Below are positions 1-45,087 of a stretch of 45,087 nucleotides of DNA, in pieces. The translations under genes and the position numbers were made by a program. Source of the stretch: an uncultured Verrucomicrobiota bacterium (lineage in GTDB: Bacteria > Verrucomicrobiota > Verrucomicrobiia > Opitutales > Opitutaceae). Position 1 is the first letter of the stretch; the number at the start of each line of letters is the position of its first letter. The DNA is taken from NCBI GenBank assembly GCA_903960515.1, contig CAJCBL010000242.1:1-45087 (forward strand), read 5' to 3'. The notes under the pieces were generated by a model. That model was not told the origin of the DNA, made no database searches, and saw only the letters and a program-made list of their open reading frames with translations.

Positions 1-136
1 AGGTAAATAGCAGCGACAACGCGCCCGATGCGAGGACGCAATCGGTTTCGGTTCCTCGGAAAACGGTTTTAGGCCAATAACCGTGAAAATATGGGTCGCA
101 CCGACGGCAGGGCTGATTTCTCAGTCCGACAGGCTC
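1..136. mobile_element. Possible terminus of a mobile element running off the left edge
   Basis: The coding sequence of the membrane protein beginning at 278 (minus strand) stops making sense near position 140. There the sequence switches to AGTCCGACAGGCTC (123-136), directly followed by the tetramer CTAG (137-140). A sharp end next to a palindromic tetramer is what an IS or MITE insertion at a CTAG target would leave. The opposite end and any transposase would lie outside the window, so this is an inference from the junction only. Confidence 0.35.
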
Positions 137-278
137 CTAGCGTGAATAGATAGTCGTCCTCGTAAAGGCCGAAGTCGGTGAAGTTCCAGAAATGCGCGAC
201 AAAGATCGCGCCGAGGAGCAACAGGAAGGCGGGGACGGCGCCCGTGCGTTTTCCGCAGTGTGGTTCTGGTGCAAGCAT
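69..278 (-). pseudogene. 5' fragment of a multi-span membrane protein, interrupted near 140
   Basis: The 69-residue reading frame opens with a short basic N-terminus and one hydrophobic helix (about residues 14-31, PAFLLLLGAIFVAHFW), followed by an acidic loop containing LYEDDY. That layout, a first helix and then an acidic loop with paired Asp, is usual at the start of GT39/GT-C type glycosyltransferases and related membrane proteins of polysaccharide clusters. After about residue 46 the translation becomes unlike a membrane protein and soon meets a stop at 69. The break coincides with a sequence that looks like a mobile element end. It is the last gene visible in the minus-strand polysaccharide cluster. 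A sequencing frameshift is the main alternative to an insertion. Confidence 0.4.
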
Positions 279-422
279 GCTTTTAGGGGCCGGCTGGGCC
301 GAGGGGCCTGGCGATACGAAAGGTTGGAGGTTGGTGTCGCACGATCTCGCGGCCGGGGCGACCCCCGCCGCCGACCGCGGGCGTTTGGCGGGCGAGCAGA
401 GGTGCGAGGCGTCCGAGGCAGA

Positions 423-1166
423 TCATGGCAGCTTGCGCCACCACACGTTCATCGAGTACGGGCGGCCGTAGTCGGCGTAACTGGTTTTCAAGATCGGCGT
501 CCAGTTGGCGGTGAAGGCGGAATCCGACATGTAGTAGACGGTGGGATCGATGGCGAGGGCGGCGGGCGGCGTGAAGTGCGTGGCGGCGGGAACCGTGGCG
601 TAGAGGTAGGGCACGAGGCCGTTGACCCAGGTCTGGCCGTCGCGCCGCCAGATGCAGTCGAAGAGATGGAAGGTGGCCGCTCCGGGCTTGAGCACGCGGT
701 GCAGGTCGCGTACGAGGTTCTCCCGGACGGCCTGGTCCTCGGGGGTGTGCTCGAGGGCGGAGATGGAGAAGACGAAGTCGAAGTGCGCGTCGGGCAACTG
801 CGGGTTGAAGCTGCCCAGGTAGTCGTAGACGATGCGGTAGTGCGGTGAGGTGAACTGGATCGGGCCGTTGCCCAGCCCTTCGCATTTGTCGATGTTCCAG
901 CATTCATAATCCTTCGACAGGAATTTGAGCACACGGCTGTCGCCGCCGCCCACGTCTAGGATGCGGGCACCCTTGGGGACGTTGGCGACGATGTAAGCGT
1001 ACATCAGGTAATCCTGGTAAACTTTGAGGTCGCAGACGGCCGGGTCGGGATCGCCCACGTTGTACGACTGGAAGGGCAGTCCTTTGAAGAGATCGAAGTG
1101 CCAGAGCCGGGACAGGGAAAACGCGGCGATGGTGTCGGGGGTTGGAGCGCGGTCGGGTGCGGACAT
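423..1166 (-). CDS. SAM-dependent methyltransferase, class I, of the polysaccharide cluster
   Basis: A 247-residue soluble protein. Motif I (ILDVGGGDSRVL, residues about 69-80) is the glycine-rich SAM loop. The acidic end of beta 2 follows (CWNIDK), then FDFVFSISALEHTPED, the usual motif IV/V region of class I methyltransferases, and RVLKPGA for the post-motif strand. I chose the ATG at 1166 over an in-frame TTG at 1172. The gene lies downstream of two glycosyltransferases and a membrane protein in one orientation, so it probably methylates a sugar or a glycan terminus. The substrate cannot be read from the sequence. Its C-terminus (NWTPILKTSYADYGRP) is clearly similar to the end of the fusion protein at 4063-5958. 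Confidence 0.85.
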   Translation of the reverse strand: MSAPDRAPTPDTIAAFSLSRLWHFDLFKGLPFQSYNVGDPDPAVCDLKVYQDYLMYAYIVANVPKGARILDVGGGDSRVLKFLSKDYECWNIDKCEGLGNGPIQFTSPHYRIVYDYLGSFNPQLPDAHFDFVFSISALEHTPEDQAVRENLVRDLHRVLKPGAATFHLFDCIWRRDGQTWVNGLVPYLYATVPAATHFTPPAALAIDPTVYYMSDSAFTANWTPILKTSYADYGRPYSMNVWWRKLP

Positions 1167-1192
1167 GGGCAAGGGAAGAGAAGGTCCGGCGG

Positions 1193-2935
1193 TCAGGACT
1201 GAGGCACCGGGTGGAGGAAAAAGGGGGTAGAGGCCGGGACGGACAGTAGGAACAGCGCCCAGCCCTGGGCCTCGAGGAGTTTGACGGGCTTGAGGTGGTC
1301 GGAGAGATGCAGCGGTTGGGCCCCCGGAGGCGGTTCGTGGATCTCCTCGCCTTGGTTGCGCACGTAGATGAGCAACTCGGTGGCTCGGGGTGCGGTAGCG
1401 GTGTACCAGTACTCCTGTCTAGGCAGCTTGCGGTAGGGCGAGTGGGTCTCGTTGTATTGGAAATACGGCGGCAATTGGACGAAGCGGATCGCGTCGGGAT
1501 GCTGTGCTTCGAAGGGGCGGGCCGCGGCCAAGAAGCTGTCGGTAGCAAACTGTGGGCGCAGTACCTCCAGTTCGACTTTCCAGGGGAGCTGTTTGCTCCA
1601 GTAGGTGGGCAGGGAGCACAACTCGATCGGGCTGCGGGCGGCTGATTGGTTGAGCGGGAATGAGCCTTCGTCCCATTTGCGGGCGAGCGCGATGTCGTGC
1701 AGGAAGACCCCTGCGAAGCCCAGCAGGGCGGCGGACCCGAGGAACCGGCCGCGAGGGAGGGCCGGCAGGGAGAGCAGCAGCAGCGGCACGGCGACGATGG
1801 CTGGCATGTAGTAGCGTCCGTCGCCCAAGGCGTTGTAGGCCATGCCGAGGCTGGGGGGCACAAGGAAGAAGGTCACTCCGGCCGATAAGGTGAGCAGGCT
1901 CCAGGCTTTTAGCCGGGAGGGCGTGGCGTCGCGCAGCACCGCCCCGCCCACCAGGGCCAAGGTGGCTACGAGGCTGACCAGCAGGATCGCACCGGCGAGC
2001 ATGCGGTCGGGGCCGGCGGGCACGGCGTCGAGGCGGGCGTCGAGCGGAGCAAGCCCGAGCAGGCAGGCGCTCTTGGTGAAGGCGCCGAGTACGCCCTGGA
2101 GCCGGGCGAGAAGAAAGGCCCAGCTGAAGGCCTGGTAGTCGTGGGGCGGTGCGATGCCGCCGTGGTGGGCCGAGGCGTTGAAGAGCAGCACAGGCGCATA
2201 GCACAGGAGCATGACGCAGGCAAAGAGCAGCCCGGCGGCGAGGGCGCGGCGCCAGTTGCGGCGCAACAGCAGGGCGATCGAGAGGCCCCAAGCGAGGGCG
2301 AGATAGGCCGCTGCGTAACGGAAATTTAACGCCAGACCGGTGAGTAGCCCGGCGCCAACCGAGGCGAGCGGCCAGCGCCAGCTCTCGGCGAAGAGCCAGG
2401 GAGTGAGCAGGGCCACCCACGGGCTGATAGCCCAGAGCGTGCCCTCGGTGCCGCCAGCCCAGGCGGAGAGGGTGAAGGGGAAGAAGAAACCCAGCAGGCA
2501 GGCGAGCGCTCCATGCCAGCGAGCCAGCGGCCCGAGGGCGGCCAGTAGCTGTGCCCCGGCCAGAGCCCAACCGAGCCAGCCAACGGCCAGGCAGACGCTG
2601 TCGAGGCTCTTCAAGGCTATGGGCAAGGGGAGCCCGTCGGCCAGCATCCAGGATATAACCATGGAAAAGCCGCCGGGGAACCAGGTGAGCGGCACCGGTT
2701 CGGGGGGCGTGAGCAGATCGGGCCCTTGGGTGGCGAAGTGGTCGGAGAGCAACCGCCCCTCGCGCAGGAGATATTGGGCTCCGTTGAGCTGGATGCCCAT
2801 GTCGTAGGTGACCGGGATGGAGAATCGCCAGCGGTCGGCCGCCACCAGCGCGGCACCGAGCATGCAACACATCACAAACCAAGCCGGGAAGCGCGGAGGG
2901 GCGGTAGGGCCCACTCGGGCGGTCGGTGTATCCAT
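1193..2935 (-). CDS. Polytopic membrane protein, GT-C-like, of the polysaccharide cluster
   Basis: A 580-residue protein with roughly ten hydrophobic segments, beginning AWFVMCCMLGAALVAADRW. An extracytoplasmic loop follows (YDMGIQLNGAQYLLREG), of the kind seen in GT-C glycosyltransferase-like proteins, where an acidic residue sits just after the first helix. The C-terminal 180 residues are soluble and include repeated aromatic residues. I recognise no exact family. The role is inferred from position between glycosyltransferase genes: transfer of a lipid-linked sugar or another membrane step of polysaccharide assembly. The start is the ATG at 2935; an upstream TTG at 2947 is also in frame. 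The 24-base spacing to the upstream glycosyltransferase supports co-transcription. Confidence 0.7.
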   Translation of the reverse strand: MDTPTARVGPTAPPRFPAWFVMCCMLGAALVAADRWRFSIPVTYDMGIQLNGAQYLLREGRLLSDHFATQGPDLLTPPEPVPLTWFPGGFSMVISWMLADGLPLPIALKSLDSVCLAVGWLGWALAGAQLLAALGPLARWHGALACLLGFFFPFTLSAWAGGTEGTLWAISPWVALLTPWLFAESWRWPLASVGAGLLTGLALNFRYAAAYLALAWGLSIALLLRRNWRRALAAGLLFACVMLLCYAPVLLFNASAHHGGIAPPHDYQAFSWAFLLARLQGVLGAFTKSACLLGLAPLDARLDAVPAGPDRMLAGAILLVSLVATLALVGGAVLRDATPSRLKAWSLLTLSAGVTFFLVPPSLGMAYNALGDGRYYMPAIVAVPLLLLSLPALPRGRFLGSAALLGFAGVFLHDIALARKWDEGSFPLNQSAARSPIELCSLPTYWSKQLPWKVELEVLRPQFATDSFLAAARPFEAQHPDAIRFVQLPPYFQYNETHSPYRKLPRQEYWYTATAPRATELLIYVRNQGEEIHEPPPGAQPLHLSDHLKPVKLLEAQGWALFLLSVPASTPFFLHPVPQS

Positions 2936-2959
2936 GGGCTTAGGCAATCGACGGGCTGG

Positions 2960-4000
2960 TTACGTCGCTTGCATCCGGGCGAGAGCGTCGGTGGCCAGGC
3001 GCAACTGGCGGCGCTTGTCGCGGATCTCGTTTTCGAGTTCGCGGATGTAGCGCTCCTTGCGGCCGAGTTCTACGCGGGCCTCGCCCAGTTTCTTGCCGGG
3101 GGACAGGGCCTGCTCGATCCACCAAGTCTGGGTGAAGCGTTCGAGGAAGCGCACGAAGAAGGTGAACTCGTCGAGGGCTGGGTCGGCGACGACGGGAGGC
3201 TGGTCGCCGAGTGCTAGTGAGAGGGGGCCGGTGGGCTGCTCGGCCAGTGTGCCATCGAAGGAGGTGTGGGTGGCGTCGGGCCCGTAGCCGAGGTTGCAGA
3301 TGAGGTTGCGGTGAGGGGCTACGGTGAGCCCTCCGGTTTTCCACAGGCTGAAGATGAGCTGGTAGTCCCAGGTATCAATGTTGCCGGCGAGCAGAGAGCG
3401 CAGGACATCCAGCCAGTACTCGCGCTCGATCATCGTCGGGCTTAGCCGGCGCACGATCGCGTCCCAGCCGGCGACGGGAAGACTGGTGAGATGGCGGTCG
3501 TAGGTTTCCCAGGTGCGCCGCCAGGTGGCCCAGCCCCAGATCTGGGCGTATTTGGAAAAATAGTGGCTGTGTGTGCAGGCGAGCGAGGCGGGGATGAAAT
3601 GATCCCCGGTGACGAGGGCCACACGCCCGTCGTTGCGGTAGCGCTCAAGCATCGTGGCGCAAAAGCGGAAGAAATCGGGGTGGGGCAGGCAGTCGTCCTC
3701 AAGGATGATACCCTCTTCCACCAGCGAGAAGAACCATCCGATTGCCGTGCTCACGGCGTTGCCGCACCCGAGATTGTTTTCGCGAAACAGGGTTGTGACC
3801 TCGCAGGGCCAGTCCACCGCGGTGGCCAGACGCCGGGTTTCGGCGCAGAGGGCCGCATCGCCGTCGCGCTCCGGGCGCGGGCCGTCGGCAGCTACAAAGA
3901 GGCGGTGCGGGCGCTGGGCTCGGATGCTCTCAAAGACCCGGGCGGTGACCGCCGGTCGATTGAAAACCAGAAAGAGGATCGGTGTGTGGTAGCCAACCAT
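2960..4000 (-). CDS. Glycosyltransferase, nucleotide-diphospho-sugar transferase fold (HlpA-like)
   Basis: A 346-residue protein with a GT-A fold signature. It opens TPILFLVFNRPAVTARVFESI, then VAADGPR, and has an acidic metal-binding triad within ILEDDCLPHPDFF (E101, D102, D103). This pattern is typical of the GT2-like family often annotated as hemolytic protein HlpA-like or nucleotide-diphospho-sugar transferase. The last 40 residues are highly charged and predicted to form a coiled coil (ERYIRELENEIRDKRRQLRL), which may mediate oligomerisation or partner binding. The start is an ATG without a Shine-Dalgarno sequence. The donor and acceptor sugars cannot be told from the sequence. Confidence 0.85.
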   Translation of the reverse strand: MVGYHTPILFLVFNRPAVTARVFESIRAQRPHRLFVAADGPRPERDGDAALCAETRRLATAVDWPCEVTTLFRENNLGCGNAVSTAIGWFFSLVEEGIILEDDCLPHPDFFRFCATMLERYRNDGRVALVTGDHFIPASLACTHSHYFSKYAQIWGWATWRRTWETYDRHLTSLPVAGWDAIVRRLSPTMIEREYWLDVLRSLLAGNIDTWDYQLIFSLWKTGGLTVAPHRNLICNLGYGPDATHTSFDGTLAEQPTGPLSLALGDQPPVVADPALDEFTFFVRFLERFTQTWWIEQALSPGKKLGEARVELGRKERYIRELENEIRDKRRQLRLATDALARMQAT

Positions 4001-4062
4001 CGTAGTAGCAGGTAGGTGACTAGCCTAGGAGGAGACAGGCAAGGCGCGAAACGGAGCGGGGT

Positions 4063-5958
4063 TTAGTAGGGGCGAGCCCAGCAGAGGGTTTGGTAGAGCA
4101 GGCGGCCGAACTCGGCGTAGGTCTTCTTTGTCTGCGGCTGCCAGTCGCGGGCGTAGACGGATTCGTCCAGGAAGAACACGTCGGGATCGCAGAGGACGGC
4201 GTCGAGCCCCGGCCAAGGGGTGGTGGAGAGAAAGCGGCGACGCAGATGGCCGTAGGCGGGACCCGCCCAGAAGAAGGATGGGCTCAATACGGTGGTGAAG
4301 CTGTGGATATTCACTCCGCCGGGCTGGGTGCAGGAGTCCAGATAGAGCGCCAGTCCCTCTAGCTCGTGGGGGTTGTCGGGGATTTTGCCGCACCAGTCCG
4401 AGCTGGCGATGGCGGCGAACTGGGGAAAGCCGGCCAGCGGGGCGCGCTCCGAATCGGCCGGTGCGAGATGGGCCGGATCGCCGGAGTAACCGGTGCGCCG
4501 CCAGTGGGCGAGGTCTCGGATCGTCCACCAGCGAAGGCGGGGGGCGGCCAGGCGCACGATGGGCGGCAGTTCCGGGCCGAGAAAGAGCCCATCGCCGGCT
4601 GGATCGAGGCCTCGAAGCAGGTGGGCGGTGAGAGCTTGGAGCACCTCCCATTGGTCGAGTCGGGCGGGGTCGACGCCCGGACCCAGGGCGTAGGCGGCGG
4701 CTGAGCGGCGCGCGTAGGCGTAGCCGGCGGCGTGTTCGATACGGAACGGCCGCGGTGGCGGCGGGGGGGGATCTGCCATCCGCGTGGGCGGGAGCAAGGG
4801 GGCGGGTGCGTAGCCGGCCGGAAAGAGGCGGTGGAACGGCGCGGGTTGCGGGGCGCAGGCTGCCAGCGATTGCCAGATCCAGTCTCCGGGGTTGGCCAGG
4901 TGCAGGGCGGGGGCTGCCTCGCGGATACGCGAGCGGTAGGTGGTGCGGTGGGCGGGCTCGGCGAGCACTGTGATGGCCGATTGGACTGCCGCAGTATGAT
5001 GCAGGGCGCACAGGCCTGTGCCGTGGCGGGTAACGAAGCGGCCGGCGGCTGTCTCCGGGCTGCCCAACACGAGCACAGGGGTGTCGGTGCGCGCGTGGAG
5101 GAAGACCAGGCGGGAGGGCAGGCTAAGGTGGGAGAAGGCGGGGTTGTCGTCGGTGCCGTCGAGATCGCCGGAGGGGATCACCACGAAGGGGTACGAGGCA
5201 AGTGCGGCGACCAGGTCGGCTTCGGACAGGAACCCCAGACATCGGATACCGTCCGGCTCCCATTCGGCGGGGCTTCCGGTGAGCCAGGAGGCGTGGGGAC
5301 CGTTTCCATACCAATCGAGCCCGAGCCCGGTTTCGCGCAGCAGGGCGCGAAGTTGGGTGAGCCGCTGGGCGGTCCAGACGTTGCCGATCATGGCGGCTCG
5401 CAGCGGTTCGCCAGCTTCCGCACGCCAGTAGTTGGGCAGGATCGGGCCCAGTGCGGGCACGACCGGCGGCAGCAGGTGGAATCTGTGTCCGAATTTCTGG
5501 CGATAGGCGGCGCAGAGTTCGGCAGAGATGCCCAGGCAGAGGTCGGAGCAGGCCAGCAGTTGCGCCACCCAGCGGTCGGGCACATGCGGGGCATGGACGT
5601 TCTGGTCGTCCATGATGTACGTACACAGCGGGGCACTGGTGAGGCGCTTGGCGAGCACCCCATGCACAAACTCTTCGCGGTAGTAGGGGATGCAGAGGAT
5701 GCGGCGGATACGGTAGAGTGCGAGGATGGCGCGCAGGTGAATTTCTACCTCGGCCGGCTGCAGGTATCGCGAGCAGAGCTCGTGGTGGTGGGCCCCGAAG
5801 GTCTCCTGGCCTCCGTAAAGCGAGGTGGTGCGCAGGCATACAAACTCCCGGGAATCGGGGAAGAAGCGGCGCAACTGGATGCCGATGCCGTGGTGGTCGT
5901 TGGTCTCTACGGCACAGATCAATAGATCGCGTTCGGGGAGGCTGGAGTGGGCGGACAT
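4063..5958 (-). CDS. Glycosyltransferase fused to a degenerate methyltransferase-like domain
   Basis: A 631-residue protein. The first ~390 residues look like a GT-B glycosyltransferase: an N-terminal region with YIMDDQNVHAPHVPDRWVA, then RAAMIGNVWTAQRL and LDWYGNGPHASWL as the usual C-domain entry, and FVVIPSGDLDG. The C-terminal ~200 residues align in order with the neighbouring methyltransferase (423-1166). WEVLQALTAHLLRGLDPAG matches its helix before motif I, RWWTIRDL matches its beta 2, TQPGGVNIHSF matches LKPGAATFHLF, and the two C-termini are near-collinear. The SAM loop is lost, however: GLFLGPELPP stands where the neighbour has ILDVGGGDSR. I chose the ATG at 5958; the longer in-frame start at 6057 adds a low-complexity tail. 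Confidence 0.75.
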   Translation of the reverse strand: MSAHSSLPERDLLICAVETNDHHGIGIQLRRFFPDSREFVCLRTTSLYGGQETFGAHHHELCSRYLQPAEVEIHLRAILALYRIRRILCIPYYREEFVHGVLAKRLTSAPLCTYIMDDQNVHAPHVPDRWVAQLLACSDLCLGISAELCAAYRQKFGHRFHLLPPVVPALGPILPNYWRAEAGEPLRAAMIGNVWTAQRLTQLRALLRETGLGLDWYGNGPHASWLTGSPAEWEPDGIRCLGFLSEADLVAALASYPFVVIPSGDLDGTDDNPAFSHLSLPSRLVFLHARTDTPVLVLGSPETAAGRFVTRHGTGLCALHHTAAVQSAITVLAEPAHRTTYRSRIREAAPALHLANPGDWIWQSLAACAPQPAPFHRLFPAGYAPAPLLPPTRMADPPPPPPRPFRIEHAAGYAYARRSAAAYALGPGVDPARLDQWEVLQALTAHLLRGLDPAGDGLFLGPELPPIVRLAAPRLRWWTIRDLAHWRRTGYSGDPAHLAPADSERAPLAGFPQFAAIASSDWCGKIPDNPHELEGLALYLDSCTQPGGVNIHSFTTVLSPSFFWAGPAYGHLRRRFLSTTPWPGLDAVLCDPDVFFLDESVYARDWQPQTKKTYAEFGRLLYQTLCWARPY

Positions 5959-6381
5959 TGTCGAAAGGCGGGGCCGTATCAGGTGGCTGCGGGCCGGCGA
6001 GGGGCGCGAGTGAGCGCACTCGCCTTGGCCAGACCGATGAACTGCGCTTGCGGACAAGTGGGGGTGCAGGCGTGGACGAACGGCGTGGCTAAGGGGGCGT
6101 CGACGTGGTGCATGGTGAGGGCGGCTGGGCGGTGTGGTAAGCGGTGCATCACAGCAGCGAAGGGTGCACAGGCAAGCCCGGGCACCGGGTCCTTTTCAGC
6201 CGGCATGTTGCAGGGCGAGTGGCCCGGGGGCAGGTCGCTTCTTCGAGTGTGTCGATAGAAATGCTACGGCCCGGTGGCGCCGTCGGCCATTGGCTGGCTT
6301 CCTGAGCGGGGGGCCGAGTGGGTCGGGATTCGGCGGCGAGGGAGAGGGCTGGGGGAGCGAGTGCAGGCTCGCTTCTGTGGC
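5959..6381. other. Non-coding gap between wzt and the glycosyltransferase fusion gene
   Basis: These 423 bases hold no frame with protein-like composition, no clear terminator and no recognisable RNA gene. A 75-codon minus-strand frame (5979-6206) is rich in Pro, His and Cys and looks like random GC-rich sequence. The genes on both sides face the same way, so this may be an operon-internal spacer or hold a separate promoter that I cannot define. Confidence 0.5.
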
Positions 6382-7815
6382 TCAGGCTGAGCCGACGATC
6401 ACGGTGGATTCCTGCTGCACGGGGCCGTAGATGCCGAGGTTGAATTGGGGGGCGATGTCGATGTAGGCGGCGTGGCCTACGCTGTCGGCGGCGGTGGAGC
6501 GGGTGAAATCGAAGGTGCCGTTGTCGAAGCGCGCGTTTTCTGGGAAGAGGTAGATGCCCGCGTAGGTGATGTATTTCCCGGCACGCAGGGGCAGCCGGGT
6601 GCGCAACTGCACAACGGCCTCCCCTCCTGGGGCGATGCTGAGGTGGCGGCCGTGGGTGCGGTCGGAACAGCTTAGCAACTCGACACCCTGCATCGTGCGC
6701 AGGTTGAGGGCGACCTGGAATAGCCCTTCGTAACCTCCGGCTGAGCCGAGTACGTACACGGCGATGGCTTCCTCGTCCCATTGCAGCACGGCGCTTCGTG
6801 CCCCCTTGGAGTCGAGGAAGAAGAAATTGTTGATCTGCACCCGGAGGTTGCCCTGGCGGGACTCGGGGGCGTGCTTCTCGTATTCGGTCCGGTTTTCCGC
6901 GAGCAGGGCGGCTACGACCGGGTCGGTGGCGGCGAGGCTGTGAGTGGCCAGGGCGCCGGAGCCCGCAGGGGTGGAAGAGGTGGCCACTGGCGGAGCGGGT
7001 TGCTCGGCCAGATCCATGCCCATGGTGCGGAGACAATCGCGCTGGTATGCCCCGCACACGTTGAGGCTCGGGCCTTGGGCGGCAGCACGGCCGGCGCTCA
7101 GCCAGACGGCCTGCTGGCAGAAGGCGCGGACGGTGGCGATGTCGTGCGACACGAAAAGAGTAGAACAGCCCGCCTGTTGGAGCGCGCGGATACGGGCAAA
7201 ACACTTCGATTGGAAAGGGGCGTCGCCCACAGAGAGTGCTTCGTCGACGATGAGAATGTCGGGCTCGACTGAGGACTGTACGGCGAACGCCAAGCGCATT
7301 AACATGCCGCTGCTGTAGGTCTTTACTGGCTGGTCGATGAAGTCGCCGATATCGGCGAAGGCGGCGATGGACTGGAACTTGGCGTCGGTTTCGGAGCGCG
7401 AGAGTCCTAACACGGCGGCGTTGAGGTAGACGTTCTCACGGCCGGTAAATTCGGGGTTGAAGCCGCTACCGAGTTCAAGAAGCGCGGCGACTCGACCGTT
7501 CACCCGGACGGAGCCAGTTGAGGGCTGGAGTGTGCCAGCGATGATCTGGAGTAGGGTAGACTTGCCGGAACCGTTGCGGCCGATGATGCCCACGCTCTCC
7601 CCTTTGCGCACTTGGAAAGAGATATCTTTTAGGGCGTAGAAATCGCGGTAGTAGCTCTTGGCCTTTTCCGAAATCCGATCGCGAGTCGGCGCCCCGCTGG
7701 GGAACAGATGCGCAGCGGCGTCGACCAACGGCGATTTGAGCCGGGCGGAAGGATCGTTCCAAATCCGGTAGGCTTTGGAGACGTTCTCCACGGAAATCGC
7801 AATTTGGTCGGACAT
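6382..7815 (-). CDS. wzt: O-antigen/polysaccharide ABC exporter ATPase with C-terminal sugar-binding domain (Wzt)
   Basis: This 477-residue protein would energise export of a lipid-linked polysaccharide across the inner membrane together with a Wzm permease. Walker A is GRNGSGKST (about 79-87), the signature is YSSGMLMRL (about 166-173), Walker B is DILIVDEALSVGD (about 185-197) and the H-loop is FVSHD. The N-terminal approach (VSKAYRIW, then FYALKDISF) is typical of the Wzt/TagH/KpsT group. Residues from about 310 on form a beta-rich domain (LRVQINNFFFLDSKGARSAVL onwards) matching the Wzt C-terminal carbohydrate-binding domain, which in characterised systems reads the capped glycan end. The cognate permease lies at 10782-11624, separated by two sugar dehydratase genes. 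The ATG start has no Shine-Dalgarno sequence. Confidence 0.93.
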   Translation of the reverse strand: MSDQIAISVENVSKAYRIWNDPSARLKSPLVDAAAHLFPSGAPTRDRISEKAKSYYRDFYALKDISFQVRKGESVGIIGRNGSGKSTLLQIIAGTLQPSTGSVRVNGRVAALLELGSGFNPEFTGRENVYLNAAVLGLSRSETDAKFQSIAAFADIGDFIDQPVKTYSSGMLMRLAFAVQSSVEPDILIVDEALSVGDAPFQSKCFARIRALQQAGCSTLFVSHDIATVRAFCQQAVWLSAGRAAAQGPSLNVCGAYQRDCLRTMGMDLAEQPAPPVATSSTPAGSGALATHSLAATDPVVAALLAENRTEYEKHAPESRQGNLRVQINNFFFLDSKGARSAVLQWDEEAIAVYVLGSAGGYEGLFQVALNLRTMQGVELLSCSDRTHGRHLSIAPGGEAVVQLRTRLPLRAGKYITYAGIYLFPENARFDNGTFDFTRSTAADSVGHAAYIDIAPQFNLGIYGPVQQESTVIVGSA

Positions 7816-8177
7816 TTCTCGGTTTCTATGGGCCGGGTGGGATCGGAGGTCGAGTGCCGAGGTGGGCCGACCATCTTAGGCGTTACGATGCAGACGAGAG
7901 CCGAGTGTCGAGTGCCGAGAGCCGAACCATCAGTGATCGGCTTAGAAGCAGGCGTGCTTCCGAAGGCTTGCTCGGTGATCAGGCCCTCGGCGCTCTGCTC
8001 TGGGCTCTCGACCCAGCGGCCACGGCTTAGGCGTAACTAGGCAGTTTGTCGGTGTTTGGGCTCTGACCTGCTCGTGGTGTCGGGGAGCCGCTCGGCGGGG
8101 CGCGGCCGCCCAACTCAATTCGGTACGGTCGCAAGGTTCCACTCAGCAAGCGCTCCGAATCGTCACGGCTAAGACGA
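7816..8177. other. Intergenic region with a heptamer array and decayed repeat elements
   Basis: No coding frame is convincing here. The stretch holds a four-unit heptamer array (7898-7925). It also holds fragments resembling the MITE/REP family described elsewhere in this window, such as GGTACGGTCGCAAGGTTCC near 8122-8140 and a terminal-repeat-like TCACGGCT at 8163-8170. Confidence 0.5.
7898..7925. repeat. Heptanucleotide array, four units (GAGCCGA type)
   Basis: Four consecutive 7-mers, GAGCCGA, GTGTCGA, GTGCCGA and GAGCCGA, lie upstream of wzt. The period is exactly seven with substitutions but no indels. Confidence 0.75.
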
Positions 8178-8209
8178 AACGCACCGGCCGCGGGTGCGGC
8201 CGGTGCGTT
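8178..8209 (-). terminator. Rho-independent terminator downstream of the first gmd
   Basis: A perfect 14-bp stem (AACGCACCGGCCGC, 8178-8191, with its complement at 8196-8209) with a four-base loop begins 19 bases after the stop codon of the dehydratase gene at 8229. Read on the minus strand the stem is followed by TTTCGTCTT. This implies that transcription entering from the dehydratase genes largely ends before wzt. Confidence 0.8.
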
Positions 8210-8228
8210 GAAGCAGATCGGATTTGGT

Positions 8229-9227
8229 TCAGGCCTTGGCTTCGATCTTGGCCAGTTCGAGATCGGAATCGACCATGAGCTTGGCCAGAGCGTGCATGCG
8301 CGTCTGGGGCTCCCAGCCGAGCTTGTTCTTGGCCTTCGAATAGTCGCCGATGAGGAGATCCACCTCGGCGGGGCGGGTGAAGCGCTCGTCGAACTTCACG
8401 TATTTCTGCCAGTCGAGATCGAGCGCGCCGAAGGAGGCGGCAAGGAAGTCCTTGATCGTCCAAGTCTCGTTGGTGGCCAGTACGTAGTCGTCGGGCTGGT
8501 CCTGCTGAAGCATGCGCCACATGCCTTCTACGTATTCGGCGGCGTAACCCCAATCGCGCTTGGAGTCGATGTTGCCCAGGTAGAGATCCTTTTGCAGGCC
8601 GAGTTTAATGCGGGCGGCTGCGATGGTGATCTTGCGGGTGACGAAGTTTTCGCCGCGGCGCGGGGACTCGTGGTTGAAGAGGATGCCCGAGCAGGCGAAG
8701 AGGTTGTACGACTCACGGTAGTTGATCGTGAGGTAGTGGGCGTAGACCTTGGCGCAGGCGTAGGGCGAGCGCGGATAAAGCGGGGTGGTCTCCGTTTGCG
8801 GGACTTCCTGGACCTTGCCGAACATCTCGGAAGAGGAGGCCTGGTAGTAACGCACTTTCTTGCCGATGCCGGACTCGATGATCGCTTCGAGGATACGCTG
8901 GGCGCCGAGACCGGTGACGTCGCCGGTATAGGTGGGGATGTCGAAGCTCACGCGCACATGGCTCTGGGCGGCGAGATTGTAGATCTCCTCGGGCTGGATC
9001 TTGTAGAGCAGCTTCACCAACGCTACGGCGTCGGTGAGATCGCCGTAGTGGAGGAAGAGGCGCTGGTTCTCACCATGTTCGTAACTGCGCAGGTGGTCGA
9101 TGCGGGTGCGGGTAACGGAGCTGGAACGGCGAACGATGCCGTGCACCTCGTAGCCCTTGGCAAGGAGGAGTTCTGCGAGATAGGAGCCGTCTTGGCCGGT
9201 GATACCGGTGATGAGTGCGCGTTTCAT
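8229..9227 (-). CDS. gmd: GDP-mannose 4,6-dehydratase
   Basis: A 332-residue extended short-chain dehydrogenase that converts GDP-D-mannose to GDP-4-keto-6-deoxy-D-mannose, the precursor of GDP-fucose, GDP-rhamnose and perosamine. The NADP-binding loop is [15 protein letters not shown] (residues about 7-21), followed by the family-typical HGIVRRSSS. The catalytic region is ASSSEMFGK (about 130-138) with Y156 and K160 in YACAK. The block [16 protein letters not shown] and the [16 protein letters not shown] segment are diagnostic of Gmd. The length is about 40 residues below E. coli Gmd (373), within the range of shorter bacterial homologues. The product probably feeds the glycan exported by the neighbouring Wzm/Wzt. 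Confidence 0.95.
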
Positions 9228-9421
9228 GGAAGGGAAAGGGAGTGGGGAAATGAAGGAGTGAGCAGCGAGGAGGTCGGAAAAGTAAGCGAGGATGGAAAGC
9301 TGAAGGCTGAACTCTTAAGGAGAATGGCTGAATGTGGGAGGCGGAAGCAGGAGCGAAGCGGTTCGTGACGCACAACTCTCTGTTTACTGCGTCCCCACCT
9401 GTTAACTGCAATATCTGTGGG
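9228..9421. repeat. Degenerate purine-rich heptamer region upstream of gmd
   Basis: Between the two dehydratase genes, roughly 9240-9355 can be read as irregular 7-mers on a GCTGAAG/AAGCGAG theme, for example CTGAAGG CTGAACT near 9300. It lies immediately before the gmd start codon in its sense direction. The periodicity is weaker here than at the other arrays. Confidence 0.45.
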
Positions 9422-10399
9422 TTAGGCCAGCTTCTTGAGCTCGGAGTCGACCATTCGGGCGACGAGGTCGGTGAACGGAACTGTGTTTTCCCAACCGAGG
9501 AGGCGCCGGGCCTTGGAGGGATTGCCGCAAGGGGCGGTGGGCTCCACGGTCATCACCAGTTTCTGGTCGTGTTTCACGTAGTCGTGCCAGTCGAGGCCCA
9601 CGGTACGGAAGGCGAGGTCGACAAATTCCTCCACGGAGTGGAGTGCACCAGTGGCGAGGATGAAGTCGTCTACGGGGCTGGACTGGAGCATCATCCACAT
9701 GCCGCGCACGTAGTCGGGCGCCCAGCCCCAGTCGCGGCGTCCGCCCAGGGCGCCGAGCACCAGATCGGGCTGGAGGCCGTGTTTGATGCGGGCGGCGGCG
9801 CGGGCAATCTTCATGGTCACGAACGAGCCGCCGCGGCGGGGCGATTCGTGGTTGTAGAGGATAGCCGAACACGTTGGCAGGCCGTAGGCGATACGGTAGA
9901 TGCGGCCCATCTGCTGGGAGAACGCCTTGGCCGCCCCATAGGGAGTGGTCGGGTTGACGGGGGTCATCTCATCCTGCGGGGAGTGCGGCGGTGAGCCGAA
10001 GACTTCGCTGGAGGAGGCGTAGAGAAACTTGGTGGGCTCGGGGAGATCGCGGAGGATCTCGAGCAGTCGCAGGGTGCCCATGCCGATACTGTCGACGGTG
10101 GCCTCCGGCAGCTCGAGGCTGAGGCGGGGGCTGGACTGGCCGGCGAGGTGGTAGAATTCGCTGGGCCGGGCCTTGGCGATGATGCGGCGCAGGTGGGTGG
10201 CGTCCTCGTAGGAGCCGTTATGGAGGAAGAGGCGCCGCCCCAGTATCGCCGGGTCGTTTACAAGATGGGCGATGTTGCTGTGGCCGAGGGTATCCGGGCG
10301 ATGGACTAGCCCGTGCACCTCATAATCCTTTTCGAGGAGGAATTCAGTGAGATAGGAACCGTCCTGGCCGGTGATGCCGGTGATGAAGGCGCGTGGCAT
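9422..10399 (-). CDS. Second GDP-mannose 4,6-dehydratase family protein
   Basis: A 325-residue paralogue of the gene at 8229-9227. It shares [25 protein letters not shown] at the N-terminus, a catalytic block ASSSEVFG (about 128-135) with Y154 and K158 in YGAAK, and [16 protein letters not shown]. It differs in the loop after beta 2 (HRPDTLGHSNIAHL replaces [14 protein letters not shown]), where the substrate ribose and phosphate are bound. It may therefore act on a different nucleotide sugar, or perform the next step, such as a reductase or epimerase reaction on the keto sugar. Family membership is clear from the sequence; the exact reaction is not. Confidence 0.8.
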   Translation of the reverse strand: MPRAFITGITGQDGSYLTEFLLEKDYEVHGLVHRPDTLGHSNIAHLVNDPAILGRRLFLHNGSYEDATHLRRIIAKARPSEFYHLAGQSSPRLSLELPEATVDSIGMGTLRLLEILRDLPEPTKFLYASSSEVFGSPPHSPQDEMTPVNPTTPYGAAKAFSQQMGRIYRIAYGLPTCSAILYNHESPRRGGSFVTMKIARAAARIKHGLQPDLVLGALGGRRDWGWAPDYVRGMWMMLQSSPVDDFILATGALHSVEEFVDLAFRTVGLDWHDYVKHDQKLVMTVEPTAPCGNPSKARRLLGWENTVPFTDLVARMVDSELKKLA

Positions 10400-10411
10400 G
10401 GTGGAAGGAAA

Positions 10412-10460
10412 GCTGAAGGCTGAAAGGCTGAGTGCCGAGTGGAAAGTCGAAGAGCGGAGG
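10412..10460. repeat. Heptanucleotide array (GCTGAAG type) just upstream of the second dehydratase
   Basis: Seven consecutive degenerate 7-mers starting GCTGAAG GCTGAAA GGCTGAG lie 12 bases upstream of the start codon at 10399 (minus strand), so the array would lie in the 5' leader or promoter of that gene. Confidence 0.65.
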
Positions 10461-10489
10461 CGGTGGGAGCGGCGGACCTAGGGTAGCAC

Positions 10490-10524
10490 GCTGAAGGCTG
10501 AAGGCGGAAGTCGGAAACGGAGGA
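10490..10524. repeat. Heptanucleotide array, five units (GCTGAAG type)
   Basis: GCTGAAG GCTGAAG followed by GCGGAAG TCGGAAA CGGAGGA gives five consecutive 7-mers, the same unit type as the array at 10412-10460. Confidence 0.75.
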
Positions 10525-10586
10525 CTGCGGTATCCGTTGAAGTCGAAGAGCGGAGACGGAGACCGGAAGGCTACTCACTACGTCTG

Positions 10587-10621
10587 TTTGCGTTCTGCGT
10601 CCGGCGTTTTGCGGTTTGCGT
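10587..10621. repeat. Heptanucleotide array, five units (TTTGCGT type)
   Basis: TTTGCGT TCTGCGT followed by CCGGCGT TTTGCGG TTTGCGT gives five consecutive 7-mers. The unit is unrelated to the GCTGAAG arrays about 65 bases away, yet has the same period. Confidence 0.75.
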
Positions 10622-10646
10622 TAGCGAAGCGCGGAGGCGGCACTCA

Positions 10647-10781
10647 GCCCTAACCATTCGGTCGTAGGAGCGTGCTTGCACGCTATTCATAGCGCTGATC
10701 GCGTGCAAGCACGCTCCTACGGCGGACACCGGAGTTCGTGCACTACCAGAGCGCCAAAAGGTACGATTGCATGGTTACGGG
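10647..10781 (-). repeat. MITE/REP-like element, full length (135 bp), abutting the wzm stop codon
   Basis: The ends are GCCCTAACCA (10647-10656) and TGGTTACGGG (10772-10781), imperfect terminal inverted repeats. Inside is a hairpin with perfect 21-base arms (10663-10683 and 10701-10721, sequence beginning CGTAGGAGCGTGCTTGCACG). The element starts at the base after the wzm stop codon and is oriented with that gene. It is the same length as the copy at 22246-22380 and closely matches it in inverted orientation. The hairpin may act as an mRNA 3' end for wzm. Confidence 0.85.
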
Positions 10782-11624
10782 TCAGAGTACGTCGGCGAAG
10801 GCGGGGCGCAGTTTGTGGAAAATCCAGTAGCCGGCCACTGCGGTAGCTATACTGATACAGTAGAGGTAGGCGAGCGGCCCCAAGGTCAAAGGTTGGTGGC
10901 GCAGGATGACATCGCGCGAGAGCTCGATGGTGTGAATGAGCGGGTTGAATTGCAGGATGTTCCAAGCCGCGGGCGACTTCTCGATGATCATCGTAGCCGG
11001 GTAGAAAATCGCGCTTGCGAACATCAGCGACATGGTGAGGAAACCGGTGAACTGGGTGACGTCGCGGAAAAACACTCCGATGGCCGCCGCCGCCCAAGCT
11101 ACGCCCAGGGTAAGCAGCAGGAACGGGGTGAAAATTAGCGGCAGCCAGAGCACATTCCATCTCAGCCCTGGCCCCAACAGTGCCACTCCGATCAGAGCGA
11201 GACTGATGCTGATAAGAAAATGAACGAACGAGGCTCCGACGGCGGCCACCGGCAGGATCTCCAGCGGGAAGACCACTTTCTTTACGAAGTTTGGGTTGGC
11301 CACGATCACTGTAGGGGCCACCCCGAGCACTTCGGCGATGAAGTGAAAGATGCTAAGTCCCACAAAGATGCTTAGCGCGTAGGTCTCAGGGCTCTGATCG
11401 TGCGCTTTGCCGCCAAACACATAGCCAAACACAAACACATACAGCCCCAGCATCAGCAGCGGATTGAGGATCGACCAGATCAGCCCGAGGTGGCTGCCCT
11501 TGTGGCGCAGCTCTACGTTGCGCTGGATGAATTGCCAGAGCAGAGCGCGATGGCGGACCAAGGGGCTCACTCCATCGAACTGTGCCAACCATTGCGATCC
11601 GGCCGTGGGATTGTTTTGCGCCAT
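10782..11624 (-). CDS. wzm: O-antigen/polysaccharide ABC exporter permease (Wzm)
   Basis: A 280-residue ABC-2 type permease. The N-terminal cytoplasmic segment (RHRALLWQFIQRNVELRHKGSHLG) is the conserved amphipathic interface region of Wzm/TagG/KpsM proteins. Six hydrophobic segments follow, starting with LIWSILNPLLMLGLYVFVFGYVF. FLTMSLMFASAIFYPATMI and FNPLIHTIELSRDVIL are typical of the family's last periplasmic loop. The partner ATPase is at 6382-7815. The ATG at 11624 gives the usual family N-terminus; the frame is open further up, but that sequence is low-complexity. The stop codon is immediately followed by a repeat element. Confidence 0.92.
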   Translation of the reverse strand: MAQNNPTAGSQWLAQFDGVSPLVRHRALLWQFIQRNVELRHKGSHLGLIWSILNPLLMLGLYVFVFGYVFGGKAHDQSPETYALSIFVGLSIFHFIAEVLGVAPTVIVANPNFVKKVVFPLEILPVAAVGASFVHFLISISLALIGVALLGPGLRWNVLWLPLIFTPFLLLTLGVAWAAAAIGVFFRDVTQFTGFLTMSLMFASAIFYPATMIIEKSPAAWNILQFNPLIHTIELSRDVILRHQPLTLGPLAYLYCISIATAVAGYWIFHKLRPAFADVL

Positions 11625-11684
11625 AAGCGGCGGGCACTTCACCCTTCCCGTGGAGCTGAGGCAAAGCATTTTCCTCGGAGCTGA

Positions 11685-11900
11685 GCCGCGACCTTGCGGT
11701 CGGACTGAAGCGTCACGCCTGGACCGGCGGCATAGATTCCCTTCCGGCGTAGCAGGAGCGTGCTTGCGCACGATTCGCGTCGCCGTTCATCAAGCCATCG
11801 CGAGCAAGCTCGCTCCTACAACCGATCCACGTCCCCCCCTGAGGAGGGGCGGGCCTTGTGTCCACACCTCTGTCGTAGGGTCGGACTCCTTGGGTACGGC
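11685..11900 (-). repeat. Variant MITE/REP-like element (216 bp) abutting the lptB stop codon
   Basis: On the minus strand the lptB stop TGA is directly followed by GCCGTACCCA, and the other end is AGGTCGCGGC at 11685-11694, an imperfect terminal repeat. The interior carries a hairpin (AGGAGCGTGCTTGCGCACGA at 11754 paired with ATCGCGAGCAAGCTCGCTCC at 11797). It also carries a GGGCCTTGTGTCC module (11850-11862) found in other repeats of this window. The element appears to be a composite of two modules and separates lptB from wzm. Confidence 0.65.
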
Positions 11901-13034
11901 TCAGAGATTGAAGTTTTCGCCCAGGTAGAACTCGCGGGCCTTCGAATCGTTGATGAGATACTCGCCCGATCCCTCGGTGAGCACTCGGCCTTGGTGAATG
12001 AGATAGGCGCGGTCTACGATGCGCAGCGTTTCCCTCACGTTGTGATCGGTGATGAGTATTCCGATGCCGCGCTTTTTGAGCGAGAGGATGATCTTCTGCA
12101 CGTCGGCCACCGAGATCGGGTCCACGCCGCTGAACGGCTCGTCCATGAGCAGGAACTTGGGGCGGGTGACGAGGGCGCGGGCGATCTCCAGGCGGCGGCG
12201 CTCGCCGCCGGAAAGGGTGTAGGCGCGCTGCTTGAGCAGGTGGTAGAGACCGAGCTCGTCGAGGTGCTCCTTGGTGCGCGCGGAGTGGAGGCGGCGCGGA
12301 ATTCCCACTGTCTCCACGATGGCGCGCACGTTCTCCTCCACCGTGAGGGTGCGGAAGATCGAGGGCTCCTGCGGCAGGTAGCCCAGGCCGGCGCGGGCGC
12401 GCTGGTGCATCCGCAGTCTGGTGATCGGCTTCCCGTCGAGCAGCACGCTGCCGCGGGTGGCTGGCACCAGGCCCACGATCATGTAGAAAGTCGTGGTTTT
12501 CCCGGCACCGTTGGGGCCGAGCAGGCCCACGATCTCGCCGGCGGTCACCTGAATGTTCACTCCGGCCACTACGGTGCGGTAGCCGTAGCTTTTGACCAAC
12601 TCGCGGGTGGAAATCACCGAGCGGGCAGGCGCTGCGGGGCCGGCAGCGGCCTGCGGCGAGGCGGCGGCCGGTTGTGTTGGCTGTACGGATGCCGAGGACG
12701 CCTCGGTGGCGAGCGATTTCGCAGGCGCGGCGACCGGTCCGGCGGTAGCGGCCGGCTTGGACGAGGCGGCGGACTTCGCCGGTGTGGCGTGGGCCGCAGC
12801 CGGTGTGGAAGTTGGGGCAGTGGAGGCGGCGCTAGTTTTCACCGGTCCGGAGGCCGGCAGTGAGGCTGGCGCTGCTGCTGGACCCTTAGCCCCCGGATTT
12901 GTCGGGGCAGCCGAGGCCGCGGCCGGCTGTGCAGTGGCGGCGGACTTCGCCGGTGTGGCGGCCGCTCCTGTGTTGGCGGCCGGCTTGGGCGAGGGCTGCG
13001 ACGCCGCCGAGGGGGATGAGGGGGACTTGCTCAC
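11901..13034 (-). CDS. lptB: LPS export ABC transporter ATPase LptB with long Ala/Pro-rich N-terminal extension
   Basis: Residues about 139-377 are a complete LptB. Walker A is GPNGAGKTT (173-181), the family-typical YLPQEPSIFRTLTVEEN follows, then the signature LSGGERRRLEIARAL, Walker B FLLMDEPFSGVDP and the H-loop ITDHN. It powers extraction of LPS from the inner membrane. Ahead of it lie about 138 residues of Ala, Pro, Ser and Thr with repeated PAKS motifs, absent from the usual ~240-residue LptB. The start is a GTG whose first bases overlap the stop of lptA (GTGA), indicating translational coupling. DNA of the extension contains an imperfect internal duplication (the segment around 12768-12792 recurs around 12937-12961). 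Confidence 0.93.
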   Translation of the reverse strand: MSKSPSSPSAASQPSPKPAANTGAAATPAKSAATAQPAAASAAPTNPGAKGPAAAPASLPASGPVKTSAASTAPTSTPAAAHATPAKSAASSKPAATAGPVAAPAKSLATEASSASVQPTQPAAASPQAAAGPAAPARSVISTRELVKSYGYRTVVAGVNIQVTAGEIVGLLGPNGAGKTTTFYMIVGLVPATRGSVLLDGKPITRLRMHQRARAGLGYLPQEPSIFRTLTVEENVRAIVETVGIPRRLHSARTKEHLDELGLYHLLKQRAYTLSGGERRRLEIARALVTRPKFLLMDEPFSGVDPISVADVQKIILSLKKRGIGILITDHNVRETLRIVDRAYLIHQGRVLTEGSGEYLINDSKAREFYLGENFNL

Positions 13035-13708
13035 GGGGTGGACTTTGCCGGGGTGATCGCGGGGACCACAGAGGGGGCTGACTTGGCCGGTGCGGCGGCT
13101 GCCGGGGCTGGCACCGGCGCTGGTGCGGCTGCCGGGGTTGGGGAGGCTGCGGGATTCGCCGCAGGTGTCGGCGCCGGGGCTGGTGTGCCCTTAGGGAAAC
13201 CGAGGTCTTTGATGGTGGGTAGGATGATACGCGCCTTCTCAATGATTACCCGGCGCTCGCCTCGGTTGAGGAACATCCGCTCGCCCACGGCCACGCTTTC
13301 GCCGTCGCGCACCATCGGGTCCTCGGTGAGGATGATGCGTTCCTCGGTGGGCAGCACCTCGGCGCGACCGCAGGTGGCCACTCGCGTGCCTTGTTCGATA
13401 CGCACCCGGCTGGTGGCGAGCATGCGCTTGAATTTGCCCACCTGGCCGAGTGCGCTCTTGTCCTTGTCGTGCAGGATGTCCTTTTGCGTGCGCACGGTCA
13501 CCGCTTCGAGGCGGTCGCAGGTGAGCTTCATGTTGTTGCCGGTTACGGTGACCAGACCGGTGAAAAGGAAGGTGCTCTCCTCGTCGGTGCTTTGCATCTC
13601 CAGGTTCTGGCTGGTGATGACGGTGGGCGGCGCCTCGGGTTCGGCGGCGCTGGCCGGGCGGGCGGCGAGCAGCAGGAGGGCAAGCAGGGGGAGTAGGGAA
13701 GGTTTCAT
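13031..13708 (-). CDS. lptA: LptA/OstA-like periplasmic LPS transport protein
   Basis: A 225-residue protein with a Sec signal peptide (LLPLLALLLLAARPASA, cleavage near residue 21) and one OstA-type beta-jellyroll domain. That domain covers about residues 28-165, with alternating strands such as FLFTGLVTVTGNNMKLTCDRLEA and RVATCGRAEVLPTEERIILTEDP. LptA bridges the periplasm between LptC and LptD. The last 50 residues are Ala/Pro-rich and end with PAKS-like motifs, resembling the extension at the start of the next gene, lptB. The ATG overlaps the stop of the preceding LptC-like gene (ATGA), so the three are coupled. Confidence 0.88.
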   Translation of the reverse strand: MKPSLLPLLALLLLAARPASAAEPEAPPTVITSQNLEMQSTDEESTFLFTGLVTVTGNNMKLTCDRLEAVTVRTQKDILHDKDKSALGQVGKFKRMLATSRVRIEQGTRVATCGRAEVLPTEERIILTEDPMVRDGESVAVGERMFLNRGERRVIIEKARIILPTIKDLGFPKGTPAPAPTPAANPAASPTPAAAPAPVPAPAAAAPAKSAPSVVPAITPAKSTP

Positions 13709-14190
13709 TTCAAGATGTCGATGAGGGGCACGTTGAACACGACCTTGGCCTGTTCGTGTATGGTTACGGCCTTTGCGGGTTCGTCGCAGGTCCAGTGCAG
13801 GCCGGTAATGGAATAGTTGGGGCCGCGCACCTCGATGGATTCGTCGCCCTCGGCGCGGCGCGTTTTAAGGTGGAGGAAGGCCTTGGGACTTTGCACCTGC
13901 AAGGTAGTGGTGCCGTCGCGGTGCAGGAGGGTGAGGGTGAAATCGCGCACCTCCAGCAGTTCGGCACTGTGGTAGATGGCTGTGCCTCCGCGCAGGTCGG
14001 AGGTTTTTACCCCGCTGAGCTCATCGAACAGTGCCAGCCGGAAATCGAGGATCGGGGCGTCGGCCATCGAGGGGCTCGCGGCCTGAGTGGTCCCTGCCAC
14101 AAGCCAGGCGAGCAGCAGCGCCACCACGGCGCCGGGCCGGCGAAGCGAAGGACCAAGTAGGAGGTGCAAAGTGGCAGGTGAAGAAGGCAC
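13705..14190 (-). CDS. LptC-like periplasmic protein of the LPS transport operon
   Basis: The mature region (from about SMADAPILDFRLALFDELSGVKTSDLRGG) has the repeated short beta strands of LptC/LptA-type jellyroll proteins (FTLTLLHRDGTTTLQVQSPKAFLHLK, GPNYSITGLHWTC). A hydrophobic segment, VVALLLAWLVAGTTQAAS, serves as a signal peptide or anchor. It sits between kdsC and lptA, the standard lptC position. The start is uncertain: the first ATG of the open frame (14436) would overlap kdsC by 92 bases. I therefore propose the GTG at 14190, which places the hydrophobic segment correctly; TTG at 14169 is also possible. Confidence 0.65.
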   Translation of the reverse strand: MPSSPATLHLLLGPSLRRPGAVVALLLAWLVAGTTQAASPSMADAPILDFRLALFDELSGVKTSDLRGGTAIYHSAELLEVRDFTLTLLHRDGTTTLQVQSPKAFLHLKTRRAEGDESIEVRGPNYSITGLHWTCDEPAKAVTIHEQAKVVFNVPLIDILK

Positions 14191-14344
14191 TGGGCGAAGG
14201 GTGGTGAGCTGTGGCCGGTGGAGCCGAAACCAAGCTGGATGGCGGCAGGCGAAAGGAGAGGGTGTGGGGCCGGTCAATCGTAACTCGAGGCTCGCTGCGC
14301 GATCGGGTGCAGGTTCGAGGCTACGCGAAGGGGCTGGCGGAGGG

Positions 14345-15007
14345 CTAGTGGGTAATGGCGGCAGGGGTTTTGTTGCCCGGCTGGGCGAGAAGAATCTGGT
14401 CGCACACTTCGCGCACCGCGCCGGCGCCGGCTGCACGGCCGGGCACGAAATCGGCCGGGGCGAGGGCGGCGGGCATGGCGGCAGTGGGGGCCACTCCGAT
14501 ACCGGCCCAGTCGATGGCGGGGGCGTCGATGTCGTCGTCGCCCATGTAGCATACCTGCGCCGCGCTTAGCCCGAGGCTGGCGGCCAGCTCGGTGAGGGCG
14601 GCGAGCTTGTCGGTGCGCCCCTGGATGAGATGCCCGACCTTGAGCTCGTCGGCGCGCCGGGTGGTGGCTCCGGAGTTGCGCCCCGAGATCCAGGCGATGG
14701 TGACACCGGCCTGCCTCAGCCGGGCCAGTCCCATGCCGTCGAGTACGGAGAAGCGTTTGGTTTCGTTGCCGTCGGAGGACACGTAGATGGAGCCGTCGGT
14801 AAGCACGCCGTCTACATCCATGGCGAAGAGGCGGATGGCGGCCCAGCGCGCTGCGGCTACAGCGGGCACCAGGGACCGAGGGCAGGCGGGTGCTGAGGGC
14901 GTGGCGACCCCCACCACAGGGGCGGTAGGCTTCGCGGCCTTGGATGCCCGCACCGCAGCGGCGGGGCGGCGGGAGCGGGCGGTGGAGTTGGGGCGGGAGC
15001 GCGCCAT
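14345..15007 (-). CDS. kdsC: 3-deoxy-D-manno-octulosonate 8-phosphate phosphatase (KdsC)
   Basis: A HAD-family phosphatase making Kdo from Kdo-8-phosphate for lipid A-core synthesis. HAD motif I is MDVDGVLTDG (nucleophile D64, acid D66), motif II is ISGRNS, motif III includes the Lys in GRTDKLAAL, and motif IV is MGDDDIDAPA. KDSC-specific features are the short cap region and NETKRFSVLDGMGL. The protein is 220 residues against the usual ~170-190. The excess is an N-terminal ~50-residue basic Ala/Pro-rich stretch, echoing the tails of LptA and LptB in the same operon. It heads the kdsC-lptC-lptA-lptB order common in Gram-negative bacteria. Confidence 0.93.
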   Translation of the reverse strand: MARSRPNSTARSRRPAAAVRASKAAKPTAPVVGVATPSAPACPRSLVPAVAAARWAAIRLFAMDVDGVLTDGSIYVSSDGNETKRFSVLDGMGLARLRQAGVTIAWISGRNSGATTRRADELKVGHLIQGRTDKLAALTELAASLGLSAAQVCYMGDDDIDAPAIDWAGIGVAPTAAMPAALAPADFVPGRAAGAGAVREVCDQILLAQPGNKTPAAITH

Positions 15008-15450
15008 GTGTTGGGCCAGTCAAACGGGGAAACGCCGCAGCGGAACCAGAAAATCGAGGGCCGGGCCGATTGGCGGTATGAGGCTGGGCCGAGCCGGCCC
15101 CGTCGCTGCGGGCGTTGCGGGCGGGGACCTTTGGCGCGAATCCACTCAAGGTCCCAGTGCCCGAGCGACTCGTTTGGAACTGCCCCGGCCTGCACCCCGG
15201 AGTGTAATGCCTCCGCGCACTTGCGGAACCCTCGGTGCGTACCATGGCTCTCCGAGGAGGGACCATACCCATGAAGAGGGAACGGAGTGCATTGGTTCCT
15301 CTGTTACGGCGCAAACCGCCCCCGGCGCACCATGGCTGCGGGTGTAACCAGATCATGGTTTCCCAGTGCCGGCGCCGCTGCGCAAGCCGGGCACAGGGCT
15401 GGGGATTCGGGGGCGCCGCGGGCGATGAACACCCGGAAGTGGATATGAAG
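15008..15450. other. Divergent intergenic region between kdsC and marR
   Basis: About 440 GC-rich bases hold no convincing coding frame. Several imperfect inverted repeats are visible, for example AGAGGGAAC at 15276 with GTTCCTCT at 15295-15302. They could be part of a leader RNA or operators, but I recognise no family. The kdsC promoter should lie here. Confidence 0.4.
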
Positions 15451-15484
15451 GTTTACCTATCAACTAATTGGTTGACATGTAAAC
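15451..15484 (+). promoter_or_regulatory. Palindromic operator of the MarR-type regulator
   Basis: A 34-base imperfect palindrome (14 of 17 half-site positions match): GTTTAC at 15451-15456 mirrors GTAAAC at 15479-15484, and ATCAAC mirrors GTTGAC nearer the centre. It is AT-rich in a GC-rich neighbourhood and ends 22 bases before the marR start codon. It also contains TTGACA (15472-15477). MarR proteins commonly autoregulate through such a site, so this is the probable operator of the whole 15507-20155 operon. Confidence 0.75.
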
Positions 15485-15506
15485 TACCGCCGCGAAGCTC
15501 CTGAGC

Positions 15507-15926
15507 ATGCACCTCGTACTCAGCGTCCTCACCGCGGCTCGCGCCATCGAGAATGCCGCGGCCCGAGTCTTCAAACCGCACGGCCTCACTCTGGCCCGTT
15601 TCAATGTACTCACCCTCCTGTCGCGGAATGCCGATGGGATGCGCGCCTCCGACTTGGCCAGCGCCCTCATCGTCGATCCTTCCAATGTCACCGGCTTGCT
15701 CAAGCGCATGATGCTCGAAGGTCTTCTGCTGGAAATCGAGAACGAGAAGGATCGCCGCCAGTATATAGTCGGCATGAGTCCGAAAGGGCGCGCCGTCTGG
15801 CAGAAGGCCAATCTCGACTATGAGAAGTATCTGGAGTTGTTGCTTGCGCCCCTGCCGCCTGCCGGGCTGGCGCTCGCTATCGACGTACTCGGCCAACTCG
15901 AGGACGGGGCCGCCAAGCTCCCCTAA
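15507..15926 (+). CDS. MarR-family transcriptional regulator
   Basis: A 139-residue winged-helix protein. Helices FKPHGLTLARFNVLTLLSR and MRASDLASALIVDPSNVTGLLKRM form the helix-turn-helix with its recognition helix. EIENEKDRRQYIVGMSPKGRAVW is the diagnostic MarR wing with the DxR motif. It leads a same-strand group with a membrane protein, an LplT-like flippase and an Aas-like enzyme, and lies just after a strong palindrome. The effector is unknown; a lipid or fatty acid signal is plausible given the downstream genes. The start codon shows no Shine-Dalgarno sequence. Confidence 0.9.
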   Translation: MHLVLSVLTAARAIENAAARVFKPHGLTLARFNVLTLLSRNADGMRASDLASALIVDPSNVTGLLKRMMLEGLLLEIENEKDRRQYIVGMSPKGRAVWQKANLDYEKYLELLLAPLPPAGLALAIDVLGQLEDGAAKLP

Positions 15927-16036
15927 CGCATCGAGTGCAACCTCCTTGTCGGGTCGCCGCCGACCAGCACTAAAGCGCGACTCGTTCACAATATTTCCCC
16001 CAAATTGGCTCCCCAATCCCCGCAACGCTTTCCATC

Positions 16037-16738
16037 ATGAAAGATTCCTCTTCAACATCGATATCGTCATCAGCCGAGGTCGCCGCCCCCTCCATCCGGA
16101 GAATACCCCTGGCGGTCAAACTGGTCTATACGGCATTTGTCGCCGTCCTGGTTCCGGTCTATCTGCGCGCCTATGGGCCCACCAACTTTCTGTATTTCTG
16201 CGATGTTGCGCTCCTGCTCACCCTCGCCGGCGTTTGGCTCGAGAATGCTCTGCTGATCAGCATGTGCTGCGTTGGCATTCTGCTGCCGCAGTTGTTCTGG
16301 CTGGTCGACTTTTGCGCGCAGTTGGCCGGGCTCAGCCTGACTGGAATGACCGAGTATATGTTCAGGTCGTCGATCCCGCTCCATGCGCGTGGCCTCTCGC
16401 TTTTCCATGGGTGGTTGCCGCTTCTGCTGCTGTGGCTGGTATACCGCCTTGGCTACGACAAGCGCGCTCTCAAGGCTTGGGGGCTATTGGCGGTGGTGCT
16501 GGTTCTCGTTTCCTATCTGTTCATGCCGCCCGCGGGGGCCGGCCTTGCCGATCCCAATCTGCCGGTGAACATCAACTACGTATGGGGGCTCAACGACAGC
16601 ACCCCCCAGCAGTGGATGAATCAAAGCCTGTATGTTGTGGTTTACCTGATCGCTCTTTGGCTCGTTATCTATTTCCCTACCCACGCCCTGTTGGGCAAGT
16701 GCGTCCGCAATGCCGACCTTTCCACCCACAATCGCTGA
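16037..16738 (+). CDS. Membrane protein of unknown function in the lipid-recycling operon
   Basis: A 233-residue protein with about six transmembrane segments: LVYTAFVAVLVPVYL, FCDVALLLTLAGVWL, ALLISMCCVGILLPQLFWLV, GWLPLLLLWLVYRL, GLLAVVLVLVSYLFM and LYVVVYLIALWLVIYF. Conserved-looking polar motifs include GPTNFLYFCDVA and NINYVWGLND in a loop. I do not recognise a characterised family. It ends five bases before the LplT-like gene start, so the two are probably co-expressed. A role in phospholipid or fatty-acid handling is an inference from position only. Confidence 0.75.
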   Translation: MKDSSSTSISSSAEVAAPSIRRIPLAVKLVYTAFVAVLVPVYLRAYGPTNFLYFCDVALLLTLAGVWLENALLISMCCVGILLPQLFWLVDFCAQLAGLSLTGMTEYMFRSSIPLHARGLSLFHGWLPLLLLWLVYRLGYDKRALKAWGLLAVVLVLVSYLFMPPAGAGLADPNLPVNINYVWGLNDSTPQQWMNQSLYVVVYLIALWLVIYFPTHALLGKCVRNADLSTHNR

Positions 16739-16742
16739 TCCC

Positions 16743-18005
16743 ATGAATTCCAATCCTCCCTTGGCCGCGCGCAACTACCCGTTGCTTCTGGTCGGTCAAT
16801 TTCTTAGCGCCTTCGGCGACAATTTTCTCCTGGCCGCCATCCTCGGGCCGCTCACCTATGCGCTCAATTCGGGCCAGGCGACGGAAGGAGTCATCAACGG
16901 TGAGAACGCGCTTTTCGGACTCGTCTTCAGTCTGCCCTTCATCGTGCTGGCACCCATCGCGGGCTATCTCAACGACCGTATGGCGAAGACGCAGTGGCTC
17001 GTGGGCGGCAATCTTATCAAGCTCCTGGGCACTGGGGTGGGCTTTGCCGGAGTGCAGTGGTTCACCGGCGGGCAAAGCCACCTGTTTCAAGTTGTTGGCT
17101 ACACGATTGTCGGCGTAGGTGCGTGTTTTTACTCGCCTGCCAAATATGGAATTCTTCCCGAGGTTGTCGCCAAAGAGCGCCTTGTGAAGGCCAACGGCAC
17201 CGTCGAGATGCTCACGTTGGTGGCGATCGTGGCGGGACTTGGCGGAGGCGGCGTGCTCTATGATCGCACGCTCTCGTTGCCCATCTGCTATTCCACGAGC
17301 CTTGGGCTCTATGCCCTGGCCTTCCTGTGCAACGGGGCGATGGCCCGGACGCCTTTCAATCCGGCCGCCGCTTTTCGCCAGAGTTTCGGCGAGTTCGTGC
17401 GCAGCTTTATTGCCTTGCTCAGCCACCGGCGCCTCGGGCGCATCCTGCTCGGCTCCGCGCTGTTCTGGTTCTCCGGTTCCACCCTTAAGTCGGCGTTGCA
17501 GGGCTGGGGCCTGCAGGTGTTCGCGGAGGCGGGCATTGATCACATCACCAATCTGAAACTTGTCCTGCTCAAGGTCGGGATGGTGGCCGGCATTGTTTCG
17601 GGTTCCGTACTGGCGGGGCAATGGCACAAGACCGGGGACCTTTCCTGGGCCCGGCGTTACGCCATGCTCCTCTCCCTGGGTTTCGTGGCTCTCGGGTTGC
17701 TGGGCGGACACTTCGGTCTCGCTCTCGTGGTGTTGGCGCTGATCGTCACCGGAGCCGCCGCGGGTCTGTTGGTTGTTCCCTTTAACGCTGCGCTACAATC
17801 CGAGACCGACCCGACCAAGCTCGGCAAGACGGTATCCATCCAGAATCTCACCGACTATATGGGCATCGCTGCGGGTGCCGCCTACCTCTCGCTGCTGGCG
17901 CACTTCAACCTGAGCCCCTCGCACATCATGATAGCCCTTGGCTTCACGGTTGCCGCTATCACGATAGCAATGCGGGTGATCGCTCCGCCGCCGCCCGCAT
18001 CCTAA
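16743..18005 (+). CDS. lplT: Lysophospholipid transporter LplT-like MFS protein
   Basis: A 420-residue major facilitator superfamily protein with about twelve membrane segments. The N-terminus NYPLLLVGQFLSAFGDNFLLAAI matches the LplT pattern, where an Asp and Asn sit in helix 1. PIAGYLNDRMAKTQWLVGGN is the loop 2-3 signature with conserved Asp and Arg. LplT flips lysophospholipids inward for reacylation by Aas, and an Aas-like gene follows six bases later. I chose the ATG at 16743, after the upstream stop; the longer frame from 16710 overlaps the previous gene. Confidence 0.87.
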   Translation: MNSNPPLAARNYPLLLVGQFLSAFGDNFLLAAILGPLTYALNSGQATEGVINGENALFGLVFSLPFIVLAPIAGYLNDRMAKTQWLVGGNLIKLLGTGVGFAGVQWFTGGQSHLFQVVGYTIVGVGACFYSPAKYGILPEVVAKERLVKANGTVEMLTLVAIVAGLGGGGVLYDRTLSLPICYSTSLGLYALAFLCNGAMARTPFNPAAAFRQSFGEFVRSFIALLSHRRLGRILLGSALFWFSGSTLKSALQGWGLQVFAEAGIDHITNLKLVLLKVGMVAGIVSGSVLAGQWHKTGDLSWARRYAMLLSLGFVALGLLGGHFGLALVVLALIVTGAAAGLLVVPFNAALQSETDPTKLGKTVSIQNLTDYMGIAAGAAYLSLLAHFNLSPSHIMIALGFTVAAITIAMRVIAPPPPAS

Positions 18006-18010
18006 TCCCC

Positions 18011-20155
18011 ATGAAACGGACACTTGTTGAAAGGCTTCTCTATCCCGCCGCCCGTATCCTGTTGCGACTGCTCTTCAGGGTGGAGGTCAAGGGGCTCGAG
18101 CATTACCCCGCCACGGGGCGGCGCTTGGTTATCGCCAACCACACTTCTTGGCTCGATGCCGCTCTGCTCGCAGCCTTTCTGCCCGACAAACCGGTCTTTG
18201 CGATACACACCCAGATCGCTCGGCTGGGCTGGGTGAAGCCCTTCCTGCGCTTTGTCACCGCCTACCCGGTGGATCCACTCCAGCCGATGCTGCTGAAGAC
18301 TCTTTGCACCTGCGTCGAAGAGGGTGGGGTAGTAGTCATCTTCCCCGAGGGCCGGCTCAGCACGACCGGAGGACTGATGAAGATCTACGATGGCGCCGGC
18401 TTCATCGCCCATCGCACAGGTGCCACCATTGTGCCGGTTCATATCGATGGAGCGCATCTCTCCATCTTCACCAGGTTGGCGAGTAAATATCGGCGCCGCT
18501 GTTTTCCGAAGATAACGCTTACCTTCCAACCTCCCTCCGTACTCGGCGAGTCGACACCGAGGGACCAGTGCACGCCGACTATATATCGACTTCTCAGTGA
18601 GAGCGCGTTCGCAGCCCAGCTACCCGCGCATTCTCTATTCCGGGAGCTCATCGAGGCTTCGCGCCGTCATGGTGGTTCACGCCCGATCTGGGAAGACCAC
18701 GAGGGTAAGGGGATGAACTATTCGCAGGTGTTGGGGCGCTCGGCCTATCTCGGCACCCGCTTCGCCGAAACTACCCGGCAGGGGGATGTGGTCGGCATCA
18801 TGTTGCCCACCAGCATGGCGACCGCCCTCGTGTTCTGGGGCTTGCAATATGGGTATCGGATTCCGGCTTGGCTGAACTTCTCCATGGGCCCCGCCGCCTT
18901 TGCGTCTACACTACGGACGGCCAAGGTTGGCATCGTCGTCACGTCGCGGGTTTTCGTGGAAACGGCTCATCTGGAGGAGCAGGTCAAGGTGCTGGGCGAG
19001 GTGGGTTGCAGACTTATATACATCGAGGATCTACAGCCGACCGGCTTCGGGAAACTCAGGGCGGCGTGGGTGCAGCTCACGCTCCGGCTGCAGTACTCGC
19101 GCAACGAGCGGCGCTGGGCCGTTGCTGGGCGGGATCCACGGGCGGCCATCTTGTTTACCTCCGGTTCATCCGGTTTGCCCAAAGCTGTCGTGTTGTCGCA
19201 CTCCAACTTGCTGGCCAATATTGCTCAGTTGCGGGCCCGGATCGATTTCACGCACAGCGACTGTGTCTTCAACGCACTGCCGCTCTTTCACGCGTTTGGG
19301 CTCACGGGTGGTATGCTCGCGCCTTTGCTCTCCGGCGTGCGGACCGTGCTTTACCCGACACCGCTGCACTACGGGCTGATTCCGGAGTTCGTTTATAGCT
19401 CCAACGCCACGATATTTTTCGCCACCAACTCCTTCCTCAACGGCTACGCCCGCAAGGCGCATGGCTTCGATTTCTTCTCGCTGCGCTATGTATTTGCCGG
19501 TGCCGAGAAACTTCAGGCATCGACCCAGAAACTCTGGAGCGAGCGCTTCGGTCTCCGTATCTACGAAGGCTACGGCACTACGGAGGCCTCGCCGGCCCTC
19601 ACCATGAACTGCCCGCAATGCTATAAGGTTGGCACCGTTGGCCAGTTCATTCCCGGCATCGAGTATCGTCTCGATTCCGTTCCGGGAACCGCCGGCGGCC
19701 GGCTCTTCTTTCGCGGGCCCAATCGCATGATGGGCTATTATCTCCCCGACCAGCCGGGCGTACTGGTGGAAGCCGGCGACTGGTACGACACCGGCGACAT
19801 CGTTTCGGTCGATGACCAGGGCTTCGTATCTATCCTCGGCAGGGCCAAACGTTTTGCAAAGATCGCTGGCGAGATGGTTTCGCTGGCTGCGGTGGAGGAG
19901 GCTGTCTGCGCGCTCTGCAGCGGTGCGGTCGCTGTGGTCAGCCGGCCGCACCCCTTGCGTGGCGAGGAGTTGATTCTCTTCAGCGCCGAAGGCCCGCCGA
20001 CCATGGAGGCTGTACGCGAAGCGGTGCGAGCGCAGGGTTTGTCGGATATCGCTGTGCCCAAACGAGTCCGACTCTGCGCTCCGTTCCCTCTGTTGGGCTC
20101 GGGAAAACCGGACCTGATGGCTCTCCAGAAGATGGCGCTGGATGACGAAGCCTAG
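18011..20155 (+). CDS. aas: Bifunctional acyltransferase/acyl-ACP synthetase (Aas-like)
   Basis: A 714-residue two-domain protein close in size to E. coli Aas (719). The N-terminal acyltransferase domain has the PlsC motifs NHTSWLDA (H44 and D49, the HX4D pair) and FPEGR (111-115). The C-terminal domain is an AMP-forming synthetase with the P-loop ILFTSGSSGLPKA (from about 380), YEGYGTTEASP (from about 518) and WYDTGDIVSVDDQGFVSILGRAK further on. Aas reacylates 2-acyl-lysophosphatidylethanolamine at the membrane using acyl-ACP made in situ. The preceding LplT-like gene supplies the substrate, the same functional pairing as in enterobacteria. Confidence 0.93.
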   Translation: MKRTLVERLLYPAARILLRLLFRVEVKGLEHYPATGRRLVIANHTSWLDAALLAAFLPDKPVFAIHTQIARLGWVKPFLRFVTAYPVDPLQPMLLKTLCTCVEEGGVVVIFPEGRLSTTGGLMKIYDGAGFIAHRTGATIVPVHIDGAHLSIFTRLASKYRRRCFPKITLTFQPPSVLGESTPRDQCTPTIYRLLSESAFAAQLPAHSLFRELIEASRRHGGSRPIWEDHEGKGMNYSQVLGRSAYLGTRFAETTRQGDVVGIMLPTSMATALVFWGLQYGYRIPAWLNFSMGPAAFASTLRTAKVGIVVTSRVFVETAHLEEQVKVLGEVGCRLIYIEDLQPTGFGKLRAAWVQLTLRLQYSRNERRWAVAGRDPRAAILFTSGSSGLPKAVVLSHSNLLANIAQLRARIDFTHSDCVFNALPLFHAFGLTGGMLAPLLSGVRTVLYPTPLHYGLIPEFVYSSNATIFFATNSFLNGYARKAHGFDFFSLRYVFAGAEKLQASTQKLWSERFGLRIYEGYGTTEASPALTMNCPQCYKVGTVGQFIPGIEYRLDSVPGTAGGRLFFRGPNRMMGYYLPDQPGVLVEAGDWYDTGDIVSVDDQGFVSILGRAKRFAKIAGEMVSLAAVEEAVCALCSGAVAVVSRPHPLRGEELILFSAEGPPTMEAVREAVRAQGLSDIAVPKRVRLCAPFPLLGSGKPDLMALQKMALDDEA

Positions 20156-20326
20156 CACCGGCGCTTAGGTGAAATAGCCGGCTGTTTGGGGAAACGAAGC
20201 GAGCGCCCTCCAAGCAATTTCAAGGCAATGAACCAGGAGCGAACTAAACCTCTTGGTAGGCTTCGCGCCAAGGAGCTGTGTTTGCCGCAGCCCCTGCCGG
20301 CGCAAGCCAGGTTGCGATGTTCGCGT

Positions 20327-20974
20327 TCAATATAGCTGGCGCAGCCAAGCGTCGATCACCGGGGCGATCTGCACGGCGAGCGCGTCGCAGGCCCAGGCGA
20401 CAAATACCGCAGTGAAGACATCCATCAAATAGTGGGCCCGGAGTAGCAGCACCGTCACGGCTTCGCCGATGGCGATGACCACTGCGGCGGCGGCGAGCCA
20501 GGGCGGGCCGTTGCGGCTAAGTTCTATCGCCCCAACCACCGCGATGGAGGTGTGGCCGGAGAAGTAGAAATCATTGCCCACTCCATAGGTAACGAGCAGC
20601 GACGGAAACCCCGGATCGCGCCAGATCGTACCTTTGGGCAAGGGGAGAGTGCAAAGCCCCTGGCAGAGCTGCCGCAGCAGGAAGACCATAAATAGCGCGG
20701 CGAATGGACGGATCGTGGCTCCGAACACCGCAGTGCCGATCAGATAGAGGGCGAAGAGATCGATGAAGGCCGAGGATACGATCAGCAGGAGGTCGGCTGC
20801 CCGGGTATGAATCCACAGCCAGGCATTGGCGGATGTGGTGAGATCATGGATCCGGTCGCCCACCCCCTCCGTGGGCATCGCCTTGCGGCTGATCAGCCGT
20901 TGCGTCCAGAACCAAAGGACAAGGGCTACCGCGATTACCGCGATGCGCAGAAGGATTGCGAGAAAGGTGTTCAT
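20327..20974 (-). CDS. PAP2-like membrane phosphatase/phosphotransferase
   Basis: A 215-residue protein with about five to six transmembrane helices starting FLAILLRIAVIAVALVLWFW. The catalytic motifs are DFYFSGHTS (the PAP2 SGH motif) and LRAHYLMDVFTA (the later H and D of the C3 motif). The spacing resembles the PAP2_C/sphingomyelin synthase-like branch rather than soluble acid phosphatases. Its start codon overlaps the stop of the upstream acyltransferase gene (ATGA), so the two are translationally coupled. Together they suggest synthesis or turnover of phosphatidic acid or a head-group exchange. The exact substrate is not evident. Confidence 0.8.
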   Translation of the reverse strand: MNTFLAILLRIAVIAVALVLWFWTQRLISRKAMPTEGVGDRIHDLTTSANAWLWIHTRAADLLLIVSSAFIDLFALYLIGTAVFGATIRPFAALFMVFLLRQLCQGLCTLPLPKGTIWRDPGFPSLLVTYGVGNDFYFSGHTSIAVVGAIELSRNGPPWLAAAAVVIAIGEAVTVLLLRAHYLMDVFTAVFVAWACDALAVQIAPVIDAWLRQLY

Positions 20975-22161
20975 GCTTGGTGGGTTGAGCCGGCGAGCAG
21001 TGCTACGAGCTGTACGCGGATTTCTCTCATCAACGGGTCCTCGGCGCCCCGTATGCGCTCGGGGGACACTTCGATGGCATCGCCCACCGTGACGACCGCC
21101 CGTATAGGGGCCACTCGGCGCACCGTGTCGGTCGTGTCCTCCTCGAAGCGTTCGACCGTCTCCAGGATTCTTTCGGGGGAGGGTGAGCCGGAAAGATAGT
21201 CTTGGGGGTAGAACGCCAGTTGCTGTGCGAGATAGAGTTGCGCCAGCAGCGTCCAGCGCTGCTCCAGCTCCGGTTCGGAGAGCTGGCCCGCGATCATTTC
21301 GGGGAGCAGGGCGGTGCGCAGCAGCTTCACTCGTCCAACAACATCGCCCTCGTGCCGGCCTTTCAGCCATGCGTTTTCTATCGGGCAAAGCAGATGGTTG
21401 ATCAGCTTCTGGCAGCGCTGGCCCAAGTCGCCAGTTTGTGGTGCGCCAAGCTGCTCGATTTCCTTGAGCGTGAGCAGCGCGCCGCCGATACGCGCTATGC
21501 GCTCAAGCAAGGGCATGTCCTTCGCCGGCCGCCAGGAAAGTCGTGTCTCGATATCCTCGAGCATCGGCTGGATCGTCGCGTTGAGGTCGCCTTCGAAGCT
21601 ATAGCGGATGCCTACCGGATGGACGACGACGCGGCCGGGGGGCGTGAGCGCCGCCCGCTGCTTGGCTGCGGTGCGCGCGATCATCGCAGTGCCTTCCATC
21701 AGCGGATTCAGCACATCGTTGTGGCGGGAGATCACGCCCTCCGCAAACAGCACCAGAGGGCGCCTCGCTTCGGCGATGATCTGGGTGGCGCATTTGAGCG
21801 CCTCGCGATCCAGCCCTTCGCGGTAGACACTGAATACACCGGCGCGGGGAAGCAGAAAGCGCTGGAGGGCGCCCTGCATGAAGAGGTGCCAGCTCCCCAT
21901 GATGTGCACATTGAGGCCGATGGAGCGGCCCAGCGCGGCGAGCACAAACGGATCGCCCGGGCGGCAGTGGTTGGGTGCGAGCATGATCCCGTGACCGGCC
22001 CGTGCTGAGGCGGCGAGCTTCTCTGCGCCGTGGAATTCCACAGCCGTGATCCCCTCCTTGCGCAGCAACAGGGGGAGCAGAGGGCGGATGAGCCGGGGCC
22101 AAAAAGCGCCGCGATGCGGGGGGACGAAGCTGTAGGGCTTTGCAACGACGATTGCTTGCAT
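20971..22161 (-). CDS. PlsC-like 1-acylglycerol-3-phosphate acyltransferase family protein
   Basis: A 396-residue protein with an N-terminal glycerolipid acyltransferase domain. The HX4D motif is in APNHCRPGDP and motif III is FAEGVISR, in the place of the usual FPEGT. The region between holds GSWHLFMQGALQRFLLPRAGVFSVYREG. The C-terminal ~200 residues are helical and polar with no motif I recognise, longer than typical PlsC (~245). The Gly-Val after FAEG deviates from the classical motif but retains Glu and Gly. The gene is coupled to the PAP2-like gene downstream. The start ATG at 22161 has no Shine-Dalgarno sequence. Confidence 0.82.
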   Translation of the reverse strand: MQAIVVAKPYSFVPPHRGAFWPRLIRPLLPLLLRKEGITAVEFHGAEKLAASARAGHGIMLAPNHCRPGDPFVLAALGRSIGLNVHIMGSWHLFMQGALQRFLLPRAGVFSVYREGLDREALKCATQIIAEARRPLVLFAEGVISRHNDVLNPLMEGTAMIARTAAKQRAALTPPGRVVVHPVGIRYSFEGDLNATIQPMLEDIETRLSWRPAKDMPLLERIARIGGALLTLKEIEQLGAPQTGDLGQRCQKLINHLLCPIENAWLKGRHEGDVVGRVKLLRTALLPEMIAGQLSEPELEQRWTLLAQLYLAQQLAFYPQDYLSGSPSPERILETVERFEEDTTDTVRRVAPIRAVVTVGDAIEVSPERIRGAEDPLMREIRVQLVALLAGSTHQA

Positions 22162-22609
22162 TGGGTGGAGCCGAGGAGACCCAAAGACGGCGTCGATGAC
22201 GAGTGGGGAATCTGGCGAGCCGGCACTGGTGCGTCGCGCCTCTCAGCCGTGGCCATGCAATCGTACCGCTTTGCGCTCTGTCACTGCACGAACTCCGGTG
22301 TCCGCCGTAGGAGTATGCTTGCACGCGATCAGCGCTCCGAATCGCGTGCAAGCACGCCGCTACGGCGGGGTGGTTACGGCTTGGGTTCAACAGGGCACCG
22401 CAGACGCGGGAGATTCTATTTCCCGCGAAGTGAGGCCTCGCCGCGACGGCGGCCTTGCGGCGGGGTTGAAATGGGGCGGTGGTTGGGGGGCGGCCGGGGT
22501 GGGTGTTGCTCATTTTTCTCCGAAAAGGCCTGCGATCTGCCCCCGAACGAAAATTCCGGTTGCGGCTGGGGGCCTCGAATTTCTAACGTGGATTCTCCTA
22601 TACGCTTTG
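22162..22609. other. Divergent intergenic region carrying a repeat element
   Basis: About 450 bases lie between the acyltransferase (minus) and SNF2 helicase (plus) starts. The first part is filled by a full-length MITE/REP-like element (22246-22380). The remaining ~230 bases hold no coding frame that I trust; the open frame leading into the helicase has a composition unlike it. Confidence 0.55.
22246..22380 (+). repeat. MITE/REP-like element, full length (135 bp)
   Basis: Ends GCCGTGGCCA (22246-22255) and TGGTTACGGC (22371-22380) are near-perfect terminal inverted repeats. A hairpin pairs 22306-22329 with 22341-22364. The left half carries CACGAACTCCGGTGTCCGCC, identical to the same part of the element at 10647-10781 read in reverse complement. 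Confidence 0.85.
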
Positions 22610-25189
22610 ATGCACACTCACGGTCCCAAGCGCATCTACTCCCCTCAGTCCCTCGAATGGTGGTTCGAGCGCTTGACGGCCGACTGGTCGGCCAACTTCA
22701 CCGAGGCTGCCTTGGAGCTGGGACGCACCATCTACCGCGAGAGCGAGATTCGTGAGGTGGAGCTGGGCGACAGCGATGCGATCATCCACCGGCGGGTGGA
22801 AAAGAAGGAGGACTACACCGTGATCGAGTGGGTGGGCGACAAGCCTTCGGTGCGCTCGTCCTCGACCGACGAATTGGTGGCTCATGGCATCGCGGTGGCC
22901 GGGCTCTACGAGATCGAGGAGTTGCTGGCCGAGGAGATTTCGCCATTGCCGGTGCCTCCGCCCTCGCCGGCGGCCCAGCCCAAGAGCGCGCAAAACAAGG
23001 TGGTGGCGTCGAGGTTTCCCCTGGCCGCTCCGGCACCCAAGGCACCCGAGGTGGCGAAGGCAAAACCGGAGGCAGTGGAGGCGCCGGCGCGGGAGTTTGT
23101 GCTGTGTTTCCACTCCGTGGATAAGGGTCTGGCTTGCGAGGCCTTCTGGGTGGAGCGCGACGGCCGCAGAGTGCCGGCCTACGGGGCGGGCAGCGCCAGC
23201 ACTTTGCAACTCAGCTCGGCCGACCGGGCGAAGGCCATCGGGCTGGCGACTTATGCGCGCAAGGCGCACTTCCATTTCCACCCCGAGCAGCATGCCTACG
23301 TGTTGGAGCTGGTGCTCGAGATCCCGGAGTTTTTGCGCAACGGCCTGCCTCAGTGGCGCAAGCATTTCACCGTCGAGGTGGACCCCGCGGTGAAGGGACT
23401 TCAGGAAGGCGTGCGCCAGGTCGAGATCGAGGCGCACGCGGTGCGCCGGCGCGGGGCGGGCATCGACTTGCGCTGGGTTTTCCGCACCGGGGAGCGTTTG
23501 CTCACCGCTGCCGAGGTCGACGAGGTGTCGCGCCTGCACGGCCAGCAGGTGCTGCTGCCGGGCGTGGGTATCGTGTCCTTGGCCACGGAGAAGTGGGAAG
23601 GCGTGCAGTCCTGGCGCCGCATGACCGCCGACATGCACGGCGACACCATCCCGCCATACCTGGTTTTTTCACTCTTCAACGAGGCCCGCTGGAAGGTGAC
23701 GCTCACCCCCGAGCTCGAGGCGTGGAAACAGCGCGTGCTGGGGGTGGGGGCGGCGCCGGCTGCCGCGCTGCCCGCCTTCCTGCGCCAGTATCAACGCCTC
23801 GGCGTCGAGTGGATGATCCACCTTTGCGAGACCGACTGCCACGGGCTGCTGGCCGACGAGATGGGCCTGGGCAAGACCGTGCAGGTGCTCACCTTGCTGG
23901 CTACGCGTCCGCTGGAGGGCCATCCGCACATGGTTGTGTGTCCGGCCAGCGTGGTGCCGGTGTGGCGCGAGGAGGTGGCTCGGTTCTACCCTCAGTTGCG
24001 GGTGGAGATACTCAAGGCCGGGCACGACTTCGCCACCCACCCCGAGCCGGCGCTATGGCTGGCCAGCTACGCCCAACTGCGCAAGCACCGCGAACAGCTC
24101 GCGAAGGTGGAGTTTGGCTACGCCATCCTCGACGAAGGGCAGTTCATCAAGAATCCCGACGCCAAGGTCAGCCACGCCAGCTTCGCGATACGCGCGCAGC
24201 ATCGACTGGTGCTCACCGGCACTCCGCTGGAGAACCGCCAGCTCGATCTGTGGTCGATCTTCCGCTACCTCCTGCCCGGGTTGCTGGGCAGCCGCGCCGG
24301 CTTCGAGGCGGCGCTGCTGCGCGACCGCGACGGCACCATAGAGCGGCTGCGCCTGCAGATCGCCCCCTTCGTGTTGCGCCGCACCAAGGACGAGGTGGCC
24401 AAGGAGCTGCCGGCCAAGGTGGTCATGGACCTTCGCTGCCCGCTCACCGACCGGCAGCGCGTGGAGTACGCGAAGATCTGCGACGAGGGCCTGCGCCGCC
24501 TGGGCACCGACCTGGGCACGGCGGTGCGCGAGCGCTCCTTCAGCCTGTTCGCCTTGCTCACCCGCCTGCGCCAAGCCTGCTGCGATCCCGCGCTGCTTCC
24601 GTGGGTGGACGGCACCACGCACGAGAGTGGCAAGCTCAACATGCTGGTGGCCAAGCTGGCCGAGGTGCTCGCCGGTGGCCACAAGGTGGTGATCTTCTCC
24701 CAGTTCGTGATGTTCCTGGACCGGGTGCGCGCTGTACTTGCCGCACAGTTCCCGGATGTGCCGCGCTTCGAGTTGACCGGCTCCACGATCGATCGGCAGA
24801 AACCGGTGCACTCGTTCCAGGGCGCGGCCGGCCGAGCCATCATGCTGGTGAGCCTGAAGGCTGCCGGTACTGGCATCACCCTGCACGCCGCCGACTATGT
24901 GTTCCTGCTCGATCCGTGGTGGAACCCCGCGGTGGAGGACCAGGCCATCGATCGCGTACACCGGCTGGGGCAGACGCGGCCGGTCTTCGTTTATCGCCTG
25001 ATGACCGCCGGCACTATCGAGGAGCGCATCCAGGCGTTGAAGGCGGAGAAGAAGGCGATGTTTGACCGCATCGTTGGCCGGTTCCGCACGGAGTTCGATC
25101 TCTCTCAGCATTTCGCCTCGCTCGACAGCCTGATCAAGCTGGCCGCCGCTCCAGACGCCGAGTCCGAAGCCGAACTGGGCGAGGGGTGA
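22610..25189 (+). CDS. SNF2-family DEAD/H helicase-like ATPase
   Basis: An 859-residue protein. The first ~380 residues form an uncharacterised N-terminal region with a Pro/Ala-rich linker. The SNF2 ATPase core follows: motif I DEMGLGKT (416-423), motif II DEGQ (from 508) and motif III LTGTPLENR. After it come LRRTKDEVAKELP, motif V VSLKAAGTGITLHAADYVFLLDPWWNP and motif VI QAIDRVHRLGQTRP. Bacterial SNF2 proteins translocate on DNA or remodel nucleoprotein complexes, for example in transcription recycling like RapA. No restriction or defence partner is next to it. I chose the ATG at 22610; upstream codons in frame lack coding character. Confidence 0.92.
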   Translation: MHTHGPKRIYSPQSLEWWFERLTADWSANFTEAALELGRTIYRESEIREVELGDSDAIIHRRVEKKEDYTVIEWVGDKPSVRSSSTDELVAHGIAVAGLYEIEELLAEEISPLPVPPPSPAAQPKSAQNKVVASRFPLAAPAPKAPEVAKAKPEAVEAPAREFVLCFHSVDKGLACEAFWVERDGRRVPAYGAGSASTLQLSSADRAKAIGLATYARKAHFHFHPEQHAYVLELVLEIPEFLRNGLPQWRKHFTVEVDPAVKGLQEGVRQVEIEAHAVRRRGAGIDLRWVFRTGERLLTAAEVDEVSRLHGQQVLLPGVGIVSLATEKWEGVQSWRRMTADMHGDTIPPYLVFSLFNEARWKVTLTPELEAWKQRVLGVGAAPAAALPAFLRQYQRLGVEWMIHLCETDCHGLLADEMGLGKTVQVLTLLATRPLEGHPHMVVCPASVVPVWREEVARFYPQLRVEILKAGHDFATHPEPALWLASYAQLRKHREQLAKVEFGYAILDEGQFIKNPDAKVSHASFAIRAQHRLVLTGTPLENRQLDLWSIFRYLLPGLLGSRAGFEAALLRDRDGTIERLRLQIAPFVLRRTKDEVAKELPAKVVMDLRCPLTDRQRVEYAKICDEGLRRLGTDLGTAVRERSFSLFALLTRLRQACCDPALLPWVDGTTHESGKLNMLVAKLAEVLAGGHKVVIFSQFVMFLDRVRAVLAAQFPDVPRFELTGSTIDRQKPVHSFQGAAGRAIMLVSLKAAGTGITLHAADYVFLLDPWWNPAVEDQAIDRVHRLGQTRPVFVYRLMTAGTIEERIQALKAEKKAMFDRIVGRFRTEFDLSQHFASLDSLIKLAAAPDAESEAELGEG

Positions 25190-25205
25190 GGGCGGAGGAG
25201 CCAAG

Positions 25206-25240
25206 GCTGAAGGCTGGAGGCGGAAGGCTGAAGGCTGGCG
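25206..25240. repeat. Heptanucleotide array, five units (GCTGAAG type)
   Basis: GCTGAAG GCTGGAG followed by GCGGAAG GCTGAAG GCTGGCG gives five consecutive 7-mers between the SNF2 stop and kamA. The unit is the same as at 10412-10524, about 15 kb away. Confidence 0.8.
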
Positions 25241-25324
25241 CTGCGGCTGAGGCCGGCCTAGCCAACCTGTTTGGGCGACGCATTTGACAGCCCGCACCTC
25301 GGCCCTAACCTCCGCCCCACCTCG

Positions 25325-26533
25325 ATGCCAAACACCGACAATCGCGACTTGGGGGCCTTGGGCCAGGGGCTTTGGAGTGAGGTTCCCGCCGCGCAGTGGA
25401 ACGACTGGGGATGGCAGCTCAAGAACCGGATCACAACCCTCGCCGAGCTGGACGCGTTGATGTCGCTCACCGATGAGGAACGCGCCGGTTGCGAGCACGC
25501 CAACCACAAGCTGGCACTGGCGATCACCCCCTATTTTTTCAACCTCATCGACCGCAGCGACCCCGACTGTCCGGTGCGCAAGCAGGTGATACCCCGGGAG
25601 GGCGAGATGCGGGTCGCCACCGAGGAGTTGCTCGATCCGGTGGGCGAGGAGCACACCATGCCCGTGCCTGGCCTGGTGCACCGCTACCCCGACCGTGTGC
25701 TCTTCCTCATCACCGACCGCTGCGCCTCCTACTGCCGGTACTGCACCCGCAGCCGGCTGGTGAGCAATGCCCAGGAGTACAACTTCCATCCCGAGTACGA
25801 GCGCGGGCTGCGCTACATCGAGGAGCATCCTGAAGTGCGCGACGTGCTGCTCAGCGGCGGCGACCCGCTCCTGCTCTCCGATCGCAAGCTCGACCACATC
25901 CTCGGGCGCTTGAGGGCGATCAAGCATGTGGAGTTCATCCGCATCGGTTCGCGCATCCCGGTTTTCCTCCCCCAGCGCATCACCCCGGAGCTTTGTGATG
26001 TGCTCAAGAAGCACGGACCGATCTGGATGAGCATCCACGTCAACCATCCCAGGGAGTGCACCGCCGAATTGGGCCAGGCCTGCGAGCGGCTCAGCTTCGC
26101 GGGTGTGCCGCTGGGCAACCAGTCCGTGTTGCTGCGCGGTGTGAACGACGACGTCGAGGTGATGAAGGATCTCGTGCACCGGCTGCTGCGCATGCGGGTG
26201 CGGCCGTACTACCTTTATCAGTGCGATCTGATCACCGGCAGCGCGCATTTCCGCGCCGATGTGCGCAAGGGTTTGGAGATCATCCAGGCGCTGCGCGGCC
26301 ACACCACCGGCTACGCGGTGCCTCAGTACGTGATCGATGCCCCCGGCGGCGGAGGCAAGGTGCCCATCAACCCCGAGTACCTCGAGCGGATCACCGACGA
26401 TGAGGTCGTGTTCCGCAACTACGAGGGCCGGCGCTACACCTATCCGCTGCGCAGCCATCCCGTGCCGGCCCCGGTCGCCCCGGTGGCCCCGCCGCTGCCG
26501 GCGGCTGCGGGCACTTGCGGTTGTCGGACGTAA
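25325..26533 (+). CDS. kamA: Lysine 2,3-aminomutase family radical SAM enzyme
   Basis: A 402-residue protein. The radical SAM cluster motif is CASYCRYC (C133, C137, C140). DVLLSGGDPLLLSD is the family glycine-rich SAM segment, and the PLP lysine lies in APGGGGKVPI (K345). Family members convert L-alpha-lysine to L-beta-lysine, which may be catabolised, used as an osmolyte precursor (N-epsilon-acetyl-beta-lysine) or attached to EF-P. The length and the extra C-terminal region with a CGC motif resemble catabolic or osmolyte LAM rather than the shorter EpmB. No acetyltransferase or EpmA is adjacent. The start is the ATG at 25325, without a Shine-Dalgarno sequence. Confidence 0.9.
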   Translation: MPNTDNRDLGALGQGLWSEVPAAQWNDWGWQLKNRITTLAELDALMSLTDEERAGCEHANHKLALAITPYFFNLIDRSDPDCPVRKQVIPREGEMRVATEELLDPVGEEHTMPVPGLVHRYPDRVLFLITDRCASYCRYCTRSRLVSNAQEYNFHPEYERGLRYIEEHPEVRDVLLSGGDPLLLSDRKLDHILGRLRAIKHVEFIRIGSRIPVFLPQRITPELCDVLKKHGPIWMSIHVNHPRECTAELGQACERLSFAGVPLGNQSVLLRGVNDDVEVMKDLVHRLLRMRVRPYYLYQCDLITGSAHFRADVRKGLEIIQALRGHTTGYAVPQYVIDAPGGGGKVPINPEYLERITDDEVVFRNYEGRRYTYPLRSHPVPAPVAPVAPPLPAAAGTCGCRT

Positions 26534-27337
26534 GCGGAGACCGCTCTTTCGAGCGAGCGTGCCAGCACTCAATTCGAGGGGAGAATCGCGTGCAGGCGGG
26601 CTCCTGGGGCGAATGGTAACGGCTTGGCGGTAACCATTTAGTTCCCGCAGCAAAACGCGTTTCGCCCGACCGGGAGGAGGCCCGGACCCTGTTTCCTCGG
26701 CGTACGAGAGGTTCCCTCTTAACTTAGTGCCATTCGGGGCGGACCTTGTGTCTGTACCGGTTGGATCGCAGGCGGCGAGTCGACCATCGACGGCCTTCCC
26801 CCGGGCTTCGATGGGGAGGGATTCGGGGCGCCAGGCGTGGCCAAATTCAGATTACGCCTGGGGCTGCCGCGCCCACATGCCCGTAGCTGGACTGCGTAGC
26901 CGTTCGGTCATTCGGTTTCTCCGGGTTCCTCCTCACGCTCGCTGCCTTCTTCGCTTTTCTCTCACATTATTTCTCAAGTCCCGCCGCCCCTGCCCGATAA
27001 CAGGTGCAGTTCTAGTTTGTTTGTGTTTAGGGTTTGCACGAGCCGCCAGCGCCCCTAGGGCACGGCGGCCTCCGTGTTTTTAGGGGTGAGACATGAGATG
27101 GAGAAGCTCGCGCCGGCATCCCGGGCGGATGCAGAAATGTATCCTTTGCCCGAGCCGCCTGAAGGGCGGACCACGCATGGCGGATCAAGCCTCTTAGCGC
27201 AGTCGCAGGGCCTCCAGTACGCCCGCGGCGGCTGAATGGCCGAGCCCTCCAGCCACGGCATGCCATCGTGAGCGTTGGCTCCGCGAGAGACTGTTCCGAT
27301 GCTTGCCTGCCTGCGGTACGGGTCTCTGAATCGCCGG
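26534..27337. other. 800-bp gene-free stretch with decayed repeat elements
   Basis: No frame here has convincing coding character. A partial element ends with TGGTAACGGC at 26614-26623 and carries AATCGCGTGCAGGCGGGCTCCT before it, similar to the right arm of the 135-bp elements. A GGGCGGACCTTGTGTCTGTACC module lies at 26737-26758. A weak hairpin (CACGG, 27061-27065, with CCGTG, 27072-27076) followed by five T residues might end a plus-strand transcript. The stretch 26920-27030 is richer in T. Confidence 0.5.
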
Positions 27338-27937
27338 ATGATTTCCTTCAGTGAGGCCAAGGCCGCCGCCCGGCGCAAGAAGCGCCCCGTCCGCGTCCTG
27401 CACCTGCATATGGCGATCCGGGATGTGGAACCGCGGATCTGGCGGCGCATGGTCGTGAAGGAATCCATGTGGATGGCGCGCCTCCACGACGCCATCCAAT
27501 TGGCCTTCGGCTGGTTCGATTACCAGATCCACCGCTTCACCGTGAACGAGGCGTTCTATGGCAATCCAGTGCGGCGCGACGGCGAGGCTGTGATCGAGGA
27601 TGATCGCGATTTCTCCCTCGCCGATCTGGAGATCGGCCCCAAGGACCACTTCCTCTACGAGTACTTTTTCGGTGACACTTGGCTGGTCGACATCCGCGTG
27701 GAGAAGATAGAGCCGGCCCAGCCCGGGGTGAAGTATCCGTTGCTCACCGATGGCCGGCACAACGGCCCGCCTGAGGATTGCGGCGGCCCGGCCGGCTACA
27801 AGGAGGTGCTCTATTCGCTCAAGCACCCGGAGGAGGCGCTTTCCAAGGAGTGGCTCGATTGGCTGGGCGAGGGCTACGATCCCAACGACTTGAAGTTGGA
27901 TAAGCTCAACAAGGCCCTCGCCAAACTCCCCAAGTAG
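27338..27937 (+). CDS. Plasmid pRiA4b ORF-3-like family protein
   Basis: A 199-residue soluble protein. The core from about residue 18 (VRVLHLHMAIRDVEPRIWRRMVV, then WMARLHDAIQLAFGWFDYQIHRFTV) matches the pRiA4b ORF-3-like family, in which a strand-helix unit with conserved IWRR and HxAIQ..GW motifs is characteristic. YEYFFGDTWLVDIRVEKI and the GGRHNGPPEDCGGPAGYKEVL equivalent (here DGRHNGPPEDCGGPAGY) are also family hallmarks. The molecular function of the family is unknown, and homologues occur on plasmids and chromosomes. The ATG at 27338 is preferred over one at 27275. Repeat elements follow the gene. Confidence 0.85.
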   Translation: MISFSEAKAAARRKKRPVRVLHLHMAIRDVEPRIWRRMVVKESMWMARLHDAIQLAFGWFDYQIHRFTVNEAFYGNPVRRDGEAVIEDDRDFSLADLEIGPKDHFLYEYFFGDTWLVDIRVEKIEPAQPGVKYPLLTDGRHNGPPEDCGGPAGYKEVLYSLKHPEEALSKEWLDWLGEGYDPNDLKLDKLNKALAKLPK

Positions 27938-27956
27938 GCGGCGTCTAGTGCTCTCA

Positions 27957-28129
27957 GCCGTGGCCATGCAGTCCGATTGTAGGGGCGGACCTTGTGTCCG
28001 TACCGGATCGATCACCGCCGGTGGGTCGTGGCAGTGTTCTTCGCCGTGAAGAATGCGGGCTCGACGACCCTACACCACCGCTGGAGAACCGCTCTGAGTG
28101 ATAATGCCATCGCACCGCATGGTCACGGC
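27957..28129 (+). repeat. MITE-like element with a different interior (173 bp)
   Basis: Terminal repeats GCCGTGGCCA (27957-27966) and TGGTCACGGC (28120-28129) are of the same type as the 135-bp elements. The interior carries a GGGCGGACCTTGTGTCCGTA module (27983-28002) instead of the long hairpin. It lies between convergent genes. Confidence 0.7.
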
Positions 28130-28211
28130 TCAGCCGGAACCATACAGTCTGCGACGGGGAATCGAACCTGTACGGACACAAGGTTCGTTCCCAATCGGAT
28201 TACGGTTCTGC
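28130..28211 (-). repeat. Short MITE-like element adjoining the stop of the TPR gene
   Basis: Read on the minus strand it begins just after the TPR gene stop codon with an ACCGTAATCCGATTGG segment. It contains GAACCTTGTGTCCGTAC (28170-28186, reversed) and ends with TATGGTTCCGGCT. It is head-to-head with the element at 27957-28129. The GGTTCGATTCCCCG inside it looks like a tRNA T-arm but no tRNA can be folded. Confidence 0.6.
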
Positions 28212-30782
28212 TCAGGCTGGCGGCAGCTTGCGGGCGAGCTCCTCGGCGAGGGTCTTCTCCTCGGGTAGGGCTCTGGCTGGGACGAATTGCTCGAGGGCCT
28301 TGCGGGCGTTGGCTGCACTGCCGTTAGCCTCGTGGAGCAGGGCGAAAATCAGCGAGATGTCCACCTCCGGGGAGACCTGAGTGGGGAAGGCGGAGAGCAG
28401 GGTGAGCCCGGCCCGGGCTTGCCCTTGCCTCCATAGCGAAAAGGCCATCGCTCGCGCAGTGAAGAGGTCGGTGGGGTTGGCGTCGAAGGCCGCCTTGGCC
28501 ACGACGTGGGCCTCGGAGGTCTTGCTGCCGCTGAGCAGGCTGTAGTAGGCGAAATGCGACCGGATGTCCGCGGTCTCCAATCCGCTGTCGAGCAGCGTCT
28601 CGTAGACGCGGGCGAGGTCGCTGGTGCGGCGCTGCCGCTGGTAGTAGGCGATGGCCTCGTCGGAGGAGGCGCGATCGGAGGGGTCTCGCTGGAGCAGGCG
28701 GGAGAGGAGATCAACCCGCTCATCCTCCCAGCCCCAGGCGCCGGCGAGGGTGGCCAAGGCTCGCTGCAACTCGGCGCGGGTGCCGGCCGAGTTGAGGGCT
28801 AGGCGCCAGGTGCTGCGGGCGTCGGAGAGGCGGTCCTGGCGGCGCTGGGCGTAGGCGAGGAAGGCGAGGCGCAGGAATTCGTTGCGCTCCCAGGGGGCCC
28901 CGCCGAGCTCCTTGGCGAGTTGGGCGAACTCGTCGCGGGCGTAAAGCGAGTCGGCCAGCTCCATCTGGAGGGTGGGGGTGGCGCTCAGGGCGGGCGGGAG
29001 CAGGGCCAAGGCGCTCTTGGCGGCGGTGGTCTCGCGGCTGGCGGCCAAGGTTTCGTTGATACGCTCTGTGCGGGCCTTCTCCTTGCGGTCGGCTGCGATG
29101 CCGGCGCGGGTCTCGGTGAGGAGTTTCTTTTCCTCGGGCAGCAGGCCGCGGTCGGTCACGGAGGTCAGCAGCTGGTCTGCCTCGTCGATCCGCCCATCGC
29201 CCAGAAGGACGGCGGCGTGGACGATCACCCGTTCGGGCTGCCAAAGTTGGAGCGAGCTGAGGCCGCCGAGCAGTAGACGCGCCTCGGTGGGCTTGCCGGC
29301 GCGCAGGAGGGCGAGGGCCTGGGTGGTGGCGAAGTAGGGATTGTCCGAATCGGAGGCGAGGGCCTCGCGCGCAAGGGTGCTGGCGCGGGCCAAGTTGGCG
29401 TTGATCAACAGGCTTGTGTAGGCGAAGTTGTTACGGGTGTTGGCGTCGGTGGGGTCGGCTTCGAGCAGGCGGGCAAAGAGGCGGTTGAGGTTGGTGGTGT
29501 TGCCCTGTGCTCGTTCGTAGGCGAAGAGCTGCTGCTGCACGTTCTTCTCGCGCGGGTTCTGTTGGAAGATGTGCCAGAGCACGTCGATGCGCTGCTCGTG
29601 CCAGCCCCAGGCGGTGGTGCGTTGCAGGAGCAGGTTGAGCTTGGGCTGGCTGCTGCCGGCCTGGTTGAGGGAGAGCCGCCATGTCTCGGCGAAGGCGGAG
29701 AGGTTGCCGAGTTCGTGCTGGGCGTAGGAGAGCAGGGCGAGGCGCTCGAAGTCGGTCTCTCCCCAGTGCTTGTCCTTGAGGAAGGACTCCATCGGTGCCC
29801 ACTCCAGAAGCTCGGCGTGGCAGGCGGCGAAGACGCGTTGCACGGCGGGCTGGCCGATGACGGTGTCCGAGAGGGAGGCGATCCAGGCCTTGGCCTCGGC
29901 GGGGCGGCCGGTTTCCGCCATGTAGAATCCGAGACGCACCACATCGGAGGGGCTGGCTTTGAAGCGCAGGCGCAGGGCGTCGAGATAAGCCGGGAGGGCG
30001 GCCGGGTCGTATTTGCGCAACGCCTCCGCCGTGGTGATGGCGGGCTGCACGGGCAGATCGGTTTCGCGCTGCAGTTCCCCGGCCAGTTCGAGGGCGTCGT
30101 GGGCCTGTTTCTGCGTGAGCGAGTCGGTGAGCAGGGCGTGGAGGGATGCGATACGCAGCGAGGGGTCGCTGGCGAGGGAGCGGATCTCGGCGCGGATGGA
30201 GTTGCGCAGGTCGGGTCCGGCCTCGACCAGGCGCATGCGGGCCAGGTCGAGATGCGCGGCCCGGTTGTCCGGCTGGAGATCGCAGAGGGTCATCAGGTGG
30301 AACTTGGCCTGGATGGCGTTGCCCGAGCGCATGCTGGCCTGCACGGCCAGGTCGTGGAATTCCGCAGAGTCGCGGGCCTCGGTGCCCCTGTCGACGATGG
30401 TGCGCTCGGCCAGGTCATCGGCGCGCCACTTCAAGGCCAAGCGGATAAGGCGCAGGCGGTTGGCCATTGTGGGTTCGAGGGCGACCAGGCGTTGCAGATA
30501 AAACAGGACGTTGGATTCGTTGCGCTTCTCGGCGATCTCCGCGCCCAGTCGCCAACTGGGGATGTGTTGCTGGTTGGTGGCGAGGTTCTTGCGCACAAAG
30601 AGCATGGCGTTCTCGTAGTCGCCCTTGTCGAGGTACTCGCGGGCGCTGCGCTCGAACTTGGCGGCGCGGAACTCCTTCACTCGGGGCCAGATGACCTTTT
30701 TGGCGAGCACGGCTGAGCCTCCGAGAACCAAGGGCACGGAGATTGCGAGGCAGAGGACCAGTTTCTTTTTCGTCACTTTCAT
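28212..30782 (-). CDS. Large membrane-anchored tetratricopeptide-repeat protein
   Basis: An 856-residue protein. A basic N-terminus and one hydrophobic segment (KLVLCLAISVPLVLGGSAVLA, about 7-27) form a signal anchor. The rest is helical and made of TPR-like units (for example AREYLDKGDYENAMLFVRKNLATN, ARTLAREAL-type segments and NPYFATTQALALLRAGKPTEARLLL). It has no catalytic motif. Such proteins serve as scaffolds in the periplasm, for example in exopolysaccharide systems, and a WcaI-like glycosyltransferase lies divergently upstream. The link is only positional. The ATG start has no Shine-Dalgarno sequence. Confidence 0.82.
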   Translation of the reverse strand: MKVTKKKLVLCLAISVPLVLGGSAVLAKKVIWPRVKEFRAAKFERSAREYLDKGDYENAMLFVRKNLATNQQHIPSWRLGAEIAEKRNESNVLFYLQRLVALEPTMANRLRLIRLALKWRADDLAERTIVDRGTEARDSAEFHDLAVQASMRSGNAIQAKFHLMTLCDLQPDNRAAHLDLARMRLVEAGPDLRNSIRAEIRSLASDPSLRIASLHALLTDSLTQKQAHDALELAGELQRETDLPVQPAITTAEALRKYDPAALPAYLDALRLRFKASPSDVVRLGFYMAETGRPAEAKAWIASLSDTVIGQPAVQRVFAACHAELLEWAPMESFLKDKHWGETDFERLALLSYAQHELGNLSAFAETWRLSLNQAGSSQPKLNLLLQRTTAWGWHEQRIDVLWHIFQQNPREKNVQQQLFAYERAQGNTTNLNRLFARLLEADPTDANTRNNFAYTSLLINANLARASTLAREALASDSDNPYFATTQALALLRAGKPTEARLLLGGLSSLQLWQPERVIVHAAVLLGDGRIDEADQLLTSVTDRGLLPEEKKLLTETRAGIAADRKEKARTERINETLAASRETTAAKSALALLPPALSATPTLQMELADSLYARDEFAQLAKELGGAPWERNEFLRLAFLAYAQRRQDRLSDARSTWRLALNSAGTRAELQRALATLAGAWGWEDERVDLLSRLLQRDPSDRASSDEAIAYYQRQRRTSDLARVYETLLDSGLETADIRSHFAYYSLLSGSKTSEAHVVAKAAFDANPTDLFTARAMAFSLWRQGQARAGLTLLSAFPTQVSPEVDISLIFALLHEANGSAANARKALEQFVPARALPEEKTLAEELARKLPPA

Positions 30783-31037
30783 CGGCGGACAACAGCAGAT
30801 TGGGCGACCGGGGCCCCGGGGAGGGGCGCAACGATTCGGCGGGCGCGAGGAACAGGGTTTGGCGGAGACCGTGTGCGCCTAGGCTTGCGTGGCTCTAGGC
30901 GAAGTCAAGGTTGCCCACCCCGGGGAAACCGGAGGGGAGACTGGGTTTTTCCCGGATACGCAGCCCCGGGAGCGACCGGACGGGAGCGCCGCGTTGACGC
31001 CGGCCGGCCGGCGCGCCTTCATGCGGCAAACACACCG

Positions 31038-32294
31038 ATGCGCCTCATCCTCTGGGGAATCAACTATGCGCCGGAGCCCACCGGAATCGCTCCCTTCAAT
31101 ACCGGGCTGGCCGAATGGCTGGCAGCGCGGGGGCATGAGGTGGAGGTTGTCACCACGTTTCCGTACTACCCGGCCTGGCGCAAACGCCCCGAGGATCGCG
31201 GCCGGCTCTACCGCACCGACCGCTGCGCCGGGGTGGCTGTGCGGCGCTGCTGGCATTACGTGCCCGCCCGGGTGACTGCGCTGCGGCGGATGCTGCATGA
31301 AGCCAGCTACCTGGCCACCTCGCTGCTGCGGCTGCTCACCTTGCGGCGACCGGACGTGCTGCTGGTGGTCTCGCCCCCGCTGCCCTCGGGAGTGCCGGCC
31401 TGGGTGGTGTCGAGGTTGTGGCGGCGCCCATACGTGTTCCATGTGCAGGACCTGCAGCCCGATGCTGCGGTGGGCTTGGGGATGCTGCGGCCGGGGCGCT
31501 TTACTCGGCTGCTCTACGCGCTGGAGGGGCTCGCCTACCGCAAGGCGGCGGCGGTGTCGGGGATTTCCGATGGCATGCTCGCGGCCTTCCGCTCCAAGGG
31601 AGTGGAGGATGCCCGGCGGGTGTTTTTCCCAAATTGGGTGGCCGATGTGCTGCCTGGGGCGGCGGGGGCTCAGGTGCGCGCGGCGGCGCGGGCCGGGTTT
31701 GCCGCCCGCCACGGGCTGGACTGCGGTCAGCCTCTGCTGGTGTATTCGGGCAATGTGGGGATGAAGCAGGGGCTGGGTGTGCTGCTGGAGGCCGCGGCGG
31801 TGGCCCCGCCTGAATCCGGCAAGTTGTTGCAGTGGGTGGTAGCGGGCGACGGCGCTGGCCGCGAGGCGCTGGTGCGGCAGGCGCAGGAGCGGGGCCTGGG
31901 GGCGGTGCATTTCCTGCCCCTGCAGCCCGATGAAGCCTTTGCCGAGATGCTCGATGCGGCCGATGTGTGCGTGATCACACAACAGGCGGGCACCGGGCAG
32001 TTCTTCTTCCCGAGCAAGCTGCTCACCGTGCTGGGGCGTGCCCGGCCGGTGTTGGCGGTGGCCGATGCGGACAGCGAGCTGGCGCGAGCGGTGCGTGAGG
32101 GCGGCTTCGGCCTGGTGGCCTCGCCCGCAGAACCGGCGGCGGTGGCTGCGGCGGCGCGGGCGATGGTTGAGGCGGCCCCGGAAGTGGTGGAGCAGTGGGG
32201 ACGGCGCGGGCTGGAGTGGGTGGGGCGCTTTGGCCGCACGGCGGTGCTGGAGGAGTTTGAGCGGCGGCTGCTCGAGATAGCCCGGCGGCGGTGA
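31038..32294 (+). CDS. WcaI-like family 4 glycosyltransferase
   Basis: A 418-residue GT-B enzyme. The N-terminus RLILWGINYAPEPTGIAPFNTGLAEWLAARGHEVEVVTTFPYYP is the characteristic opening of the WcaI family (colanic acid biosynthesis), here with PAWRKRPEDRGRLYR. The C-terminal domain has LLVYSGNVGMKQGLGVLLEAAA (donor-binding segment) and ITQQAGTGQFFFPSKLLTVLGRARPVLAV, the GT4 E-x7-E region equivalent, with PSKLL. The enzyme probably adds a sugar to a lipid-linked exopolysaccharide repeat unit in the cytoplasm. The ATG at 31038 is preferred over the long upstream frame, whose sequence is unrelated to the family. Confidence 0.88.
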   Translation: MRLILWGINYAPEPTGIAPFNTGLAEWLAARGHEVEVVTTFPYYPAWRKRPEDRGRLYRTDRCAGVAVRRCWHYVPARVTALRRMLHEASYLATSLLRLLTLRRPDVLLVVSPPLPSGVPAWVVSRLWRRPYVFHVQDLQPDAAVGLGMLRPGRFTRLLYALEGLAYRKAAAVSGISDGMLAAFRSKGVEDARRVFFPNWVADVLPGAAGAQVRAAARAGFAARHGLDCGQPLLVYSGNVGMKQGLGVLLEAAAVAPPESGKLLQWVVAGDGAGREALVRQAQERGLGAVHFLPLQPDEAFAEMLDAADVCVITQQAGTGQFFFPSKLLTVLGRARPVLAVADADSELARAVREGGFGLVASPAEPAAVAAAARAMVEAAPEVVEQWGRRGLEWVGRFGRTAVLEEFERRLLEIARRR

Positions 32295-32355
32295 TGGAGG
32301 CGGGGCGTAACAACAGCCTAACACCGCAGTTGGGCCGGGAGCCAAGGCGGGAGAG

Positions 32356-32387
32356 CGCAGGGAGTTCGGAGAGAAACTCCCTGTGCC
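32356..32387. other. Inverted repeat between convergent genes, possible bidirectional terminator
   Basis: A 12-bp stem (GCGCAGGGAGTT, 32356-32367, with AACTCCCTGTGC, 32376-32387, one G-T pair) and an eight-base loop lie between the WcaI-like gene (plus) and the PIG-L gene (minus). No T-run follows on either strand, so a terminator role is only suggested by position. Confidence 0.45.
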
Positions 32388-32510
32388 GCAATCATTGACG
32401 CGCCTCGGCCCCATCGAGCCGATGGGCATCGGCTTCAGGAACTGATGACGAGGCTTGTGGGAGGACCGGTTTGCCGTGGCGAGCTTCGCCGAGAAAGGCG
32501 TTCCCCGGGC

Positions 32511-33359
32511 TCACGTAACTCGCGCGATCCGCATCCTCACATCGTCGCGTAGTCGCTCGATGGCGGCGGAGGTGAAGGCGGTGAGGTCGGGAGCGGGCTC
32601 GGCCAGCAGCGGCGTGAGATCCATCGCCCAGGTGATTCCGGCCAGCCGGTCGGTAACGTGCGAGGAATGGAAGGTGGCGTGTGCGGCGCGGCGGCCGAGG
32701 GTGGCTAGGTCGTAGCGCTTCCCTCCTGAAATCTGGGAGTCGAAGGCGCGCAGCAGGTCGGAGGCCAGCTCCGGCCGCCGGCCGGAGTCGAGGACAACCT
32801 TGTCGGTATCCACCAGCCAGTCTAGGTCGCGCCATACCTCGCAGCCGAGCACTCGGCCCGGGCGGTGCGCCACCGGCAGTGTGCGCAACGCTTCGAGACA
32901 GCGTGCGAGCACCGCCACATGGGTGTCGTGCTTGTCGGCCGGGTTGTGCAGATACACGACCTGGGGCCGGCAGCCCGCGAAGATGGCGGCGAGATCGGCG
33001 GCCACCCCGGCGTGTCCCGGGCTCTTGGCGTTGGCGCTGGAGTGGTCAAGCTGGAGCTGGATGGAGTAGCCGCCGAGCGCAGCGGCGCGGCGCTGCTCCT
33101 GGCGGCGGGCCGCCTGCATCTGCTCGTCGGTGAAGTTCGCGTACGGGCCGGTGCGCGAGGAGCCTGCACCGTTGGTGACGATCACTCCTCCGAAGGCGAG
33201 GCCCGGCTGCTCGAGGCAGTCGCAGATGCCCGAGTGGGCCATGATTTCGATGTCGTCCTGGTGCGCGGCTACACAGAGGTGGGTGACGCGCGCCAACGCT
33301 GCGGCGGGTTCGCCGCCGGCGGGCACATAGACATCGGCATCGGGACGGGAAAACTTCAT
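32511..33359 (-). CDS. PIG-L family (LmbE-like) deacetylase
   Basis: A 282-residue protein with the zinc-binding motif AHQDDIE (H33, D35, D36), the family's AHPDDE with Pro replaced by Gln. The third ligand lies in the later HNPADKHDTHVAV, where H-x-x-H is expected. PIG-L proteins remove N-acetyl groups from GlcNAc-containing lipids, mycothiol/bacillithiol precursors or glycoconjugates. A nucleotidyltransferase gene lies upstream on the same strand, so a role in amino-sugar metabolism is plausible. The substrate cannot be told. The start is an ATG at 33359. Confidence 0.88.
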   Translation of the reverse strand: MKFSRPDADVYVPAGGEPAAALARVTHLCVAAHQDDIEIMAHSGICDCLEQPGLAFGGVIVTNGAGSSRTGPYANFTDEQMQAARRQEQRRAAALGGYSIQLQLDHSSANAKSPGHAGVAADLAAIFAGCRPQVVYLHNPADKHDTHVAVLARCLEALRTLPVAHRPGRVLGCEVWRDLDWLVDTDKVVLDSGRRPELASDLLRAFDSQISGGKRYDLATLGRRAAHATFHSSHVTDRLAGITWAMDLTPLLAEPAPDLTAFTSAAIERLRDDVRMRIARVT

Positions 33360-33408
33360 GGAGGGGCGGGGATAGGTTACGGGTTTGGATTTTCGGGCCG
33401 GTCTTCCA

Positions 33409-33443
33409 ACTCGCTACCCGCTGACCACTACTCGCTACTCACT
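33409..33443. repeat. Heptanucleotide array, five units (ACTCGCT type)
   Basis: ACTCGCT ACCCGCT followed by GACCACT ACTCGCT ACTCACT gives five consecutive 7-mers. The array ends seven bases before the stop codon of the nucleotidyltransferase gene and lies upstream of the PIG-L gene. The unit differs from the other heptamer arrays. Confidence 0.78.
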
Positions 33444-33449
33444 ACTATT

Positions 33450-34397
33450 TCAGAGCGCCGACTCGGTGGGAGGGAATAGCGGCATCGGGTATTCGCCGCG
33501 TACGGCCAGCTCGAGCAGGGCGGCCTGCACACGGGGCTTGTCCTCGCGAAACGTTACACCGAACCACTCCGCAGTGGTCGGGCGCACCTCCACGCTGGCC
33601 CCGCCGGAGGCGATCTGCTGCGAGACGGCTTCCGGCAGATAGAACTCCGACTTCAACTCGCCGCCGCGGGCCGCGATGAACTCGCGCCACTGGCGGTCGA
33701 GCGCCGGGAAGAACGCGGGGGTGAATGCCCAGCAGTTCATCGACACGATCTCCTGACCGGTGAACTTGCGGCCTGGGCCTACGTCCTCGCGGCGGATACC
33801 CGTGTTCTCTACAACGGTACGCAGGCGGGCGTCGGGGCCGGCGGTGCAGACGCCGCGCGCCACGGCGCCGTTTTCCGAGAGGGTGTTGGCCAGCCGGTAG
33901 CCGACCATCGCGAAGGAGGAGGCGGGCGCGGCGTCCTCGGGTCTCGGGTCCTCGGTGATGGGTGGTGGGGTGGAGGCGGACGACTTGAGGAACGCGGCGA
34001 GCTGCACGAAGGCATCGCGGCCGAAGAAGTCGTCGGCGCCGATCACGGCGAAGGGGCGGCGGATGGCGTCGCGTGCGCACCAGACTGCGTGACCGGTGCC
34101 CCAGGGCTTCTCGCGTCCTGCCGGGATGGTGGCGCCGGGAGGGAGCGCATCGAGTGCTTGGAAAACGGTGTCGACTACGATGTGCCCGGCGTATTTCGCC
34201 ACCACCTGGGTGTTGAAGGCCTCGGCGAAGTCGCGGCGGATCACGAAGACCACTCGGCCGAAGCCGGCGCGGATGGCGTCGAATACGGCATAGTCCAGGA
34301 TGGTCTCGCCGCCCGGGCCCACGGGGTCGAGCTGCTTGAGCCCGCCGTAGCGGGATCCCATGCCGGCGGCGAGGACGAGGAGAGTCGGTGAAGGCAT
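33450..34397 (-). CDS. Sugar-phosphate nucleotidyltransferase family protein
   Basis: A 315-residue Rossmann-like nucleotidyltransferase. The N-terminus LLVLAAGMGSRYGGLKQLDPVGPGGETILDYAV has the GxGxR-type nucleotide-binding loop and the Lys-x-Leu typical of NTP_transferase proteins. Later come AVIGADDFFGRDAF, the metal-binding Asp segment, and VSMNCWAFTPAFF. Full-length homologues include GlmU-like and glucose-1-phosphate thymidylyl/uridylyltransferases. Nothing identifies the nucleotide or sugar. The ATG at 34397 starts the family N-terminus; a longer frame from 34433 adds 12 unrelated residues. Confidence 0.85.
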   Translation of the reverse strand: MPSPTLLVLAAGMGSRYGGLKQLDPVGPGGETILDYAVFDAIRAGFGRVVFVIRRDFAEAFNTQVVAKYAGHIVVDTVFQALDALPPGATIPAGREKPWGTGHAVWCARDAIRRPFAVIGADDFFGRDAFVQLAAFLKSSASTPPPITEDPRPEDAAPASSFAMVGYRLANTLSENGAVARGVCTAGPDARLRTVVENTGIRREDVGPGRKFTGQEIVSMNCWAFTPAFFPALDRQWREFIAARGGELKSEFYLPEAVSQQIASGGASVEVRPTTAEWFGVTFREDKPRVQAALLELAVRGEYPMPLFPPTESAL

Positions 34398-34583
34398 CGG
34401 CCGGAGCGAAGCGGAAACCTCGCGTGCTGGCAATGCGGAGGTGGGGCAACCAAGGGCAGTCGCCTCGAATTGCGGTGCGCCCTGTGAGCCACTTCGCCGG
34501 GGCGGGCGCAGTGGCTCGCTGGCTGGCCTTCGCCCTCCGGGTTTCCCCCTTTACTACCCCTGCCCAAGCCGTAGCTTCGCGGC

Positions 34584-34850
34584 ATGCTCGGTCATGCTCC
34601 CTCACTACCGCTTGCGTTCTTCGGGCTCGGCACGCCGGAGATCATCCTGATTTGCTTTGTCATTCTTTTGCTCTTCGGAGCCAAGCGACTGCCCGAGCTT
34701 GCCCGGGGCCTGGGTAAGTCCATTCAAGAGTTCAAGAAGGCATCCAACGAGGCCGAACGCGAGATCCGCCAGTCCATCGACGAACAGCCCAAGTCCCCGC
34801 CTCCGGCCAAGCCCTCGGCCAGCATCCCGCCCGCTTCGAGCAACAACTGA
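34584..34850 (+). CDS. tatA: Twin-arginine translocase subunit TatA/TatE
   Basis: An 88-residue protein with a TatA signature: GLGTPEIILICFVILLLFGAKRLPELARGLGKSIQEFKKA. A short N-terminal membrane helix leads through the FG hinge to an amphipathic helix. The polar, Pro-rich C-terminal tail (about residues 70-88) is typical. TatA oligomers form the pore for folded proteins with twin-arginine signals. No tatB or tatC is adjacent. A strong terminator follows 34 bases after the stop codon, so this is a monocistronic unit. Confidence 0.95.
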   Translation: MLGHAPSLPLAFFGLGTPEIILICFVILLLFGAKRLPELARGLGKSIQEFKKASNEAEREIRQSIDEQPKSPPPAKPSASIPPASSNN

Positions 34851-34884
34851 GCGCAGGGGCAGGCCCCGCATTTCGCTCCCCCTT

Positions 34885-34911
34885 ACCGGCGACCTCTGTC
34901 GCCGGTTTTTT
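34885..34911 (+). terminator. Rho-independent terminator of tatA
   Basis: A perfect nine-base-pair stem (ACCGGCGAC, 34885-34893, and GTCGCCGGT, 34898-34906) with a four-base loop CTCT is followed by TTTTTA. It overlaps the 3' end of the convergent FeoB-associated gene, whose stop codon begins at 34912. Confidence 0.92.
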
Positions 34912-35065
34912 ATTTCCGCCGGTGCTTGATCGCGGTCTTGGCGCAGCCGCATTGCCCCTGTGAACAGGGGCTGGCGCCGCGCCGGCGCAATCCCTGCCAC
35001 AGCAGGTAGCCCAGCGCCGCTCCGGTCAGCGCGAGGGCGATGATAGTCTGCCAGGTTTCGTTCAT
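34910..35065 (-). CDS. FeoB-associated Cys-rich membrane protein
   Basis: A 51-residue protein with one N-terminal membrane helix (WQTIIALALTGAALGYLLWQGL) and a C-terminal Cys cluster SPCSQGQCGCAKTA, ending in basic residues. It is the last gene of the feo operon, 14 bases after feoB. The shape and position match the small FeoB-associated Cys-rich membrane proteins, which may bind or pass Fe(II). It is too short to be confident on function. The ATG at 35065 is preferred; the longer in-frame start would sit inside feoB. Confidence 0.85.
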   Translation of the reverse strand: MNETWQTIIALALTGAALGYLLWQGLRRRGASPCSQGQCGCAKTAIKHRRK

Positions 35066-35079
35066 CGGAATCCCATTCC

Positions 35080-37161
35080 TCAGTGGAAGCCCAGCGCCAG
35101 CCCTATGTGGCGCGCTGCGAAGCATGCGACCCAGGCGGTCGCTGTCATGTAACCGATCTGCACCAATGGCCATTTCCACGAGCCGGTCTCGCGCCGCACC
35201 ACCACGATCGTGCTCACGCATTGCAGGGCGAATACGTAGAACACCATCAAGGTGAAGCACACCAGCGGAGTGAACAGCACCCGCCCGTCAGGCCAGCGCG
35301 CCATGAGCAGGGCCTGCCGCAGCGGCACCGTGCTGCTGTCCTGCTTTTCGTCGGCGTTGAAGATCACCGCCATCGAGCTTACGAATACCTCGCGGGAGGC
35401 GAACGAGGTGATCAGGCCCACGCCGATCTGCCAGTCGAAGCCCAGCGGTGCGATCGCCGGTCCGATGGCGTGGCCAAACCGCCCGGCATAACTGTGGGCG
35501 ATCTGTTCGGCGGGCGTGGCGCCGGGCGAGCGGGGGAAGGTTGTCAGCGCCCAAAGGACGATCGAAATGGCCAGGATCACCGTGCCGGCCTTGCGCAGGA
35601 ACATGAAGGCGCGCTCGCCCATGTGCAGAGATACCGACAGCAGGGAGGGCAGGCGGTAGGGCGGCAGCTCCAGGATCATCATGGGAGTCTCCCCGCGCAG
35701 CAGGGTGTGTTTGAACAGCCAGGCGAAGGCAAAGGCCCCTCCCGTTCCCAGGGCGAACATCGCACACATCAACTCGACCTTTGTCGCCACCGGTACCCGT
35801 TCCCCGGGCACCAGCGCGGCGATGAGCAGCAGGTACACCGGCAGCCGCGCAGAGCAGGTCATCAGCGGGGCCACCAGAATGGTCACCAGCCGGTCCTTGC
35901 GCGACTCTATCGTGCGGGTGGCCATGATACCCGGGATGGCGCAGGCGTAGGAGCTGAGCAGCGGGATGAACGACTTGCCGTCCAGACCCACCCGGCTCAT
36001 CAGCCGGTCCATCATGAAAGCGGCGCGCGCCATGTACCCGGTCTGCTCCAACAGCCCGATGAAGAAGAACAGGATCATGATCTGGGGCAGGAACACGATG
36101 ATGCCGCCCACCCCGGAGATCACCCCGTCGGTAAGCAGGTCGCGCAGGTCGCCGGCGGCCATCGCGGCGCGCACCACCGTACCCAGCCAGGTGACACCCG
36201 CATCGATCCAGCCCATCGGATACTCGGCCAGGGTGAAGATTGAGAGGAACATAGCCGCCATCACCGCAACCAGAGTCACCCAGCCCCAGACCGGATGTAC
36301 CACCACCTCGTCGATACGATCCGTGAGCGAAAGCCCCGCTGCGGCCTCGGACTGCACGACCTCGCGCACAAAGCCTCCCACCGCCTCGTAGCGGGCGGCC
36401 ACCAGGGCGCCGCGCCAGTCGCAGCCGGCCGCCTTCCATTTCGCCTCCCAGCGATCGACCACGGCCAGCACTTCGGCAGCGATGGGCGCGCCTGCCAGTG
36501 TGAGAGATTCGCGGTCGCCCAGCAGCAGCAATGCCTCGGTGCGGGCAGCGGCATCGCTGCGGCCTTCGCGCCGGGCTATCTCGGCTACAAGCTCGGCCAG
36601 GGCGGGGGCCACCTCGGCGGGCACTTCCCAGATGGGGCGGGCCGGGGCTGCCAGCCCGGGCCGGCTCATCGCCAGGCGCAGCTCTACGAGCCCCTCGCCT
36701 GAATTGCCCTGGCACCGCACCACGGCTACGCCCAGGCGGGCCGACAGCGCCTCCGCGTCGATCCTGAGGCCTTTGGCGGTGGCCAGATCCGTCATGTTGA
36801 GTGCCACGATCACCGGCAGCCCGAGATCGAGGATCTGGGATACGAGGTAGAGATTGCGCTCCAGGTTGGTGGAATCGACGATACACACCACGCGGTCGGG
36901 CCGCGGGGTGTCGCTGCGCCGGCCCAGCAGCACATCGCGCATCACCGCCTCGTCGGGGGAGCGCGCCGCCAGGCTGTAGGCGCCGGGCAGGTCGATGATC
37001 TGCATACGCCTCCCGTGCTGCGAGTAGCACTCTCCAATCTTCTTCTCGACGGTGACGCCGGGATAGTTGCCCACCTTCTGCCTAAGGCCGGTGAGCGCGT
37101 TGAACAGCGTGCTCTTGCCGCAGTTCGGGTTGCCGACGAAGGCGAATACGGGTTCGGACAT
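35080..37161 (-). CDS. feoB: Ferrous iron transporter FeoB
   Basis: A 693-residue Fe(II) transporter with a cytoplasmic N-terminal G domain: G1 GNPNCGKST (from residue 10), G2 in GNYPGVTVE, G3 DLPGAYS and G4 NMTD. About eight membrane helices follow from residue 275, with the gate motifs LPQIMILFFFIGLLEQTGYMAR and MTCSARLPVYLLLIAAL, whose Cys is conserved. ASREVFVSSM marks the second gate region. It moves Fe(II) across the inner membrane. It follows two feoA genes and precedes a Cys-rich partner. Confidence 0.97.
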   Translation of the reverse strand: MSEPVFAFVGNPNCGKSTLFNALTGLRQKVGNYPGVTVEKKIGECYSQHGRRMQIIDLPGAYSLAARSPDEAVMRDVLLGRRSDTPRPDRVVCIVDSTNLERNLYLVSQILDLGLPVIVALNMTDLATAKGLRIDAEALSARLGVAVVRCQGNSGEGLVELRLAMSRPGLAAPARPIWEVPAEVAPALAELVAEIARREGRSDAAARTEALLLLGDRESLTLAGAPIAAEVLAVVDRWEAKWKAAGCDWRGALVAARYEAVGGFVREVVQSEAAAGLSLTDRIDEVVVHPVWGWVTLVAVMAAMFLSIFTLAEYPMGWIDAGVTWLGTVVRAAMAAGDLRDLLTDGVISGVGGIIVFLPQIMILFFFIGLLEQTGYMARAAFMMDRLMSRVGLDGKSFIPLLSSYACAIPGIMATRTIESRKDRLVTILVAPLMTCSARLPVYLLLIAALVPGERVPVATKVELMCAMFALGTGGAFAFAWLFKHTLLRGETPMMILELPPYRLPSLLSVSLHMGERAFMFLRKAGTVILAISIVLWALTTFPRSPGATPAEQIAHSYAGRFGHAIGPAIAPLGFDWQIGVGLITSFASREVFVSSMAVIFNADEKQDSSTVPLRQALLMARWPDGRVLFTPLVCFTLMVFYVFALQCVSTIVVVRRETGSWKWPLVQIGYMTATAWVACFAARHIGLALGFH

Positions 37162-37235
37162 GGTGGTGGGCTAAGGGTGGAGCCAGGGCGGTGACGGCTC
37201 TGCGGGCACCGGATCGCCGGCGAGGGGAGGCCCGT

Positions 37236-37475
37236 TCAGCGGGCCGGTGCGACCTGGGGCTCCACCTCGATGGATCCGGCCTCGCCGCGGCGCAGCGAAA
37301 GATTGTAGCCGCGGATCTGGATTTCGAGCGGATCGCCCGAAGGGGCGGCGCGCAGCAGTTTCACCGTAGTGCCGGGCAGCAACCCCATCTCGCGCAGGCG
37401 CAGGAATACGTCGCCGCCATTTGGCACCTTGGTGATCACGGCCGAAGCCCCCGGGGCTAGTTCGGAGAGAAACAT
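37236..37475 (-). CDS. feoA: FeoA domain protein
   Basis: A 79-residue SH3-like protein: LSELAPGASAVITKVPNGGDVFLRLREMGLLPGTTVKLLRAAPSGDPLEIQIRGYNLSLRRGEAGSI. The R-L-x-E-M-G-L-x-P-G motif is the FeoA hallmark. It is thought to act on the FeoB cytoplasmic G domain. It lies 74 bases upstream of feoB and 11 bases after another FeoA-like gene. Confidence 0.93.
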   Translation of the reverse strand: MFLSELAPGASAVITKVPNGGDVFLRLREMGLLPGTTVKLLRAAPSGDPLEIQIRGYNLSLRRGEAGSIEVEPQVAPAR

Positions 37476-37486
37476 AGGATACGCGC

Positions 37487-37762
37487 TCAGCGCCCTCCGC
37501 CCGCAGCCGCCGCCAGCGGCTGCACCTGTATGAGTTGTGCGAGCTCATGGCTGAGGGCCAGTTTGGTGCCGCAGACCTCGCACATCACGGAGGTCTTGCC
37601 GGAGATCTTCTTCACCGTCGCTGCCTCGCAAAAGCCAAGTTCGCGCAAGCGGTGGTTGATCGCGTCCTTGCATCCCAGCTTGAAAATCTCCGCCTGCATC
37701 CCCGGTGCGAGCACACAAAGCGGCACGGTTACGGGGCAGGCGGGATGAGGAGGGGGGGGCAT
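37487..37762 (-). CDS. Second FeoA-like protein, first gene of the feo operon
   Basis: A 91-residue FeoA-like protein. The FeoA motif is INHRLRELGFCEAATVKKI, lacking the usual Pro after Gly. It adds three Cys that feoA at 37236 lacks (KLGCKD, MCEVCGT). The Cys pattern may bind metal or a redox centre. The start is the ATG at 37762: a promoter lies just upstream at 37773-37801, and only about four bases would separate a predicted transcription start from the ATG. A longer frame would begin inside that promoter. Confidence 0.88.
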   Translation of the reverse strand: MPPPPHPACPVTVPLCVLAPGMQAEIFKLGCKDAINHRLRELGFCEAATVKKISGKTSVMCEVCGTKLALSHELAQLIQVQPLAAAAGGGR

Positions 37763-37772
37763 GGCAGAGTGG

Positions 37773-37801
37773 TTTATCGGAAGGCTGAGACTGGTTCTCA
37801 A
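37773..37801 (-). promoter_or_regulatory. Promoter of the feo operon with a Fur-like box
   Basis: On the minus strand TTGAGA (-35, 37796-37801) and GATAAA (-10, 37773-37778) are separated by exactly 17 bases. The 15-base palindrome TGAGACTGGTTCTCA (37786-37800) overlaps the -35 and spacer and has the 7-1-7 layout of a Fur box (five of seven symmetric pairs). This fits iron repression of ferrous iron uptake. The predicted transcript would be almost leaderless. Confidence 0.7.
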
Positions 37802-38132
37802 TCGAAATGATCGGAGCGTGCCTTTCTATCAGCCGGTCGCATGCCAGCTCCGGAGAAGAACAGCCCTCCTGTTCGGGCGGGCCGCCTGCAGCTGCGATGC
37901 TGAGCCGGGGCCTTTGGGGAATGGCGGCGAGCGGCTGAGCCGCAACGGTTCATCTGAGGGCAAGGGCATGCCATGCGTGCGGACCTCCGGGGGAAGCTGG
38001 AGGCCGGATACTGAAGGCGCGCGTTTCATCGCAAGGTCCTGGCTTATCTCCGCATATGCTCCGGTTTCGCGGGTTCTTGCATCCGCCTTTCTGTAAGCTG
38101 CCTCACACCAGTTCCGTTGGAGGCCAGATCAG
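37802..38132. other. Intergenic region between the feo operon and mtnA
   Basis: About 330 bases of divergent spacer without a reliable coding frame. It contains short hairpins (GAACAG with CTGTTC near 37855-37875; GCGGCTGAGCCGC near 37930-37942), but I can assign it to no riboswitch family. A promoter for mtnA should lie in it. Confidence 0.45.
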
Positions 38133-38166
38133 AGCCATAATGCAGTCGAGTTGCATGGTTGCGGCT
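38133..38166 (+). repeat. Minimal MITE remnant upstream of mtnA
   Basis: AGCCATAATGCA and TGCATGGTTGCGGCT form an inverted repeat with a short seven-base centre. The right end matches the terminal repeats of the longer elements, so this looks like an element reduced to its ends. Confidence 0.55.
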
Positions 38167-38205
38167 GAAGGTTCCGACCATTCCGGCCTCGTGCCCGATT
38201 CTTCG

Positions 38206-39384
38206 ATGCGCAGCCTTGCCGTCGAGCCCGCGCTCCCCATGCTGGCCCCTGTGAACGTCGCGGGCATTCCCTACCGCACGATTTGGCCAGACCCCGGCGG
38301 CAACGCCGTGGGCATCATCGACCAGACCCTGCTGCCTCATCGCTTTTCCACGACCCGGCTCTCCTCGCTGGCCGAGGTGGCCCACGCCATCCGCGCCATG
38401 CTCGTGCGCGGCGCCCCGCTCATCGGGGCCACCGCCGCCTATGGGCTGGCGCTCGGTATGCGTCACGACCCCTCGGATATTGGGCTGGCCGCCGCCCGCG
38501 CCCTCCTGCTGGCCACCCGGCCGACCGCCGTGAACCTCCGCTGGGCCCTCGCCCGGGCCCAAGCCGCCGTGGCTCCCCTGCCGCCAGCGCAGCGCGCCGC
38601 CGCCGCCTGGGCCGAGGCCGGGCGTATCGCCGAGGAGGATGTCGCCCTCAACCGCGCACTGGGCGAGCACGGCTGCGCCAGGCTGGAGCAGCTGGCCCGC
38701 GAACGCGCCCCCGGCCGCCGTCTCGAGATTCTCACTCACTGTAACGCGGGCTGGCTGGCCACCGTGGATCTGGGCACCGCGCTGGCGCCCGTCTACCTCG
38801 CGCACAACCGCGGTCTGCCCATACATGTGTGGGTCGACGAGACTCGCCCGCGCAACCAGGGCGCCAGCCTTACAGCGTGGGAACTAGGCGAGCACGGTGT
38901 GCCTCATACCCTTATCGCCGACAACGCCGGTGGCCACCTCATGCAGCATGGCCAGGTAGACGCTGTGATCGTGGGCGCCGACCGTGTGGCCGCCAACGGA
39001 GACGTGGTCAACAAGGTGGGTACCTACCTCAAGGCGCTGGCCGCACACGACTGCGGCGTGCCCTTCTTTGTGGCCGTGCCCAGCCCCACCATCGACTGGA
39101 GTATCACCGACGGCTCCGGCATCCCCGTGGAGGAGCGCGGCGCCCGCGAAGTCACGCATATCCACGGGCTCGATTCCCGCGACCAGCTCGTCGAGGTGAG
39201 GATTTCCCCTCCATCGACCCCCGCGGCCAATCCGGCCTTCGACCTCACTCCTGCCAGGCTCATTACCGCGCTGATCACCGAGCGCGGAATTTGTCCGGCC
39301 ACCACCAACGGACTGCGGGCGCTCTTCCCGGAGCTCGCGCCCCTGCCCCCGATGGCATCCTTCAACCCTGAACTCCCTTCATGA
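38206..39384 (+). CDS. mtnA: S-methyl-5-thioribose-1-phosphate isomerase
   Basis: A 392-residue aldose-ketose isomerase of methionine salvage, in the eIF2B-like fold. It has IIDQTLLPHRF and MLVRGAPLIGATAAYGLALG near the N-terminus, then ILTHCNAG (the catalytic Cys), DETRPRNQGASLTAWEL and VGADRVAANGDVVNKVGTY (the catalytic Asp). The start is uncertain: 38206 or 38239, both in frame, follow the repeat remnant at 38133-38166. The stop overlaps the start of the phzF-like gene, so these are coupled. Other mtn genes are absent from the window. Confidence 0.92.
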   Translation: MRSLAVEPALPMLAPVNVAGIPYRTIWPDPGGNAVGIIDQTLLPHRFSTTRLSSLAEVAHAIRAMLVRGAPLIGATAAYGLALGMRHDPSDIGLAAARALLLATRPTAVNLRWALARAQAAVAPLPPAQRAAAAWAEAGRIAEEDVALNRALGEHGCARLEQLARERAPGRRLEILTHCNAGWLATVDLGTALAPVYLAHNRGLPIHVWVDETRPRNQGASLTAWELGEHGVPHTLIADNAGGHLMQHGQVDAVIVGADRVAANGDVVNKVGTYLKALAAHDCGVPFFVAVPSPTIDWSITDGSGIPVEERGAREVTHIHGLDSRDQLVEVRISPPSTPAANPAFDLTPARLITALITERGICPATTNGLRALFPELAPLPPMASFNPELPS

Positions 39385-40160
39385 CCCTCGACTACTACCA
39401 GGTCGATGCCTTCGCCGACCGCGTATTCACCGGCAACCCTGCCGCGGTGATCCCATTGAAACGTTGGCAACCCCTCAACGTGCTGCTGTCGCTGGCGATG
39501 GAGAATGGCCAACCGGAGACGGCCTTCTTCGTGCCCCGCGGCGAAGGTTTCCACCTGCGCTGGTTCACCCCCAAGGTTGAGATGGACCTCTGTGGCCACG
39601 CCACCCTGGCCGCCGCGCACGTGCTCTGGAACCACCTCTCCCACGCGGGTGATCCTATCCATTTCGAAACACTTAGCGGCCCCCTCACCGTGTCGCGCGA
39701 GAGCGGCCGGCTTATGCTCGATTTTCCCTCGCGCCCGCCGGAAGCCACCGAGGCCCCCGCTGCGCTCTTGGAGGCGCTCGGGACGAAGCCGTTCCAGGTC
39801 TGGAAATCGCGCGACTACCTCTTGGTCTACCGCAGGGAGGAGGAATTGCGCGCTCTCGCGCCCGATTTCGCCAAGCTCGCCACTCTCGACTGCCTCGGGG
39901 TGATCGCCACGGCTCCCGGCAAGAGCGTTGACTTCGTATCTCGCTTCTTCGCACCCAAGGCCGGCATCAACGAGGACTCAGTCACCGGCAGCGCGCACTG
40001 CACGCTCACCCCGTACTGGGCGAAACGCCTGGGCAAACCGCGCCTGCGTGCCGAGCAACTTTCTGCCCGCGGCGGCCGGCTCTGGTGCGAGGTGGTCGGG
40101 GATCGGGTGAAGATTGCCGGCCACGCCGTAACCTATATGAAGGGACAGATAGAGGTTTGA
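39381..40160 (+). CDS. PhzF family isomerase
   Basis: A 259-residue diaminopimelate-epimerase-like fold protein. The catalytic Glu lies near MENGQPETAFF, and the family signatures are DLCGHATLAAAHVLW and EDSVTGSAHC. The usual D-P-V-T-G-S motif reads D-S-V-T-G-S here. PhzF proteins isomerise trans-2,3-dihydro-3-hydroxyanthranilate in phenazine synthesis, but most family members act on unknown substrates. No phenazine genes are nearby. The start ATG overlaps the stop of mtnA (ATGA). The stop is followed by GCGGTAGCCAGCAGG, a possible decayed terminal repeat. Confidence 0.9.
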   Translation: MTLDYYQVDAFADRVFTGNPAAVIPLKRWQPLNVLLSLAMENGQPETAFFVPRGEGFHLRWFTPKVEMDLCGHATLAAAHVLWNHLSHAGDPIHFETLSGPLTVSRESGRLMLDFPSRPPEATEAPAALLEALGTKPFQVWKSRDYLLVYRREEELRALAPDFAKLATLDCLGVIATAPGKSVDFVSRFFAPKAGINEDSVTGSAHCTLTPYWAKRLGKPRLRAEQLSARGGRLWCEVVGDRVKIAGHAVTYMKGQIEV

Positions 40161-40754
40161 GCGGTAGCCAGCAGGGTGGGGGACGTTTGTACTTGGCCGA
40201 CCGCACCAGCGGAACGCCTGTTCAAGATAAGCAAATGGCTTGCCGGGAGGGTTTGCCTCGACTCCGCACGGCCTTCCCGGCTGGTGGGAGAGGTGGTGTC
40301 CGAGCCGGTTCGATTCCCCGGCAGGGCGATACGAACGAAGCGCAGCGGAACGCCTGCCCAACATAGCCGTACCCAGGCAATCATGCTGCTTTGCGCTCGG
40401 GAAGAGCACGAACTCCGGTGTCCTGTCGTAGGAGCGTGCCTGCACGCGATCTGCGCTCTTAATCGCGTGCAAGCACGCTCCTACGACGGGAATGGTTATG
40501 GCTTAGCCATAACGAATATGTCCGCTCGTATGGTCGGACCTTGTGCCCATAACGCCTAGCCGTGGGCGGCGCGGCATGCCACGTTCTCCGCTGCAGGGAA
40601 TGACGGAGGGGGAATCAGGAGTCAAAGTCCCGTTACATTGCGCCGCTGGCTCGCGTATGGCTATTGGCGGGTATGCTCCGCGCCAGATCTCAAGCCCGAT
40701 GAGCAACCCTGAATATTCTCCCAAACCGAGTTCGCTTGGCCACCCCCTACTGCG
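40161..40754. other. 600-bp gene-free stretch filled with repeats
   Basis: This region holds a 14-base direct repeat (CAGCGGAACGCCTG, 40207-40220 and 40343-40356). It also holds an imperfect hairpin (GCCGGGAGGG near 40241 with GGCCTTCCCGGC near 40271), a GGTTCGATTCCCCG segment (40307-40320), a full MITE/REP-like element (40366-40502) and a fragment with GGTCGGACCTTGTGCCC (40532-40548). No coding frame is credible. Confidence 0.6.
40366..40502 (+). repeat. MITE/REP-like element, full length (137 bp)
   Basis: Ends GCCGTACCCA (40366-40375) and TGGTTATGGC (40493-40502). The hairpin pairs 40426-40450 (TCGTAGGAGCGTGCCTGCAC and on) with 40462-40486. The left half has GCACGAACTCCGGTGTCC as in the elements at 10647 and 22246. 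Confidence 0.85.
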
Positions 40755-43259
40755 GTGCTCCACACGCATCCTTCTTTTGGGGCGCTGGTGGCGCTCGGCG
40801 CGACCGCCCTGTTTTCGCCGCTGTGTGCTGCGGCGCCGGCAACCTGGTTGAGCCGCGGCATCGGCGCCGGAGGCGCTCTCTACTCGCCCTCGATCAACCC
40901 GGCCAACAACAGCGAGTATTACGTCGCCTGCGACATGAGCGGGCTCTACCACTCGACCGACTTCGGCAACTCGTACACCACCGAGCCGTTCGCCAAAATC
41001 CAGGGCGGCCACGATGCCGCGGTGCGCTTCACCAGCGATCCCAACATCGCCTACTGCCTCTCGTACACGGCAGACAACTCGGTGCCGATGAAAAGCACCG
41101 ACGGTCGCCAAACCTGGGCCCCGCTGGCTGGCAACCCGTTGCCGGGCGACACCCTTTATGGCCTTTGGGCCGACCCCGCCCGCACCGACCGCGTCATCGT
41201 GACCGGTTACTCCACGATCTATTTCTCCGGCAACGGCGGTGCCTCATTTACCCAGATCCCCGCCGCTGTGGTCGGCGGCACCGACACCCTCGTGGGGGGC
41301 GTATTCTTCGACGGTGCCAGCATTTACATCGGCACCAGCTCCGGTCTCCTTGTCTCGACCAACGCAGGCACTTCCTTCACCAACGTGGGCACCCCTGGGA
41401 TACCGTCCGGCGAGGGGATCTTCTCCTTCGTCGGCGCCCGCACTGGCGGCACCATGCGCTTCTTCTGCCTGACCGGTGCCAGCGGCAATGTGTATCCTGG
41501 CCTTGATGTTGGCGCCGACTACTGGGGCTTTATCCGCGGGATCTACCGCCTCGACAACGCCACCGGCAACTGGACGCGGCAGATGACTGGAATCGATACG
41601 GGCAACCAGTTCCCGATGTACCTGGCCATGGCCGCCAACGACATCTCCACCGTCTACGCTGCCGGGGGCAGTTCCGCGAGCGATCCCATAGTCCTCAAGA
41701 CTTCCACTGCCGGAGCGAACTGGACCAATACATTCCACACCGACAACAATCAGAACATCACCACCGGTTGGTCCGGCCGCGGTGGCGACCGCGACTGGTC
41801 CTACGGCGAAGTCGCGCTCGGGCTCACCGTCGCCCCCAACGACTCCTCAAAGGTCTTGCTCACCGATCTCGGCTTTGTCCACCGCACCGGCGACGGTGGC
41901 ACCACATGGCAACAGGCCTACGTGAGCCCTGCCGACCAACACCCGGCCGGTACCACGGCGATCTCCCGGGCCAGCTACCACAGCATCGGGTTGGAAAATA
42001 CTTCCTGTTGGCAACTGGTCTGGAGCGACGCCCAGAACGTGTTCGCCGCCTACTCCGACATCCGCGGGCAGCGCAGCACCGATGGCGGCGCAACCTGGTC
42101 GTTCAATTACGCTGGGCATTCCGGCAACACCATGTATCGGCTCGCCCGCCATCCCGATACCGGAGTGCTCTACGCCGGCACCTCCGACATTCACGACCTC
42201 TACCAGAGCACCCGACTGGCGAACAGCCCGCTCGACTCCGCCGACTCCAACGGCAAGGTCTTGTTCTCCGCCGACAAGGGCGCCAACTGGCAGACACTTC
42301 ATTCCTTCGGACACCCGGTGTTCTGGGTTTGCCTCGACCCAACCGCACCGAACCGCCTTTACGCCAGTGTCGTGCATTCCACCGCCGGGGGCGTTTTCGT
42401 CTCGGGCAACATCCAAAACGGCACCACGTCCACTTGGACCAAGCTCCCCAATCCGCCGCGCACCGAGGGGCATCCCGCCTCCCTCGTGGTGCTCAACGAC
42501 GGCAAACTCGTAGCCACTTACTCCGGCCATCGCAATCCAGGCTTCACCGCCAGTTCCGGCGTCTTCCTCTACACTCCGTCCTCCGCCACCTGGTCCGATG
42601 TCTCCGCCCCCGGCATGCTCTACTGGACCAAGGACCTCGTGGTCGACCCGGCGGATCCGTTGCAAAACACTTGGTACGTCGCCGTCTTCAGCGGTTGGGG
42701 TGGAGCTCCCAACGGGCTGGGCGGGCTCTACCGCACCGCCGACCGAGGTGCCCATTGGACGCGCATCAACTCCCTCGATCGGGTCACCTCGATCACCTTC
42801 AACCCCACTGTTCCCGGCGAGGCCTACCTCACCACCGAGACCGAAGGACTCTGGGTCGCCGCTGATATCCGCGCAGTGGCTCCGGTATTCACCCAGGTCG
42901 CCAGTTATCCATTTCGCCAGCCCGAGCGGGTATTCTTCAATCCCTTCACCCCGTCGGAGCTTTGGGTATCGAGCTTTGGCCACGGCCTGATGCTGGGCGC
43001 CACCACCGCCGACCTGCTCGGCGGCTTCTCGCTGCGGATCGCCCCCATCCCGGGCAGGACCGACCGCATCAACCTCGTCTTTGGCCCGGTGCTCGCCGGC
43101 CGCACCTACCTGCCCGAGTGGTCCGCCGACCTCTCCGCCGGTTCCTGGGTCCCGCTCACCACCACGAGCCAGAGCGACACCGGCACGGAGCGCACCGTGA
43201 CCGACACCGCCGCCACCGGAGCGCGCAAGTTCTACCGCATCCACATCACCACGCCCTAG
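40755..43259 (+). CDS. Secreted Asp-box (BNR/sialidase-like) beta-propeller protein
   Basis: An 834-residue protein with a Sec signal peptide (GALVALGATALFSPLCAAA). At least seven Asp-box repeats, each S/T-x-D-x-G-x-x-W or close, occur at intervals: STDGRQTW, STNAGTSF, STAGANW, TGDGGTTW, STDGGATW, SADKGANW and TADRGAHW. This is the fold of GH74-type xyloglucanases, sialidases and VPS10-like proteins. The C-terminal ~70 residues (YLPEWSADLSAGSWVPLTTT to KFYRIHI) form a separate domain that I associate with Verrucomicrobiota surface proteins. The start codon is GTG at 40755. Substrate and catalytic residues cannot be named. Confidence 0.85.
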   Translation: MLHTHPSFGALVALGATALFSPLCAAAPATWLSRGIGAGGALYSPSINPANNSEYYVACDMSGLYHSTDFGNSYTTEPFAKIQGGHDAAVRFTSDPNIAYCLSYTADNSVPMKSTDGRQTWAPLAGNPLPGDTLYGLWADPARTDRVIVTGYSTIYFSGNGGASFTQIPAAVVGGTDTLVGGVFFDGASIYIGTSSGLLVSTNAGTSFTNVGTPGIPSGEGIFSFVGARTGGTMRFFCLTGASGNVYPGLDVGADYWGFIRGIYRLDNATGNWTRQMTGIDTGNQFPMYLAMAANDISTVYAAGGSSASDPIVLKTSTAGANWTNTFHTDNNQNITTGWSGRGGDRDWSYGEVALGLTVAPNDSSKVLLTDLGFVHRTGDGGTTWQQAYVSPADQHPAGTTAISRASYHSIGLENTSCWQLVWSDAQNVFAAYSDIRGQRSTDGGATWSFNYAGHSGNTMYRLARHPDTGVLYAGTSDIHDLYQSTRLANSPLDSADSNGKVLFSADKGANWQTLHSFGHPVFWVCLDPTAPNRLYASVVHSTAGGVFVSGNIQNGTTSTWTKLPNPPRTEGHPASLVVLNDGKLVATYSGHRNPGFTASSGVFLYTPSSATWSDVSAPGMLYWTKDLVVDPADPLQNTWYVAVFSGWGGAPNGLGGLYRTADRGAHWTRINSLDRVTSITFNPTVPGEAYLTTETEGLWVAADIRAVAPVFTQVASYPFRQPERVFFNPFTPSELWVSSFGHGLMLGATTADLLGGFSLRIAPIPGRTDRINLVFGPVLAGRTYLPEWSADLSAGSWVPLTTTSQSDTGTERTVTDTAATGARKFYRIHITTP

Positions 43260-43504
43260 CCGCGACCATGCGAGCCGGCACTACCAAGCTGATACCATGC
43301 GGAGCGGCTTGGGCGATACGCGGCAGGTGGCGGCCCGCAGAGGGGCCGATTGATGGCTCCGGCCCTTGTGGCGTGGTGCTTCCGCCTGCCGGGCGCAGGC
43401 ATTTGTGCGGTGGGTTGGCGGAAATCGACCTGCCCGAGCGATGCGAGCGCGGCACGGCTGATTTCTTTTGTCGCGCACTGTACATCGCCATTGAACATGT
43501 CGGC
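43257..43504. other. Intergenic region with a left element end at the propeller-gene stop
   Basis: The stop TAG of the propeller gene is joined to CCGCGACCATGCG, matching the left terminal repeat AGCCGTAACCATGC with shared bases. The other end is not clear. The rest of the 245 bases is GC-rich without a reliable coding frame; a frame from 43268 continues into the next gene but is composed mostly of Gly, Arg and Cys. Confidence 0.45.
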
Positions 43505-45010
43505 ATGCCTCAAGACGCCGCCCCGGCTGAATCCCTCTCGCTTGGCCACTTGAAGGTGCCCGTGGATGTAGCGTTTCTGCACGCGGTGAACTCCTACACC
43601 GTAGCCATTGCGCAGATGCTTGCCTTCGGCACCGAGAATATCGGCCGGCTGGAGTTGGCGGTGGAGGAGGCGTTTACCAACGCCGTAAAACACTACGCCG
43701 CCGAGCGTGGCCAAACGGAGAATATCCACGTGGACTTTACGCTGGCTGGGAGATCGCTGGTGATCTCCCTGCGCGAGCGCGGCGCCCCCTTCGACCTAAG
43801 CGAGGCGGACAACTACGCTGCAAGTTCGGACGATCTGCTGGACCGCCCCGGGCTAGGGTTGCTGCTCATGCGCCATTGCGTGGACGAGGTCGAACTCCGG
43901 GCCGATGGCCACGCCGGCAAGGAGGTGCGCCTGATCAAGCATCTGCCGCCCGCAGCCGTCGTGCCGGCCGCGCTGCGTGTGGCCGGCGATACCGCCCTGC
44001 GCCGGCTCCGCCATACGGTGACCGAGGCCAACTCCGAAGTGCGCGCACCCACCGAGGCCGATCTGCCGGCCCTGCGCCGGCTGGCGTGGCGCTGCTACGG
44101 CTACAGCTACAACACCGCCTTTTACGACCTCAACCGCCTCACGGCGCTGTTCCATGATCCCTGTTACCTGCCGCTGATCGCCGTTGAGAATGGCACCGAC
44201 AACGTCTTCTCCCATCTGGCCTTGAAGCTGGAGGAGCCCGACGACGTTGTGCCGGAGCAATGTATGGCTTTCAGCGATCCCGGTACACATAGCCCGGGCG
44301 TGGTCGCACGCCTGGCGGCGCGGTCGTGGGACATGATTCTGGCCAACGGATACCAGGGAATGTATGCCAACGCCCTCACGAGCCATCCGATGTCCCAGCG
44401 CGGCCTCACGATGTATTGTCAGACCCAGCCCTGCGCCATGCTGCTGGGGTTTGGGATCCGCGAGATGAGCCCGCAGGAACTGCCGGTGGCCAACCAGCCA
44501 CGGCCTTCCGCTATCGTTCATTTCCGGGCTGCGAACCGGGATGCGGCTGTAGTGTATCCCCCCGCCCGCCACCGGGAATTCATTCAGGAGGTGTACTCAT
44601 GGCTGGAGCTGCCCCGCAGTTTCGGGGATCTCCTGGCGGTGACGATGCCGGAGACTTCGGTGATTCGCCTTGGGCGCAGTGACGAAGCAAACACGATCAC
44701 CATTGCCGTCCGCCGGATTGGAGCCGACTGCCTGCCGCGCATCCGCGAAGCGATGAACGAAGCACGTAAGAACGGCATCGAGGCGATTTGCCTCCGCCTC
44801 CCTCTCGCCTCCCCCGCAACATCGCAGATCGTGGATGCCTGTGAAAGGCTCGGCCTGTCGTTTGCGGGGATCATTCCACTCCTCTGCGCCGGAGAAGACG
44901 TACTGCAGATGCAATGGGTGGGCGCACCGCTCGACATGGATGGCATTCGTATCCATGGCGACCGTGGCCGGCGCGTGTTCGACTACGTTAGAACCTGCCT
45001 GGGCTACTGA
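43505..45010 (+). CDS. Anti-sigma-type histidine kinase-like ATPase fused to a GNAT-like domain
   Basis: A 501-residue protein. Residues about 1-150 form a GHKL ATPase domain of RsbW type: N-box ELAVEEAFTNAVKHY (about 50-64) and G-box RPGLGLLLMRHCVDEVEL (about 114-131), with a region after the N-box lacking the Bergerat lid of true kinases. The remainder (RAPTEADLPALRRLAWRCYGYSYNTAFYDLNRL onwards) is GNAT-like. RsbW proteins bind sigma factors or anti-anti-sigma factors, and the fused GNAT domain suggests acetylation of a partner or a sensory role. No STAS partner is in the window. The start is placed at the ATG 43505. Confidence 0.8.
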   Translation: MPQDAAPAESLSLGHLKVPVDVAFLHAVNSYTVAIAQMLAFGTENIGRLELAVEEAFTNAVKHYAAERGQTENIHVDFTLAGRSLVISLRERGAPFDLSEADNYAASSDDLLDRPGLGLLLMRHCVDEVELRADGHAGKEVRLIKHLPPAAVVPAALRVAGDTALRRLRHTVTEANSEVRAPTEADLPALRRLAWRCYGYSYNTAFYDLNRLTALFHDPCYLPLIAVENGTDNVFSHLALKLEEPDDVVPEQCMAFSDPGTHSPGVVARLAARSWDMILANGYQGMYANALTSHPMSQRGLTMYCQTQPCAMLLGFGIREMSPQELPVANQPRPSAIVHFRAANRDAAVVYPPARHREFIQEVYSWLELPRSFGDLLAVTMPETSVIRLGRSDEANTITIAVRRIGADCLPRIREAMNEARKNGIEAICLRLPLASPATSQIVDACERLGLSFAGIIPLLCAGEDVLQMQWVGAPLDMDGIRIHGDRGRRVFDYVRTCLGY

Positions 45011-45087
45011 GCCGTAACCAGGCAATCGGACTGCGTTGCGCTCGGATAGTGCACCAACTCCGATGACCGTCGTAGGGGCGTGGGGGG
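45011..45087 (+). repeat. MITE/REP-like element, truncated by the window end
   Basis: The stop TGA of the preceding gene is directly followed by GCCGTAACCAGGCAATCG, the left terminal repeat of the family. Then come GCGTTGCGCTCGG and ACCAACTCCGATGACCGTCG, the equivalent of the left half of the 135-bp elements. The start of a hairpin arm (CGTAGGGGCG) is present before the window ends. Confidence 0.75.

Follow-up and report, generated by a model that had tools for sequence, protein, structure and literature searches.

Why would a glycosyltransferase end in a methyltransferase-like domain with a broken cofactor site when an active-looking methyltransferase is encoded nearby? In several exported polysaccharides a methyl cap stops chain growth, and the balance between elongation and capping is incompletely understood. 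The question arose from a stretch of 45,087 nucleotides (the window, contig CAJCBL010000242.1) of an uncultured Verrucomicrobiota bacterium, whose assembly comprises 5.5 Mb in 379 contigs. An earlier note had described the gene at 4063-5958 as a glycosyltransferase fused to a decayed copy of the methyltransferase (MT) encoded at 423-1166, and had proposed that the dead domain binds the active enzyme or the glycan end. Both sets of coordinates were right, and both genes lie on the minus strand (Table 1).

Table 1. Features of the fused gene and its surroundings in the window
Feature	Position	Strand	Details
MT, class I SAM-dependent, active-looking paralogue	423..1166	-	247 aa; Pfam Methyltransf_11 (PF08241)
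MT C-terminal tail W222...W243, counterpart of the fused domain's tail	438..503	-	Alignment and translation
Intact SAM motif I of MT, DVGGGDSR	933..956	-	GGG, S and R invariant in 6/6 active-type relatives
584-aa protein between the GT2-like gene and MT	1193..2947	-	Hydrophobic by eye; membrane protein likely
GT2-like glycosyltransferase	2960..4000	-	Pfam below cut-off; short charged C-terminal tail, coiled coil by eye
Fused gene, GT-B glycosyltransferase and putative pseudo-methyltransferase	4063..5958	-	ATG at 5958, stop at 4063; 631 aa; open frame
Putative pseudo-methyltransferase domain	4066..4698	-	Residues 421-631; hhalign, pTM 0.77, Foldseek and VIA-align
Conserved C-terminal tail W606...W627, common to MT	4078..4143	-	Alignments and translation
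Degenerate SAM loop LGPELP	4564..4581	-	Residues 460-465; alignments and translation
Proline-rich linker	4699..4839	-	13 Pro in 47 residues; pLDDT <50 at 391-403 and 407-420
Glycosyltransferase domain, predicted GT-B fold, GT4-like	4840..5937	-	Residues ~8-373; AlphaFold2 model with pLDDT of mostly 76-98 per block
Wzt-like ABC transporter ATPase of a glycan exporter	6382..7815	-	Pfam ABC_tran; top NCBIfam hits, below cut-off, are ATPases of polysaccharide export
Two adjacent divergent GDP-mannose-4,6-dehydratase-type enzymes	8229-9227, 9422-10399	-	
ABC-2 membrane subunit (Wzm-like)	10782..11771	-	Pfam ABC2_membrane, E 9.2e-22

Results

Architecture of the fused protein

The fused protein has full-length relatives in five other genomes. 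Its full-length model, built from 23 rows (pLDDT 82, pTM 0.75), consists of a GT-B domain, a linker and a methyltransferase-like domain, in that order. The N-terminal domain is predicted to adopt the GT-B fold along its whole length, at about residues 8-369, as VIA-align superposed it on HepE (4xsp) with a Z of 25.4 over 333 aligned positions (rmsd 3.9). We take the domain to be GT4-like; its predicted fold is that of GT4-like GT-B enzymes such as HepE, from which the window protein differs in having no Pfam or NCBIfam match. Searches of the fused protein against Pfam, NCBIfam and PADLOC returned no matches, and a sequence-profile search of the PDB gave no chain at E <= 1. A Pfam glycosyltransferase family was matched by none of the 23 members of this GT-B group (one has a chance-level DUF2017 match), and NCBIfam gave no match for the four members tried.

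The C-terminal domain is homologous to the neighbouring methyltransferase

The gene at 423-1166 encodes a class I SAM-dependent methyltransferase, judging from its Pfam domain (PF08241, E 1.4e-7, 32.5 bits versus a cut-off of 21.2) and its intact motif I. The C-terminal domain of the fused protein is collinear with it, as the earlier note had claimed for the last 200 residues or so. Local alignment of the C-terminal 206 residues with MT scored 100, a value reached by none of 1000 shuffles (33.1 +/- 5.0), and BLASTP matched residues 527-629 to MT at E 3e-7. A profile-profile comparison (hhalign) of five fused C-terminal domains with four MT orthologues gave a probability of 98.9% and an E of 3.5e-17 over 226 collinear columns, at 17% identity. 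The shuffles and hhalign together rule out chance resemblance. The homology starts at about residue 406, ahead of the Rossmann core, takes in the last 15 or so residues of the linker and ends at the last tryptophan. The distinctive C-terminal ends, WTPILKTSYADYGRPYSMNVWW in the fused domain and WQPQTKKTYAEFGRLLYQTLCW in MT, align as had been noticed. The N-terminal extension from about residue 406, absent from the earlier note, is likewise common to both proteins.

The earlier note had made its reading depend on whether structure prediction would give a methyltransferase fold in residues 430-631. Such a fold was predicted, with middling scores. The domain model was built from five pseudo-MT rows alone (mean pLDDT 74, pTM 0.77), so that MT sequences could not steer it. 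The best Foldseek match was RebM (3bus, E 1.4e-4), and the top PDB matches RebM, BioC and NodS had E values of 1.4e-4 to 2.1e-4, TM-scores of 0.36-0.46 and rmsd values of 11-12 A; the best 50 rows ranged over TM 0.2-0.5 and rmsd 5.5-18 A. VIA-align matched BioC (8x8j) with a Z of 9.6 (160 aligned, rmsd 4.8 A), in a search where 72 of 1000 chains reached a Z of 8. Judged by title, the 50 rows listed consist mostly of methyltransferases or SAM/SAH complexes; the few titles among them that name no methyltransferase include PsoA, lovastatin synthase, FASN and the pre-40S ribosome. Model confidence is low at residues 563-568 and 578-587 of the fused protein. Since the middling structural scores and the profile match stand together, we regard the predicted Rossmann-like methyltransferase fold as settled.

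Loss of the cofactor site and an inverted pattern of conservation

Residues 71-78 of MT (DVGGGDSR) align with the region of LGPELP (460-465) in the fused domain, which bears out the reported replacement of the SAM loop. The corresponding segments of the six fused proteins read LGPELP, LGSHIP, LDPHPP, LDDAAG, LGTRIP and FGPDFG, and all six domains lack the glycine-rich motif I, whether as E/D-x-G-x-G-x-G or as the subfamily's D/E-x-GGG. The inspection of homologues that the earlier note had called for thus found the loss in every one, in six genomes of five genera. Several MT-invariant residues are gone in 6/6 (MT numbering: G74, G75, S77, R78, N91, E139, H140 and D170), while H167 and W222 are retained in 6/6. 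Compared with six active-type MTs, a term meaning that the motifs are intact as judged by sequence, the fused domains retain 43 of 186 cells in 31 invariant columns. With the conserved cofactor motifs of a homologous enzyme family missing, the fused domain qualifies as a putative pseudoenzyme that probably does not bind SAM.

Conservation is inverted between the two groups: MT is best conserved in its SAM half, and the fused domain in its C-terminal part, above all the tail. In all six pairs of MT orthologues the N-half is more alike (72-80%) than the C-half (45-69%). Among the fused domains, a first split gave a more similar C-half in 10/10 pairs (0.61/0.63 in the closest), and a second put the C-half ahead in 5/6 matched pairs, L016/L054 being level (56/138, 41/101). 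The regional counts of retained MT-invariant cells were 44/210 in the N-terminal extension, 14/72 in motif I, 8/90 in post-I, 4/90 in the middle, 23/96 in motif IV-V, 22/72 in the next region, 11/60 in residues 173-204 and 47/84 in the tail; the best-shared part is therefore the tail and not the whole C-half. This pattern fits relaxed constraint on the cofactor half together with ongoing selection on the remainder. The sequence of G438/L072 was left out of alignments A2-A4 and the first model, and included in A5, the tree, the regional cell counts, the dN/dS estimates and the count of invariant columns; the alignment rows of L016 and L055 start at the preceding stop rather than at a chosen start codon.

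Distribution and origin of the fusion

The fusion occurs in six genomes (G000, which contains the window, G006, G072, G169, G438 and G597), which span five genera of one Verrucomicrobia family, G169 and G597 belonging to the same genus. Two other genomes of the window's own genus do not have it. The fusion in locus L007 comes from a Verrucomicrobia MAG record, and the same contig is present in G597, a member of the window's family. When 252 genomes of the family were scanned with the domain profile, seven matched at E <= 1e-3, namely the six carriers and G444, whose match is an ordinary methyltransferase with an intact loop (GCGTGG). In a sample of 387 genomes of the phylum, the four matches at E <= 1e-5 all fall in the window's family. 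Plasmids gave no match to the domain, and none of 23 pattern matches in viral contigs was confirmed. The same transferase occurs without the domain in cyanobacteria, Gemmatimonadetes and the distant Verrucomicrobia G233 and G278, and among nine loci of relatives L007 alone has it.

The transferase domain was also observed in other arrangements. The cyanobacterial loci L008, L009 and L013 encode two or three tandem copies per protein, and L010 and L015 have two adjacent genes. In G005, of the window's family, it ends a protein of 1088 aa (L017 8685-11948(-)) that has another glycosyltransferase domain and TPR repeats, and is without the pseudo-MT.

In a tree that included 7 of the 28 more distant methyltransferase ORFs (the parts around the domain) and both nearer relatives, the six fused domains form one clade (support 100/100), inside a larger group (96/97) that also contains the four MTs and two more distant relatives. 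Because the six homologues form one clade, the fusion and the loss of the SAM loop look ancestral and not like recent decay; the domains were probably fused once, and the cofactor site was probably lost once. Recent decay or an assembly error is ruled out by the same fusion, in open frames, in six genomes of five genera. The branch that connects MT with the distant relatives had a support of 56/0 and a p-AU of 0.499, which does not fix the nearest relative of the fused domains. Of the claim that the domain is a decayed copy of the neighbouring MT, descent from the same family stands, while naming this MT as the source is too specific: a copy of the neighbouring gene is possible, and the tree leaves room for an older relative.

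The locus

The fused gene, the GT2-like gene, the gene for the 584-aa protein and the MT gene follow one another on the minus strand with gaps of 62, 12 and 26 bases, from which we infer that the four probably form one operon. The 584-aa protein matched no Pfam or NCBIfam family, and BLAST found no counterpart of it in the other five fusion loci; perhaps it is a GT-C transferase. Upstream of the fused gene, the Wzt-like ATPase, the dehydratases and the Wzm-like permease mark the locus as an ABC-exporter polysaccharide cluster, and the two dehydratase-type enzymes suggest that the glycan includes a GDP-deoxyhexose. Wzt_C was matched by the exporter ATPase of L007 and, below the Pfam cut-off, by that of L055. 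The window's ATPase has no Wzt_C match at E <= 0.001, so that a cap-reading exporter is not supported there.

In G006 and G072, the gene upstream of the fused gene encodes a GT2 protein whose long C-terminus is repetitive and coiled-coil-like (L016 14490-16511(-) and L055 13574-15184(-)). This C-terminus is reminiscent of the molecular rulers of chain terminators; in the window, that place is taken by the Wzt-like ATPase.

Discussion

Our analysis revealed a fusion that is real and conserved in one family, and that belongs to a familiar type in which a modular glycosyltransferase carries a pseudoenzyme domain. The homology, the predicted fold, the broken loop and the open frames in 6/6 uphold the description of a putative dead domain on a glycosyltransferase beside an active-looking paralogue. 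Most likely the domain assists the transferase to which it is fused, by holding the glycan acceptor or by docking a partner.

Between these functions we tentatively favor the former. A class I methyltransferase domain of MT's family would have been joined once to a GT-B (GT4-like) transferase in an ancestor within the Verrucomicrobia family, and would then have lost its SAM site. The domain, now non-catalytic, would retain some of the acceptor-recognising side of the ancestral methyltransferase and would offer the end of the growing glycan to the attached transferase. In genomes that have it, the free MT would methylate this glycan end or a similar one, possibly to cap and terminate the chain ahead of Wzm/Wzt export. 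The retained part is presumably the acceptor side, an assignment that comes from general knowledge of class I methyltransferases rather than from a solved relative, and the retained residues could equally well form a docking face or a folding core. The proposal of the earlier note that the domain binds the glycan end is thus compatible with what the domain has retained and is our preferred reading, although we infer the binding, and its link to capping and export, indirectly.

The other half of that proposal, binding to the active enzyme, would make the domain a prozyme, in which the pseudo-MT forms a heteromer with the neighbouring MT, activates or recruits it, and ties methylation (capping) to the transferase. 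There is a precedent in TbPRMT1 PRO, which serves TbPRMT1 ENZ (PMC10211241). If the domain were made to bind MT, both should travel together, as is seen in four of the six genomes, where they lie in the same gene run about 1.1-2.9 kb apart and the MT orthologues are 61-65% identical to the window's. MT was searched for in 200 family genomes and the 387-genome phylum sample; in the latter, its five profile matches at E <= 1e-12 are those four and a distant relative in G038, and the family search added distant relatives in G515. The profile found no MT orthologue in G438 (91% complete) or G597 (88% complete); it retrieved the fused domain itself in both, and two weak distant matches in G597. The profile search was repeated on G438, G597 and G005, and the genome of L007 was searched with the MT protein. 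The fused domains of G597/L007 and G438 nevertheless persist with the same conserved tail. At L007 the genes beyond the fused gene and the GT2 gene lie on the opposite strand, which shows that the contig continues past GT2. At this completeness an MT may have been missed, but this would have to have happened twice. Binding to the active enzyme is thus weakened as the general function, though possible in the other four genomes, and as an explanation of the domain we consider it doubtful.

A GT2 orthologue directly follows the fused gene in all six genomes, whereas in two of them no MT orthologue was found, which weakens the idea that the domain mainly serves the neighbouring MT. The domain could instead dock the adjacent GT2 enzyme, or another member of an assembly complex, without binding glycan itself. 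The GT2 orthologues are 52-59% identical to the window's and match it to residues 343-346, while other GT2 matches stop at residues 164-306, with the exception of a second copy in G438 that reaches 345. Adjacency is, however, no proof of contact, and we rate a pure docking role as rather unlikely.

That the fused domain still works as a methyltransferase, with SAM bound by another loop, is quite improbable. The hydrophobic strand ahead of the loop is retained, G73 is kept in 4/6 and glycines are still found in the loop of L072; an Asp stands one column past the post-I D93 of MT in 5/6, which makes the loss of the post-I acid dependent on the alignment; and loss of a motif is no strict proof of inactivity. 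However, every fused domain has lost D170, the EH pair and the loop residues GG, S and R, and the SAM half is the most relaxed part. If the domain were a functionless leftover, drifting behind a working glycosyltransferase, this would explain its lower conservation relative to the GT domain in 10/10 pairs, but such a leftover is highly improbable given the intact frame in 6/6 across five genera, the 21 columns invariant in all six, and a dN below dS (by simple counting, with dS near saturation, the closest pair has dN 0.28 and dS 1.28 in the pseudo-MT domain, and dN 0.12 and dS 2.86 in the transferase domain).

Our preferred reading, a holder of the glycan end, can be set beside known systems. 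WsaE of Geobacillus stearothermophilus is reported to combine a methyltransferase with two rhamnosyltransferase domains for an ABC-exported S-layer glycan; it adds a methyl group to the end of the chain, for which Wzt is a predicted binding partner (PMC2943079). The fused protein resembles it in carrying a methyltransferase-type domain on a glycosyltransferase in an ABC-exporter cluster. In WsaE the domain is N-terminal and active, whereas here it is C-terminal with a broken SAM loop, and the active-looking MT is a separate gene. WbdD and Klebsiella ORF6-O7 are described as methylating terminators of ABC-exported O-polysaccharides (PMC11231755); the likeness lies in a methyltransferase within an ABC-exporter O-polysaccharide cluster, and capping is the role proposed for the free MT. 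WbdD is an active methyltransferase with a coiled-coil ruler. The fused protein has no intact SAM loop, and its model contains no long coiled coil, the longest helix being 18 residues; it is not a WbdD-type chain terminator.

For a dead methyltransferase domain as such there are parallels elsewhere. TbPRMT1 PRO is reported as a methyltransferase that is predicted to be dead and that makes its live paralogue more active (PMC10211241). Its methyltransferase fold, with cofactor binding lost, persists for structure or regulation; it belongs to protein-arginine methylation, whereas the fused domain sits on a glycosyltransferase. FASN's modifying portion is among the rows that VIA-align listed for the pseudo-MT model. 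The psi-ME domain of animal fatty acid synthase is likewise a methyltransferase fold maintained for a structural or regulatory role after cofactor binding was lost, and it differs from the fused domain in belonging to fatty acid synthesis rather than to a glycosyltransferase. A search of open-licence papers found none on an inactive or degenerate methyltransferase domain joined to a glycosyltransferase; among the matches listed, a capsule-locus paper uses "pseudo-methyltransferase" for two genes, one described as truncated.

This study also provides insight into the GT-B enzymes concerned, since the fusion marks a transferase group that is without a Pfam (23 members tried) or NCBIfam (4 tried) match. 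A dead domain resembling a capping enzyme, placed on a transferase beside the live enzyme, would be a directly testable arrangement. More speculatively, and with little confidence, the elongating and capping enzymes may compete for the same chain end, or hand it over, through homologous domains of which one is dead and one alive. If this is true, direct competition for the chain end would set the chain length.
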